A program made the position numbers and the translations under genes. From Schizochytrium sp. TIO01 (taxonomy: Eukaryota; Sar; Bigyra; Thraustochytrida; Thraustochytriidae): a stretch of 64,000 nt of DNA. The stretch is taken from positions 2,619,001 through 2,683,000 of the forward strand of contig SMSO01000033.1 of assembly GCA_004764695.1 (NCBI GenBank), written 5' to 3'. Shown in pieces: positions 1-64,000 of this stretch. A model generated the notes under the pieces. It was not told where the DNA came from. It did no database searches and saw only the letters and a list, made by a program, of their open reading frames with translations. How positions within the stretch are numbered: position 1 is the stretch's first letter; each line of letters opens with the position of its first letter.

Positions 1-3000
1 ATCGATTGATTGTTTACTTCGTTTTCTTCGTTTGCGTGAATACTTGGCGCGTCGAGCAGAAAGGGTGAAGACAGAAACATGATGTCATATCAGGATCTAA
101 GTTATATCAGGATCTACTACTTCCTAAGCACCTATGCGGTGGTGGAGTTGGTAGGGGTACCTAGGTGCGACCAAGACAGATCTGCTCTAGTAGGGTTTGG
201 TGAGTATATTGATGCACACCAAGTTGAAATAGAAAGCTACCGTGGAATGTGCAAGAGAGACAAAAAAACCAGGCATGCATAGGAAGAATCTCGCACATCA
301 TTTGCAAAGAAGGCTCTATCCAAACAAAAAAACTAACAAGAGGAGAAATACAGCAAAGGAATTCACGAGGGAAACCAAGGACTTATCTATCCATCTCACT
401 TCCCCGAACCTCCTTCAATCCAAGGCCTTAAGCAGAATAAAGTACTTATCAAGTAGATCTAGTTCTTTTCGAATTGCAAAACCCGCCACAGTCCGCTCCC
501 AAAGAAGAAGGCCTAAGTAGTTTTTAAGGGAGGTGAACGGCGAATTGTAGACGGAAAAGGGCAAAATGATGCTTTCTATACAATCTGCATCATAATTTCA
601 AACACTGTGATACAAAGCTTGTCCCTATGCTGTGCCTTTTACCATGCCGCTCTATGCGGAGATTTCCTGAATAAAATGCATAGAGCGCTTTCCGTTCTTT
701 AACATAGAATAGGCATTCACTCCGATCAAGACATGTAATAGTCGGAAGATCATGGTTCGTATAAAATTTACCAATGTAAAGTTTACCTCTGGAGACATTC
801 CTTGCAATACTTGAGATTGATGAGGAAAGGTTAAAATTTCTACAGCACAGAAAAGAAAAGGGTTCTGAGCTGACAGCCGTTCTTAAACAGCTGTTTTGAA
901 ATTGGTCAGAGCATGCGTAGAAAATAAAATACAAAGCTTGTAAGTACAATTTTAGAGACTGCTTGAGATAGAAACTTCGAGTACTCTCTCGATATAGATG
1001 AGCTGTCACAATGAAGCAGCTTTGCTTTTGTTATATTTTTGTGAGGAATCGATGGGATGCACATTTTATTTCTTTTGAACCACTATAATCTTTTTCTATG
1101 AAACGATCCAATTAGGGATAATATATGTATCACTGCAACCATAATCTCATTAGAGATAGAAATTCATGAGCCTTCCATAGATTACCGTATTACCCATCTG
1201 CCAAGAGATAGATAAATAACTCATGTTAGGAACGAGGTCTAGGGTAGTGAGAACTTTTCTTCTTGAGAAGGGCGGGTTCTTTTTTTAGAGGCGTGAACTT
1301 GTAATAACCTAGATAGCAGTATCCTTACACACACTAAAGTTGCAAAAGTGTCTTTTCAAACCAATCATTGAGAGGCCGGAACGTATGCCACTCCGGTTCC
1401 TGCTCAGAGAGAATTTTAATTTTGCTCAGCAGAGCTTCGTTCGCTCGAAGTTGAATAGGATTACAAAAGTAAAACGACAAGGTGGTTCTTTAAAGGATAA
1501 TCATTATTCCAAATACGTATTATCCTTCACGAAATCAAATCGTTAGATTCAGATACTTTTTGAAAGACAGAAAACTATATTTCTTTCTTTTCTTTTTTTC
1601 TTTTTTAATAGACGTATGCCGCTCAACACTCTTTTTCTTTTCTATTTTTCAAAATGCTGCGATCCATGAAATCCGCTATTCTTACTACCATAAATATGCC
1701 CCATTTCTAAAAAAGGTGCTTTACATTCGCCAGCTGTCCCATTCTCTCTGCATGCAATGTAAAATGGACGAACAATTTTAACATTAAAAGTAAAATTAAA
1801 TACAAACGGGGGAAAATCTCAAGAGTTTTAAGCGTATATCGCTCAGAGTTTGCACTATGTAACAATCAAACTCAAAGCGAACAAAGCACGACAAAGAGTG
1901 GAAAGTATTCAAGAAAAGAAGAACTTCACATCCTAATGAGCTGTTAACAACTTTCCTAGACGTGGAGAACTGATGGTCGGGCCGGGCGGTGATTTTTCGG
2001 AAATGTCTACTACAAACCCGTCTTTGAGCCGAAGAAGATCAACCTTAAAATGTGAGGTCAGCGTGACCCAAATTCCCGCGAAAACATCTCTCCAATGATC
2101 TCTTCAGTCTGTAAACTGTTTCTCGGCATTCGTTATCATGAATCAGCCGTGGAACTGTTCCAGGTTGGCATACGCATGTAGTCTTTCAGACAAAGTCTGT
2201 AAGTCTCATTTGAAAGATTTTTTCCCTTTTAAAAAAATAAAATAAAATGTCAGTGTCTTCAACTTGTTTTCTAATTTTTAAAATAAGTAAGTAAATGTGT
2301 TTCTAGACTATATGATAGATAGTGAACAAAGTGTTTACATGGCAAGCTTTCAATACCTTTTATGATCTTGTTAAGGCCCCTAAAACGATACCTTTTAAAA
2401 TAATTATACTCTGTAAGTTTTTAAAATGGCCATGTCTTCACATTCTGCTTAAACCCTTTTTTGCACATTATGCCTGAACGTTAATCTCTCGAAGCTTTGT
2501 AACAACCTAAAGCGTCAAATCGACATGGAAGAATTGCATTATACCGATATGTCGATCTCGCATTGAAGATACGTACTTTTTAAAGTACCTACTATTAATG
2601 CTCGGGTGGCGGGCGGCCGTCGGGCATCAAAGTTTTGCTTCTTTTCTCGTGGACATCATGTCTCGCATATTGTTTCGATAGCCACAACCATTCCTCTGCA
2701 ACCCTGCAATTTGGCCCAAACTATAGTAGATCGCTAGAGGCTTTACTGGGTCTTGTACCACTGATTTTCGTGTCAGCTTCATTAGACTTGGTATCAAGCT
2801 GCTCCTTAGAGTGTCTGCTTCTTCCTAAATCTTTCTATCGGAAATCCGAATTTGGACCGAAGTGAGACCTTCTTCCCCGCACTTTGAAAGAGAAATCAAC
2901 CACGCCTCAGAAACCTCAAGTGATTACCCACACCGCGGAACTTCTTGCCCGACTGATTGCCGTGCGGACGATTTCGCCGCTCCACAAGTTGTGGAGTTTA

Positions 3001-5351
3001 CTTCGCCCCGCGGTGCGAGCCTTTTAGCTCGAGTGCTTGCTCTTACACTTTTTATTTTAGAAATCCTTTTTTATTTTGGAGTATACAAACAAACTCTCGA
3101 AAATGAAATCCCATCATGTGCACAGAGGCAGATTCGTCTCATCTAATGTCCAGTGTATGGGATTTTACTCATGGATAGTTTTTTTTTTAATGCAGATTCT
3201 CAACATGTTTTGCACTCAAACACTCATCCAATCCTAGTAAAGGGTAGATATGTTGCCTGCAATATATTGTCCCGATTCTATATGTGGTGCTGGTTCTGAA
3301 ACAAACGTCGCAGTGGAGCCCTCATAATGCTATACTTTCCCTGCGCTTAAGCCTATTCGCAGCTTCTCGCAGCTTCTATTTTCACTTTACCCATAATTTC
3401 AAAATTCTTCATTCCTTTCTCCTTTCTTTAATTAACCTTCTTTCATAAGTGTTTTTTTATTTATTTATTCATTTCATTTATTTATTCATTATTTTTCATA
3501 ATATATAATAAGAGAAAACATTTTTTTTAATACTTTCGTTTTCTGTTCTTTTCATAGGATCTACATAGTAAAACTTAGCCTGCATTAGAATATTGCGTGC
3601 CATAAAAGAAAAGGGTGCTACCAAACAACGCGTCATTCTTCGTTTAAAGTACGCTGCACAGAGAGAGGTCACCCATGACAAGTACCGTAGCTTTGGCGTA
3701 TGCGACGATGACGCGCCTCATCTTCTCTGCAACCTGAGAGCAACAGCTTCCTTCACGAAAGTAACACTCGTTTCGCAGGTTTTGAAGAGGTTTAAAACCC
3801 TTCACAATACTCGGCCAAAGTTAAAAGTGCTATGGAAAGAAGCAGATTTGAAGTTGGCTCAGGATCAGTAAATTGTGGAATGAATGGAGCGCATGGATAA
3901 AAGCGATGGGAGGGCATTTTAAAGGACGGCTACTTCGATTTGAAAGAGGGAAGAGAAAAAAAATAGCGGAGATTCTACGCAATTGCGCACAAGTATTCGG
4001 AAGAGGATGCTTGCTGGGTTTGTGTTCAATATTGAAGATGGTCAAGGCATTATAGGCTAGAGAACTTTTGACAAATTGGATAAGTGCTTTGCAAACTCTG
4101 GAGAGAATATTTTCAAAGCTGAGTGAACACAATAGGAGTGTGAACTAACCATTTTAAAAAGAAGCTCTGAAGTGCCCACAACGATTAAAAATGAAAAATG
4201 AAAACCTGATAATGCTCTCATAAAAGGTACCGAGATTCAAGTGCCGAGATTGCAAATCGAGGAGTCATGGGGACAAGAGATTATCCGAGTCCTTGGCTCA
4301 CTACTGTAAGTCCCAACATATTAAAAGTGGTGCATAAAAAGAGAAAGACTAACAGATACAAAGATACGAGGCTAAGGAGACTCAAGAGCAAGAGTACACG
4401 ATATGGTCGAGTGAATATGTAAGGTCAAACTTCAATTCGTGACTGAAGAAATGAGTTAGCCTAACCTCTTGAGTGTTTTTAAAAACAGATCATGTCTGTT
4501 TTAGTCTCCAAATTAGAGTATGGACTAGCTCACCTTACTGTTTATATCCACAATCAGTAGATAGCTAACTCTGTAAGCCTGAGCATATAATGTTTTGGTG
4601 GGGTTTTAACGCATGTCAAGCGTCTGCCCTTCGTCTTCCTAGTCAATCTCTGGCTGATCAAATACTATCTTTCAGCAGAAAGTGCAATGCTTGAAGCGAA
4701 CCAGACGACCAGGTCAAGAAAAACGGTTATTAACTAGAAATTTTGTCAGATTAGACATGTTGTTACTTTGAGAAACAAAGGTTGCAAGCCCAAGGCGCAA
4801 CTTGAAGCAAAGGAATCTTGATGTTGCAAAGTTCAATCATGCGAAACGAAGTTACAAAGTATTACAATGGCATCTTCGGGGCTGAGGAAAAAGACCCCGG
4901 AAGATGTTTGCAATTCACTATTGCATTTTAATGACTCTTTTGATGAGCGGTTATGAATGGCCGGCCATAAACACATGTCAAAACACGTCCTCCTTTCTTG
5001 GTGGTTATCAAACTTTGCTGTTGCCCTCCGTTTGTTAACTATAGGATTAGACTAGAATACCTTGTGGAGCAGATTGTTGCTGGATTTTTAAAAAAATGTG
5101 GACCTGTTGAGGGGAGAGCTCTAGCAATGCCTGAGTTATACAAAATTTGAGAATATTCGAATCGTTGGCGGTATGTAACTAAATAAGAGAGATTAGCAGA
5201 TTGGAGAACCTCTATGTTGATCACTAGGGTTGATGTTGCAGATGAAGACTTTCTCTTTCTGTGGGTTTCCTCGTTGCAATTTTATATATTTCCAGGTTGC
5301 TAGAGGACATGTTGAAAAATAGAAAGTAAAGAATCACTGATTTATCTATAT
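1..5351. other. gene-free AT-rich region
   Basis: No gene can be supported here. Only short reading frames occur, the longest being 139 codons on the minus strand at 590-1009, and none shows a domain, a compositional signature or convincing splice-linked continuation. The DNA is AT-rich with T-runs and A-runs, for example the TTTA/TTCA-rich stretch near 3450-3500. I looked for tRNA A/B boxes, 5S rRNA and spliceosomal RNA signatures on both strands and saw none. It may be spacer, decayed sequence or an unrecognised non-coding transcript. Confidence 0.6.
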
Positions 5352-6197
5352 TCAAAGTTCTTTGTCCTCCTGTTTGGGCTGGCCTTGCGTAAGAGTAAAG
5401 TCAATCACCTGCAAAACCTCCGGGGTCAGTAGACGTGTGCCAGTTCTCCATCGCTGAGCAAGCTTGCCGGTCTTGTCGACCAAGAAAAACTCAAAATTCC
5501 AGCGAATGTGTGCCTCCGCATCCCCTTCACGGCAATGCCCACACGTTTTACGGCACTGGACTTTTCCGTTCAATGATGAGCAGGATTCTTGGTCTGTATT
5601 AATTAAATCATAAGTAAGTATGTCAATAGCATAGTACCATTCAACATCATATTGTTAGCAACTTCATTTGTGTTTTGTGGGCTTGGCCTTTGTGAAAGAA
5701 TAAATTAACGTACCACGAGAACAATTGTTATCAAGATCAATACAGCTTTGGTCCTTCAGAAACCTGAAAAGGGCATTGGTCTCCGGACCATTTACCTCCA
5801 TGAGTTCCAAGAGACGGAAATTGGCTTCTTTGGATGCTGCAAAATCCAAAATCCGGTTCGCTTCCGGAAACTCCTGGTTACCGAACTGAGCGCATGGTGC
5901 GCCAAGAACAACAAGCTCAGATCCATAACGGGACGCAATAGCGCGGAGATCCTGGTATCCACTCTCAGTGTACCCGCATTTTGATGCAACATTCGCAATT
6001 AAGATCGGGTGTCCTTCAAAGTCCTTGAACTTTACTTCTGACCCATCGTCCAAGAACTTAACGCCATGAACCTCAAAGATGGTTTCTGGTACGGCCTCAC
6101 TGCTAAAGAGGAGCAACAGCAGCAGCACGAGCACAAGCGCTATGTACTTCCCTAAGTACAGGTAGCTTCCTGACGGAGTTGCCGTCCTCCTAGCCAT
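5352..6197 (-). CDS. GPX: membrane-anchored or secreted Cys-type glutathione peroxidase (two exons)
   Basis: Thiol peroxidase of the glutathione peroxidase family, reducing H2O2 or lipid hydroperoxides. Exon 1 is 6197-5714 and exon 2 is 5593-5352; splicing at GTACGT/..TACAG gives a continuous 241-residue frame. Residues 17-33 are a hydrophobic segment (run of Leu/Val), so the enzyme is probably directed to the secretory pathway. The active-site motif is NVASKCGYT with Cys74 in place of selenocysteine. The tetrad partners are Gln104 (PCAQFGNQE) and Trp193-Asn194 (IRWNFEFF), all present. Odd point: residues 152-182 form an insert with six cysteines (152, 159, 166, 175, 179, 182) ending CRKTCGHC, and the intron falls inside it. 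The resolving Cys usual in plant/yeast enzymes downstream of the PC.QFG motif is not seen. It is divergent from MZT1 with a 325 bp spacer. Family assignment is secure; location is inferred. Confidence 0.9.
5594..5713 (-). other. intron in GPX
   Basis: A 120 bp phase-1 intron with donor GTACGT and acceptor TACAG on the minus strand. Removing it restores a frame from CSRD.. into the conserved RWNFE block, which neither exon reading frame reaches alone. Confidence 0.85.
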
Positions 6198-6522
6198 TCT
6201 CTTCGTTAGCTACGCTCCTTTTTCACTACGCAACCCTCGGATCTCGGAGGCACACCAACTCCAATTTGGCACAATCCTTCAGACCAAAGCTCTTAGGAAA
6301 GACCTAGGAAACTTGACACCTGCCACCGAGTTTGGGTTTGGCTTGAAGAAATTGTATCAGGCTCTGCTCTTGATCTTCCCTAGGTAGGGTAGGCTTTAGT
6401 AAGTACTAACCTACTACTACCTTGAATAGAGCATAGACTAATAAAAGAACCTTATATTCTGATGATGGAGTAAAGGAACGCAACGCAGATCAGAAACTAT
6501 TCTTTTGACCGAAGTAGAAAAG
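6198..6522. promoter_or_regulatory. divergent promoter between GPX and MZT1
   Basis: 325 bp separate the two oppositely oriented start codons, so both core promoters and 5' leaders must lie here. No specific element is claimed. The presence of promoters is inferred from gene orientation. Confidence 0.5.
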
Positions 6523-6999
6523 ATGTCTGACAAATTGCGCGACGCTCAGCAAACGTTGGACGGTACGTTGACGCCTCTCCAGGCCACTTCCTTCCTTTCG
6601 TCAGCTTTCCTTGCGAGATGCTGGATTGCGAAGACGACGAGAAAGGCGGTTTCACAGCACCACGATGAGTGGTATAGGATGTGTGACTAACGGACGAGGT
6701 ATTTTGGGGCTTTTCGGATATTGTCAACGCTTGTCGTGGAAACGACGAACACGGATAACACCTGGTTACTTGGCGGTGTGGAATGACCTTCTCTGATTTG
6801 AATTGAGGATGTTGTAGTGCTCTTGGAGCTGTCTAACTTGCTCAATACAGGACTTGATCGTGAATCATTGGCAATTCTAGTCAGTTTGTGCGAGAATGGA
6901 GTTAATCCTGAAGCACTTGCTATGGTCGTGAAGGAGCTCCGTCGTGAGGCTGCCAGCATGCAGAGGGAAACTGATCAAAGTACTGCTGAAACTGCTTAA
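6523..6999 (+). CDS. MZT1: MOZART1 / mitotic-spindle organizing protein 1 (two exons)
   Basis: Small subunit that binds the N-termini of gamma-tubulin complex proteins and helps recruit and activate gamma-tubulin ring complexes at centrosomes or spindle poles. Exon 1 (6523-6562) encodes [13 protein letters not shown]; exon 2 (6818-6999) carries the rest. Splicing at GTACGT/..TTGTAG joins them as [16 protein letters not shown]. The product is 73 residues, close to the usual 70-85. The family core is unmistakable: LLELS..LNTGLD, then [11 protein letters not shown] and VVKELRREA. It is a single compact helical protein with no extra domain. Upstream it is divergent from the peroxidase; downstream it converges on the nicolin-like gene. 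The short first exon means it is easily missed by frame-based gene finding. Confidence 0.93.
6563..6817 (+). other. intron in MZT1
   Basis: A 255 bp phase-1 intron, donor GTACGT, acceptor GTTGTAG. Joining yields the conserved LDVLLELS segment of MOZART1 without a gap. Confidence 0.9.
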
Positions 7000-7919
7000 A
7001 ATCCATTTCCTCTTCTTTGAAGGCACTGATTTATCAAGATTAGTATATAGCTTTGGACGATGCCATATACATTCATTTCTTATGACATCACATTATAAGA
7101 AGCGAAGGTCTCTGTTTTTAATGGTCGCCTTGGCAAAACAAATGGAAATCAGGCACCAGTGATAGTTCCGCGAGTGCTCAAACAAAGTGTCAGCATGTTT
7201 GTGCTGTTCTTATGTACATGACGCACATGTGGTTTATCATCCTTGCATCTCCATTCGCAAGCATCGATATTTTCGGTTATAGAAACCATTGTATTATTAT
7301 CAAGAGAAGAAAAAAGAAAGGAAAAGATACAAACTTTGAAGTTGCAGTGGTTAGCTTTAGAGCCTCCCAGCAATTGGACTCCCCTTTCGTTGGGTTTTAA
7401 AAGTATCAGAATATATGTTGTATTTTCTTGTGATTTTAAATTATCTGCGCCCCCATGACTACAAACAGCAGACATGTGCCTTGACGAAAGATTCATAATG
7501 GAACAAAGTGAAACTGATAAATGCTTCGAAGCTTCTTTTCGCAATTCATCAGGGTTTTTTCTTCAGATACGTGAAATTAGTGATAAGTAAAATGAGTTTA
7601 ATTTAAGGTAGAGAACAAAAAACAAAGGGTTTCGGAAACAGGAAGGTGCTGGCAGCAGACATTACTGGCCTCATGAAGAATGATGACATCTTTTGACCTA
7701 GGACAATATAACAATTGACCAAACGATAGGGAATTGCATTTCCCCTCACCTGTTCCGCTTATGGTTCATCTATTTAGATTGTGTGAAAGAGGCGTAAGCC
7801 TATAAAAATGTGGCACACTAGCCAGAGAGGAAAGCTATCGCATGGCTCTCTTTGCAAACACATGCGTACCAACGACGGTGTCGAAGACATTTACTCTATG
7901 ACAAGAGGAGAAAAAAGTT
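7000..7919. other. intergenic region between convergent genes
   Basis: Holds the 3' ends of MZT1 and the nicolin-like gene. A 131-codon minus-strand frame (7149-7544) has no recognisable domain and overlaps competing plus-strand frames, so I treat it as chance. Confidence 0.5.
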
Positions 7920-8474
7920 CTATCCTAAATGACCCAACCTTGCCTTTGCGCGGTTGAGAGCCTGCAGTGTTGCCATCTGCTTTGTGAATTGAGTCACAGC
8001 TTCCTGCAACAATGGATATGCTGCCCCATCATTTGTATCGTTCCTCTGGAGATTATTTGCCGGCGCCTTCTTAGAGCTGGCCTGGGCAGTTCGTGGAACA
8101 TGAAACTCCGCTTCGCCATGAAGGATTTGAGCATTCACGTGCATCCACATGGGCGAGGCCTGAGCTCCTTGCAGCACAAAAGTTGCATTACGACCATCCT
8201 CAAAGAGCAGCATCTGATCCAGCTCCATGCTAAACCAGTCTTGCGCTCTGTCGATGGTGTGCGGTGCATCTCCGAGCTGCACGACTTGCTTGTAATTTTC
8301 ACGATCGCCTCGGCGCGAGATGGTCACCATAGAGCAAAAGTGGTTTTTGATACGCAAGCCCCGCAATCTTCCCACATCTGCCGCGTCAACAACAACCTGG
8401 ATTTCCTGGCTGCCTATTCTCGCATCCTGAGTCTTGGACGTCACCAAAGAAGTTGAAGACGAAGGCAAGGACAT
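7920..8474 (-). CDS. nicolin-1-like protein (possible tubulin polyglutamylase complex subunit)
   Basis: 184-residue single-exon protein. Features resembling nicolin-1 are a predicted beta-rich core with the pattern GLRIKNH (cf. EITFKNYY), the MLLFEDGRN/LVLQ-type strand, the block SPMWMHVNAQIL (cf. SPLWLSF..), and a C-terminal helix ending in a basic ARLGHLG (cf. ARIGRFD). In animals nicolin-1 co-purifies with the TTLL1 tubulin polyglutamylase complex, which modifies axonemal and neuronal microtubules. If the assignment holds, it implies a flagellated life stage. There is no signal peptide or membrane segment. Resemblance was judged by eye, so the alternative is an unrelated beta-sandwich protein. 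The ATG at 8474 is the first in frame. Confidence 0.5.
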   Translation of the reverse strand: MSLPSSSTSLVTSKTQDARIGSQEIQVVVDAADVGRLRGLRIKNHFCSMVTISRRGDRENYKQVVQLGDAPHTIDRAQDWFSMELDQMLLFEDGRNATFVLQGAQASPMWMHVNAQILHGEAEFHVPRTAQASSKKAPANNLQRNDTNDGAAYPLLQEAVTQFTKQMATLQALNRAKARLGHLG

Positions 8475-8957
8475 GGCAACCGATTCTGGCAGACACTCAA
8501 TTATAGACAGAAGCTACGCAAACCGGGAAAAAGACTACTCAGTGCCACAAATGGTTACCGAAGGAACCTCTGCAGAGCCTACGCCTTGAGGAAGCAGCAG
8601 GCGGATGCCCTTTCCCAGCGATTGATGTGAGAACTACTGCAGGTTTGCAGGGATTATTAAACCTGCAGGGACTATTTCTGTTTGTTTTGCATTTTCTCTT
8701 TTCTACTCTCTAGAGTCTTCTAACGTTGTCTTTTTGTTCTTTTGTTCTTTTGTTCTTTCTGTTCTTTTCAAAGTTTTGCGAGCTCTCTTCGAAGGTTAAC
8801 GAAATTGATGCACAGGGTCAACTCATCTATGCATTCGTGGAGATGTAGAAGATCACTGTAAGACAGACGAATGTGAAAGGCCTACAACAGATAAGCTAAA
8901 GCTTCTGCATAAAAGGTGCCTTTAGTGTTGTATGGAAAAAGTACAAATGAAGGCGTG
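8475..8957. other. intergenic region with TTTTGTTC tandem repeat
   Basis: About 480 bp between the start of the nicolin-like gene and the end of the cardiolipin synthase gene, both on the minus strand. It contains the promoter of the former by position and a short pyrimidine-rich tandem repeat. Confidence 0.5.
8731..8768. repeat. TTTTGTTC microsatellite
   Basis: Roughly four imperfect copies of an 8-bp unit (TTTTGTTC) with one TTTCTG variant at the end. Confidence 0.75.
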
Positions 8958-10973
8958 TTACATTTGGTGCCTGAAAAAGTAAAAAAAGCTTTCCGCGAGC
9001 TTTTTGATCCAGGGGCGTGTGATCCATGCAGCATGCTCGACCTTATCGCAGTTGTGCTCAATGTCGTGCTCGATACGAGAAAGCAAGTCAGTAGCAAAAC
9101 CTTTATCATGGATAACAGTTACGATCTCCAGATTGTAATACCAAGACCGGTAGTCTAAATTATACGTGCCAATAGTGGAGACCTCACCATCAATGATGCA
9201 GAGTTTGCAGTGCAACATCGATGGAGTATATTCATAAAGCTTAATACCTTTGCTCAGCATACGCTCGTACATCGCATGTGTAGCAAAACGAACAGACTGC
9301 AAATCTGTCTTCTCACCAGGAACTACGACACGTACATCTACACCACGATCTGCCGCACGATATAACTCACGGCGAATACTGGAGCAAGGAAGAAAATAAC
9401 TGTTTGCAATGGTAATCTGATGCTTCGCATTGTGAATCGCGCGTAAATAGCCACGGCGGATTGTGTTGCGCTCACTAAGAGCATCGTTGGTGATAATTTG
9501 CACATGCGAGCCAAGCTTTTGCCAACGCGTCTGTACCTGTTCAAAGAATAGGTCACGTGGCCGCATGTAGTTCGCCTGAGTGTGTTCGTTGTCACCGTCC
9601 AAACTCGAGCTATCCTCCTTGCCGTTTGGAAGGCCACTCACACTACCACTGCCGTTGCTGATACCAAGATTTGCGGATAGACTTGTGGCAGCATTAACTG
9701 TAGCCTCTGCAGCGGCAGTTGCCAAGGAAGTTTGCTGCCGTGCAGCATGCATCCAGCCAACTTGAAGACGGCCCTGGGCTGACCACCACGCATCAGATGC
9801 TGAGCGCACGGTGTTCTCTTGCTTCAGTCCAAACGGGAAAAGAAGCAGCGTGTCATCCGGCAACGTGAGCAGGCGCTTAAGCAAGGATCGGGTCATGGCA
9901 TCGCGACCTTTATCGACTGAAAGTGCAACTTCGTCCCGAAGCTCCTGGAAACGCCCGCGGTTCGAGGATCTCCAGCCCAGAAGCACACGCAAGGTTGAAG
10001 GCCGAATAGTGGTACACTCCACATCGTCACCACGGTCATCATTTCCTTCGCGCAAAGGACCCACAAGTCGTTCAAAGATACCAGCAAAGGCAGGTACAGC
10101 AGGCCCCTCGATACGGACCATCACATCACGCCAAGCCTCACCACCTTGCTCCTTGGGGAGCCAGAAGTTGCAGATATTCATGCCACCGGTGATGGCAACC
10201 TTGCGATCAACAACCAAAAGTTTGCGGTGGTCACGCCGGATCATGCGGTCCAGACGGTATTTACGTTGCCAAGGTGCCATCGGGTTAAACTCAAGCACCT
10301 CGCAGCCATGCTTACGCATTTCGAGAAACATGTTCTTGTCAGCCTCCACACAGCCAAACCCATCGTAAACAACACGAACTGTAACACCCCGGTCGGCAGC
10401 ATCAATGAGCCTGTTAGCAATACTCCAGCCGGCCTTGTCTGACTCGAACCAGTACATCTCGAAGAGAATTTCATCTTGCGCATTCTCAATAGCCTCATAC
10501 ATGGCTGGGAAAATCTCAACACCATCGTTGAGCGCGCGAACACGATTTCCACAAACCAGATCGCGAGGTGGTAAAGGATCCCACATCGCTAACGCTGTGG
10601 TGTCTGCAGGGTTCGTGGTGCCAGATACCTCTGGGAGCGAGCATTCAGGTTTCGCGAGCTCGACTGGCAAATTTGAAGCATGTGTCGCAGAATTTAGAGA
10701 CGATGCCGAGGATGTAGACGACTCCCGACGTCCCCAACAAGAGAGAATAGATCCTGTACTCGAAGTGGCTGCGGAGTTTGATGGAACTGATTTCACGAGG
10801 CCAAGGCCTAGCGCAGCCGAGTGATAGTTTACGCACGGCATACCGTAATGGCCCCTGCTAAGGACGCCGGCATGACTGCCACGAAGGACGCCCTGAGCCC
10901 CTGTAGAGACCACATCGACTCCACAAAGCACACCAGAGGCAGGTCGCTGGACCCTTCGCGACGCAGCTCGCAT
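8958..10973 (-). CDS. bacterial-type (PLD-superfamily) cardiolipin synthase, probably mitochondrial
   Basis: Phospholipase-D-fold transferase expected to condense two phospholipids (phosphatidylglycerol with PG or PE) into cardiolipin. I start it at the ATG at 10973, giving 671 residues; frame continues upstream without another ATG. The N-terminal ~60 residues are rich in Arg, Ser, Gly and Ala and poor in acids (MRAASRRVQRP..), like a mitochondrial presequence. The first HKD motif is H249-K251-D256 in HRKLLVVDRKVAITGGMN; the second is H588-K590-D595 in HCKLCIIDGEVSTIGTYN, followed by DYRSW. The segment between (roughly 340-500) is enlarged by a low-complexity Ala/Ser/Gly linker relative to bacterial enzymes. 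Bacterial Cls usually has N-terminal TM helices; here they are replaced by the presequence-like region. Enzyme class is clear; a phosphatidylserine synthase or other PLD transferase role cannot be excluded. Confidence 0.85.
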   Translation of the reverse strand: MRAASRRVQRPASGVLCGVDVVSTGAQGVLRGSHAGVLSRGHYGMPCVNYHSAALGLGLVKSVPSNSAATSSTGSILSCWGRRESSTSSASSLNSATHASNLPVELAKPECSLPEVSGTTNPADTTALAMWDPLPPRDLVCGNRVRALNDGVEIFPAMYEAIENAQDEILFEMYWFESDKAGWSIANRLIDAADRGVTVRVVYDGFGCVEADKNMFLEMRKHGCEVLEFNPMAPWQRKYRLDRMIRRDHRKLLVVDRKVAITGGMNICNFWLPKEQGGEAWRDVMVRIEGPAVPAFAGIFERLVGPLREGNDDRGDDVECTTIRPSTLRVLLGWRSSNRGRFQELRDEVALSVDKGRDAMTRSLLKRLLTLPDDTLLLFPFGLKQENTVRSASDAWWSAQGRLQVGWMHAARQQTSLATAAAEATVNAATSLSANLGISNGSGSVSGLPNGKEDSSSLDGDNEHTQANYMRPRDLFFEQVQTRWQKLGSHVQIITNDALSERNTIRRGYLRAIHNAKHQITIANSYFLPCSSIRRELYRAADRGVDVRVVVPGEKTDLQSVRFATHAMYERMLSKGIKLYEYTPSMLHCKLCIIDGEVSTIGTYNLDYRSWYYNLEIVTVIHDKGFATDLLSRIEHDIEHNCDKVEHAAWITRPWIKKLAESFFYFFRHQM

Positions 10974-13900
10974 CGCGGTCAAGATCCCTTCCCGAGTTCG
11001 AGTTTGCTCGCCTGCAGCACGGGAACGAAGACCACGCAAGTCCTCGCTCGCACTGTAGTCCGTCCAAACAATAGTCTACAGTAGACATTTCCTATTCTGT
11101 TCTGTATTCCTCCCCTATACTATACAGTATTCTTTATACTTCACTGTGTATACTTCACTGTGGCGAAACCCCTGCCTTTTTTGCTTTACTTTTTTTTTCT
11201 TTGTTCCCTTTTTTGCCTTCTTTTATCTGCTCTTCTTCTTTTCTTTTTCTTCTGCAATTTTCTATTATGTCATTCATTCTCCATAAAAGTGTACGTAACA
11301 GTCTATTAGAGGGGTGGAAAGGACCAACCGCAGAAGCCTGAATCTCGAGCTCATGCTCAAAGCCTTTCTTCATGAAATTCAACATGCAGACGCAGAGTAT
11401 ATGTGGTGAAAAAGGTTGACCAGGAAACCAATTGCAGTCTTCACGAGCTGTCGTAGCGCAAACATCGCAGAGGCTCAACTGCCTGAACAGATGACAGCAG
11501 TTTTGACAGCTTTTATGAAAGCATGTTTTAGTTTAAATAGTTTTTAGCCTAAATAATGATAATGATAACAATGATAAGAAAATAGTAATAATAAGTATGA
11601 CCATCATAAAATAATGATAAGAAGAATTTATCCGAAAAGAACAGAATGAACACGCGGGACGTACGTCAGTCGAGTCGCCAAGTCTGATTTGCGACAACAA
11701 AACTGACGACAGCAAACTAAACAGTCTTTAGTGAGCCTCCGGCGCGCAGGAAATTAAACGACAATTAGCATGATACTTCGTCCAATCCACGCTACAAAAC
11801 AACGAGAGCCCAAACCCCAAGGTGCTAAATAAACCTTGCACAGGCGTTTGTCTGTTCTGAATAGAACATTATGTAGAGCCTTCAGTATCAGTGAATGCTG
11901 ATGGGCTCGAAGTTGTTAATTGGCTCGAAGCATAAATCACCATCAACGAGAGCTGCATCTGATTCACGCATGGTCGATACGCCTTTTCGAATACCGGAAT
12001 AACGTTCTCAATCACTCGCATTAAATAGATTAGTATTTGGACATGGACAAAACTCACGGCAAAGTATGTCACTCATTCCTGGGCAGAATGTATTCTTTTC
12101 GGTACAGAGCTGTCATAATCATGTATTGCAGGGCTCATTATCGAGTTCGAAATGTATCCGTCTACATCCGAGACGCGTGTTGACGTTAACGCTGTTGAAA
12201 TCATGTCAACTAACAAGGATGCGACAAATGTGCCTAGAGAACATCTTTGTAAACAAGTTGAAACGGGCAATTTGCAAATGCTTTTCGAGAGCAATGATCA
12301 CCTCGCCTCTCAAACTCCCCGCGTTGCTCTTCCATGATGCCATACCAAACAGGAAATTGATTCGCGATATTTATAATCAGTCCTAATGCTAAGATGATGG
12401 CGATAACAAACAAGTTGATGATGGTTCTCTGAAAAATACAAATCGAATTACAGTAAAACCCATCTCATGTGTGTCGTCTTTCAGGTACGTTAGCTAGTCA
12501 GAAACGGAGGTCCATGAACAGCTTACCACTACGAGTAACCGAGCGGCCTTCCAAACTTGTATGCCAAACTCTACTAACTAGAGAAGTGCTTCTCTAAAAG
12601 TCCTCAAACCGTCCTCCGTCCGACCAAGCTCGATGTGAATTTTCCGCTGGCGCCCAGCCGAGACAGAGATTAATTACAGTGACAGGATCATCTTTTGGGG
12701 AAGGTGCGGTTGCACAATGTATAAATGATGGACGTCTACCTATAGTTTTATATCAAATCGTGGCAATTGAAAAGGGCGCTTTCAAGGAGGCTTTGTAGAG
12801 AAGAGGCCTTGGTGTCAACCGAACTTGAAGCGAGGAACCCTCTAGAGAACTCGGAAGCCTAGTGTAAGAAGAACAAGTGTTTGGATGATCCACAGAATAC
12901 ATGCGTCAATAGCCCGTCTCTGGTCCCCAGGTATTATAATGAAGGAAGAACCTATGACGTCTTTTGTAATGTTGGTGAAATTGGCGTTGGACATTCAGAG
13001 TGAGTGTGAGGAATGCATAAACTTAAGCTTTGCCTGCAATTTAGCGTCAGCTGAGAAGCGAACAGATCAATATACCAGATACCAGCCCATAGTATGAGGG
13101 ATACCCTTGACTTGAATTATACTATGATCGTAGGAAAACGAAGAGGTAGGTCTGACAACGATCCAGAAAGGTATATCTATTGCCTCATTCCATTGAATGT
13201 GGATAAGTTTTTTTTAATGCGCAATTAGAAAGTCACATGGTAGCCTGGCAGAGTACACTCTTTAAAAGTAGAAGGGAGGAGGTGTTCAATACACTTAGTT
13301 TGTCTGGTTTTTACTTCTGTTTTCTCAAAAAGAAACTCAGCTTCCACCACAGAGGTTTTGTCATTTGCAAAAGAAGCGTTGTCGTATCGTTTCATTGGCA
13401 ATAATTAAATATACTTTTCCCTTTAGATATCGATTGAGTGCAAACCTCAAGCAAATAGTAGCTTCTGTAGTTGTTTGTTTACTTGCCAATCAATTTGTAG
13501 CATTTGATTTGCCCTAATTGCATATTGAGAGGAATATCTATCGCTCGAAAGATCGTTGGTTTTTTACAGGCTGACAATCACCCCAAGTAGATTAACATCT
13601 CCCTGCTCCACGACTCCGGACTGTTTCCACCAAACCCTTGAGGTCTTTAAGTTTCTCTTCTCTACTCTGTCCCTATTCACTCCCTTAACATAATTTTGAT
13701 CAATTTAACACCAACGTGGAAAAACATGTGCATGGTGTCCTCGTTCTTCGACCAAGGTGATACCATAAAAGATGATGGGCACGTGGCTCTTTATGCCTAA
13801 GCATCTGCCAGCGAGTAGAGTTGTGTTATTAAGACCTAAGCGGATTCTAACTGTCCACGCCTTATATTTTTTTACATTGGTGTTGATGATGAAGGATCAA

Positions 13901-14290
13901 AGTTTCATTACTTGACCAATCATTGACAAAATTTTGGGGGTAGGTGTACTGTTTTCGAGCAGTACGCTCCTCAAAGCCTAGTTTCAACCGGGAGTTATGA
14001 ACATGGGCCATTCTCACTCGTTTGATTGTACCTACTTGCTTGTTCTAGGCTATTGCAGGTAGATACATATATACTAGGCACGCTATTTTATTTCCTATTG
14101 TATTCAATTTTGTTCTATAGTAAGTTATTGATAATACTATAGATTAAAAGTTCATTTGTTCTATTTAGTTTCAATTTGCTTCATCACAGCGGTCGCTTTG
14201 GATGGTCTCAATGGCACGCTCGCAAACTATTATTACAGCGCTGCGCGTGCCCCCCTTCGTTGCGTCCACGGATCGTGGCTCAATTTCACG
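10974..14290. other. gene-free intergenic region
   Basis: 3.3 kb with no supportable gene. The first ~100 bp next to the cardiolipin synthase start are GC-richer. 11190-11270 is a C/T-rich run and 11545-11625 is built of AAT/GATAA-like repeats. Reading frames are all under 110 codons and lack protein-like composition. The last few hundred bases must hold the U2A' promoter; T-rich stretches ending in CTAG or CACAG near 14170 and 14190 could be acceptors of a 5'-leader intron, but I cannot identify a donor. Confidence 0.5.
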
Positions 14291-15349
14291 ATGCGTCTAA
14301 CAGCGGAGGTCATCCGCAGTGCACGTATCTTCTTGAATCCGCTGCAGGAGCGAGAGATCGATCTTCGAGGGCTCAAGATACCAGCTCTGGAAAACCTCGG
14401 CGCTCTCCTGGACCAAGTCGACGTTGTGGATTTGACTGACAATGAAATTGAGGTTCTGGAGAACTTTCCGAAGCTCAAAAGACTCAAATGGCTCCTCCTG
14501 AGCAACAACCGCGTGAGCAGGCTTCGCGAAGGCATCGAAGAAGCCATTCCTGATCTTCGTGTCCTTGTGCTTGCCAACAACCGCGTGAACCTGATGTCAG
14601 AAATTGACAAAATCGCCAAATTTACACATCTCGAAGTGTTAAATCTCATGGATAACCCCGTTCGTAATCAGAAACATTATCGACTTTATGTTATCCATAA
14701 GATTCCATCCCTTGTGATTCTTGATCACGACCGCGTGAGAGCAAAGGAGCGCGAGGAAGCAGCAGAAATGTTTGGCACCGCCTCGGGACAAGCATTCATG
14801 TCGAAGGTACAGCAGCAGGGAGAGGCCATGAAGCAAGAAGTGGCAAGTGAGGGGGTCGCACTCACAGCAGAACAGAAACAAGTGCTGGCTGTAGTGCTGG
14901 CCCAAGCTACCACACAGGCTGAGATCGAACGCCTTGAACGCATGCTTAAGGCAGGAATCGTTCCAGACGAAAACACTTTGCGGATGATCCAGGAAGGTTT
15001 GCAACCCGGAAAGAGCAGCAACAACAGCAAATCTAATGTTGGTCAGGATAATACGACAACAACCAATGTTGGAAACCCTGCTGAAGGGACAGAGGCCATG
15101 GAGGTGGATTCTGCGGCAACATTGACCAGGAAATCAGCTGCCAAACCGCCTCAAGAAAAACCGCAACAACAAGTAGAGGAGACACAAGAACAGTACGAGG
15201 CCAGGATCGATAACTTCACCGTGAAAGATCTGAAGGCAGAACTTCACCGGTATGATTTAGATACAACTGGCAAGAAATCTGTGCTCAAGGACCGCCTTCT
15301 TGAGTATGTTAGGTCACGTGATGGCAAAGCAGATGAAGAGGGCAACTAG
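14291..15349 (+). CDS. SNRPA1: U2 snRNP protein A' with a C-terminal SAP domain
   Basis: Leucine-rich-repeat subunit of the U2 snRNP; with U2B'' it binds U2 snRNA stem-loop IV and acts in branch-site recognition. The ATG at 14291 gives 352 residues and matches the conserved family start (MRLTAEVIRSA..). Diagnostic blocks are EREIDLRGLKIPALENLG, the LRRs at about 40-140 (VDLTDNEI, LLLSNNRV, LVLANNRV), and the LRR cap NP(V)RNQKHYRLYVIHKIPSL followed by LDHDRVRAKERE. Residues ~200-245 form the helical segment EIERLERMLKAGIVP seen in family members. Unusually, residues ~307-341 are a SAP-like DNA/RNA-binding motif (FTVKDLKAELHRYDLDTTGKKSVLK split as L..EL..Y.L..TG.K..L..RL). Human U2A' is 255 residues and lacks this. 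It converges on the zipper/NTF2 gene. Confidence 0.94.
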   Translation: MRLTAEVIRSARIFLNPLQEREIDLRGLKIPALENLGALLDQVDVVDLTDNEIEVLENFPKLKRLKWLLLSNNRVSRLREGIEEAIPDLRVLVLANNRVNLMSEIDKIAKFTHLEVLNLMDNPVRNQKHYRLYVIHKIPSLVILDHDRVRAKEREEAAEMFGTASGQAFMSKVQQQGEAMKQEVASEGVALTAEQKQVLAVVLAQATTQAEIERLERMLKAGIVPDENTLRMIQEGLQPGKSSNNSKSNVGQDNTTTTNVGNPAEGTEAMEVDSAATLTRKSAAKPPQEKPQQQVEETQEQYEARIDNFTVKDLKAELHRYDLDTTGKKSVLKDRLLEYVRSRDGKADEEGN

Positions 15350-15946
15350 AGATAAAGAAGGAGCAAGAAGAAATATAAATATTCATATAGACCCACAGTA
15401 TGTAACACGATCAAGCAACGCACTAACGAACAACAACATGCACACACATCCACGCCTTTTGTCTGTTCAAGGAACCAACACTATGAAAGGAAAACACACA
15501 TCATTCATTGCGATATCAAGAATAAGAAAAAAGATCTCTGAAAATTTTAAGTATCTTGGATTGTCATTGGCTTGTGGTCGTACTGTGTTTATGTTCGATT
15601 CTTCCATTCCTAGAGTAACCCATAAATTGTCCTCAAGATGTTCCTGACACAATTTCAAGCACTGCTCGACATGGATAATTTTTTCCACTCGCGTAAGTAA
15701 TGTGTATTGCAGCAACACGTTCTTTCAAAAAAAAGAAGGAAAAAAAAAGGAGACAAGCACCCAGGGTCCAATGCAAAGGCGAGGGGATAGCATACAGAAA
15801 AAGAAAAAAATAGCAGACCTCCCAAGACTTGGGTAAAATGTGAATTGCATGATATACATGAAAAAAGTTTATGGTACCGTATAATATATGTGATTGGAAA
15901 CTGACACAACCCTCAGATACATGAAAGAAGCTCGCGTGTCGCATGT
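15350..15946. other. intergenic region between convergent genes
   Basis: 3' flanks of U2A' (+) and the zipper/NTF2 gene (-). It contains an A-rich stretch at 15727-15815 and no supportable gene. Confidence 0.5.
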
Positions 15947-18478
15947 CTACATTGCCAAATTGCCATGAACTGGACTGAAACGGATGTAGAGCTGAGTAAT
16001 CTGTGTAGTTCCCTCTTGAAAATAAACCTCCAATAGACCGTGAAAGTCCCTTTCGGGAATTGTCTCTTCACCATTTTCATTCAAATGAATGTCATCCGAA
16101 AATGTAGTTGTCACCAAAAATGAGCCTTGGTACCGTGATGGCCCTTCACTGGTGATATGGATGTTCCGAAAATTAAATGAGCGTAATTTGCGATTCATGC
16201 CGTGCAAATATCCAAGAAAGGAGTCGACCCCCCGAAACTCCTGTCCAAGAACCTCATCCATAGCAAACATGTTTGCATCGAAGTGTTGCACAATATCAGG
16301 ATGAGCATGGAAAATGGCCTCCATACGATGCATTAAATAACGTCTTTCCTGATCTAATGCAGTGTTCTGAGGCATAGTCCGCATGTTTGAGTCTTTTGGC
16401 GTGGCATGCTGATTGGAACTGCGAGTGCTTGAAGCAACGTGCATACCTGTACTGCTGTCTGTAAAATGAGGCCTTGAATCCATAGGGTGATGATTCATCC
16501 CATCATTCCCGGCAGAGAACGATGACAGTTGGCCATATGCACTATAATCAGAAGGCAGAGGATCAACCTGAGCAGCAGCCTCGTCAATATCCAACGTCGC
16601 CGCCTCATCAAGCCCAGAGTGCATTCCATCATAGACGTTTTCCATACCAACCGGCCCTAGTTCATCCTCACTGGCGCGCCACAATGGTGGACTCTTGGGC
16701 GTTTGCTTGCAGACTTCCACGTGGAAAATCTGTCGCTTACCAGGAGAAAATGAGTAGGTGATGGTGACCCTTGACTTCCCAAAGACAACATCAAAAAAAG
16801 CAAAATCGCCCTGCCAACGTGGCTCGCTACAACGTGCATATTTGTCTCTGCGTAAAGCACCAAGGAAACCTTGCACTTGTTCAACACCGTGGTAATTTGA
16901 CTGTCCTCGTTCATCTTTAAAGAAAAGATCTACGTCCTGTGTGAATCCGTACTTCTGCGGCAAGCCTACGCCCTCGCAGATGTGTTTCCTGCAGCCTTCA
17001 AGCACATGCGCACGAGCTTCAATAAGTAGATGTTCACCTTCTGAAGCGGCATAAGGCGCCGACTTCAAATTAGAACCACTTGCCAACGTCCTGCCGCCTA
17101 GTTGAGGCATAGACGCTTCAAGTGGTTCTAGTGTTGTACGCCACATCGTCTCAAGCGCGGTGGCAGGAAAGTGCGGGAGCTTCACAAAATTCATAGCTCT
17201 TCCCAACTGTTCTGGACGAATGACAGTTTTCAGCGTGTGAAGAAACTGAGCAAAGGCTTGGAGAGATTGGTCGTAGGAGGTGGAGACGCCTGATGCCTCC
17301 TCAACGAGAAGTGCAAGTGCTTGTCGAAGTTCTTTGAACTTGTCGAGATTTGTAAAAAGTTGTTTCCGCTGCGACTTAGTGAAGCTCTTCCACAAACGAG
17401 TTCTTTGCCCATTACCACCATCAGCTCCTTCGGACACTAGTTCAAGAAGATAATCGAGGCGGTGCACGCTATTGCGAGTTGCCTCTAACATGAAAAGATG
17501 CGAACGTGCTTTGGCTTGGCTTTGCACACCAAAGCTTTCAGTGAGGTTCCAAAGTTTTCCGACTGACCGCCGAATTTTACGAGGTCTTGGGCGTTGCCTT
17601 TCAATGAGTTTCGTAAGCTCGTTTTCTGCATCTTTGCAGGCTTGCTCGGAGCTCTCTTGCAAATTTACCTCTTCCCCTTGAGTGCGCAGCATATACTTGA
17701 GCACTGCATTACGCTGTTCAAGAAGTTCGGCTTTTTCACGCAGACCTTCTAACTCGGTCTCTTCATCAGTCATCCTTGTTAAAGATTTTTTGGATGAAGA
17801 GAACTTTGAGCTATTACTATTAATTTCTTGCGCTGATAATCCAGCCCCAGCTTTGGGCACTTTCGCTTGAGTTCTTACTGATGCACTGTTGGGCTCCTTA
17901 GTGGTGGGCGTAGTGGTCGTCTTTTGATGATTTCCTCGGCCCTCTCGCGGGCCAGAACCTTCAGCAGAACGACTTGACTTGCTCCCTTGTCTTTGCATAG
18001 AGCTTTTACTCCTGTCATCATTAATGTTGGAGCCCTTTGCTGTATTAGATTGGCTGTCAGATTTGCCTTGTTGTTCCTGCTGCTGCTCATGATCGTGTTC
18101 CCGGTGAGCATAAGGGCTTCCTGAAGCAACCCCTGACCCATTTGGCATCATGGCACCCGGGTACATAGGCCCTTGACCTCCTGTCCCGACATAGTATGGA
18201 TGCATCTGTGGGATCATGTGAGGAGGATAGCCCATTCCATATGGTCCAATGGCCGAATAATTATAGGGATGCGGTGGAGGCACACCAGGGTAGCCTGTCA
18301 TGGGAGGTCGTACTCCATAACCCGCTGCAGATGCTGCACTCCATTGCTGTGCTTGCATGTGCATGCCCATTTGCCAATGCATCATCTGACGCTGTTGTTC
18401 CTGAGCATGTGCTGATGCTTGTTGTTGTTGTAGATGCTGCTGACCTTCCCGGGAAGATGCCTGTGAACTTTCCTGTTG

Positions 18479-18514
<36 letters not shown>

Positions 18515-19252
18515 TGGACCATGTGGATGACTATTCCCAGGATAGTACATTGGGTGACCAGGATACATGGGTCCCGGAGGGTGGTACGAGTGTTGTCCAG
18601 GGTAATATCCCATTGGCATGCCATGTTGCTGCCCTGACGGATAATTGGCCTGGCGCATGAATTCTTCCCTTTCTCTTTGCTGTTTCTGTTCCTGGTCTAA
18701 TTGCTTCTGCGTTTCCTTTTTCTGTTGTTTCTTAGGACGTCCTTCCACAGTTGCTGTCGCTGTCGGCTCTGGTGGATACGAATACTGATGTTGCTGTTGC
18801 TGTTGCTGCCATGGCGTCGTCATCCTCCCCACCGCATCAAATTGTGCCGACCTTGTCGCCTGCAAATCTTGTCTCTCTCCATACACACTCCCTCGACCCT
18901 CATCTCCGCCCTCTCCGCTGCCAACATCTTGTTTTCTAGCCTCAAGATCCTGAGTATCTCGGGCATCTTGATCTCTTGTGCTCTTATCGCAACTCCCAGC
19001 TGGGTCTCGAGAACGCCCAAGATCTCGAGAGTCTCCAAAGGTATTATGAGAAGGTCCTTGTGCGCTAAAGCCGCCGACCACGACGGTCTCTCCACAGACC
19101 TTGGGCTGTGCGTGAGCTAGAAATGACGCAGGCTCAGGCGGTGGCGAGCCTTGCGAAGGCGACGAAGAGCTCGCGAGTTGCGCAGAAGACACCGGCGCGC
19201 GGCGCTTCGTCCCGGCCCTTGCGGGAATTCCCTGCGCTTCCGCTGGCCTCAT
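15947..19252 (-). CDS. Gln-rich leucine-zipper protein with two NTF2-like domains (putative transcription regulator)
   Basis: 1101 residues in one exon. Residues 1-~480 are low complexity: Pro/Ser-rich start, polyQ (14 Gln) near 250, then Tyr/Pro/Gly/Met-rich sequence typical of activation or condensate-forming regions. Residues ~496-526 form a leucine-zipper-like heptad (LEGLREKAELLEQRNAVLKYML). A classical bZIP basic region (N..AA..SR) is not evident, although Lys/Arg/Ser-rich sequence precedes it. A helical region (~565-690, with LFTNLDKFKELRQAL and IRPEQLGRAMNFV) resembles the helical domain that follows bZIPs in some stramenopile and plant TGA-type factors. Two NTF2/SnoaL-like alpha+beta domains follow at ~750-852 and ~966-1101; both share an 'F..DV..Y.GV..FLG.L' core and a 'Y.GSF....TFS/FS' strand. 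No nuclear export factor motifs are seen. Function is inferred only. Confidence 0.75.
18473..18514 (-). repeat. CAG/CAA polyglutamine tract
   Basis: 42 bp encode 14 consecutive Gln in the zipper/NTF2 protein; several interrupted Q-rich stretches flank it (18330-18480). Confidence 0.9.
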
Positions 19253-21674
19253 AGGCCTGCGGCGGCGCTCGGGGCGACACAGAGAGCTCTCACTGCCGTA
19301 GAGGCGAACTTGGGTGAGCGGATTTGAAGCAAGAGATGACGATGAAGAAGAGCTACTCTAGCTCTCTGCGGCAACGAAATGGTTGCCAGGCAACGAGGCG
19401 AGGCGCCAGGAAATATACGAAGGGTTCCCTAAGGCGAAGGGGTCTCCGGCAGCGCTGCGGAAGGCGGCCTCGCCGCTCCCGAGCAGCTGCGGAGGACGCA
19501 AGGGGCTCTGAAGCTGCGAGCCCGCGGGGGCGCCCGGCAAAACTCGTATGAGGTGTATAAACGCAAAACCTTTTAATCTCTGCGGAAAAGAGGCGTCCGC
19601 CCTCTTTATATTTGTATCTAAGTGTGAGCAGCAGGTGGCTGGACCGGTACCTGTGATCAGTAGAACATTCCCAAATACTCTACTTAAAGATATACTCTGT
19701 AAATACAGTATTTGAATACTTCACTGTAACAAAGTGGGGAATGGGAGACGGGTGCGCACTAAGGTAAACAGTAGCAGTATGAGGAGGTTCTTGACTAAGG
19801 CCGCGTTGTCGCAAAAAAGGTTGTACAAAGTCGCAAGGTTTCACAGCTTGATAGTCTTGTGACGAGGTGGTTTCAGGTTTGATGGGATTTATAAAGCTAG
19901 TTCGTCTGATGTTGGGACTTGACCCAAGCTAGTGCAGGCGGAAAGAGAATATGCAGAATATGTTGCAGTGTTGGAGGATGGTTGGAATGATTGTTACGAA
20001 TTGCCTTTGATGATTCACTATTTCTTCTGAATAAAATAAATAAAAGGTAATTCTTCCGAGAACAAAAATACATAAATAAAAAATCAACTTGTGAAGTCCC
20101 ACCATCATGCAAACTATTTTGCAACCTGCAATTCAGCCCAGTGGAGTGGAGAACTGTCGCACCTGATAAAGCAAGAAAAGTTCTTGGAGCCGCCAACAGT
20201 TTGGGGGGTATAACCTCGACCTGATAGATGCATAATCAGTACTCTGCGGCGTGTTTTTTAACTTTCTTAAACCTGGCTCGATCCAAGTGCATTCTGGTGC
20301 ATTTAAGATGCACGCGCAGAATGAATTAGTGGCCAGTGTCAGGGTGAAGAAATGGCTGCTGCTTAAGACGATTGTGAGTCAGAGAATCCGATGCTACATA
20401 GCTACTACAGCTCGACCCGACTGCTTCTGGCAGGCCATGAGGGTGTAGGCGACCTCAGTGCGCTGAAGTTGTGGTAGCATGATGCTGGACACGCTCAGCG
20501 AACATGTTTTAATGTGTCTCTAAGTGTGAGCAGTCAGCGGCAAGCTAAGGATTTTCTAAGAAAACCTTATGAATAGGTGTTTGCTTGCCTTTGATAGCGC
20601 TTTGATTTGGAAACGAATCATCGCGCCAAGACTCACTTTAGTGAGCTCGTAGGAGGCAAAAGCTTGGGATGAGGGTTCAGAAAATCAGACCTTTTCGAAG
20701 CTCAGTTTGGAGTGTCGGTGTTCGGTTTCGGGATAACAGTGCCGCTGGCTGGATGAAAGAACCCCATCTTTCTTGAGTGGAGGCGCGAAGAAAGCTTTTT
20801 AGATCATCACCTATAAGAATGTACCCGGGGAGGGTTCGCAGTTGTTTTACACAGAATGGGCTTATGAACGTAAAATATGGGCCACTGGTGAGCCCCAGCT
20901 CTAGCAAACGCCCGTGGTGCACATTACGAGTTCACGAATATGTAGTGGTTGGACCACTTCCTTTTCATTTTCATTTTTTTTTTTTTAATCGCGAAACCCA
21001 GAACATGCCAAAATGACTAAAAAAATAAAATCTGAAGTAAATATTTAGTCTTATTTCATTTGGCTGAAAGTACTCATTGGAATGATACTATCAAGTACGC
21101 TATGTCATAGTCTCAGGCTCCATTTGTTCTTGGTGACATTGATTTGAATTGACAACTCTTTTTTTTTTTTTTTCTTGATTTTTTAATAGAAAGCCTCCAT
21201 TCCTTCTATTCAATTCTGTTTTTTTCTTTTAATTCTTTATCAATCAAAGGCGACTATATGAGGAGGCTTTCAAGACATTAAAGTTGAGCTAAACTAATTT
21301 ACTTCATTTCTATCTAGGTACTACTAGGTTTCATAACTATTTGGATAACGGGGAAGGAAGCGCACCATCAAATTTGACGAGTTGGAATTGGAGTTGGAAG
21401 CATGATTATCTTAGACGGCGCCCGACAACGGGAATTGTCCATTAATATGCCCTCATTTCTGCCCTTCGCCACATTGTGCCAAGCGACACGCTGAAAAGAA
21501 CTCAGAACTAGCGCTTAGACGTGCTTGGCAGTGGCTGGGGCCGTCTCCGCATCACAGCAACTTAAGTATAAGCATAAAAATTGTAAGCATGTGCAAATTC
21601 TAGGTCCAAGGGAGCATGCTGGTAATCCTCAAGAATTGATAGTCATAATATAACGCTATCCTCGACAGTGACGC
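19253..21674. other. intergenic region with GC-rich patch
   Basis: 2.4 kb. The first 300 bp (19253-19550), directly upstream of the zipper/NTF2 start codon, are markedly GC-rich and CpG-containing and probably form its promoter and leader. The remainder is AT-rich, with long T-runs near 20970 and 21160, and has no frame above ~100 codons that looks coding. Confidence 0.5.
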
Positions 21675-22606
21675 TTAGAGCTCGCGCAAATACTGGCGAA
21701 CAGCTTGCCAATCGGGAAGGCGCGTGACCTTCGACGGCACGTCACCCTGATTCCATCCATAATCGCCAAAGAGAACGGCTGGAATGCCAAGCTCCTGGCT
21801 GACCTCCTTGCAGTAGGACATGTTGTCGTCAATAAGAAGGATCGCTCCAACCTCCTGGCACATTTCTTTCTTACTACGCTTGCTATGGTGGTCATCCTCT
21901 GGGTCCGGGGCGTCCTTTGCCCAGTGGTTACCAAATTCTGCTCGAGAGATGATGCCATGAAAGTGCTGGTCAAGCCAATGACGTGTCTCCTCAGTGATTT
22001 CGTGTTGACGGCTGGTCACAACCACAAAGTCGAACTTATCCTTGAATTCCTGCAGCACATCGTGCGCACCAGGAATGGGCTTCAAGTCCTTGAGGAAATA
22101 ATCCGTTTTAAAGAACTCGAAAATTTTGTCAAGAGTCTCCTCATTCGTGCCGCCCCAGACATCGCAGAATCTGTACGAAAAGAAATCGTCAAGCTTGTAT
22201 TCTGTTCCGTACTTATCATTATGAAACCTAATTAGCGCAGGCAGGAAAGCTCCTAGCTGTGTAGACGCGACATTCATCATTCAGCAGGAATTGCATGTGT
22301 TTTTCGTTGTCATTTGTCACAAACGCACAATTCATGAACAATATGGTTTCGACCCAGATCGCATTGCACAATGTTGGTTCGTCAGTTTTCATTATTGCAA
22401 AACCTGTATGTTCATCCTTGGCTCATTGTTTCTACCAAGGCCCCACTGTGATTACTTTGAGAGGTCGACGAACTCAGCTCCTGTCCACTTACCACTTCGT
22501 CAAGATCGAGCGCCACCACGGGTTTGCTGCGGCTTGAAGCCACGCGAGAGCGTACCCGCCACAGTGCGGCGACGGCAAAAGCCGCAGCGATGCCCTGAGC
22601 GATCAT
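21675..22606 (-). CDS. HAD-superfamily phosphatase, NT5C-like (two exons)
   Basis: Predicted Mg2+-dependent phosphatase of the haloacid dehalogenase superfamily, closest in layout to the 5'(3')-deoxyribonucleotidase/NT5C-type proteins of plants and algae; substrate unknown. Exon 1 is 22606-22493 (38 codons) and exon 2 is 22256-21675, giving 231 residues. Splicing at GTAAGT/..ACACAG recreates VALDLDEVLGAFLPALIRFHN, so motif I (DLDEV, nucleophile Asp34 and acid Asp36) ends exactly at the exon junction. Motif II is VVVTSRQHEI (Thr/Ser), motif III is a Lys in the KRSKKEMC region, and motif IV is ILLIDDN. The N-terminal ~30 residues are Ala-rich then Arg-rich (FAVAALWRVRSRV) and may be a targeting peptide or anchor. 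Without exon 1 the catalytic Asp would be missed. Confidence 0.88.
22257..22492 (-). other. intron in HAD phosphatase gene
   Basis: A 236 bp phase-0 intron, donor GTAAGT, acceptor ACACAG on the minus strand. It separates the DLDEV catalytic motif from the rest of the domain. Confidence 0.88.
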
Positions 22607-24071
22607 TTTCGTCGCCTGGTCCTCTTCAATGGTCTTTGCCAGCTAGCTTCGTCTGCAGTTGTTGTCGCTTTGCAAGTTTTGCTGTTTTAAGTTCAATTGC
22701 AATTTCCGATTTGCCTGCGACTCATTTGCGCATTCGTTTATTATTTATTCATAGGAATTCACAATTTTCTATGTTTTAATCTTAATTAACATTTTAACTT
22801 TAACAGCAAAATAGTAGTCATTATAAAATTGCTATTGAAGGTGTTATTTTTATTTTTTTATTTTTTTAATTTATCAACGTGGATGTCATTTGTGGCATTT
22901 GTCATCCCTCGCTACGGTATACTGTAGCACTCACTAGCTGGCTATCGCCAGGTCTCTCTTTTGTTTTTTGGTTTCGTTTCTTTCTTCATCAAAGCGCAGA
23001 ACTTTGAAGAACTCGCCAGGCAGGAATGGCGATGGATGCATGGACAGACATGCGAATGCACGAGCGCAGGCTCGTTGAGTAAATTGGCTGCGATGAGCTT
23101 CGACAGAGCACCAGGCCGACGCTGTGCATGTGCTCGGACCGGGCCTTTTTGTGCGAGGAGGCTGGCTTGGCTTGCTTGCTCTTGGTACTCCTGGTTTGAG
23201 ACGGTGATCTCGAGAAGCTGAGAGAGAACGCCCAAGCTGTGCAATGCAATGCAATGCAGCACAGGTGTAGACACGTGGACAAGGCTGCAGCGGCGTTTGC
23301 AATTGATTCGGAGAACCCGCTCCTGTTGCGGAATTGGAGACGCTCTGGTCCAGCCTCACGGTGTGCGATGCTGCCCAGAAGCAAGTGGGACTGAGCTATT
23401 TATTGATTGTTTATTATCAATCTCTCCTAGCTAGAGAACCACCAGGCTCGAAGTTGGGACCTCGAAGAGAAGCCACGCGGCACAAAACAAGTCTATAGAA
23501 GCGATCCCTGCCCATTGGAGAGCTGGGGAGGAAGCCAAGTCCTGGTGGATGTTTGGCATAAATAGGAATATCGATTTGGGGGGAATAGATTACCCGCTCA
23601 GTGAGCGAGGCTCAGGGAAAGTTATACAGTATCGGGAGCCAAGAAGCTTGCGAGCAGGAGTTTGAAGGCGAGCAAAAGGCATGAAGGGATGAATGAAGAG
23701 GCGGGTTATTGGTCGAAAGAAGTTCATAGATAGAGCGGATGAAGCGTAGAAGCAGAAGCAGAGTTGCGAAACAACGGGATGACAGGTAGGTAGGTAGGTA
23801 GGTAGGTAGGTAGGTAGTATTGACCTTGGTCATGAGTGCCGCGGTGCTACCAGTCAGTCAACTTGGATACAGACCAAGAAATCGGTTGAAGATGATGTAG
23901 GGAAGAAACCTTTGTGGGCGGCCCGAGCAAGAGACGCACAGGAGAGCAAATCAACGATAAGGAAACGAAGATGGTAACAGAACTAGTACGAAGAGAGGTG
24001 TGATAATTAAAGTCAGTCAAATGAGGTAGCAGCATAGTAGCAGCACTTTGCTACTCTTATGCATGCGGCCT
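22607..24071. other. intergenic region
   Basis: 1.5 kb between two minus-strand genes. 22950-23400 is GC-richer than its surroundings and carries overlapping frames of 110-141 codons on the minus strand and 86 on the plus strand, none with a domain. It could be a distal promoter or an unrecognised exon. A GGTA microsatellite lies at 23785-23818. Confidence 0.45.
23785..23818. repeat. (GGTA)n microsatellite
   Basis: About eight perfect tandem copies of the tetranucleotide GGTA. A shorter GGTAGGTAGG run recurs near 25010. Confidence 0.9.
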
Positions 24072-24860
24072 TTAGGCGTCCTTACGTGGAAAATAGTCCT
24101 TGAGGTCGCTGGCGATGAGAGATTTTTCAAGATCTGTGCAAGCCGCGTAAATCTCCTCGAAGAGCGAGACCTTTGCTTCTGCATCGAGAGACTTGTAATA
24201 GGTGATCCACACTGCAGGGACCTCAATATCCGCATAATTTTCCATAGGCAAGGGAGTGAGCATGGACTTTGGAAAATTTGCGCCTGCAATGGGGTTAGAT
24301 GCACCCGTAAGAACCTGCAAAAAGCGCACGAAAATGGTCATCCGCTCGTCGAGGGTCGCTTCATTCCAAAAGGTTGCCATGGTGGCGAGTCGTAGCTTGG
24401 AAGCCGGCAAGGACCCTTCTACACGCATGTGCTTGCAAATCTCAACCATCTGCTCCGAAGATTCAATCTTCTCGAGGTTTGCATCGATCTTTTCGCCCTC
24501 CACGCACAGATCTTTATACCGCTGCTCGAGAAACGGTCTCACGCTGCGGTCATTTCGAAAGATCTCAATCGCACGCGCAATCGTTTTGCGAGCTAACCAG
24601 TGTTTCCCCAACGCCACTTCAGCATTAGCTTTGCGATCATAGGCCTTCATGTACATTTTGTCCACAGAGATGCTATCCTCAGCAGCTTGAAGAGCTTCCT
24701 CGGTGCTGCCGAGCTTGAGCAGGGCTAAGCTCAAGTTGCCCAAGGTTTTCGCCGACCGCTCTTTGGCCAGGCTATCGCGGTACAAAGCCACTGCCTCGGC
24801 AACCTGGCCAGCCTCGAAGAGGCGGTTGCCCTCCACACGGAGCGCCTCGCCAGAGTCCAT
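24072..24860 (-). CDS. tetratricopeptide-repeat protein
   Basis: 262 residues, single exon, ATG at 24860. Residues ~3-105 form about three TPR units: EALRVEGNRLFEAGQVAEAV, then AKTLGNLSLALLKLGSTEEA, then MYMKAYDRKANAEVALGKH, with Gly/Ala/Pro at typical TPR positions. This resembles the single TPR domain of Hsp90/Hsp70 co-chaperones, though the carboxylate-clamp residues cannot be confirmed by eye. Residues ~145-262 form an unrecognised second domain (WNEATLDERMTIFVRFL, then YADIEVPAVWITYYKSLD and a final helix). No membrane segment is present. A scaffold or co-chaperone role is generic inference. Confidence 0.8.
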   Translation of the reverse strand: MDSGEALRVEGNRLFEAGQVAEAVALYRDSLAKERSAKTLGNLSLALLKLGSTEEALQAAEDSISVDKMYMKAYDRKANAEVALGKHWLARKTIARAIEIFRNDRSVRPFLEQRYKDLCVEGEKIDANLEKIESSEQMVEICKHMRVEGSLPASKLRLATMATFWNEATLDERMTIFVRFLQVLTGASNPIAGANFPKSMLTPLPMENYADIEVPAVWITYYKSLDAEAKVSLFEEIYAACTDLEKSLIASDLKDYFPRKDA

Positions 24861-26275
24861 TGTGGTCCCCGAGACTTGAGACGATGTTGGCGTTGAATCA
24901 GAATTGCTGTGACGAAGTGGCGAAGAAAAGAGAAGATTGCTTTTTATTCAACACAGATAAAGGTTTTTGTTTCTTTGCTTAATCAGTGTTCCAAAGTGTT
25001 CCATGTGAAGGTAGGTAGGTTAATCTGGAGCATTTGGAAATTGTTTGATATTCACGCTCGCAGATCGAAGCAGAAGCCTACAGCGAACTCCGCCTCGCTG
25101 ATTCACAAAATAAGGCAATTCTTTTGTCCAGAAATGTCGCCTAAATCTGCTGATTTAGATTTAATTTATTTATTAAACTTTCGACGCGTACTCTTAACTG
25201 TTCTATTTCGAGGGTGGCGTTCCAACATTTTCTTTCTCTTTTTTATTGTTCATCATAAAAACTTTGAAACCCAGAAGATTAAAAATTGTATAACCGTAGA
25301 TCGAATTGACGAGAACCGGAGGGTTCTTGAAGACAGGTGTGCCATGGAAGGTTGTCAAAGTATCAGTCGCTGCTCTGGATGTCACAAATTGCCAGCTTTG
25401 ATGATAACTTTCGCAGCTTGTCATGCCCACCGATGATAGCATCGTTCGAGACCAAACATTCGTTACCATGATTCTTTGTCATTTTGCAAATTATTTAATT
25501 TACAAGTTATAAACAAATAGAGCCTAGATCAGTAAATCAACTATGCAAGTACTTCAGACCGAACAACGCTGCCACGAGCGCCACAGCGCAGCGAATAAGC
25601 ATGAAAACCACGGAGCAAGGTCTGCATGGCCGCACTCGCTGCAGAGATCGAAGTAGCTCTGCTCAAAGAGCGATTGTAGCCTTGAATTTCATTACGTACC
25701 TCACTGAAAAAAAAAGAGATGACCACGATTTACGACGCGATGGACAACCAAGGACCTTAAAGCTCCCACCACAATAAATGGACAATGAGGCGGAAAGAGA
25801 GACATTAAGGTGGAAAGAGAGGCCTGTAAACCTTCGATTTCTTTGGTAAAGAGAAAAGAAGAAGAAGAAGAAGAGAAGTCAAGTCACCAATTCCCAATCA
25901 ACGCCATCTTCGCGGGGTCCGCAAGCGCGGTGCGAGCGAGGCAGGTGCTCGAGGCGTGCGGAAGGCGCGTTTTGTCTGACATCGGCGAAGCTCGCGACCT
26001 GAAAGCAGGTCTGGGCAGGGCAGAGAAGCAGGATTCCAGGATCTGCAGGTAGCAGGCTGGCTCCGTGGCGCTCTGCTGTTACACGGAACAAAAGAAAATA
26101 TAACGGAGAAAGCAGCGATCTCCACGTCGCTGAGACATCTTGCGTTGATTGACAAGGCGAACGTGTGACGGAAGATTCGAAAGACCTGAGAACCCAAAGT
26201 TAGGGTGGTAGAGAGCTGTAGAAGCCAACTAAAACGTAGAGGTCGTCGAGAGTTCAGACGTGTTAAATAAAGCAA
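24861..26275. other. divergent intergenic region with a possible small spliced gene
   Basis: 1.4 kb between the TPR gene (-) and the DnaJ gene (+). 25910-26060 is GC-rich and lies upstream of the DnaJ start. A 175-codon plus frame (24909-25436) has no protein-like conservation cue and overlaps a minus frame, so neither is called. One candidate minus-strand two-exon gene is listed separately. Confidence 0.45.
25541..25907 (-). CDS. candidate small spliced protein of unknown function
   Basis: Tentative. The minus strand has an excellent acceptor (CTCTTTTTTTTTCAG) ending at 25704, followed by an open exon 25703-25541 of higher GC than its flanks that reads EVRNEIQGYNRSL.. to a stop after SEVLA. 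A possible first exon is 25907-25888 (MALIGN..) with a weak GTGACT donor; joining gives 60 residues. The composition (Ser/Ala/Arg, amphipathic helix-like) would suit a small helical or mitochondrial protein, but I recognise no family. The acceptor and second exon are better supported than the first exon. Confidence 0.25.
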
Positions 26276-28345
26276 ATGTCAACTGGAGCACAGGCCACAT
26301 CCGTGCCGGCCGCGGGGGGCGCGAATGGCACGCAGACTAGCCAAAATGGAACCCGCAATGGGAACCAGAATGCAAAGAAGGGTGAACCTCTTGCTCTGAT
26401 GAACGATGACAACAATACCCACCAGCTTGTGGCTATTGAAGACGATGAACCTGATGTGGAAATCTTCTCTACGCGACGCCCAAAAGATGCAGCTGCGGGA
26501 TTTTCTAGCGGTCTTAAGAACGTCGGCAAAGGTGTTCTTGCAGGATTCGCAGCTGCTGTATCCATGCCAGTGATCGGTGCTCGCGAAAGTGGCGCCTCAG
26601 GATTTGCCAAGGGACTTGCCATGGGTGCTGTCGCAGGCATCACACTTCCAGTTGGAGGAGTGCTCACTGGAGCGTACCAAATCGGTCGCGGCGTTTTCAA
26701 CACTCCGCAATCCATCATGGAAGCCAAGGAAGGCAAGGAATGGGATGCAGTCAGGCGTGAGTGGTACGTGTACGATTTGCAGGAAGAGGCCAATCGGGTG
26801 CTCAACGAGACTGAAGAAGAATTTCTCCGTCGCAAGGCTGCTGGTGACGATGGCAGACCATCTGGAGCCAGTGCCAAGGCAGAAGGTGCGGCAAAGCTTG
26901 GAGAAGGCAATGCTGAAGAGGTCAAGCCTGATCCCAAGCCGGAAGAACCGAAAATGCCAGCAAGGGAGGTCAAGGACCGAACTTATTACGACCTTTTGGG
27001 CATCGAGCCCAACGCTACTCCTGGCATGATCAAGAAGGCTTACTACGTGAAGGCACGCAAGCTTCACCCGGATAAGAACCCGAACGACCCGAAGGCACAC
27101 GAAAGGTTTCAGGAGGTCGGTGCTGCATACCAAGTACTCTCTGATCCTGGATTACGTGAAAAGTATGACAAGTACGGTAAGGACGGCGTCGAGGATGCTC
27201 CCGTCATGGACTCCTCCGCCTTCTTCATGATGGTTTTTGGAAGTGAGAAGTTTGACTACTACGTTGGTGAACTGCAGTTGGCCACCATGATGTCCATGGG
27301 TCAGGAGATGGGCGAGGATGAAGAGGCAGCCATGCAGGCCCTCTTCGCCGATAACCCCGCCATGGAATACCGCCAGCGCAAGCGTGTTGTGCAGGTGGCC
27401 ATCAACCTCTCCAAGGTTCTTCAGGAGTACCTTGAAGAGGTCGTTGTTGATCCGACTACACCGAAGTTCTGTGCCAAAATAACTGAAGAGGCCAAGGAGC
27501 TCTCTGCCAGCCCCTTTGGAGGTACGCTGCTAGGCGTCATTGGTTATGTATATGTGGAACAAGGTGAAAAGTATTTGGGCTTTAAGCACAGTATTGGTGC
27601 AGGTCTTGGTCTTACAGAGATGAAGCGCAGAGGTCATGTTATGGCTACTAAGTACCGCGTGGCACGCTCTGCTTACAGGACCTACCGCACCGCAAAGAAA
27701 ATCGAAAAGAAGGAGCAAGAGAAACTCCGAACTGCCAAGCCTCGTGGTCTTGAGAGCCCTGCGGCTGGTCCGGAATCGACGCCGTCTGCCCCAGCTGATG
27801 CCACAACTTCAAGCTCTACAACAGCGGCTGCTGATAGTGCTACAAAAACGACATCTGCTGATGCAGCTGCTGCCACTGCCGGTCAGCAGAACCCAGTAAC
27901 TCCAAAGGACTCTGCAACGAGTGGAGCTACGGGCGCCACTGCAGGTAGCACCGATGGAAAGTCATCAACACCTTCTCCTGCCGAAACTGCTGGCGCTAGT
28001 CCTGAGGAAGCTGAAATGCCAGAGGACGAAGAAGATGATGATGATGGTGTGGCGGAATCCTTTTTGGGCATGATCGAGACTTTGTGGAACATCAGTGTAA
28101 TTGATGTCGAGGGTACTTTGCGAAAGGCATGCCGAAAGGTCTTCAAGGATGCATCTGTTACAGTTGAGCAGCGAATTCTCCGCGCTCAAGGTTTGGAGGT
28201 CATGGGACGCATCTTCCAGGTGTCTGGTCTTAACGCAGAGGAAGGCCTCAGCGCCTTCCAAGCTCAGATGAAGGAACAGATGGATGCAGCAAAGGATGCT
28301 GAAAAATTCCGGAAGAAAGAAGAAGCCAAAGCCAAGTCTGGCCAG

Positions 28346-28377
<32 letters not shown>

Positions 28378-28600
28378 ACAGCAGCAGCAACAGCAACAGC
28401 AGCAAACCCCGCCGTCAAGTACGCAGCAACAGCAAAGTCAAGCTGCGTCTCCTCCTGTTACTGTGCAAAAATATTCCCGCGAAGAGCTTGAGGCAATGAA
28501 ACCAGGTCAGCTGAAGGGTGTTCTTGACTCCCGCAAGATTGCTCATGACGATTGCCTTGAGAAGAAGGACTTCGTGGATAAGATTATGGCAACCCAGTAG
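26276..28600 (+). CDS. J-domain protein (DnaJ-X type) with VPS13/ATG2-like N-terminal motif and SAP-like tail
   Basis: 774-residue Hsp70 co-chaperone. Residues ~75-145 are a Gly/Ala-rich amphipathic segment with spaced GV..G, MPV.GARESG, GFAKG and LPVGG blocks, closely resembling the glycine-rich C-terminal motif of VPS13/ATG2 lipid-transfer proteins. The J-domain spans 235-301 with the HPD triad at 264-266. Residues ~305-480 match a DnaJ-X domain (FFMMVFGSEKFDYYVGEL, then LFADNPAMEYRQRKRVVQVA), as in yeast Caj1/Djp1-type proteins implicated in peroxisomal import and lipid-associated functions. A Ser/Thr/Ala linker and acidic EDEEDDDD follow, then a helical segment (600-660), a 21-Gln tract (~690-710) and a SAP-like motif (738-772, LKGVLDSRKI..CLEKKDF). 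No TM helix. J-domain identity is certain; membrane association is inference. Confidence 0.92.
28343..28405 (+). repeat. CAG/CAA polyglutamine tract
   Basis: 63 bp encode about 21 consecutive Gln near the C-terminus of the DnaJ protein. Confidence 0.9.
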
Positions 28601-29256
28601 AAAACATGGAAATAATCTCCCTATTGTTTTCACACTGTTTTTATGACTCCATAGTTTCCTCCAGTGCGATTTGTTTCCCTGCCTGATACATTGCTAATTT
28701 CTTTGACCTTCTCTTTTCTTCTTTTTTCTTCTTTTTTTCCTTTCCTCTTCTCTACCTAGTATACTTTAATATCCTGGCAGAACTGAATACTAAAGCGAGA
28801 ATCTAGTTTATTTTGCGTCCTTTGCTTTGGTTTCGCTCTTACCGAAGGCAAAGGATTGCTAGTTATAGCATCAGACTAGTGAGAGTCACAGCAAGCCCAA
28901 CCCTTTATTGTTCAATAGTATTATGGTATAAAGATAAAATGTTCAGTTTTTCAGCTTTTCTTTTTTTACTTATCGGAAATCTAGTTCGACTCATGACCGC
29001 ACCTGGGCCATCATATCATCCAAGATTATCGAATGCTGTTTATGATGAAACGAAAATCGCAATTGACAGATTAGATTAGATTCTTGCACAGATAGTCATT
29101 TATGACTATATTTGGTGCACACACTATTAACGGATAATAATGCATGATTGCCTAAATGGCATGCAAGTATTACATTCTCTATGCGAGCACTTCATCATCA
29201 AAGGTATGGTCGCACGCAATTCCTGACGTAAATTCTGGCTGCGATATATCGGAGCC
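28601..29256. other. intergenic region
   Basis: About 650 bp of AT-rich DNA between two plus-strand genes, with C/T-rich sequence at 28700-28755. No gene seen. Confidence 0.5.
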
Positions 29257-31548
29257 ATGTACTCGTCACGCGAGTTCAAATCCTACAGCACTGACTCCCT
29301 TGCAAACATACATCTTGAAGACCTCCTCACACAACCATCTGAGGAATCCGCAGCAACGAACCTTGGAGATCACAGCGAAAGCAAATATGCGGACAACAAC
29401 AGAGGGCTCACAGAAACTATCTCGTGGCGTGCGATAGGTCGCATGCGCGGAACATACCTCGAGGCAAAAGCAAACGATACATCACGGCCAACAATATCTC
29501 GAGGCAATCTTGGAGGATGGGATGATGCTGAAGATTACGACGCAAAAGTAATGCTGCAAGCCAGGCAGTTGAAGGACAAACATCAGAGTGAGAGGAATGA
29601 TCGTATGCGATCTGCCTTATTGGCCTCGCGACAAAAGGAAGCTGAAGAGTTCCAGGAGCAAGTCACAACACGTCTCATGGGCCGATCCGCACAGAAAACC
29701 CACGCCCATTTCGACTCTCGTGCAGAACTTGAAAGGTCCCTTCTCAACTCACGAGATTTGCGCCAATATGAACACGAGTACCAACTCCATGCTACTCTTC
29801 AGGCAAAACGTGCACTCATAGTTTCGGAAAGTGCACCTGTTCTTCGCTCTTCCTCACTGCCAGGTAATACTACACAAGACGCTCCAATTTCATCAATGAA
29901 ACACAATCGCCAGTCTCCTTCAATACTGAAAATCCCACCCCGCGGCAGCCCGAGAAAGCCTGGGCCCGCCACGACCTCATTCTATCAATGCCAACTTTCT
30001 CAATCTTATGTCCACGCAAGCACGCAGCAAAGAGAGCGCATCGATAGACCAGCTTCGTTGCAGCTGCAATCGATTATGCGTCTAACAGACGCAGACCAAG
30101 GAGCAGTTCAGGTAATGGAAGCTGCTTGGGAAGCCAAACACGAAGAGGAGCGCATCGAACGAGAGAAGAAAAAAGACCTGTTGGCAAAACGCGCTGAGCG
30201 GGTCTTGTCGCTCATACTCACTCAAGCAGCACGAGATGCTGAGACGAAGGAGGCTGAAGACGCAGCAAAACTTGAGGAACTGCTCGCAGCTGAAAAGGCG
30301 CGAGCTCAGAGATATCGCAAGGGTGTATATGGCCCAATGCAAGTGTGGATAGAGACTATTCCTCCGCTCCCACCAGCTGTAGTAGAAGCCAATCGTGCCA
30401 GACAGATGAAGCGTTCGAAATCAATCATGGACATGGGCGCTAGTGAAACTGTTGCACCTTCCAATGAAGAATCACAAGGATTGACTGCTGAAAAATTATT
30501 AAAGCACCCAGAGAATAGTGAGGAATTTGAGGTGTTCCCTGAAGAGGATCGGGAAGATGAAGAGCAGGCAAACTTCACAATGCAAATCTCTAAGTCCAAG
30601 TCTAAAGGCAAACTTAAAAAACGCCAATCTATTTATCCAGAGGATACCGAATACGAATATTTTTTCCTCAAACCGCCGCCACAAATGACTATTCGTATTC
30701 CCGGCATTTATACACCCTCAAGTCAGGTTCCACCCGAAGACTTGCCTGATATTGAAAGGCCCCGTCCGGAAAACTTCGAGCGCAAAAAGGCAATTTGCTT
30801 AGCTTTTAGAGCTACGGGGCTTCCTTTGGACCGCCGTGGAAATCTCTTACCCGAAGATGCGGAAGGAATCAAAGCAGCAATATTTAAATATCTCGCTTGG
30901 GTGCGATTCAACATGCTGAAATATGAAAATGGCCTTGAAGTGAGGTCCATGAGAACTTTGCGGTCTTCAGACTTCGAAATCTATTTGACTAGAAATATTA
31001 AGGAGGATCGCATTCGAGTGGGTGTCATGGTTTGGATATTGAAGAAGCAAGCCACGAGAGCTGCCCGAACTCTTGCCCGTGTGGCCTTGGATGGGCTGCT
31101 GGCCGAGGAACTTGCTCGGCAATGCCCTTCACTTGCATTTGCGAACGGAGAGACTATCATCCGTCCTGTAGTAGGTGTCGTTGAAGCTCCCTTGCTTAAA
31201 GATGGAAGCCGATCACCAACCAGTATTACGATGGAACCAGTCATTAGTTCTGCTGAGATTGATCGCTATTCTGTTATGTCTCCTGCATCTAGCAAAGCCT
31301 TATGGACTTTGTCTGTTCGAATTGAAGCTGGTCTGGATATTCCTGATACCTTACTACTTCAGGCACTTCATGATCTTGAGATACGTTCAAAGCAATTTAC
31401 TTGCACCAACCTTGGATTCGAGAGGGATCGCAAACGGGCTATGGACGCATTCGCCAACTTCAAGTCAGATGTCGGTGCATGGCGGTCCACCCTGTATAGC
31501 GTGCTCCTCGAAACCGAGTTCGGCCAACAGCAAGCCAAGGACCCTTAA
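29257..31548 (+). CDS. unknown coiled-coil protein
   Basis: 763 residues from the ATG at 29257; family not recognised. The N-terminal third is hydrophilic with charged helices (LLASRQKEAEEFQEQV, DLRQYEHEYQLHATLQ) and a basic Pro/Ser segment (IPPRGSPRKPG). Residues ~275-365 form a long charged coiled coil (AAWEAKHEEERIEREKKKD, AEDAAKLEELLAAEKARA). An acidic then Lys-rich stretch follows (~410-460). The C-terminal ~260 residues look globular, with a helical block FERKKAICLAFRATGLPLDR.. and VMVWILKKQATRAARTLAR. No signal peptide or TM helix. The architecture would suit a cytoskeletal or ciliary structural protein, but this is a guess from composition. Confidence 0.75.
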   Translation: MYSSREFKSYSTDSLANIHLEDLLTQPSEESAATNLGDHSESKYADNNRGLTETISWRAIGRMRGTYLEAKANDTSRPTISRGNLGGWDDAEDYDAKVMLQARQLKDKHQSERNDRMRSALLASRQKEAEEFQEQVTTRLMGRSAQKTHAHFDSRAELERSLLNSRDLRQYEHEYQLHATLQAKRALIVSESAPVLRSSSLPGNTTQDAPISSMKHNRQSPSILKIPPRGSPRKPGPATTSFYQCQLSQSYVHASTQQRERIDRPASLQLQSIMRLTDADQGAVQVMEAAWEAKHEEERIEREKKKDLLAKRAERVLSLILTQAARDAETKEAEDAAKLEELLAAEKARAQRYRKGVYGPMQVWIETIPPLPPAVVEANRARQMKRSKSIMDMGASETVAPSNEESQGLTAEKLLKHPENSEEFEVFPEEDREDEEQANFTMQISKSKSKGKLKKRQSIYPEDTEYEYFFLKPPPQMTIRIPGIYTPSSQVPPEDLPDIERPRPENFERKKAICLAFRATGLPLDRRGNLLPEDAEGIKAAIFKYLAWVRFNMLKYENGLEVRSMRTLRSSDFEIYLTRNIKEDRIRVGVMVWILKKQATRAARTLARVALDGLLAEELARQCPSLAFANGETIIRPVVGVVEAPLLKDGSRSPTSITMEPVISSAEIDRYSVMSPASSKALWTLSVRIEAGLDIPDTLLLQALHDLEIRSKQFTCTNLGFERDRKRAMDAFANFKSDVGAWRSTLYSVLLETEFGQQQAKDP

Positions 31549-31933
31549 TTATTTGACCTCTACAGAATCGTTATTATCAATGTCAAACATTATAAACCTC
31601 GCCCATGAAAACCTCTTTAAAACCTATAAAATCATTGAAATTATGCACGATTTTCCACCACTGGTTATTCTTCAATCCTGCTTCCCAACAAAGAACCATC
31701 GTGACAAGACACGTTGCTTCTGACTAGCATCTTCGTTGAAATCGTTGAAGGCAATGCTGCTTTACAGTGGGTTCTAGCACCTATTTATCCATTTGGTTGA
31801 TTCCTGTTCATCATTATGATGAAACGTGCCGGAAACCAATTTTAATGTAAGGCCTCAAATTTGCTCTGAAGGAATTAATACAAGTCTGAGCAGGTTCCGA
31901 GGACCACTCGCTGGCGCTGGCAGAACGGCTTCG
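31549..31933. other. intergenic region
   Basis: 385 bp between two plus-strand genes. The USP reading frame is open back to 31826 but without an ATG, so this part is taken as 5' leader. Confidence 0.5.
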
Positions 31934-34699
31934 ATGCTTGCGTCGCAGATCTCGGGCGCTTCGGCGCCAGCGCTGCCCCGGCGTATTGCGTTCGTGCCAG
32001 GCCGTGCCCGCGCTTCCCGTCAAAATCTTGGCATCAGCGAGGACGATGCAGACGGCACTGTTGGTGCTGCAACAGATGCCTCAGATCTCGCAGATGGATC
32101 TACGACAACCTTGGCGCGCCATGGAGAGCCACCGGGGTTCGCAGGCCTCCGCAAGGCAGGCTACGAAGTCTACTTTGTGCGTTCAGGTGACGAGGGAGCA
32201 GATTTAAAAAGCAATCGCACTGAAAAGGGCGAGCTGGCAAATGGCGAAAAGAAGGATTCACACGGCAATCACCAAAACGGGGCACTGCTTACTAATTCTG
32301 GGAGCGCACAAGCAAGCGATGAAGGCGGTGAAAACCTCGAGAGCGAAGCTGATGCTCGCGCACGCAAAGAATTTGAGCGGTGGCAAGAAGCTGCTGTGAA
32401 GGATGGCCCAGCATTGTTTCCGGAGGCGGAGCAGGGCTGGGAGAAGTTGCTCGAGTGGAAACAGGTATCCTCGGTTGGACCTGGATTCCATAATTTGGGC
32501 AACACGTGTTTTCTGAACTCGGTACTACAATGCTTAACGTACTTGCCAGGGCTGGCGCAACTTGCTACAGAGGACGCAGATGATAGAATTAGCTTACTCA
32601 AGATCGGAAAACAGGCAAAACTAGGAGCTCAGCAACTGGGAAGATTGGACCGATACTGTGCACTCACGGTACTTACGCAGCACATGCGTGCTATGCACAT
32701 GCTCACCCAGCAACAGAGTGCTCTAAAGAAACCCAAGAAACGCCAAGCAGCAGCCTCACCAGACTTCTTTGTAAGAAACCTTCGTAAGCTTAGCAAGCAC
32801 ATGCGCGTGGGCCGACAGCAAGATGCGCACGAGTTCCTCAGAGTACTGCTGTCCAATATGCAGGAAAGCTGTGCACTTGCAGCCGGCATGAAGGAGCAAA
32901 GTATGGATCGCAGGCTGGAAACCTCTGCTGTAATGCGTCTTTTTGGAGGTGTTCTCGAGTCGAGACTTACCTGTGGCAGGCAATCCTGTGGCGCGGACAC
33001 TCTGACTTTTGAGCCTTACATGGATCTCTCGTTGGATGTAGTTCACCCACGCATCAAAACAGTCGAGGATGCGTTGCGAAGGTACATGGCGAATGAGCGT
33101 CTTGATCAGGAAAACCAATGGACATGCCCGGTGTGTCATAAGCCATCAACAGCGACAAAACGGCTTGGCCTTCGCAAAACGCCCAATCAGCTCGTCTTGC
33201 AATTTAAGCGATTTGGATTTGGTGCCCGTGGGCGAAAGGTCCGCAAGCCTGTTGCTTTTGAGCGTGAGCTTAATATGGAAAAATTTGTTCTTGGAGCAAA
33301 CCCGGAAACGAGCCACGAAAACTTCGCACTGTGCGGCGTCGTTGTGCATGTTGGTCACAGTGTGACAAGTGGTCACTACATCTCTTTCATTCGTGCATCA
33401 AATGGACTGTGGTACCAAATGGATGACGATGTAGTACGCCAAGTGAGTTTTGCCACTGTGCAGAGCCAACCAGCATACCTGTTATTTTATTCCCGACAAA
33501 TTTCGAAATCTTCTAACAAGCAGGACCACAGCTCAAACGGAGCTGCTGCTATAGCTGGCACTGCCATCGCCGCAACTGCTAACGGGTCGACCACATCTGC
33601 CATGGACATGGAGGATGATGACATGGGCACTGTAGTACAACGCAAGGATGTTTCAGCACAAGAGGAAGGCGGAGGACTCGCATCTTTCGCGGCAGCTTTT
33701 GCATCCGCACATCAATCTGACACAGCAGTACCTTCGAGTAACGAGGAAACAATTCGTTCTGATTTGTTTGGTTCCTTCCTGACCTCTAACGAGGGTGAGA
33801 TGAAGCAAGATGCCACTGATTCCTTCGCAACAACGACTGAGTTGAATGAAACAGACGAAGCCCGCTCCTCGAAGTCGTCGCTTCCCGGTTTCTTGTCACA
33901 TTGTTACCTTAAAATCCCTATGCGTACAAACCGTGCCGCTCGTCAAGAGTTTCTGAACAAGCACTTGGCTACCTCTGTTGAACAAGGTAAACTTCGCCTT
34001 CAGCGATCTGAAAGCAAGGAAGCAGAACCTCAACCCGAAGCCGAAGATGACCAACAAAAGAGCGGCATCAGTAGTAGTAGCGACAACGAGGAGGACGGAG
34101 ACGAGCAGGAGGGTGTGAGTTCTATTCCCGTCCTCTCTTCTTCTAACTCATCAACAAACACCTCAGTAGTAGAGGAAAAGAGCGACACACAGGTAGCCTC
34201 TACCATCAACACTCCAGGAGGCGAGAACAAGACCAGTTTGCCTAACCACATGGACGAGGTTAAACCACGTAAAACCCCTTCAACACAGGCAGTACGGCGC
34301 CGGTCCGCTGCTGCAGGCGATGAAGTTGTTGTTTTAGAGCGCTTTGGTTTACATTCTCAGCGTAGTAAGACAAAGGGAAGTAAGGATGCCTGGGCGGCGA
34401 AGGTAAATGTCAAATCCAAGGAGCTTCGCAAATCTATGTCACAGAAGCGTAAGGTATCATCATACTCAGACTGGGATGCTGCATTAGACCGTGGTCGTCA
34501 AAAGAAGGTTAAAATGGCAGAGTCCATGTCACCTGCGGGCCATAAGAAGCCCAAAGGCAACGCCTTTCAAAAGGTCCAGACCGCCAAACAGAGGGAAAAG
34601 AATAAGAACCGCAAGGCTGCTTTCGGCAGTAGTAGCAGCAGCGTTAGCAAGAGCAACAACCGAAACAACTCAAAGCCAGGCTTTTCCAAGAAAAAGTAA
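31934..34699 (+). CDS. ubiquitin-specific protease, USP36/42-like
   Basis: Cysteine deubiquitinase of peptidase family C19. I start at the ATG at 31934 (921 residues). The catalytic domain spans ~182-525: Cys box FHNLGNTCFLNSVLQCL (Cys192), the QQDAHEFL block, a zinc-binding pair of CxxxxC/CxxC (Cys347, Cys352, Cys398, Cys401), His box SGHYISFIRA (His481) and the acidic residue of WYQMDDDVV. All catalytic residues are present, so it should be active. The ~395-residue C-terminal tail is acidic/Ser-rich and then very basic (KKVKM.., KQREKNKNRK, SKKK end), like the nucleolar-targeting tail of USP36/Ubp10-type enzymes; the short segment SHCYLKIPMRTNR may be a conserved docking motif. Nucleolar location and substrates are inferred. 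It converges on the next gene with a 131 bp gap. Confidence 0.92.
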   Translation: MLASQISGASAPALPRRIAFVPGRARASRQNLGISEDDADGTVGAATDASDLADGSTTTLARHGEPPGFAGLRKAGYEVYFVRSGDEGADLKSNRTEKGELANGEKKDSHGNHQNGALLTNSGSAQASDEGGENLESEADARARKEFERWQEAAVKDGPALFPEAEQGWEKLLEWKQVSSVGPGFHNLGNTCFLNSVLQCLTYLPGLAQLATEDADDRISLLKIGKQAKLGAQQLGRLDRYCALTVLTQHMRAMHMLTQQQSALKKPKKRQAAASPDFFVRNLRKLSKHMRVGRQQDAHEFLRVLLSNMQESCALAAGMKEQSMDRRLETSAVMRLFGGVLESRLTCGRQSCGADTLTFEPYMDLSLDVVHPRIKTVEDALRRYMANERLDQENQWTCPVCHKPSTATKRLGLRKTPNQLVLQFKRFGFGARGRKVRKPVAFERELNMEKFVLGANPETSHENFALCGVVVHVGHSVTSGHYISFIRASNGLWYQMDDDVVRQVSFATVQSQPAYLLFYSRQISKSSNKQDHSSNGAAAIAGTAIAATANGSTTSAMDMEDDDMGTVVQRKDVSAQEEGGGLASFAAAFASAHQSDTAVPSSNEETIRSDLFGSFLTSNEGEMKQDATDSFATTTELNETDEARSSKSSLPGFLSHCYLKIPMRTNRAARQEFLNKHLATSVEQGKLRLQRSESKEAEPQPEAEDDQQKSGISSSSDNEEDGDEQEGVSSIPVLSSSNSSTNTSVVEEKSDTQVASTINTPGGENKTSLPNHMDEVKPRKTPSTQAVRRRSAAAGDEVVVLERFGLHSQRSKTKGSKDAWAAKVNVKSKELRKSMSQKRKVSSYSDWDAALDRGRQKKVKMAESMSPAGHKKPKGNAFQKVQTAKQREKNKNRKAAFGSSSSSVSKSNNRNNSKPGFSKKK

Positions 34700-34830
34700 T
34701 CATATTGTTTTAGAAGCATTTTACACTCTCATATTAATCATACCACCCAGTTTTATTCTCGCTCTATTTTAGGGGAACATAAAATAACCAAATTGACTCC
34801 CAAAAGTTTAGCAGACTATTGGCATTGAAA

Positions 34831-36486
34831 TCAGTGCGCTTGACTATTATCTACCTCTAGCTCATCTAAGACGTCCTGCTCCAGAGAGTCCTCAAAATCG
34901 ACCGTAGCATTGTGTTTTACCAAAGGTCTCTTCCACTCTGGTCGCCTACGTTTCTTCATTTGATTAATTTCTTGCTTTGAAAGTTTATGTATGATCGCTT
35001 CAGGATCAATTTGGTTCGGCAATTTCCAGGTGGAATCGCCCATTGTTACATCATAGAAAAAGGTTGCATCTGCTCTTTCGTCAAACTCTTCAATATATAC
35101 GGGTACAGTAGGGAGAAGTTTGTTGTGCAATGGTAAGCCACTTGCTTTTTCTAGAACCCCAAATGCGTAGTGGTACCCGCCCCGTTCAGCGAGAATAGTT
35201 TTGACGATGCTCTCACAGGAATAGCAAACCCCACTTCTTTGCAAGGGGATGAGTGTCACGCAGCCCGGACACTCGCTTTCAAAGTTGTCAAAAAAGGGAA
35301 TGCTCGTCTCATTTCGGCGTGTCGAGCGTCCAATTTTTGAAGATTTCTGTGATTTGCGATCTGGAACAAAAACTGATGCGGATGTAGTCTGCTTAGCTAA
35401 CGGCGTTTGATTTAAATATGGATGATCATCTTCCGCAGAGACGCGAAGGACATCCTCTTCATGTAGGACGTCTAGAATCAAGCGACGAGCAGAGGTGGTC
35501 CAGGCATCGTGCAAAGTTGATGGTGCATTTGAAGCATCCTGTGGAGGCATGCGACCAAATATGTGCTTATGAATTGCTTTCTGAATAAGCAACAGAGGCG
35601 CAAGAAAAATTGGATAGTATAGCAAGAAATCTGCAATGTCCTCTGGACTGTAGGATTTGATTCGGTCGTGCATCCAAGTACGTAATAAAGTCAAAGTGAC
35701 TCCATCTGAACATCCCGAATGCAACTGATCAAGTAGATCATCAATATAGCCTGGACGAAAGAGGGTCGAAACAGCAAAACGGGCAATTTCTTCATTCGGC
35801 ATTATGGCGAACTGGATCGACCTGCGTGCAAATTTGACAAAACTTATACAATAATCTCTTTGATCAATGACCTCCCTTGCTTTTTGAACAACATCGATGG
35901 CTCGCTCACGAGCATCATTCAAAGCTTGAGTGTAGCGCATGTCTTCACGAACAACAACAACCGCACCTGGATCAGATGTGGCATTTACATATAGCACACC
36001 TTGACGTACTTCTTCCACGACCCCAAAATGTTCAATTACAATTTGATCCCCCTTGCGAAGGTTGCGTAAAGCTTCAAGGCGCTCTCCTTCGCCAGGAAAG
36101 CCCGCAAAGACCATGAAAGGTTCAGTTGGCCATGTCTTGGCAGCAACGAGGATACCTTCAATTTCTCTTGATGAACGCTTTGCAGTCTTCGATGAGCGGG
36201 CAGTAAACTCAATCTCAATAACTTCGACTATTTCAGACGTAGAGAATAGCCGCAAAGCGAGTGAATCGATCGATAGCATGTCTAAACCGCATTTCCCCTT
36301 TAAAAATTTAAGAACATTAGTCCCACCACGATTCCATCCTGAAAAAATGCATAATTGTAGGTATAACTTGCGGAGTCGCTTTGGAGAGAGTTGGCATACC
36401 TCTGCTTCACGACATAAGATTTGCCAGAGCTTAACAGGAAAGATGCTGAGGGGCCTGTAAATAGTTAGAACCTTAAGCAGATCCAT
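34831..36486 (-). CDS. unknown protein with zinc-ribbon-like and partial WW-like motifs
   Basis: 551 residues, single exon, ATG at 36486; not recognised as a whole. The N-terminal ~300 residues appear mixed alpha/beta without clear motifs and include a hydrophobic but not convincingly TM stretch (FLLYYPIFLAPLLLIQ, ~287-302). Cys406-x2-Cys409-x11-Cys421-x2-Cys424 (CPGC..CYSC) is a likely zinc ribbon. Residues ~476-490 (FFYDVTMGDSTWKLP) resemble the second half of a WW domain; the first Trp is missing. A basic patch (MKKRRRPEWKRP, ~516-527) could be a nuclear localisation signal, and the C-terminus is acidic. The motif set suggests a nuclear protein, but no function is claimed. Its start is divergent from the two-TM gene by 470 bp. 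Confidence 0.72.
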   Translation of the reverse strand: MDLLKVLTIYRPLSIFPVKLWQILCREAEVCQLSPKRLRKLYLQLCIFSGWNRGGTNVLKFLKGKCGLDMLSIDSLALRLFSTSEIVEVIEIEFTARSSKTAKRSSREIEGILVAAKTWPTEPFMVFAGFPGEGERLEALRNLRKGDQIVIEHFGVVEEVRQGVLYVNATSDPGAVVVVREDMRYTQALNDARERAIDVVQKAREVIDQRDYCISFVKFARRSIQFAIMPNEEIARFAVSTLFRPGYIDDLLDQLHSGCSDGVTLTLLRTWMHDRIKSYSPEDIADFLLYYPIFLAPLLLIQKAIHKHIFGRMPPQDASNAPSTLHDAWTTSARRLILDVLHEEDVLRVSAEDDHPYLNQTPLAKQTTSASVFVPDRKSQKSSKIGRSTRRNETSIPFFDNFESECPGCVTLIPLQRSGVCYSCESIVKTILAERGGYHYAFGVLEKASGLPLHNKLLPTVPVYIEEFDERADATFFYDVTMGDSTWKLPNQIDPEAIIHKLSKQEINQMKKRRRPEWKRPLVKHNATVDFEDSLEQDVLDELEVDNSQAH

Positions 36487-36956
36487 CGATTCTACTGTCG
36501 ATATTGAAGATACCTATAGGGCTTCATAAGAAGGAGTTACAACACAGCACGACAAAACCTCCGTTGCCTCCAAACTTTGCGTGTATAAGTTCATACGCTT
36601 TGTTCGTGACAAGGGATGCCATTGCTTTCCTGAGACAAATCTTGCTTTTACTGGAGCACGGTCATCCAAGCTTCTTTTCATTCTCGGGGACATAGGTGTG
36701 TACCAATGCCCTTTTCTGTTTAGTTTTTATAGTTTCCTCATTCTTCTTTTTTCTGCAACGGCCATATTTTGATCGTGTTTTACTTATCTAAATCTATACG
36801 GAGGGTGAAACTTTATTGTGGATTACTAGATGTCAACTCTGTATCACTCGGTGTTAATGATGAAGTAATGGATAGTTGATTAGTCTGTGTCTGAGAGAAG
36901 GAAGTCAGGAACTCGCATGATACAACGTTGGAGCAGTAAACCCAAGCAAAGAAATC
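36487..36956. other. divergent intergenic region
   Basis: 470 bp between two divergent start codons, so it probably contains both promoters. No gene seen. Confidence 0.5.
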
Positions 36957-38033
36957 ATGCTACCTTCGTTGGTACGGTTTGAGGTACAAAGGCCTGTAGC
37001 AGTACACGAAGACCTTTGTCCATCGTGGCGAGTGATACGACGAAGATTCACCATAACTTTGTCCTTAATTTTAGTAGGGACTGGGCTGCTGTTGGTGCTT
37101 CTCAATCGGCAAGGCAGCCATGGCGTAAATTCTGCGGAAGGATCTGTGCTTGACCAAGCAATTGCTGCTTGGAAGCCCGGATCACACGAGTACGACTGGT
37201 TCGTTGGTTTAACACCAGGGATCGAACTAGTATGGCATGCTCCTATTCGCTTGGGTGATAGTAATTCAACCAACAGCGAGGCTAACCTTGTTACTCAACT
37301 AAGTTTGCGTCTGCCTCAGATAGAAAGCACAGATAATGTTGAATTTTCGTCAACGCTTGAGCACGCATCCCCTTCTGCAACATTTTCCAAGACTGCTTCC
37401 GTAGAGTTACGTCTAATTGATCAAGGGGGATCAAAGGTCAAAGTAGGTGATTTGCCATTGTTTCAGTATGGCAACTATGTCAGGGAAAAGGATCAAAAGA
37501 CTGCCCGTATGTTAGATACGGAGACTTGCCAAGAGACTTATCATGGTATAAGTGTGAATGGCTTGTGTTTTGTCTTCTCTAAGCTAGCATCATTGTGCTT
37601 TCAAGTTGAACCGGACGAACAAGGCCAACCTCGTCTGACGGTGGATAAAGGATATTATAGCTGTGAGTGGGACGACAACGGCCGTACCTCTGTTGGAACT
37701 TTTGAGGATCTCCCTGTATTGCCTAACGCCACTCGAGCGAGTCCTTTATCAGGCCCAGAGTCATTTGCTACCTTATCTGTAACCATGCGATCATCGGCTG
37801 ATCCAAGAATTGTGGAACAAGATTTATATCGTGAGCAACTTGCATCTGGAACAAGCACTAGTGAGGCATACGCTGAAAAGAGTGCACTTCGTGCTGTGGG
37901 TTTTGCAATCCTCTCACTAGGCATCATCATTGGTTTACATCCCCTTCTCTTGTATGCATTTTTTGGTTACCACGCCTTCCAGGAACGAGACGAACATAGG
38001 GGTGTCCGTTTTTCTCGGTTAGATTCTATTTAG
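36957..38033 (+). CDS. unknown protein with two membrane helices and a large lumenal/extracellular loop
   Basis: 358 residues from the ATG at 36957. A short basic N-terminus (WRVIRRRF) precedes a first TM helix at ~34-53 (ITLSLILVGTGLLLVLL). A ~260-residue hydrophilic domain follows with four cysteines near 200-240 (ETCQETY, NGLCFVF, SLCFQVE, YYSCEWD) and possible N-glycosylation sites (NST, NAT). A second TM helix lies at ~307-330 (AILSLGIIIGLHPLLLYAFF), with a short charged cytoplasmic tail. The N-in/C-in topology with paired cysteines recalls CDC50- or TMEM231-like two-TM proteins, but I see no diagnostic motif for either. Not recognised. Confidence 0.72.
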   Translation: MLPSLVRFEVQRPVAVHEDLCPSWRVIRRRFTITLSLILVGTGLLLVLLNRQGSHGVNSAEGSVLDQAIAAWKPGSHEYDWFVGLTPGIELVWHAPIRLGDSNSTNSEANLVTQLSLRLPQIESTDNVEFSSTLEHASPSATFSKTASVELRLIDQGGSKVKVGDLPLFQYGNYVREKDQKTARMLDTETCQETYHGISVNGLCFVFSKLASLCFQVEPDEQGQPRLTVDKGYYSCEWDDNGRTSVGTFEDLPVLPNATRASPLSGPESFATLSVTMRSSADPRIVEQDLYREQLASGTSTSEAYAEKSALRAVGFAILSLGIIIGLHPLLLYAFFGYHAFQERDEHRGVRFSRLDSI

Positions 38034-38912
38034 AAAGTTCCATCGACTGTTCCATAGGTATCATCTGTAGTGGCGAGGCCATGCAACTCCCGTTCTCTTC
38101 TTTTGCAGTTCACATTTGCGTGTTGAAATCAATTGCTAGGACAGGAATCAGATTTTGATGCAGAACTTACACAATGTACAAACTGAGTTTCGCTTCTAGT
38201 TCCATGCAGTTTATCTCCATATCTGCTCTCACATGACATGAAAATTAGACTTTGTCCAATGAGTGCATCCATATCAACTTAGCATTTGAAAATATACATT
38301 TTCTCTATTTTGTTTTTATATTTTTTTTTTCCAGAGATTCCCTTTTTTCTTGGTTCATCTGAAAGTTTGTTGCCCTGTGGAAGCGATCTGCTTTGCATTT
38401 TCTTCTTTCCAAGGTTTTGATATACATTTCTGTTTTATTTTATTTTGTAATTTTACTCTAATACTCTTTTTGGCATTCGCCAAATGTCTGTTAGCGACCA
38501 ACTCATATCACTATCCAGGAAGGAGCAAAGGCATTCAAAAGAGGCTTGGAATCTCGTCAATACCAGAATTTTTAAAACACACAGTACACACAAAAGAAGA
38601 AACTGATTAATTACTGACTGAAGGGAAAGTATGTATCATCTTCATCAAGAAGAATGTTGCGCATTCTATGATGAATCGCACATTTGAGGAGGAACTATGG
38701 ATTGATAAAGGATGTTGCTGTCGTTGCGAAGAGTTTGTCAGAGAAGGTTATACGTGATAGGATTGGTCTGTATAACAGCAAAATGATGTCTTGACCTAAC
38801 TTAGGAGTTCACCAAAGAAGAAGAAATCATACTCTTGTGAAAGGAAACTTCTCAGAGGAGCAGACACGTGTTGAGATAGTATTACTGTGAGTGTTGTAAT
38901 TGAGATTTCGAT
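38034..38912. other. intergenic region between convergent genes
   Basis: 880 bp of AT-rich DNA holding two 3' ends. An 86-codon plus-strand frame at 38350-38610 has no support. Confidence 0.5.
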
Positions 38913-39668
38913 CTAGAAACGGCCCTTGACAATCTTCTTTGATGTCTCAATCATATCCAAAAGCTCATCCTTCTGCATAGATTGGGTAGGCAGATCCAGA
39001 AGACCAGCAGAGACGTTGACATCGTTCTTCACCTCCCATTCAATTTGACGGAGCTCCTCAATGGTTCGCGCCTGGAGCTTCTCCGCGAGGGTCACGCGAG
39101 GGTCCTGCTGAAGCATAAGAGGTTGCACGCCGGGCACCCCAATGTGAGAACCAAGGCGTCGAAGGTTATCAGCGCCTTGCTCAAGGGTGTGCTTGCTAAA
39201 CAGGTCTGTAGGCACGCCACCGAGGGCCAAGCTTGTGGCGCCACCATAAAGCATAGGAGAGAGAAAAGCAAGCTTCATAGAGTTCGTCAAACCGTAGGCA
39301 AATCCTGAGGCAAAACCACTTCCAGCAGGCATGTTAAACTTGAGGAGTTCCGTAGTGTTGTCAAGCATGATCTTGAAGTCCTCGGAGGTGATCTTACCAT
39401 CGTCATTCATGTCAAGCACGCCGTAGTAGTCGCGTTCGACCTTGCGCCAGTTGACATCAATGTAGCCCATGTATGCCAGACTCTGCACAAAGCAGAAGCC
39501 GCTGCCAAGAACTACCGCCGCAATCTTTCCTCCCTGGCGGAGAGCAAATCCAGACGTCAGACCGGCAAGAGTACCCACTCCAAGTTGAGTTCCAGCAGGA
39601 ACGAGCCTCGTGATCATGTCATCCTCAGCCACGGTGACATTATCATTGTGGTTACCAGGCACCGACAT
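38913..39668 (-). CDS. FUN14-domain protein with an embedded EF-hand
   Basis: 251 residues, ATG at 39668. FUN14 proteins (FUNDC1/2 in animals) are mitochondrial outer-membrane proteins, FUNDC1 being a mitophagy receptor. The family core is present: GTLAGLTSGFALRQGGKIAA, then a hydrophobic helix VVLGSGFCFVQSLAYMGYI and DVNWRKVE (residues ~30-78). A second glycine-rich hydrophobic segment follows at ~113-160 (GSGFASGFAYGLTNSMKLA, LYGGATSLALGG). Between them residues 86-97 form an EF-hand loop, DMNDDGKITSED, which supplies Ca2+-ligand positions 1, 3, 5 and an Asp at 12. The C-terminal ~60 residues are charged and helical. The LIR motif of FUNDC1 (YxxL near the N-terminus) is not seen, so a mitophagy role is uncertain. 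Ca2+ binding is a sequence-based inference. Confidence 0.85.
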   Translation of the reverse strand: MSVPGNHNDNVTVAEDDMITRLVPAGTQLGVGTLAGLTSGFALRQGGKIAAVVLGSGFCFVQSLAYMGYIDVNWRKVERDYYGVLDMNDDGKITSEDFKIMLDNTTELLKFNMPAGSGFASGFAYGLTNSMKLAFLSPMLYGGATSLALGGVPTDLFSKHTLEQGADNLRRLGSHIGVPGVQPLMLQQDPRVTLAEKLQARTIEELRQIEWEVKNDVNVSAGLLDLPTQSMQKDELLDMIETSKKIVKGRF

Positions 39669-40456
39669 TTTGCAAGATTATCGTAGACGACTTCGCTAGA
39701 AAAATAAAACTCAATCCAAACCTAGACGGTATGTGGCACCTTTTTCAGGCAAGACGAGCCTCCCAGCGCGGGCGTCGAAGTTCTCGAAGTCGTCGAAGAT
39801 CGACTTTGCCAGAAAGCAATGCCTAATTCAAGAGCCGATCGACTCAATGCGAGCACACGCGAAGCTTGGGCGTGCGAGCTGCCTGGGCCTTCGCCAGCAA
39901 GGATCCTGCCTGAAGGTTGTTCTTGATCGGTGTCTGCGTAACAAGACGCGACAAGGGTTCTGGAATTGCCAAAGCGAGCGCGTGGCACCAAGACCGAGGC
40001 CGAGATCGCGGACTCTCATCGACCAGCCTCGAATGATTTTTTTTTAACTGAGAAAGAAAGAGACCCACATACTCTCCACACACTGAAACAAACGCGCAAT
40101 TACTATACAGTATAGCGCCTATAACCCATATTGAAGCCCGATAGCCTACAGTAGACCCAAAACTTCGAAGTGCCCGCGACAGTGCTATGGTTGAGGCTAG
40201 CCACAGCCTACTGGCAACATTCCCCAGAAACTCTGGGGCTATTTATAATTATTTATTTATTCTCTGCTCAGCTTGTTTGGTGTTTTCTTTTCCAGTCGAA
40301 AGCTTCTGCGACCTTTGGTCGAAAATATGCCGAAGGACACAGTCCATTGCGATGTGGAGACCCACTAATTCATGGCCCACAACAGCTCAAACACCTCCGG
40401 AGCTGCCTCGTTTCCGTGTGACTTAAAGTCTGTCCAATTCGTTTTCTGTTCATTTC

Positions 40457-40484
40457 CTTTCTTTCTTTCTTTCTTTCTTTCTTT
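40457..40484. repeat. (CTTT)7 microsatellite
   Basis: Seven perfect CTTT units in a longer pyrimidine-rich stretch. Confidence 0.9.
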
Positions 40485-40799
40485 TCCTCACTCTTTCTCC
40501 TTTTCTTCCTCTCTATTCTTTTGCGAAACCCAATTTGGCAAAACATGGCAAAGAAAAACAAACAATCAAAGTAACCCGAAGAACTCGCGAAGATCTCGCA
40601 GTTCAAGGGGCCATCGGGCTTCACGAAAGAGCCGCACAGAGTCTCAGCGAACGGTCGTTGACGTCACCTGATGAGGCGCCTTTTCGCCAACCAGACGGGC
40701 CAAACACGAGTCGTTTCCGAGTCTTGGGCTGATAAATCTCTAGCTAGAGAACCCAGACAGACATACATCGGTTACAATCGTACTTAGTGAGTCAGACAG

Positions 40800-40862
40800 A
40801 TAACTAACTAACTAACTAATTAGTGGTTTTAACTAACTAACTATATAACTATATAACTAACT
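40800..40862. repeat. TAAC/ACTA and ATATAACT simple repeat
   Basis: Imperfect tandem TAAC units interrupted by TTAGTGGTTTT, then two ATATAACT copies. Confidence 0.8.
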
Positions 40863-41408
40863 GCTGCGGCTGATCCTGAAGACTCGACTGCCAAACCAAA
40901 GCAACGAAGCTCTCTTCAAGGGCCACGAAAGGAGAGCCCCTCGCATAAATGTGCAACTTCCTCTGAGACAGCTCAGCTTATATCACAGCTTATATCACAT
41001 TATCTATGCAGCGATAGTTTCGCAAAATCGGTCACGTTCTGCGCCTCTCGCATAACCTAAGGGCCCCTGAATCACCCCGGATCCGTGGCCCAAGAGAAAC
41101 CCGTGACTAAAACAAGGAACCACCTTCGCGGACTGCTTAGTGATGCAGTCCTTAAGTAAGGAATACCAGCTCGAAAGAACCCCAGGGGAACAGAAGGGGA
41201 ACATTACGAACGCCCCAAATAACATGAAGGGCAGCACGAATGCAGCAAATGAAATGGGCGTGTCGAATGCAACATTTGAAATGGGCCGAAGAGGGCTTGA
41301 AGTTGGAGCTAACTTGGTTGAGGTAGAATTGCAACCAGTGAACGCTGCGTTCCCCGGTCCCTGGAGGTCGGGCAGGGCCAAGGAAGCCTCTGCAACGACG
41401 CTGTAAAC

Positions 41409-42755
41409 ATGTTGCGTGCAGGAAGTAGGCTAGGTGCGGTGCGCCATGCGGCGATGCGGCCTGAGTCGGTTTGGAGCCTGAGTCGGTCAAGCTCTCTGCA
41501 GTGGTGCTCCTGCTACTTGTCAACGACGTCCAGAGATATGAGCTCCACATCAAAAGCGGGGGCGCCGAGCTCTGCGAAAAACGAAGGATCCGGAGCGGGT
41601 CAGTGGGCTGTGGTCCGCGCTAACAAAGAAATCTACGCGTGGCTTAACGCACGAGCGGCAGCGCTTCTCTCGGGCGAGAACGGCGCCAAGCTTCAGGAGA
41701 TTGGTATTACTGCGAATGGTATCACCGCTGCGCGAACATCACTCATCGCCCCAACACTTTTTTTGTATTCTGCCGGCTATACGGTCCTTCCTGCTTCCCT
41801 AGTTGTGATCAACGTTACCTTTGACTACGTCGATGGCGCTGTGGCACGTGCAGAGCAAGCACTGAAAAGAGCTAAGATCGCGGAAGGTGTTGTTGAGGGA
41901 CCTTTGCAGACTAGTGCCAGAGCAGCTCGGCTAAGGGACACTTGGGGAGCTTACTTTGATGCGATTGCAGATAAAGCTTTTGCGATTCCTGTGTGGCTGT
42001 GTCTGTTTCAGCATTTTGGAGGGCACTATGTACTGCAGACTGCACTCCTAGCACATGTTGGCGTGGAGACGTATAGCTCGTATGTACGCACAAAGGCGTA
42101 CTTTGCGGAGTCTAGCTCAGCTCACTGGCTACATGACTACAGCCCAACAGCACCGCCTTCGACCCCCAAGCTTGATGTGCCGGCTGGCAAGGGTGAAGGT
42201 ACAAAGGAGGGTGGTGCCAAAAAGGACGCGGCGCCAGCAAGCAAACCCGCGTCCGCTGTTGTAGCTGGCATGGTCGGCAAGACCAAGCAGTTCGTTGCCA
42301 TGCTTGGTACAGCCATGGTAATGATCCCTGTTACACAGACTCTTGGCACGGTGCTCTTGTGCGGATCGGTACCACTCGCTGTAGGTAGTGTTATGCAGAA
42401 GATCGGCAATCGCGTCGTGTACGCTGAGATTGTGAACGAACCACTCACGGCTGAGACAATTGACTTTCTTGAACGGAGCAAGGCATTAGGCACACGTCTC
42501 ATTGTGGGCATCCGCGAGCCATCTCCAGAGATGGCACGTCCCGACTATGATGTTTCCCCAGCAATTCGATTGTTGGCTCCGGTTGATGCGGTTCTTGCTG
42601 CACAGTATCTTCCACCATCGCACTCTCTTGCTGACGATGCTTTCATGAGTAAATTCGGCATTCATGTTGTCGCAGTACCTTCGTCTAGTACCTTTGCAGC
42701 AGCCGACTCGAACCCTGATCACTTTCACCGTGGAAAGATTGTGCCCGTTGGATAA
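41409..42755 (+). CDS. CDP-alcohol phosphatidyltransferase fused to a degenerate cytidylyltransferase-like domain
   Basis: 448 residues. The N-terminal ~45 residues are basic/Ser-rich with few acids (MLRAGSRLGAVRHAAMRP..), a likely mitochondrial presequence. The transferase signature D-x2-D-G-x2-A-R..G-x3-D-x3-D is complete: Asp139, Asp142, Gly143, Ala146-Arg147, Gly180, Asp184, Asp188 in DYVDGAVARAEQ and GAYFDAIADK. The AR-to-G spacer is 32 residues rather than the usual 8. Hydrophobic helices flank it, and a basic GKTKQ block follows a low-complexity Lys/Ala loop (~250-290). The family transfers a phosphoalcohol between CDP-diacylglycerol or CDP-alcohol and an acceptor; PGP synthase or CLS_cap-like cardiolipin synthase are candidates. 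Residues ~336-425 resemble a cytidylyltransferase fold (FLERSKALGTRLIVGI, LLAPVDAVL, FGIHVVAV), but the catalytic HxGH position reads TAET, so this half is probably non-catalytic. Confidence 0.85.
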   Translation: MLRAGSRLGAVRHAAMRPESVWSLSRSSSLQWCSCYLSTTSRDMSSTSKAGAPSSAKNEGSGAGQWAVVRANKEIYAWLNARAAALLSGENGAKLQEIGITANGITAARTSLIAPTLFLYSAGYTVLPASLVVINVTFDYVDGAVARAEQALKRAKIAEGVVEGPLQTSARAARLRDTWGAYFDAIADKAFAIPVWLCLFQHFGGHYVLQTALLAHVGVETYSSYVRTKAYFAESSSAHWLHDYSPTAPPSTPKLDVPAGKGEGTKEGGAKKDAAPASKPASAVVAGMVGKTKQFVAMLGTAMVMIPVTQTLGTVLLCGSVPLAVGSVMQKIGNRVVYAEIVNEPLTAETIDFLERSKALGTRLIVGIREPSPEMARPDYDVSPAIRLLAPVDAVLAAQYLPPSHSLADDAFMSKFGIHVVAVPSSSTFAAADSNPDHFHRGKIVPVG

Positions 42756-44865
42756 TAATAATAGAGTGCACTGCGCTTTTAGTTTCACATCCCATGTTAA
42801 GTGGGCCAGTTTTTATAATGAGATAGTTTGCCACCACAGCTGGTTGATTGGCTAACTGCCTCCTCTAGTCAACCTCCCTACCCCCCACCCCAAAAAAAGG
42901 TAATCTTCGTGTCGTATCACCTTTTGATGAATGAAATACATGAGTATGTGCACTGACTGCATTTACACGTTACCTCTTTCAATATCCACTTAGATTTGAG
43001 ATTTGAGATTCTCTCGACGCAAATCAAGACCCCACTTAACTTCTTTTGCGCTCTCTTCGTCGTCGTCTTAATTCCCTCTGCGCTCCTTTCACTTTTTTTC
43101 ATTGAATATCTAAACGTGAGATACGAAGTGTAGCATTAAGATTATCGCTTAAAGAATTCCAAGAGTTGCAGCACTGTGAAGTATTTACATAAGTCCAACT
43201 ACATCGTCAATCGTCAATAGTACAATTCGAACAACAGTAGTTTTTCTAGTAATCGTCTGCTCAACTAAAATATGTCTGCTATCTCAACGTTTGGAACTAA
43301 CGCCACCTAATCCTTTGTAACCAAAGAGCAGCACACCCTATTTGCGTGTCTTCGATGTCTTGCCTACTAGCTCTTCATTGATCCTTCTTGCTTGCGCTGA
43401 AACTTTATCCATCCTGTACGAAGTCGGCAGCTTATTCGACAGAGTTAATTCACTTTCGTCAAAATGCGTTCATAAAGTATCTTCAGAACAGTCCACCAAT
43501 AGCATTCCTTAATCTCAGTAAAGAGAGTTAAGCACCTGTCCTTTTACTAGATGTTGAAAAAAGCGGTGCCGATCCTCAACTCAGACAGGGCAAAGGGTAT
43601 CTAACTCCTACTCTGGCTCACAAACAGTCCGAAAAAGCTGCGCCGAAGCTCGATATCAGCGGAATGTAGAACCCTGCAAAACGTTTTAGTATAAACAAGC
43701 ACCCATCCTCGCGAAGTTGGAACGGGTTTGTATCTTCACGCGTATTGCGTGTTGGAACTCGACAAATGTTGTGCGGTCGATTTTGCCTTCCAAAGTGGAA
43801 GATCGAGTCACAAATCACCCCCACAGATTCAGCGCTTAGGTCACTTGCGCTCAAGAAGATCGTAACATACGTGTGCTTTTCGCGGATGATACTACCCATT
43901 ACTATCACGTATCTTAAATTCGCAAGAATCGAAGTCAGATTCAGTTATGTGCGTCCTAGACTCAAGTCGATGAAGTGGCGAAAGAATGCTATGATCAAGC
44001 GCCAGCCCTTGAAAGCATTGTAAATTCTTGCTGCACAACAATCTGCTGAAGACTAAAGCTGCAAATCGTGGCTCCGGTGTTACGCCGCCAGCAGCAATGC
44101 ATAGTCCCACTATCTTCAGCTTGCTCTGGTAGAATAGTGGTGGCAACTTTCATGCAGCTTGCATTTATTTCTCATGGCATGCCAACGACTGTACTAATGG
44201 CATCAATCGAAGTATGCATTTTTCATAAGGCAGGAAAATAAAAGTGCATTACATCTCCAACTTGCAGTTCTTGCAATTCTTGCACAAATTCATGTCGCAA
44301 ACCGAGGCAAAGCAAGCCACCTTGGTTAATCCTATCCGTACATCTTCCTTGCAATTTCAATCCAATTTCCCAAATTTTCGCAGCACCCTGCAAGTTATTT
44401 TTTTGGCTTCCGTCGTTCCAGTGCTTCCATGGCGCTTTGTCGGGAGGGTTGCGATCTTGCAGAGCCTCGGTACCGGTACCACTTTATGGACCTCGCCTTG
44501 TGCGCTAAGCCTCCTTCCGCACTAGTGACAGCTACTGATAACTGGTAGTACTCGATCACAGCGAGGGAAAAGAAAGAAATAATAAATTAAAAAAAATTTC
44601 GTTTTGGATATAGGATTTAGAGCAAATAGAACAATGTTTAGTGCCTATCTTGACGAGTTTTCGAGATTGTGGATCCTGAGGATTTCGAGTTTCCAATGCA
44701 ATCATCGATGAGCAAACCCGAAACTAGCCCAAGCAGCTCCAAAGCACAAACGGCCTTGGCAGACACGATACGAGTTGGAGGCAGCGCTGCTCCACGAGAC
44801 GAAAGGTACGAGTTGGGACACGGAACCCGCAAGATAACTTGAGGGACGGAGAACGTATAGCAACC
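42756..44865. other. intergenic region
   Basis: 2.1 kb between two plus-strand genes. Overlapping short frames at 43618-44146 on both strands (up to 96 codons) lack any domain and are not called. The last ~100 bp hold the xylose isomerase leader. Confidence 0.5.
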
Positions 44866-46188
44866 ATGGGTGAATTCTTTCCCGAGGTTGGCAAGATTGA
44901 ATACAAGGGACCAGGCAGCAACGATGTGCTTTCGTACAGGTGGTATAACCCTGATGAAGAGATCCTTGGAAAGAAGATGAAAGACTGGCTTAAGTTTTCT
45001 GTCTGCTTTTGGCATACTTTCCGAGGCGTCGGCATGGACCCCTTTGGCAAACCTACGATCACCAGCCGCTTCCAGGGCGATGATGGATCTGACTCAGTCG
45101 AAAATGCGCTCCGTCGCGTAGACGCCGCCTTTGAGCTATTTACAAAGCTTGGCGTTGAGTACTACAGCTTTCATGATGTGGATGTTTCTCCCGAAGGTGC
45201 AACACTCAAGGAGACAAATGAGAACCTTGACAAGATTACCGACCGCATGCTAGAACTGCAAAAGAAAACAGGAGTGAAGCTTTTGTGGGGTACAGCTAAC
45301 CTCTTTACCAACCCCCGCTACATGAACGGTGGCTCCACGAACCCGGACCCGAATGTCTTCATTCGAGCTGCTGCACAGGTTAAAAAGGCTATCGATGTTA
45401 CGCACAAGCTTGGTGGTCAAGGTTTTGTATTTTGGGGTGGTCGCGAAGGCTACATGCACATTCTCAACACTGATGTTGTGCGTGAGATGAACCACTATGC
45501 CCAGATGCTGAAGATGGCGATTGCATACAAGAAGAAGATCGGCTTTGATGGTCAAATTCTTGTGGAGCCAAAACCTCGTGAACCAATGAAGCACCAATAT
45601 GATTACGATGTACAAACCGTGATTGGGTTCTTGCGAGAGCATGGGCTTGAAAAAGAAGTCCTGCTGAATGTTGAACCCAACCACACCCAGCTTGCGGGCC
45701 ACGAATTTGAGCATGACTTTATCTTTGCTGCCAAACTTGGCATGCTTGGAAGCATTGATGCTAATACCGGGTCTGAGAGTCTTGGCTGGGACACTGATGA
45801 GTTCATCACTGACCAGACTCATGCGACTCTGCTGTGTCGCACGATTATTGAGATGGGCGGTTTCAAAAAAGGTGGCCTTAACTTTGATGCCAAGGTGCGA
45901 CGCGAAAGTACTGATCCAGAGGATCTCTTTATCGCGCACGTGGCATCTATGGATGCACTTGCTAAAGGTCTTCGCAATGCTGCCAAATTGGTTGATGAAG
46001 GCCGTATGGCTAAGATGCTCGCAGAGCGCTACGCTGGATGGGACTCTGGACTAGGTAAGAGAATTGAGGATGGCCAGAGTTCGCTTGACGAGCTGGAGGA
46101 TCATGCGCTCCAGAATGATGAGGAGCCCGCTAAGACTTCAGCAAAACAGGAGAAGTTTATTGCTGTTCTCAACCAATACATTTCTTAA
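44866..46188 (+). CDS. xylA: xylose isomerase (class II)
   Basis: Interconverts D-xylose and D-xylulose (and D-glucose/D-fructose) with two divalent metal ions. The ATG at 44866 (MGEFFPEVGKI) gives 440 residues, the normal length of long class II enzymes. All signatures are present: FSVCFWHTFRGVGMDPFG, the catalytic His-Asp in YYSFHDVDVSPEG, VFWGGREGYM, ILVEPKPREPMKHQYDYD, the metal-ligand Glu and His in NVEPNHTQLAGHEFEHD, DANTG..LGWDTDEF with metal Asp residues, and LNFDAKVRRESTDPEDLF. Two small departures from common bacterial forms are DANTG for DANRG and NVEPNH for N(I/V)EANH. There is no signal peptide, so it is probably cytosolic and allows redox-neutral pentose use without xylose reductase/xylitol dehydrogenase. 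Base composition resembles neighbouring genes, so any transfer is old. Confidence 0.96.
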   Translation: MGEFFPEVGKIEYKGPGSNDVLSYRWYNPDEEILGKKMKDWLKFSVCFWHTFRGVGMDPFGKPTITSRFQGDDGSDSVENALRRVDAAFELFTKLGVEYYSFHDVDVSPEGATLKETNENLDKITDRMLELQKKTGVKLLWGTANLFTNPRYMNGGSTNPDPNVFIRAAAQVKKAIDVTHKLGGQGFVFWGGREGYMHILNTDVVREMNHYAQMLKMAIAYKKKIGFDGQILVEPKPREPMKHQYDYDVQTVIGFLREHGLEKEVLLNVEPNHTQLAGHEFEHDFIFAAKLGMLGSIDANTGSESLGWDTDEFITDQTHATLLCRTIIEMGGFKKGGLNFDAKVRRESTDPEDLFIAHVASMDALAKGLRNAAKLVDEGRMAKMLAERYAGWDSGLGKRIEDGQSSLDELEDHALQNDEEPAKTSAKQEKFIAVLNQYIS

Positions 46189-46611
46189 AATGTGATTATT
46201 TTACTGCTCTTCCCAGCTAGAAAAACAGAACCTTCTAACTTTTCATAATTAAATTTATATTCTTGAGTTCTTATAGCTCCTCATTTTTTTCATTGGTATG
46301 CTCGTTTTAGTCAAGATGGTAAAAATAGTAATTACATACCTACCGCAGGACTGCGAATCTCGGAATTAAGTAATTTTTAAAGCAACTTTATCATCTCGAG
46401 GTGATCCAATGAGTTAACTCTGGATTTCACGCAATAATACCTCCTTTTGTAATGACTCTGCAAGTACGTAGGCATTTTTTTGTATTTTCTATTTTGTTTC
46501 CTAATTTCTGTTTTCTGTTCTTTTTCCCCTTCTTTTTTTTTTGTTCACAGCCTGAGAAAGAAAGAGCAAAAGCGAAACAACCAAACGTGGCCCTCAACCA
46601 AGCTTGTTGCC
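46189..46611. promoter_or_regulatory. POP5 upstream region with probable 5'-leader intron
   Basis: A strong polypyrimidine tract and acceptor (CCCCTTCTTTTTTTTTTGTTCACAG) end at 46550, 61 bp before the POP5 ATG, and a GTACGT donor lies at 46464. An 87 bp intron in the 5' leader is therefore likely. An ATG at 46452 just before the donor would open a short upstream frame in another phase. Confidence 0.45.
46464..46550 (+). other. probable 5'-UTR intron of POP5
   Basis: Donor GTACGT matches the donors of the GPX and MZT1 introns; the acceptor has a long T/C tract and CACAG. It is not tested by a reading frame because it would be non-coding. Confidence 0.45.
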
Positions 46612-47406
46612 ATGGTTCGTCTTCGCCTGAGATACGTCGTAGTTGCTATCAGACCCGCTGATGCTGACTGCTCTGATCTTAATATTCACTCTGTGAAGCG
46701 ACGACGTACACAAAAGACTGGCGGCAGCATCGTCGATGGCGGGGATGTCCAGTCACCAACCACTCACCACAAAGAAGATGAGGACGAAGTGGAGGTCGAG
46801 GTCGAGGAAATACCCAAGGCTAGCGAGGACTCCAAATCGTTGGGTAAGCGGGGTCGAGGCGAGCAGAAGATATATACTGTAGAAGAATGGCAGGATAAGA
46901 AGCCGCTTCCATTCCTTTCGGGAGTAAACCAAAAGCAAATCTATGTTTCTCTTCAGCGCAAAATTAGGATTGACTTTGGTGACTTTGGCTCAGCAACGTT
47001 GGGCACATCGCTTCAAGGTAAGTGTTGAACTTGGCTCTTGGACGCAGTTTTTTGGGTGGGAGGGTACTTTAAGATGCATTGCGAAACTATGAATATTTAC
47101 TGACTGACCATTTATTTGTGACAACTGATTTCGTCGATTAATTATTTCTCATCAGTGAAAACACTGGAGCTTCGTTGTGGACTGATGGTACTACGTGTGA
47201 AACGTGAAAGTTTTGAGGATTGTCGCTCGCTTCTTGAAGACGCGCATGACATTGGAGGGCACGGCCCAGTAAAGCTGCAGATTGTGCATGTTGCTGGAAG
47301 TACTCGACTTATGCAAAACGCAATGGAAAGAATTCATAAAGCGATTCCCTCTTTCTCAAGGGTCCCAGAGAAATGCTGGAAAGAAATAATCGCCAATGCA
47401 TCTTAA
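46612..47406 (+). CDS. POP5: ribonuclease P/MRP subunit Pop5 (two exons)
   Basis: Protein subunit of RNase P (tRNA 5' maturation) and RNase MRP (pre-rRNA processing). Exon 1 is 46612-47017 and exon 2 is 47156-47406; splicing at GTAAGT/..CATCAG joins TSLQ to VKTLELRCG in frame, giving 218 residues. The start MVRLRLRYVVVAI is the family hallmark. The second half has LQRKIRIDFGDFGSATLG, LRCGLMVLRVKRESFEDCRSLL and the HVAGSTRLMQNAMERI block corresponding to the H(V)GGT.R..Q motif. Compared with human Pop5 (163 residues) there is an extra hydrophilic segment at roughly 22-95, with an acidic EDEDEVEVEVEE run and basic KRRR/GKRGRGEQ patches between the first strand and the rest of the RRM-like fold. 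Confidence 0.85.
47018..47155 (+). other. intron in POP5
   Basis: A 138 bp phase-1 intron, donor GTAAGT, acceptor TCATCAG. Removing it makes the Pop5 fold continuous. Confidence 0.88.
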
Positions 47407-48060
47407 TGAAAATCGTCTGATCTGTCTAAGTTGCTGTGTCACGAGGCAATGAAGCGTTTTAGCATTGTAAATACAATTTTGATTATGTTAGGACTATTTC
47501 TTTTCTAAAGTTTGTCTTCTTTTCTGAATCTATTGAGCTTCTCGGGGTTTGAAATTTCCTGTGGTGTCAATAGAGGAATATAAATTGATTCTCAGATCTT
47601 ACCCTTCTTTGCAGTCTTTGTGAATTTGAAACTCGCGTTCCTATTGTTTAAGAAATTATTTGAACACAATCTGTGTATATCAAAATATACTGAGAAGACT
47701 AGCCATGCTATGCAACCTCATGAGGTAAAGGGAAAATATGTATTAGCATCATAACTAATAACATTTTCCAGGCGCATTTGGTCCGATCTTCTTCTTAGTA
47801 TATATACAATCTCGATTTATAGAGATCCGTTACCCTGGTCATTTTTTACCAATATGTGTACAAGGGAGTTTACCAAAGCGCAACATAAATAGTTTTCTCT
47901 CAAATTTATTAGGAAGAGTTTATAGTAGCGTAGTGAACCAGCTATAGAGTCAAGATTACAAAGCGGATCATCGCAAGGCAAAAGCAAGCCATGCTTGAAG
48001 AGGAGGAAGAAGGACAAGAAGAGCCTTTTCATCGTGCTGAAGAGCTGTATCCTGGTTGTG
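47407..48060. other. intergenic region with upstream ORF
   Basis: 654 bp. Its end contains a 44-codon, Glu-rich frame starting at ATG 47991 and ending at 48125, overlapping the first 65 bp of the EF-hand gene in another phase; it would act as an overlapping uORF if transcribed. Confidence 0.45.
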
Positions 48061-49302
48061 ATGGCCTCGTCCGACGGGCGCCCTCAGGATATCAAGAAGG
48101 CAGCCTTGAGTTACAGAGGAGTTGAGAACCCAGAGGCTCTGGGGCGATGGTGGGAACACCCATTCATGCACGAACTTGAAGAAGAGAATCGACACGAGGT
48201 TCAACTCGCACAGGAAAATGATGTGCATTGTAAAAGACAGGACCAAGTTGAGTGGGCAGCTATGAGAGATTTTAATGTTGGTGCCCATGTAACTTTAAGC
48301 CAGCGTGGTGGCTTAAAGGAATGGTTTGCTAGCGTTGATGCTGACAATAGTGGTTCAGTCTCACTTCTGGAACTCGCTGATCCATTGCTGACAACCGGAG
48401 TTGCGGAAAGCATCGAAGAATGCGTGGAAATTTTCAAGGTTATCGATGAAGATGGCTCTGGGGAGATAGACTTTGATGAATTCCTTGAGCTTGTTACTAT
48501 CAAATCTTCTGGCCGTCTTTGTCGTATGCGCCTGCAATGGCAACGTGCAATGGGCAAAATCCCAACAATGGTGTCCGAGACAGAGCGCAGGGCAGCAATT
48601 GATGCTGCGAAAGCTGATGGTATCCTTGCCATTTGCGAAGCTCTAAAGAAAGATGAGCACAATTCATTGACGTTGATGTCGGCCATTGTTTTTGAACGCC
48701 GCAAATTCTTGAGTCAAGCTGTCATGGAAGATGCGTCAAGGTATCGTGTTCGGTTTAGCAAGAAGCAGTTTAGTGCAATCCAGAATCTTCTTTTTAGTAC
48801 GCCAGAAGAACGAGAGGCTGCACTTTGTCATGTAACTGAAAAGGATGCTGCAAAAGCACGTTTGCTAACTCCTTACAAGCTTGTATCATATCAGCGACCA
48901 GAACCAAACCCCAAGCTATTTCGAACTCATAAACTCCCTTGGAAAAACGACAATACAGAAATGGAGACACAAGATAACCATACGGTAGTTGAGGACCAAG
49001 GGATGTCACCGCCGTGGCCTCGTCGATCAAAGGTTCTTCCACGGCTTCAAAAACGACCAATCGTTTTCCGAAAACAAGCTCAGGTAGGCATGCGATCAAA
49101 AGTATCCACAACAGCACTGGAGGACCAAGAGGAGCTTTATCTGGCAATGGATCGTGCCAGAGATCATGGGCGGATTGATGTAACAGCTGATGTAGTAGTA
49201 CAAGGCGCAAATACGAGATTGAATCGCATAGCGTCAGAGCGTGCCATGCACCGCAAGAACATGACATTATTTAAGGACTGGCTTCAACATCCATCATACT
49301 AG
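48061..49302 (+). CDS. EF-hand protein of unknown role
   Basis: 413 residues from the ATG at 48061; the frame extends further upstream only through non-ATG codons. Two canonical EF-hand loops lie at 93-104 (DADNSGSVSLLE) and 129-140 (DEDGSGEIDFDE), paired with standard helices, so Ca2+ binding is expected. The rest is helical and rich in Lys/Arg/Glu (RFSKKQFSAIQNLLF, EEREAALCHVTEKDAAKARLL) and has no catalytic domain, signal peptide or TM segment. A two-EF-hand N-terminal half with a long charged tail is common among protist cytoskeletal/ciliary proteins, but no family is assigned. It converges on the telobox gene, with 189 bp between stop codons. Confidence 0.82.
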   Translation: MASSDGRPQDIKKAALSYRGVENPEALGRWWEHPFMHELEEENRHEVQLAQENDVHCKRQDQVEWAAMRDFNVGAHVTLSQRGGLKEWFASVDADNSGSVSLLELADPLLTTGVAESIEECVEIFKVIDEDGSGEIDFDEFLELVTIKSSGRLCRMRLQWQRAMGKIPTMVSETERRAAIDAAKADGILAICEALKKDEHNSLTLMSAIVFERRKFLSQAVMEDASRYRVRFSKKQFSAIQNLLFSTPEEREAALCHVTEKDAAKARLLTPYKLVSYQRPEPNPKLFRTHKLPWKNDNTEMETQDNHTVVEDQGMSPPWPRRSKVLPRLQKRPIVFRKQAQVGMRSKVSTTALEDQEELYLAMDRARDHGRIDVTADVVVQGANTRLNRIASERAMHRKNMTLFKDWLQHPSY

Positions 49303-49491
49303 TTTTGAAAAGAGATTGAGTGCTTGCAATAAAAATTATCTCTCTTTCAATCTTTTTCACAAACTAAGACTTTTCCTGGCGTTATGTTTTCGTCCTAAAA
49401 CCGACAACCACGGTTTTTAAAAAAATAAAAGTAAACCAAATGAATATGAATATTGCAAATTTATGTGTATGTTATGTTAGTTTGCTTAAGA

Positions 49492-52359
49492 CTAAACTTC
49501 AGCGACAGAATCATTTACATTTGTAGAAGGGGGGGGCGAGCCTTCCTTTTCCTCTTCTTGTGCATTTTGCTGTTCCCCATCAATGACCACTTCAACACCT
49601 GGTTGTGTTATATCCTCAGATAGATTGTTGTTGTTGTTGCTGTTGTTGCTGTTGTTGCTGCTACTTTGAGAGGTACCCTGTGCTACATCCTCATTGGCAG
49701 ATGGATCATACTTAGCACGTTTCCTCTGACGAAAGTCAGAATCGTCTTCGTTGAAGTCAGATGACTCATGGCCTTCGCCACCTCGCTTTCGCTGATGGTG
49801 TTGGTGTTGAGAGCCACTCTCGACTCCAGATTCATCTCCAAGATGGTGCTGTTGGTCCTCGAGTTGGTCTTGCCCTTGTCCATCAGTCAAGTGATCTTCT
49901 TGAACATGCTGACTTTGCCCTTGTCCGTCTTCCTGCAGCTGTTGATGATGGTGATGGACATCATGACCTTGCAGTTCGAGTTCAAGTTGATGTTCCTGCT
50001 GATGGGTGTGCTCTTGCTGCGCGTCATCTCCATGACGAAGATTGTCATCGGATGTATGGACTTCGAGTGCATGCTGATGAATGAGTTCCTCGTTGTTTTG
50101 ATGATCATCATGCGGGAGCTCTGACTCCTCAACCCGGTGCACCGCCTCTTCATCCTCGCCACTCTCCATTCCATGGTGTTGGTGGTGATGATGGTGTTCA
50201 TGCAGATGTTCATCGTCCACAATATCACTTTCCTGAACAACTTCGTTTTCTTCGTGATCCTCAGTGGGATAAGTATGTGCATTTTCCTCGTGCTCTTGCA
50301 ACATTGCCAAGTGCTCTTCATGCTGGCGGCGGTGCTCTTCTTCATCTTCATCCACATAATCCACAACCTTGCCCTCATCTAAGTGTTCGCTTTCCTCTGC
50401 AGCAGTGGCCATTTGGACCTGGCGCTCGTGCTCTTCTTGTGCTTCGTCAACAGCTGCAAGGTCGGAGGAACCTTGGATAGCTTCGTCGTCTACAATATCC
50501 TCCTGATGATCGCTACTAATTTGGTCAACAGTATGGTTGCCTGCGCCAAGCTGCATGAGATGTTGTTGATGCTGTTGTTCTGCTTCGTCTTCTGCATCAT
50601 CGTCAAATTCTTCGGTGTGTTCAACATGGTGGTGCTCATCACCTTCATCAACTTCGTGGTGATGCGCATGCTCGTGGTGATGAAGAAGATGATGGTGTTC
50701 ATCATCAGCATGCTCAGCATGTTCAACGTGCTCCATATGCTCAGCCTGCTCGGCTTGCTCAACAGCCCGCATATGCTCTTTCACATCTTCGTCATTGTGA
50801 TCTTCGATTTGGCCTTCTTCGACCATATGCTCCTCCTCTGTAGAGACCACCTGACCGGCCTCATGCAGATGTTGTTCAGTGTGTGCACGGTGCAATGCTT
50901 CTGCTTCAGCATCAGCATCAGCATCATCAAGGTGATGGTGCTCGACAATGGTATCCTCCACATCGTCACCATGCTCCAAGTGATGATGGTGATGTTCCTC
51001 GAGGTCGACATCTTCAGCGGTATCATGAACAACTCCACCCTGGTCTGCAAGCTGGTGGATATCATGATGATGAATGTGGTGAACATCATCAACGTCAATA
51101 GCACCATCTTCTGCAAGTGCACTATTAGCCGCTGCCGCATCCTGTTCCTGAGCAGCACGTAAAGCTTCCATCTCTGCATCAGTATCTTCATCCACAACGT
51201 GTGAAGTATCCATGTCCATGTGATGATGATGATGTGCAGAGTCGCCCGAAACATCCATAGGAACATCTGCTGCAACAGCAGCTTCCACGGCTTGTAAATG
51301 GTGTGCCTCGTCTTCGTCCATCTCTTCGTCTGGAATCTCGATCACAGTTGTAAGCCGCTGCTGATGGTCCTCCTCTTCGACTGCTGGTGGTGTTGGTGGC
51401 TGCTCCTCCTGCAACTGTTCCTGTTGCTTTTGCAAAAGCTGTTGTTGTTGTTGCTGCTGCAACTCCTGCTGTTTTCGTTGTTGTAATTGTTGTTGCTGTA
51501 ATTGTTGTTGCTGTAACTGTTGTTGTTGCAACTGTTGTTGCTGTAATTGTTGTTGTTGCAATTGTTGTTGTTGCTGCTGTTTTTGTTGTATCTGTAGCTG
51601 CACCTGCTGCTGCTGCTGCCGCCTCCTCTCTTCTTGCTCCCGGAGCAGTCTTTCCTCGCGTTGTGTCTGCTCGACGGCCTTCTGATGCTCTCGCATGAGT
51701 TCTTCTTGTTCGCGCAAGGCCTCCGCTGAAAGCGCAGTCTGGTCGACATCCTCCATGTTTTGATCCTCCATTTCCACGTCGCGAGCAGCATCTGGAATCG
51801 CGTTTTCGAGCATCTGGCGATCGATCTCGACTTGACGCAAGTGCTCTGCGTACTCGGCTTGGTCGAATTCCACATCTTGGTTGTCCTCGTCCATTTTGTG
51901 TTCCTCCATTTCGTCGTCGTCGTCGTCTTTGAGGTGCATTGATACGTAATCGCTGTTTTGTTCTTCGCGCTCGACATCACGAACCAAATTCCTCCACTTA
52001 TCTTTCAGATGAACACTGGTTCTGACCTCATGAAACTTGTTTCTGTAGCGCTGGAGAATACTGGCCCAAGGGTTCTTTTGCTGTCCAAGTTCACTAAAGC
52101 CTTGTTTTAGATAATGCACTTCCATATCTGACCATTGTATTTTTTGATGGCCAAATAGTGCATCGCCGCGTTTTGTGGGATCGAGCCGAACGATATTTCT
52201 CCACTTGTCTTTAAGATCAACGGAGGTGCGCCGTGCGTTGAACTCATACTGGCTCAAAATCTTGCGCCATTTCTGTCGCGCGTCCTTGAACTTTTCTACA
52301 CCTTCAACCAAGTTTGCAATTTCCTGCTCTGTGAACGGGATACGTGGCCGGCGGTTCAT
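49492..52359 (-). CDS. double-telobox Myb protein (candidate telomere-repeat binding factor)
   Basis: 955 residues, ATG at 52359. Two Myb/SANT repeats sit at the extreme N-terminus: ~5-58 (FTEQEIANLVEGVEKF.. ending VDLKDKWRN) and ~73-127 (KIQWSDMEVHYLKQGFSEL.. ending VHLKDKWRN). VDLKDKWRN is the telobox that reads TTAGGG-type repeats in TRF1/2, plant TRFL and fungal Tay1/Teb1 proteins; having it twice in tandem is like Yarrowia Tay1 and fission-yeast Teb1. The TRF-homology dimerisation domain is not seen. After ~130 the protein is almost entirely low complexity: acidic, polyQ (~240-315), then ~450 residues of alternating His and Asp/Glu (HHHHHMDMD, HEHHHHHQHH) with a C-terminal KRKRAKY-like basic patch. 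DNA binding is well supported; telomere versus subtelomeric/promoter binding (as for Tbf1) is open. Confidence 0.88.
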   Translation of the reverse strand: MNRRPRIPFTEQEIANLVEGVEKFKDARQKWRKILSQYEFNARRTSVDLKDKWRNIVRLDPTKRGDALFGHQKIQWSDMEVHYLKQGFSELGQQKNPWASILQRYRNKFHEVRTSVHLKDKWRNLVRDVEREEQNSDYVSMHLKDDDDDEMEEHKMDEDNQDVEFDQAEYAEHLRQVEIDRQMLENAIPDAARDVEMEDQNMEDVDQTALSAEALREQEELMREHQKAVEQTQREERLLREQEERRRQQQQQVQLQIQQKQQQQQQLQQQQLQQQQLQQQQLQQQQLQQQQLQQRKQQELQQQQQQQLLQKQQEQLQEEQPPTPPAVEEEDHQQRLTTVIEIPDEEMDEDEAHHLQAVEAAVAADVPMDVSGDSAHHHHHMDMDTSHVVDEDTDAEMEALRAAQEQDAAAANSALAEDGAIDVDDVHHIHHHDIHQLADQGGVVHDTAEDVDLEEHHHHHLEHGDDVEDTIVEHHHLDDADADAEAEALHRAHTEQHLHEAGQVVSTEEEHMVEEGQIEDHNDEDVKEHMRAVEQAEQAEHMEHVEHAEHADDEHHHLLHHHEHAHHHEVDEGDEHHHVEHTEEFDDDAEDEAEQQHQQHLMQLGAGNHTVDQISSDHQEDIVDDEAIQGSSDLAAVDEAQEEHERQVQMATAAEESEHLDEGKVVDYVDEDEEEHRRQHEEHLAMLQEHEENAHTYPTEDHEENEVVQESDIVDDEHLHEHHHHHQHHGMESGEDEEAVHRVEESELPHDDHQNNEELIHQHALEVHTSDDNLRHGDDAQQEHTHQQEHQLELELQGHDVHHHHQQLQEDGQGQSQHVQEDHLTDGQGQDQLEDQQHHLGDESGVESGSQHQHHQRKRGGEGHESSDFNEDDSDFRQRKRAKYDPSANEDVAQGTSQSSSNNSNNSNNNNNLSEDITQPGVEVVIDGEQQNAQEEEKEGSPPPSTNVNDSVAEV
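51400..51625 (-). repeat. Gln-codon repeat (CAA/CAG, LQQQQ units)
   Basis: Tandem CAACAACAACAATTA/CAG-type units encode repeated QQQQL blocks in the telobox protein. The mixed codons suggest it is older or more stable than a pure CAG run. Confidence 0.85.
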
Positions 52360-53997
52360 ACTGCTGCCAGAATATGGCAGCTAGCTTTCGCCAGCTCGCT
52401 CGCCGTTTCTGAGAGTTACCTTCGTTTGTTTAAGTTTTTCACAATCCAATCTCTTGCTAATATGTTGTTTCCTTCTTGGCGTCGCTCAAGAAGCTCGAAA
52501 GAATGCTTGATGTAATTCTAACTAGAACTACCTCAACCGGGCAGTGCACTAACCAAAGAGTCTAGGTTATCCTTGCGTCGGTATCTGTGTATTCTCTTCT
52601 TTAATGTAATGGGAATTTGAGCCAAACGGTTACGTGCAGAGCAAAGAATATCACGAATTCAACAAGCAAGCAGGAACCCCTTAATTTATCCACGAAGTCT
52701 CAGCTGACTGAAGCCTCTGAGACCTGACAGTATCACAGTATCGTACAGGTTCCAAATTAGACAAGACCTGGGTACGGGAATTCTCCACACCCCTCAATAC
52801 CAGTTACAAAGCCTTCACCGACGCTACGTATTATATACACTCCCTCAAATACGCCCACGTCAACTGCACCTGACCTGGCGTGAGTTTCTGCCTTATGCTA
52901 GCCTCACGTAACTTGAGAGTACGAACCTATCCCACGTTCCCAGAACCAATCTAAACTCTGTTGTACAACCAAAATATAACAATAAAGGACTCCACACGAG
53001 ACAAGTATACTGTACAAAAACAACCGAGCAGTTCTTCACACGCAGTGCTCGCCACAACCAAATGAGCGCACGAAACCCAGTCACAGAAATCTCTCTAAGC
53101 ACAGATCGCCCCAGATGCCACAAATGAAACGCGTGACAAACGCAACCAAAGACACAGAGAAACGTACAAAGGGAAGGCCGGTTCTGAGCGCCTCAGGCCC
53201 GCGCGAGAGCGGCTGTGGCAGGTAGCGCGGGCCAAAGACGGGTTTCTGTTCGAAGTTCCTACGCCCTGTATGCTGTACTCAGCAGTTTGAAAGCAGGTGC
53301 TGCGCAGATCCGACGGGGGGAAGGAAATGTGAAATGGGATTGGTGCTGGCCGATGTTGATGAGCCACGAATTGCCTGCCTGGCTACCTGTCTGTCTCAAA
53401 GGGAGAGATTAGAAGGATCCTAGCGGAGGCGGAGCGGAGCGAAGGGCCCGGGCTCGCCCCGCCGCGGAAGCACGGCGCTAGACGCGCAGCAAAGTCCACG
53501 CCGGAGTGGCGCTCTGCCACGCCTCCCCGCCAAGAGGTGTGTCGGAGAAACTACCTTAGCATCCCCCCCACCTCATGCTTGACAAGAACCACACAATACT
53601 TCTCAAGTACACCCAGTCACCAATTATTCACTCATTAGCAACCCAAGCTTTTAAATCAGGGAACCATGGGGGTATATAAGGAGTAATAAGGGTAGGGAAA
53701 AATAAGTTAGACCGGGGAAAAAGAATGTGAAGGCACAATAAGGAGAAGAGGTACCCCCCCAGATCAATTCTAGAGAGCGCCGGTTTAACTATAAGACACC
53801 TATTTCTCCGTGAGGGAAGGAGTGAAAAAAATAAAGAGGCCTAAATGTAAAGAAGAGGTCTAAACCAAACGGCTTGGTAAAGCGCACTTCGGACACAGAA
53901 TTGGAATACGCAAGGCGAGAGCGCGATAGCTCGTGGACTTTCATGGCAAAAGAACTTCGACCCAAGGTCTTTAAGACGACCGATTATTTGCAAGAAA
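52360..53997. other. divergent intergenic region with GC-rich patch
   Basis: 1.6 kb between the telobox gene (-) and the MORN gene (+). A conspicuously GC-rich block lies at 53405-53530. No coding signal seen; frames of 65-90 codons are mutually overlapping. Confidence 0.5.
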
Positions 53998-55632
53998 ATG
54001 TCGGGTCTGACATCGAAGGCGTTTGATCTGACCCTCATCAGAAGGGCTGAAGAAATGCAAAACGACGATGCCAGAATGCAAGATGTACGCGAGGTACTCG
54101 GGTATCGCAGGTCAAAGGCGTATACTAAGATGCTAGAACGCGCTGGAGTACCCAGCAACGCGCTAATGTACCTTCCAGAAATGAAACCTGCGGAGAGCTT
54201 TCCATTGGGCCATCGCACGTCGAAGCTACTGAAAAGGATTGAGTTTCACTATGAACATAAACCAAGGAAAAAGGACATTCTGGGAGACGATGAAGGAACT
54301 CTTCGCGAAAATGAAAATGACTATGCAAACAATGCATCAGATCAAAGCAAGGACATCAACAACAACAATGCCGAGGATGCAAATACGGACTCGACTGGCT
54401 CAGAAGGCGACGACGATAGCGATAGTGATAGTGACGACGATGACGATGACGACAGCAAAAATGATGAGTCTTCCATTTCAGAGGTCGAGCTGGAGTCAGA
54501 ATCATCATCATCTTCAGAAGAATCCAGTGAAGCTGATGGTGATAGTGAACATGACATAAATCGAGGTCGAGTTGATGCATGGGATGACTTTCGCGATGAG
54601 CTACGTGCTAACAGAGTGGAAGAACCCCCTCGCGTAGTTACTGGTCGATTGCACTCACGCGATCCTTCAGACTATGTGGTACCCGACTTGACGAACATTG
54701 ACCAAGATCTTGAACTTGGCGCGCAGGAAGACCCGGTAGTTCCTGGTATACCCGGTTTCGCCTCGCAGCCTCGGCCCATAGAAAAGGATCGCGGAGCTAA
54801 AAAATTCTATAATTACGTCGGACGCTGGGAAGCAGGAAAGCTCTGTGGCGAAGGGATTTATGTCTTTGCTGATGGAGGTACTTATCGTGGGGCATGGATT
54901 GACAGTCTCCCACAAGGACAAGGCAAGTCGGAATATCCTGATGGATCCTGCTACAGCGGCGCGTGGCTTAAGGGTACCAAACATGGCTACGGTGTATACA
55001 CTAGTCCCAATGGGACTAAATTTGAAGGGTACTATGAAAATGGAAAGCGATCTGGTCAGGGTAAACTTACTCTCCCTTCCAAAGTTTATTATGAAGGTGA
55101 TTTTTGGAATGGGACTTTCCACGGTCGCGGAGTTATGCGGTCCCCCATGGGATATGAATTTTCTGGGAATTGGGTACGTGGTTTTATTCAGGGAACGGGA
55201 GCTTTGATTGAGCCAGACGGCACCCGAACTGTCCGAAACTGGGCCAAACCTATAACATTTCGGCGTGTAATTACTAAAGTAAAGGATGATCGGGCCTCGA
55301 ATTTGCAACGCAGGCATGATTTTCATGATCGTTTACGTGCATTACTCTTTGATTTTGACCTTCAGCGTAAAGTTCGAAGAATTCGTGCCCAATTTGAGCA
55401 AGATGAGATTGACCGGATTGAAGCTGAGCGTGAGGAGCTGAATCGCCTTCGTTATGAAAGGAGGGAGCAAATTCGCAAGGCTAAGGAAGATGCTCTCCGA
55501 GGTCTCAATGGAGAAGAAGAGGAAGGTGGCGAAGGAGAGGAAAGTGAAGAGGAAGATGACGACGACGATGAAGAGGAAGGTGACGATGATGAGGATGAGG
55601 ATGAGGATGAGGATGAAATGGCTAAAAACTAG
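53998..55632 (+). CDS. MORN-repeat protein with acidic tail
   Basis: 544 residues from the ATG at 53998. Residues ~272-405 contain about six MORN units (YVGRWEAGKLCGEGIYVF, YRGAWIDSLPQGQGKSEY, YSGAWLKGTKHGYGVY, FEGYYENGKRSGQGKL, YEGDFWNGTFHGRGVM, FSGNWVRGFIQGTGAL). MORN repeats bind phospholipid membranes or act as structural scaffolds and are common in basal-body, cilium and plasma-membrane proteins of protists. The N-terminal 80 residues are basic/helical; 95-190 is an Asn/Asp/Ser-rich acidic linker. After the MORN array, a charged helix (IRAQFEQDEIDRIEAEREELNRL) is followed by a Glu/Asp-only tail partly encoded by a GATGAG repeat at 55588-55617. No kinase domain is present, so it is not a PIPK-type MORN enzyme. 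Confidence 0.9.
   Translation: MSGLTSKAFDLTLIRRAEEMQNDDARMQDVREVLGYRRSKAYTKMLERAGVPSNALMYLPEMKPAESFPLGHRTSKLLKRIEFHYEHKPRKKDILGDDEGTLRENENDYANNASDQSKDINNNNAEDANTDSTGSEGDDDSDSDSDDDDDDDSKNDESSISEVELESESSSSSEESSEADGDSEHDINRGRVDAWDDFRDELRANRVEEPPRVVTGRLHSRDPSDYVVPDLTNIDQDLELGAQEDPVVPGIPGFASQPRPIEKDRGAKKFYNYVGRWEAGKLCGEGIYVFADGGTYRGAWIDSLPQGQGKSEYPDGSCYSGAWLKGTKHGYGVYTSPNGTKFEGYYENGKRSGQGKLTLPSKVYYEGDFWNGTFHGRGVMRSPMGYEFSGNWVRGFIQGTGALIEPDGTRTVRNWAKPITFRRVITKVKDDRASNLQRRHDFHDRLRALLFDFDLQRKVRRIRAQFEQDEIDRIEAEREELNRLRYERREQIRKAKEDALRGLNGEEEEGGEGEESEEEDDDDDEEEGDDDEDEDEDEDEMAKN
55588..55617 (+). repeat. GATGAG hexanucleotide repeat
   Basis: About five units encoding Asp-Glu repeats at the C-terminus of the MORN protein. 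Confidence 0.85.
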
Positions 55633-56612
55633 GTATTTAATTCATTTAGTATATTTGTACATTTACCTGATCAGCAAGGCAAAGTTTAGTTGCACTCTTT
55701 CTACTAAAAGCGACACCTTTAAGTTTAGTTCTAATTAAAAGCGCTTGGCAAGGGGAGTGGAAAGTATTGCATTGACCAATGCGCTTTCTCGATGTATGAT
55801 TAATAACCTACTCGACGTTGCTACCGTCCACGTGAAATATCATGACTGGATCTGGATCTCAAGTCACGCCTCCACACAATGCCAAGACACAATTTTGTAT
55901 CAAAAAGATTAATCATTATTTGTTGCCATCAATTGAAACACGCAAAGAGAGCAGAGAGCAAGACCCCTTGGCAAGGACTCTATATGAGTTATTCCGTCAG
56001 TGACTCGAATCCACATTTAATGTAGAATTGACATACTCCCTCGTTTTCAGGATTATTCTCTTTATTTATTTAATTCGTTTTAAAGGCTCGGTTTAAAGAC
56101 TTAACTATCTCTTCGCCCCTTTTTCCTTCGTCTCCTTCTATCTTCTTCCTCGGTGGAAATCTACCACCTTCCTTCATCTTAATGAAACGTATACATTCAT
56201 GCGCAAGAAATTGAGCAGCATAATACGGAATGCCCAAAAGGTTTGACAAGGTTTTCAAAGGATGTTCTTCTGCTTGATGATGATGGGCGAATGTATAGCA
56301 AGCTTTCTACAGAGCAACGAGTTTTTCTTTCGCTTGATATTATTTGAAAAGGAAAGCAGAACCTGCCTTGCTATAGGGCACTCAGAATAATAGAAGAGAT
56401 TGTCCGAGGATTCAAAATGGGCAACCAGACAGAATAAGGAAAAGAAAAAGCAATCAGAGGAAATGGCACATTGTAGGTTTTACTAAATTATACGAATAAT
56501 GAAATGTATAAAGGCCTCGGACCCAAACTTTGCTTTGCGTCATGTATCAGAAAAGAACAATATATATGGAAAGGTTGATCTTACTGCCCTTGACACGATT
56601 GGGTAATCAATC
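55633..56612. other. intergenic region between convergent genes
   Basis: 980 bp between the 3' ends of the MORN gene and HRQ1. Only short frames (62 codons or less); no gene seen. Confidence 0.5.
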
Positions 56613-59600
56613 TCAAACTTCATCCTTGGAAATATTTTCAGAATGCGTTGGCTGCTGTGCAACCCATTGCTGACGAATTTGCACTTGTTCGACTCGAGCT
56701 CGACCCATACTAAGGGCTTTGTTGAGACCCTTGGCTCGAAGGCGCTCTGGAGTAGTGGGTGGTTGCTTGCGTTTCCTCAATGATTGACGTGGGCTCGACC
56801 TAGGGGAAGACACCATTTGAATGTCTGCTTCAGAAGAGCTAGTCTCGGCTTTAGGAACATTTTGTAGCAACATATCAAGAATAATTTTAGCAGCTTTTTT
56901 GTCGAGGCGTGCATTGTATTCGGAACAGTTGGCATGGGCAAGGCATCCTAAACAACCAGCCACTGCTGTGCACTTGCAATTGTCGAGTGTCTCCTTGCAA
57001 GTTTGCAACAGCGGGAGCATTTTTCCAAAGGCTGCCTCTGCAATACCCAAGCCTCCGGGGCAATTATCAAAAATCATCAATCGAGGCGGCTTTGGTCTTT
57101 TGATATAGGTTGCATCATGCTCAGTGCCAACATTTGTTGTATGACACATTATGTGCAATTGGACAAACTTCGAAAGCATATGGTTTATGCCATGGATTCC
57201 TGCTCTCACGTCCCGCTTCGCTTTGGCAACAGCGATCTGAATTTCTGTCGAGAGGTCAACCCATGCCGCCTGTGTCTCAAAGAACAATGATGGCAATGTG
57301 AACTCATGCATCTCAAAAATGCGCCCTGAGCGGAGCCATATCTTTCGATAGCCCCATACAGAGCGTTCAATCTGCACTGCTCCGCAGTGCACATCAACAT
57401 CGGGCAACAGACGATCGGTTTCAAAACGACCCATAACCTTCACGTAGTTGCAGTCACGGGGGGATGTATAGTAGTTCACATGCGTGGGGTGTGCCCATGC
57501 TTTGTAGGTGTTCAAGTCTAACTTGGAAACCAAATAGCTTCGGCCTTGGTGCATATAAATTGCGCCTGGATACAGCTCGAAGAGGGCCCGTGAGTAAGGA
57601 ATTGTGTCCATTAAACGGTCACCATTGTACAATTCAAAGGTCACAGGATCAACAATACGAAGACTGACATTGTTCCACGGCTTGCTCAGCTTTGGATGTG
57701 TCTCGTAAACAAGCTCGTTCACTCCTACTTGAGATGTATGTAGCCTTTTTAAAGCAAGATTATCTTCTACTAGCTGGTCTAGTGTGAGTGATAACGTTTT
57801 TTTATCACGATCTCGGACACCTCCGAACAGCTTATAATCTTCCTCGTCACGGAAGGGCTTTTCGTACATTGCACACAAAAGATGGTCCTTCAGAACGTAC
57901 TTGTTGAATGGATCAAGCACCGCTCGCTCCACACGTGTACGGTCTAGGAGCTGGTCAGGATGTTCCGCAAAGTACTGGTCTGTGGGGCCATTAAAACAAA
58001 CAAACAGCGCTAGGGCATCTTTGCCAGACCTGCCGGCACGGCCAATTTGCTGCCACATTGACGCAGCACTTCCAGGGTACCCAAGAAGGATAACAGCGTC
58101 AAGATGACCAACATCAATGCCAAGCTCCAGTGCACAAGTAGCTGTAACGGCAATAAGGCGGCCATTAAATAATTTATCTTCAATGACTCTGCGCTCTTCC
58201 ATTTGGTACCCACCACGATAGCCAGCCACGAGGTCTGCAAGATGAGGCTGACCCTGGGCAAATGTTGCTGCCAGATCTCGTGTTTTATTGCCTGTATCGT
58301 AGACTTTGCCTTTATAACCTTGTTTTAACTCATCGTGTGTGTAGCGAAGAACAAGTTCCGTAAGTTTACGTGTGCGACAAAATGCCATTGTTTTGACTCC
58401 TAATCTCGTGAGAGCAGCTAGCAGCAGAGCCGTCTCAAAAATTGAGGATTTCCGATCTAGTTGTTGCTCTTCTAAAAGTTCTGGAATGATAAGTTTAGGC
58501 TTGGCTCTACTCTTTGGCAACTTTCCCTCCTGTAAATGGGTCCTTTTGCCTGCGTTTTCGACTGGTGGTAATGGAATATCAAGGTCATCATCAACTTCTC
58601 CTGTTATTGCAGCCTCTGCAGCAGCTGCTGCTGCCTCGTCGACTGCCTTCTCCTTTCCTTTGGCTTTGTCACCTGAAGGTCGCTGACTTGGGTGTAACGG
58701 CGGATTCCAAATGCCAAATAAACGACGTCCGCAAGGTGACCCATCCATATCATCGCCAACGGAAAACAACTCTCGAGGACTTGCAGGGCAAAGTAAGTGG
58801 AATAGTTCAACCGGATTAGCAATTGTGGCACTACATGTAAAGAATTGGGGTGGATCCAGAGCGTATAGACTACAAACACGTTGAAGGCGTCTCAGGACAC
58901 AAGAAACGTGTGAACCAAAAATGCCATGATATGAATGTGCCTCATCAATGATGACGAAACGCAATCCACGCAAAAATGATTGCCACTGGCGATGTTGTGG
59001 AAGAATTGACACGTGCAGCATGTCAGGATTGGTAATGATAATTTCTGCATCCTTTCTAATTTCCTCGCGATCAGCATGAGCGGTATCACCATCATATGTA
59101 CTCACTCGAACGCGTCGACCAGACCGTACCCCTATTGCCCGAGCTAGGCGTCTCGAAGACAACAGTTGGTCTTGCGCAAGGGCTTTCGTCGGAAAGATAT
59201 ACAACGCGGTCACGTTTCGCTCCCTATCAGGAAGCTCCGATTCCTCTGCTTCAGCCATCGAATCATCGAAGTACCCTCCAGGAGCAGAGGCAGGTTCAGC
59301 ATGTGTTTCTTCACCGGTATACTCGACAAGATTTCCATCTGTGAGCATTGCTTGGAAAACAGGAACACCAAAGATGAGACTCTTTCCAGAAGAGGTCGAT
59401 GTAGAGACAACTATGTTGCATCCTCTGCGCGCTGCATCAATCGCCATTGCTTGGTGCCGAAAGAAACGGCTGATGCCAAAATCCTGTGCAAGACTCTCAA
59501 CAAGATCGCTGTGAAGTGATGTTTCCAGTTCTGCAAATTTCATTTCGCGAGAGGGGTATAGGTGGGTATACTCCAACTGGGATTCATAGAAAGGGCAATC

Positions 59601-60227
59601 CTTGAGATATCGCATGATACCTTCAAAGTCAAGACCATTCCCATGATTAGGGTTACGATAAAGAGCAGCAAGATCCTTATGAACCGGCGCCTGAATTGCT
59701 TGGCTTTGCGATTCATTACTTGAATTAGATTTTGTGGACTGTGATACAGGACCAGCAGCGGGGAAAAAGGGGCTCGGTGGCAAACGTTCAAACAGCAGAT
59801 TCTCTGGATCACAGGACTTGGCGCCGTGTGTGTAGGCAGTATGCCTCTTCTTCACCGCGGTCTTACTAGCACCAAGATATTTTTTCTTCACAATAATTTC
59901 CAAATAGTAAACGATTTGATCCACTTTATACGCAAGCGGAGGTTCTGGAACCTCGCCTCCACTTTGGAGTGCTGGAGCGCCTGCGCTCGCTTCACAAGGC
60001 ACATATTGTAAGCATAGTACTTCTGGAGCCAGACGAATAAGCTGCCGAATACGGTCAAGAGTGAGCACCAGAGCGCCTCGGCTAATATTACGGACCATGT
60101 TCACAGTGATCGCTATGCGGCACCCGATGTGTTTCTTGGTGAGAAAAGTTACCGCACTATCAAGAAGCAGGCATTCGCGCAGCACGGCCTGTGCTGACGA
60201 TGTCATTGTGGCCTCCTTGGTACTCAT
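56613..60227 (-). CDS. HRQ1: Hrq1-type RecQ4-related DNA helicase (SF2, with MZB/DUF1998 C-terminus)
   Basis: 3'-5' superfamily-2 helicase of the YprA/Hrq1 family, involved in yeast and plants in interstrand-crosslink repair and telomere maintenance. ATG at 60227 gives 1204 residues (an upstream TTG-initiated extension is ignored). Helicase motifs: ISRFFRHQAMAID (Q-like), motif I TSTSSGKS (~276-283), YIFPTKALAQDQ (Ia), DEAH (~428-431) followed by YHGIFGSHV, SATIANP (III), MAFCRTRK (IV), ALELGIDVGHLDAVILLGYPG (V), WQQIGRAGRSGKDALALFV (VI). The C-terminal MZB domain has the four-Cys cluster CKCTAVAGCLGCLAHANC and the FDNCPGGLGIAE block. The N-terminal ~230 residues include a region with LTLDRIRQLIRLAPEVL, plausibly the RecQL4-like/UBL-like extension. 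A basic NLS-like run (SLRKRKQPP) is near the C-terminus. All catalytic motifs are intact. Confidence 0.95.
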   Translation of the reverse strand: MSTKEATMTSSAQAVLRECLLLDSAVTFLTKKHIGCRIAITVNMVRNISRGALVLTLDRIRQLIRLAPEVLCLQYVPCEASAGAPALQSGGEVPEPPLAYKVDQIVYYLEIIVKKKYLGASKTAVKKRHTAYTHGAKSCDPENLLFERLPPSPFFPAAGPVSQSTKSNSSNESQSQAIQAPVHKDLAALYRNPNHGNGLDFEGIMRYLKDCPFYESQLEYTHLYPSREMKFAELETSLHSDLVESLAQDFGISRFFRHQAMAIDAARRGCNIVVSTSTSSGKSLIFGVPVFQAMLTDGNLVEYTGEETHAEPASAPGGYFDDSMAEAEESELPDRERNVTALYIFPTKALAQDQLLSSRRLARAIGVRSGRRVRVSTYDGDTAHADREEIRKDAEIIITNPDMLHVSILPQHRQWQSFLRGLRFVIIDEAHSYHGIFGSHVSCVLRRLQRVCSLYALDPPQFFTCSATIANPVELFHLLCPASPRELFSVGDDMDGSPCGRRLFGIWNPPLHPSQRPSGDKAKGKEKAVDEAAAAAAEAAITGEVDDDLDIPLPPVENAGKRTHLQEGKLPKSRAKPKLIIPELLEEQQLDRKSSIFETALLLAALTRLGVKTMAFCRTRKLTELVLRYTHDELKQGYKGKVYDTGNKTRDLAATFAQGQPHLADLVAGYRGGYQMEERRVIEDKLFNGRLIAVTATCALELGIDVGHLDAVILLGYPGSAASMWQQIGRAGRSGKDALALFVCFNGPTDQYFAEHPDQLLDRTRVERAVLDPFNKYVLKDHLLCAMYEKPFRDEEDYKLFGGVRDRDKKTLSLTLDQLVEDNLALKRLHTSQVGVNELVYETHPKLSKPWNNVSLRIVDPVTFELYNGDRLMDTIPYSRALFELYPGAIYMHQGRSYLVSKLDLNTYKAWAHPTHVNYYTSPRDCNYVKVMGRFETDRLLPDVDVHCGAVQIERSVWGYRKIWLRSGRIFEMHEFTLPSLFFETQAAWVDLSTEIQIAVAKAKRDVRAGIHGINHMLSKFVQLHIMCHTTNVGTEHDATYIKRPKPPRLMIFDNCPGGLGIAEAAFGKMLPLLQTCKETLDNCKCTAVAGCLGCLAHANCSEYNARLDKKAAKIILDMLLQNVPKAETSSSEADIQMVSSPRSSPRQSLRKRKQPPTTPERLRAKGLNKALSMGRARVEQVQIRQQWVAQQPTHSENISKDEV

Positions 60228-61501
60228 GATCTGTATTGTTCTATCCAGCAATTCCAGCCAGCGCCTTTAAACAAAGCCTTCAATCGCTCAATCAGGTGAT
60301 AAGTTCTTAATCCCTAGTCTGATATTTATGTTTTATGTCCTGCAAACACAACAACTTTAGATCTTGCTGCCTAGATTGATGTTTTGCTCAAGGTCAGATG
60401 CAGCTTCTTGCAATTCTTTTACTTTAACGTGCAACTTGAGCTCCTCCGTTCCTTCAGGCTGATTCCCGATGCTTGATTTCGAGCTTGTGCTTCGAAACGA
60501 GTTGTTTATGAAGCGCAAAAATCCCACACGTCCTCAAGAACTTCTTTTGAGCTCGCCGGACCGGCGAGCTTTCACTGCACCACGACCTTTACAGTCGTTG
60601 AACGTCGGAAGTGGGGTTTGCAGTTTGCCGCAGAGAAGAGAAATAAGCTCGTTGAAAAAAGCAAAATAAGGCTACCAGGGTACATTTTAAAAAGTATAAT
60701 AACCTGGTCAGCCTAAGCATATTTTTTCTTGGAATGTGCGTAGTTCAAAGCTGAAGGCGATGGTAAAATGACGAAACGAGCAAAAATACGTAGATATGTT
60801 CCTGTTGATATTCACGAAAGTGTTTTCGTCGTGATTGCTTCATAGCTGAGTTGCTTGCTTGTTCTTTCCGTAGTACTATCTTTGAGATGTTGTTTTACGG
60901 CTTTTTAATCTCATTTTTCATGACTCCGCCATAAATTTTATGGCCAAAGTAAATCATGTAAAAGAAATCGAAGCAATGCTTAGAGAAAGCAAAGCAATTC
61001 AAGATCAAGAGTTGCAAGCAATCGACCGAGCGAGCAAGCACGCTACGTTGATTGAAGGCTAACCACGATCGTTTAGCCTGGACGCTATCGCCTGGACGCC
61101 AGCACAGAAAGTATCTAGACGCAGGAAGTTGGTGAGGGTGAGGGCTCGCTTTCGTCCAATTGGCGTCGTTCTTGTAATGAACTGCTTATCGTGGTGGATG
61201 GGGGAGGTCGTGAACTAGGAGCTCGTGAGATTTTACTGTGCGATTCGTCGTGTTTGCTAGAGCAGCTCTGTGTTTAATTTGTCGAAAACCTATCCGAAGA
61301 TTGTGTAAGGGTTGCGGACGTGAGAACGAACATCTTTGGTGGCAACTTTCTGTAGAATTTGAGAATTACTTCGAGATAGACAAATTCTGTCAGAGTTTCG
61401 ATTCTTCCTTTTTGCACCAACTTCGAAGCAGGTTCTTAAATTTGCGTAAAACAACCAGTTGAAAATTCGCCCTTTGCTTAGAATTGTGAATCCTTAGTGG
61501 A
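60228..61501. other. divergent intergenic region
   Basis: 1.3 kb between HRQ1 (-) and the helical-repeat gene (+). A GTG-initiated 74-codon frame at 61238-61462 contains a CxxC..CxxC pattern (CLICRKPIRRLCKGC) but has no ATG and is not called. A stop codon five codons before the downstream ATG fixes that gene's start. Confidence 0.5.
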
Positions 61502-64000
61502 ATGGGTCACACAGCCTCATCAAATGCAGCTAGCCAGCAGTGGAGCAGGGAAATTTTAGGGCTTGGTGTTGATACCAACACTCCATCCTCATCACATCCT
61601 GCAGATACTGTTGCTGAAGGGTCACCTCAAAACCACGATGAACATGATTCTATGAGGTCAGGGTCAATACTCATGCGTGAGCGTCTTGTAAACCTGCAAA
61701 CCACAATTAGATTGAAGCAAAATGAAAGACTTCGTCGGATTATCGGGGAGGTCATTACTTTAACTATGCATCAGGTAAGGCATCAAGCAACTGTAGAAGT
61801 TGCTCTCCATGCGTCACTGCTGCAAGAGATTATGGAAGCGCTTCCATCAGCCTCGAAAGATGACTTGGTATGGCTATCTAATATGTTAGTGATCACCTCT
61901 CCGTTTTCACTGAATACCAGTTTTGGAATTCTTCCTCAACACCTAACCTCGACAAACATGAATGGCCCACGGCGCATTGCCTCACGGCACTACGCAGCAA
62001 TCATGAAGAATGAGCACACAAAGTTAATCAGCCAACTTGCTACAATGCTTCTCGATACGGATTGGCGTACGGTAAGGCAAGTTGTTTTTGCATTTTCGAT
62101 GCTGGTGGCCCATCCGAACTTGCGAAACCTTGAACAGAAACCACAAGGACTGTCCCTATTATGCTCAGACAGAAACCCATTTGTTCAGTACTATGTAGCC
62201 ACTGCACTTGGTAACTTATGCCTCGGCGCAATCCAAGTAAATGGTCAGCAGAAATCAACCTCTGGAATACAAAGCGTTATGCGTACGGGAGTTCCACATC
62301 TTATTAAAGCACTTCTCAATCCTAGTGTAGAGCTTTATGTGGTCGAGGCAATTTTGTACGCTTTGTTCTGTTTCGTTCGAGAGAAGCCAATGCGGGAACT
62401 GATTGGGCAAACAAATGTGGTCATTAGTGGAATGGGTCTTGTTCAAGTTGATTTTGCGCGTCATAGTTCATCAGGTACGCCAATAACCCCGGAAGATGGA
62501 CCAAGGCCACCGATGCCCACCCGAATGCTGAGTGGGGGTAGTAATAGCTTCCCTATCATGCATGTTCTTTTCGCACTCCTGCGCCTTCCTCGAGACATTG
62601 AGATCAGTGCTGTCCAAAGCTTTGGCCACTTGCGCAAGGCTGGTGAGCTCTCTGACCTAGCATTCACTTTAGCTTGTCTGGTTATCTGCGAACTTGCCAA
62701 CGCACCCGAGAATATTCATCTTCTTCGGGCCTTTGTTTGGGGCGACCGACCGCGTCACAATCTTCAAATCGATAACAGAATTCGGCAAATAGGTTTGATG
62801 TCTGCAGGCACAAGCAGTGGAGATCTGTCTTCGCGGCCTATTAAAACGTTCGGTGATGTTCTTTTAAAATTAGTTAAAGATCGCTCAACGAAGCGATTTT
62901 CACCTGCGGGAGTAGCGCTTGCTGCGTCTACTTTTTGGTTAACCGATAGAGATTATGAATTTGACTCTTTCGTCGACTCTTCACAGAAAGAACAGATAAA
63001 CATGCAGATACTTCCCTTAGTCAAGGTATTTTCCCGGCAAACATCTCAATTCGGGTTTGACAAATTTTGGGCGGGCTTTCGTGTTGCTCCAGGTCGGGCC
63101 TCAGCTCGTAGTCAGATGTTACAGGACTCAGTTATTTCTGAGCTTTGTGGCGGCGCCAACTTCAAAATGGAAAAGTTTTTGAAGCAAATGCAAGCTTACT
63201 TTCGAGTTTTGAACTCTGATCGTAGTGGAGTTCAAGGTGGTCAAGACGCAGATTTTAATGAATTCTGGATTGCATACTTTCAAGGATTAGTCTTAGATCG
63301 TGTCGAAAGCATTCTACCTGCATTACAACTTCAAGAAACTCAAGATGGACATCAAGATCTTGGACGTCTCAATCCTTATTTTTTCTTGCTTGCAAAAATC
63401 CTCAGAACCTGTATCGATGCACAAGTGTTTTCACGTGCAGTACAACTTATCACTCAGCTCGCCACATCTGGCATATCTCGGGCTCGACTCTTGTTCAAAT
63501 ATGGCGCAGTGCGACTCTTGGTACGTATGCTCTGGTTGATTAGTCATGAACAAGGTTATCTCGTTGTCAAAATTGTTGAAAGTGAACGGGACGACACAGA
63601 TGAAAGTGTAATCACACAAACAAGTCCTACTGAAGGGGATGATAGCATGTTTCCCGAATCAAGCAGTGCTGAGCTAGCAGGTGCAGGCTGGAACAAACGA
63701 ATGGAGCGATCAATTGGCGCTACTCTATTGAGTGCAACTGGACAATCTAACAGCTTCCGGGCGAGAATGCTCGATAATCGAATCTTCGTTGGCGCAGATT
63801 TGCAAGCCCGCTGCAGGCAAATACAAAAGGTTCTAGGCCCCACATTATTACTTCGTGTACTTGAGGCAGTCAACGCATTCACTCGACATGATGAGTTGCG
63901 TTTAGATATTGGTATTCATTTGAGACTCCGAGGACTCCTTTTTAAGCTCTATACAATGTTTCAGCGTGGCAGAATGGTGCAAAATAACCTTTCTTCATCG
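61502..64000 (+). CDS. armadillo/HEAT-like helical-repeat protein, 3'-truncated by window edge
   Basis: The frame from ATG 61502 stays open for 833 codons to the last base of the window, with an in-frame TGA 15 bp upstream of the ATG. No stop occurs, so the true protein is longer. Residues 1-6 (MGHTAS) fit the N-myristoylation consensus MGxxxS. Residues ~60-130 and ~160-470 are mostly alpha-helical with Leu/Ala-rich repeats typical of ARM/HEAT solenoids: FVQYYVATALGNLCLGAI, VPHLIKALLNPSVELYVVEAILYALFCFV, and DIEISAVQSFGHL. Later segments (KVFSRQTSQFGFDKFW, YFFLLAKILRTCIDAQVFSRAVQLITQLA, VRLLVRMLWLI) continue the pattern. No enzymatic motif is seen in the visible part. It could be a trafficking, scaffold or ubiquitin-ligase subunit; no family is assigned. 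Codon use matches neighbouring genes. Confidence 0.85.
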   Translation, partial: MGHTASSNAASQQWSREILGLGVDTNTPSSSHPADTVAEGSPQNHDEHDSMRSGSILMRERLVNLQTTIRLKQNERLRRIIGEVITLTMHQVRHQATVEVALHASLLQEIMEALPSASKDDLVWLSNMLVITSPFSLNTSFGILPQHLTSTNMNGPRRIASRHYAAIMKNEHTKLISQLATMLLDTDWRTVRQVVFAFSMLVAHPNLRNLEQKPQGLSLLCSDRNPFVQYYVATALGNLCLGAIQVNGQQKSTSGIQSVMRTGVPHLIKALLNPSVELYVVEAILYALFCFVREKPMRELIGQTNVVISGMGLVQVDFARHSSSGTPITPEDGPRPPMPTRMLSGGSNSFPIMHVLFALLRLPRDIEISAVQSFGHLRKAGELSDLAFTLACLVICELANAPENIHLLRAFVWGDRPRHNLQIDNRIRQIGLMSAGTSSGDLSSRPIKTFGDVLLKLVKDRSTKRFSPAGVALAASTFWLTDRDYEFDSFVDSSQKEQINMQILPLVKVFSRQTSQFGFDKFWAGFRVAPGRASARSQMLQDSVISELCGGANFKMEKFLKQMQAYFRVLNSDRSGVQGGQDADFNEFWIAYFQGLVLDRVESILPALQLQETQDGHQDLGRLNPYFFLLAKILRTCIDAQVFSRAVQLITQLATSGISRARLLFKYGAVRLLVRMLWLISHEQGYLVVKIVESERDDTDESVITQTSPTEGDDSMFPESSSAELAGAGWNKRMERSIGATLLSATGQSNSFRARMLDNRIFVGADLQARCRQIQKVLGPTLLLRVLEAVNAFTRHDELRLDIGIHLRLRGLLFKLYTMFQRGRMVQNNLSSS

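Follow-up and report, generated by a model that had tools for sequence, protein, structure and literature searches.

The protein encoded by the ORF described here, the window protein, appears to be a membrane-bound CDP-alcohol phosphotransferase (CDP-AP) with an intact predicted active site, which is joined to a domain of the HxGH-type cytidylyltransferase (CT) fold lacking catalysis. We consider it reasonably probable that this domain plays a scaffolding or gating role. The two domains, the intact signature, the loss of the CT motifs, and a 24-residue extension of one loop were all read from the sequence. Most membrane phospholipids are made by CDP-APs. Fusions of nucleotidyltransferases with CDP-APs are already known in archaea and bacteria (Af2299 and IPCT-DIPPS). 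What appears to be new here is a C-terminal HxGH-type domain on eukaryotic CDP-APs, which is almost certainly dead in one protein and intact on an apparently dead CDP-AP in another. No report of a C-terminal HxGH-CT/CDP-AP fusion was found in the literature, of which coverage was incomplete. In the cited papers, the relatives of known structure that carry CT-like domains come from archaea, and the main use of the soluble domain in that work was to assist crystallisation. The occurrence of a eukaryotic CDP-AP with a pseudo-CT beside its mirror-image fusion makes the role of such domains testable in one organism.

Open reading frame

The window, that is, the whole stretch of 64,000 nucleotides that was analysed, corresponds to G000:C32:2619001-2683000 of a 64 Mb eukaryotic genome, and a genome search showed that the ORF (Table 1) is present there in a single copy. 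Coding preference in its own frame was positive in all 50-codon blocks from codon 51 to the stop codon, including codons 351-448, and was weak across the first 50 codons. Since the preference was positive up to the stop codon, the C-terminus is not a frameshift product. Judging from the composition of the N-terminal Arg/Ser-rich stretch, the protein is probably targeted to mitochondria.

Table 1. Features of the ORF and its product (positions in the window)
Feature	Position	Strand	Basis
Single-exon ORF, 448 aa, CDP-AP core plus C-terminal pseudo-cytidylyltransferase domain	41409..42755	+	ORF translation, copy count, coding preference
N-terminal stretch of 43 aa resembling a mitochondrial presequence (6 Arg, 0 Lys, 2 acidic, 12 Ser/Thr)	41409..41537	+	Composition only
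CDP-alcohol phosphotransferase core, aa 86-335	41664..42413	+	PF01066, NCBIfam models
CDP-AP signature D139xxDGxxAR...G180xxxD184xxxD188, 8/8 residues	41823..41972	+	Sequence reading
32-residue AR-to-G2 stretch, ~24 extra basic residues, TM2-TM3 loop	41850..41945	+	Spacing comparison
Low-complexity TM4-TM5 linker, Pro/Lys/Gly/Ala rich (approximate)	42105..42251	+	Sequence
Pseudo-cytidylyltransferase domain, aa 333-448 (last ~115 residues)	42405..42752	+	Profile, pairwise, and decoy comparisons
TAET (aa 347-350) replacing catalytic HxGH	42447..42458	+	Alignments

The CDP-alcohol phosphotransferase half

A first-pass annotation had placed an intact CDP-AP signature at residues 139-188. These positions were exact, and all eight signature residues (D139, D142, G143, A146, R147, G180, D184, and D188) were retained. 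The core scored 33.9 bits against PF01066, above the curated Pfam cut-off of 22, which assigns it to the class I CDP-APs. After excision of the low-complexity TM4-TM5 linker and of the 24 residues added to the TM2-TM3 loop, the resulting loop-trimmed core matched the model from end to end with 55.8 bits. In MjPSS, any change of the CDP-AP motif lowers or abolishes activity (PMC8633023). From the retained signature we infer that the active site of the window protein is intact, and the enzyme is predicted to be active. The hydropathy profile peaked only in the TM1/2, TM3, and TM5/6 regions and did not cleanly resolve six helices, the minimum number of transmembrane helices for a class I CDP-AP.

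The spacing between the AR and G2 residues, which had escaped the annotation, is 32 residues in the window protein versus 8 in 11 of 11 other CDP-APs with a readable signature. The possibility that the 24-residue insert is really an intron was rejected because reading of the sequence yielded no GT-AG pair giving both the usual spacing and G180.

The NCBIfam models nearest to the loop-trimmed core were those of phosphatidylinositol-phosphate (PIP) synthase (PIPS, 53.9 bits), archaetidylinositol-phosphate synthase (AIPS, 52.4 bits), and pgsA (40.7 bits), all below their cut-offs. Membership of the PIP synthase family requires 170 bits (NF045883; 25.8 bits before trimming), that of the AIPS family 180 bits, and that of the PGP synthase family PgsA 109.1 bits (TIGR00560; 17 bits before trimming). 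The prokaryotic PIP and archaetidylinositol-phosphate synthases thus resemble the CDP-AP half most closely, over their full length once the loops are removed, whereas they have no fused CT and show the 8-residue spacing, and the window protein falls far below the cut-offs of both families. Among PDB entries, the core matched mycobacterial PIPS and, more weakly, the CDP-AP half of Af2299. No PLD-type Pgs1 was seen among the PF13091 matches of the genome, and the window protein has a GKxK motif at residue 290, as in PgsA. Its assignment by elimination as the PGP synthase of this genome was rejected since the NCBIfam ranking prefers PIPS and AIPS, and no substrate is claimed.

Similarity of the C-terminal domain to cytidylyltransferases

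The CT-like pattern noticed earlier in the C-terminal part was compared with CTs by several methods. In hhalign, the domain scored 40.4 (probability 90.6%) against a wider CT profile, whereas the best of 991 real non-CT protein segments reached 24.4 (18.6%) and 300 shuffled sequences did not exceed 21.3 (7.3%) with the same profile. Against five CTs from the same genome, hhalign gave a probability of 89.6% (P 1.9e-6), and the alignment ran from the first through the fourth strands, with IHVVAV paired with IHIVAH. A CT HMM built without the fusion paralogue described below gave 10.9 bits, compared with at most 5.3 in 5,000 shuffles. BLASTP detected phage CTs from viral contigs with E values of 5e-7 (L019, 35% over 52 aa) and 2e-7 (L058), and the CT of the second fusion, on contig C30, with an E value of 5e-5. 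The Smith-Waterman score with the C30 CT was 64, and none of 2,000 shuffles (26.5 ± 4.4) was as high. In another decoy set, the segments that outscored the window domain all carry recognisable CT or PPAT sequence, with the exception of d228, which is visible just as the aligned stretch KVAVGGTFDHFHGGH and is PPAT-like. Because the hhalign and HMM scores lie above those of decoys and shuffles, the likeness to CTs is beyond chance.

On the other hand, Pfam, including PF01467, gave no CT match for the domain even at an E value of 10, and NCBIfam gave nothing significant, the best hint being HldE (E 0.04-0.13). The structure prediction proposed in the first-pass annotation spoke for a CT-like fold when CT sequences were supplied and was uninformative for the domain alone. 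The AlphaFold2 (AF2) model of the single domain had a pLDDT of 42, with alternating strands and helices, and its Foldseek list was not meaningful. With eight phage CT rows added, pLDDT reached 82-90 in blocks across model residues 11-70 and was below 50 for the final 24 residues. The best structural matches of this model, which depends on the CT rows and serves only as supporting evidence, were CTP:glycerol-3-phosphate, choline-phosphate, and ethanolamine-phosphate cytidylyltransferases (Z ~10). Taken together, the comparisons confirm residues 333-448, at the level of sequence, as a diverged HxGH-type cytidylyltransferase domain.

The phage CT of L019, among the best matches of the domain, is central in an 853-aa ORF (L019:1127-3688), the flanks of which read as glycosyltransferase- and LicD-like. 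A 609-aa ORF (L013:898-2727) contains a tandem pair of HxGH nucleotidyltransferase domains, and its C-terminal part looks GHMP kinase-like.

Loss of the catalytic motifs

HxGH and RTEG(I/V)ST(S/T) are the signature sequences common to CCT, ECT, and GCT (PMC6060094). Alignment bore out the earlier observation that TAET stands in place of HxGH in the window domain. The second signature, which the annotation had also reported missing (as (R)TxGISTT), is absent together with the final helix, because the chain stops just past the strand preceding it. In addition, a deletion has shortened the MNxxER segment by six residues. The replacement of HxGH and the missing signature and final helix indicate that the CT half is almost certainly dead. 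In the CT tree, the branch to the window domain was very long (10 changes per column), which is the expected outcome of losing catalytic constraint.

A second fusion in the same genome

One more CDP-AP and CT fusion, of 555 aa (L012:292-1959; G000 C30:2085832-2087499), emerged when matches to both families were sought across the genome; it scores 25.3 bits for PF01066 and 49.9 bits for PF01467. The CT of the C30 fusion is intact, with the motifs HLGH and RFDGMSTSEL, and a comparison with human ECT gave an E value of 3e-24. Its CDP-AP part aligns with CEPT1, and the signature reads DAVDSKQAS...T...D...S, four of the eight residues having been lost (G1 to S, R to S, G2 to T, and D4 to S). D4 is the proposed catalytic base, and the D93N change in PIPS nearly abolishes activity (PMC4634129). 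In MjPSS D66S, where D66 is taken to be D4 from the motif order, metal did not restore the lost activity or did so negligibly (PMC8633023). The CDP-AP half of the C30 fusion therefore appears dead, and the intact CT together with the signature losses, including that of D4, suggests that the protein is probably a membrane-anchored ECT.

Both proteins consist of a CDP-AP with a CT domain directly C-terminal to it. They differ in that the C30 fusion combines a CEPT-type CDP-AP with a broken signature and an intact ECT-like CT, and the window protein shows the opposite pattern of decay. No similarity between the two CDP-AP halves was detectable (z -0.4). A shared origin of the two CTs was disfavoured (p-AU 0.012) and grouping of the window CT with the HldE-like L010 and L011 gave a p of 0.479, in tests that are weak owing to the length of the window branch. 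Since the CDP-AP halves lack detectable similarity and the CTs are not favoured as sisters, the two fusions are probably independent in origin. It is possible, though we put it forward only tentatively, that this lineage fused CDP-APs to CTs at least twice and kept one half catalytic each time, with the dead partner as a scaffold or regulator; the window protein would then combine a live CDP-AP with a dead CT, and the C30 protein a live membrane-tethered ECT with a dead CEPT. If so, the two fusions, as mirror images within a single pathway, would offer a natural experiment in the control of phospholipid synthesis by pseudoenzymes.

The window protein had been proposed to be a former bifunctional enzyme whose CT half was repurposed, on the grounds that the two enzyme types act in consecutive steps. 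The fusion of a CDP-AP to a CT-fold domain without its catalytic motifs is supported, and past bifunctionality is unproven. The CDP-AP half is nearest to enzymes using CDP-DAG, and the notion of two consecutive enzymes is unsupported for this protein; it would fit the C30 fusion. PIP and archaetidylinositol-phosphate synthases use CDP-DAG or CDP-archaeol as donors (PMC4634129). Both donors are lipids. HxGH CTs are not known to make CDP-DAG or CDP-archaeol, and the product of the CT need not have been a substrate of the CDP-AP.

Comparison with known systems

Af2299 of Archaeoglobus fulgidus (PDB 4O6M) and the PIPS chimeras (5D91, 5D92, and 6WM5) resemble the window protein in being CDP-APs with a CT-like soluble domain, which in their case packs on the membrane domain (PMC4634129). 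Pockets in this domain take up two residues from the TM2-TM3 loop, and addition of the Af2299 CT-like domain to PIPS raised expression with a comparable Vmax (PMC4634129). However, Af2299 is an archaeal protein with an N-terminal domain and CDP-glycerol as the donor, and a comparison of the CT profile with the PDB did not place it within the top 60 matches. The bifunctional IPCT-DIPP synthases, such as AfDIPPS, which were also found here in bacterial genomes, likewise carry a nucleotidyltransferase and a CDP-AP on one chain; by sequence reading, the nucleotidyltransferase lies N-terminally in these enzymes and belongs to the sugar-phosphate (MobA-like) type instead of the HxGH type. The closest relatives of both Af2299 and AfDIPPS are PIP synthases (PMC4634129). 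The C-terminal position of its domain sets the window protein apart from both types of fusion. In sequence and predicted fold, this domain resembles ECT, CCT, and GCT as well as the domain II adenylyltransferases of HldE, from all of which it differs by the loss of HxGH and RTEGIST(S/T). Orthologues of the whole window protein were absent from the viral contigs, phages, plasmids, and prokaryotic (GTDB) genomes searched.

Possible role of the C-terminal domain

We infer the docking and scaffold function of the domain, like the targeting, activity, and substrate of the enzyme, from the features above. The window enzyme would probably be mitochondrial and use a soluble acceptor. In a six-helix CDP-AP, the N and C termini lie on the active-site side, and the dead domain, attached right after the last membrane helix (TM6), should therefore sit over the cytosolic or matrix face. 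There it would probably pack against the TM2-TM3 loop, enlarged in this protein, in the manner of the Af2299 CT-like domain. It may help to fold or stabilise the enzyme, assemble the dimer, or gate the pocket, and would make no CDP-alcohol. Because the Af2299 domain packs on the same loop, which is enlarged here by 24 residues, and the window domain would lie on the same face, scaffolding or gating is the best-supported guess, and by this analogy a structural scaffold is favoured.

The main rival is a regulatory role, in which the dead domain has kept its affinity for a cytidine nucleotide (CTP, CDP, or CMP) and exerts control over the CDP-AP half. Feedback of this kind is plausible, as CDP-APs release CMP, and within the nucleotide fold preservation is best over strands 1 and 2 and helix 1. 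Nevertheless, the CTP pocket of CCT and ECT is shaped by HxGH, the RTEGIST(S/T) loop, and a segment of the MNxxER type, all of which are absent or deleted here, and with the CTP-holding residues of known CTs lost we regard nucleotide sensing as unlikely. Somewhat less likely still is a functionless remnant, on its way out, of a former bifunctional or mis-fused enzyme. The very long branch and the truncation right past the strand before the RTEGIST-type signature would suit such decay, whereas the reading frame remains open and coding-like up to the stop codon and the fold-determining pattern was kept.

The silence of Pfam and the poor sequence-only AF2 model could also mean that the C-terminus is an unrelated alpha/beta domain resembling CTs by chance. 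In view of the decoy and shuffle controls and the agreement of several CTs on one register, this is very improbable. It is more improbable again that the domain is active through other catalytic residues and the protein truly bifunctional, because both histidines of HxGH and the C-terminal signature are missing; the sole support for this idea is the existence of bifunctional nucleotidyltransferase-CDP-AP enzymes such as IPCT-DIPPS. The scaffold or gate is thus preferred to these explanations.

Other observations in the window and genome

Near the ORF, the window encodes a FUN14-family protein at 38913-39668 on the minus strand (PF04930, 91.6 bits). A xylose isomerase-like protein is encoded at 44839-46188 on the plus strand (PF01261, 42.8 bits). 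A PLD-type, bacterial-like cardiolipin synthase is encoded at 8958-11039 on the minus strand (TIGR04265, 259 bits with a cut-off of 290; ClsB model, 247 bits with a cut-off of 281), and contig C36 of the genome carries a further cardiolipin synthase, of the CDP-AP type. Each eukaryotic group has been described as having one type or the other (PMC3378450). The core sequence of 18S rRNA was found at 52 places in G000, scattered across most contigs and often near their ends.
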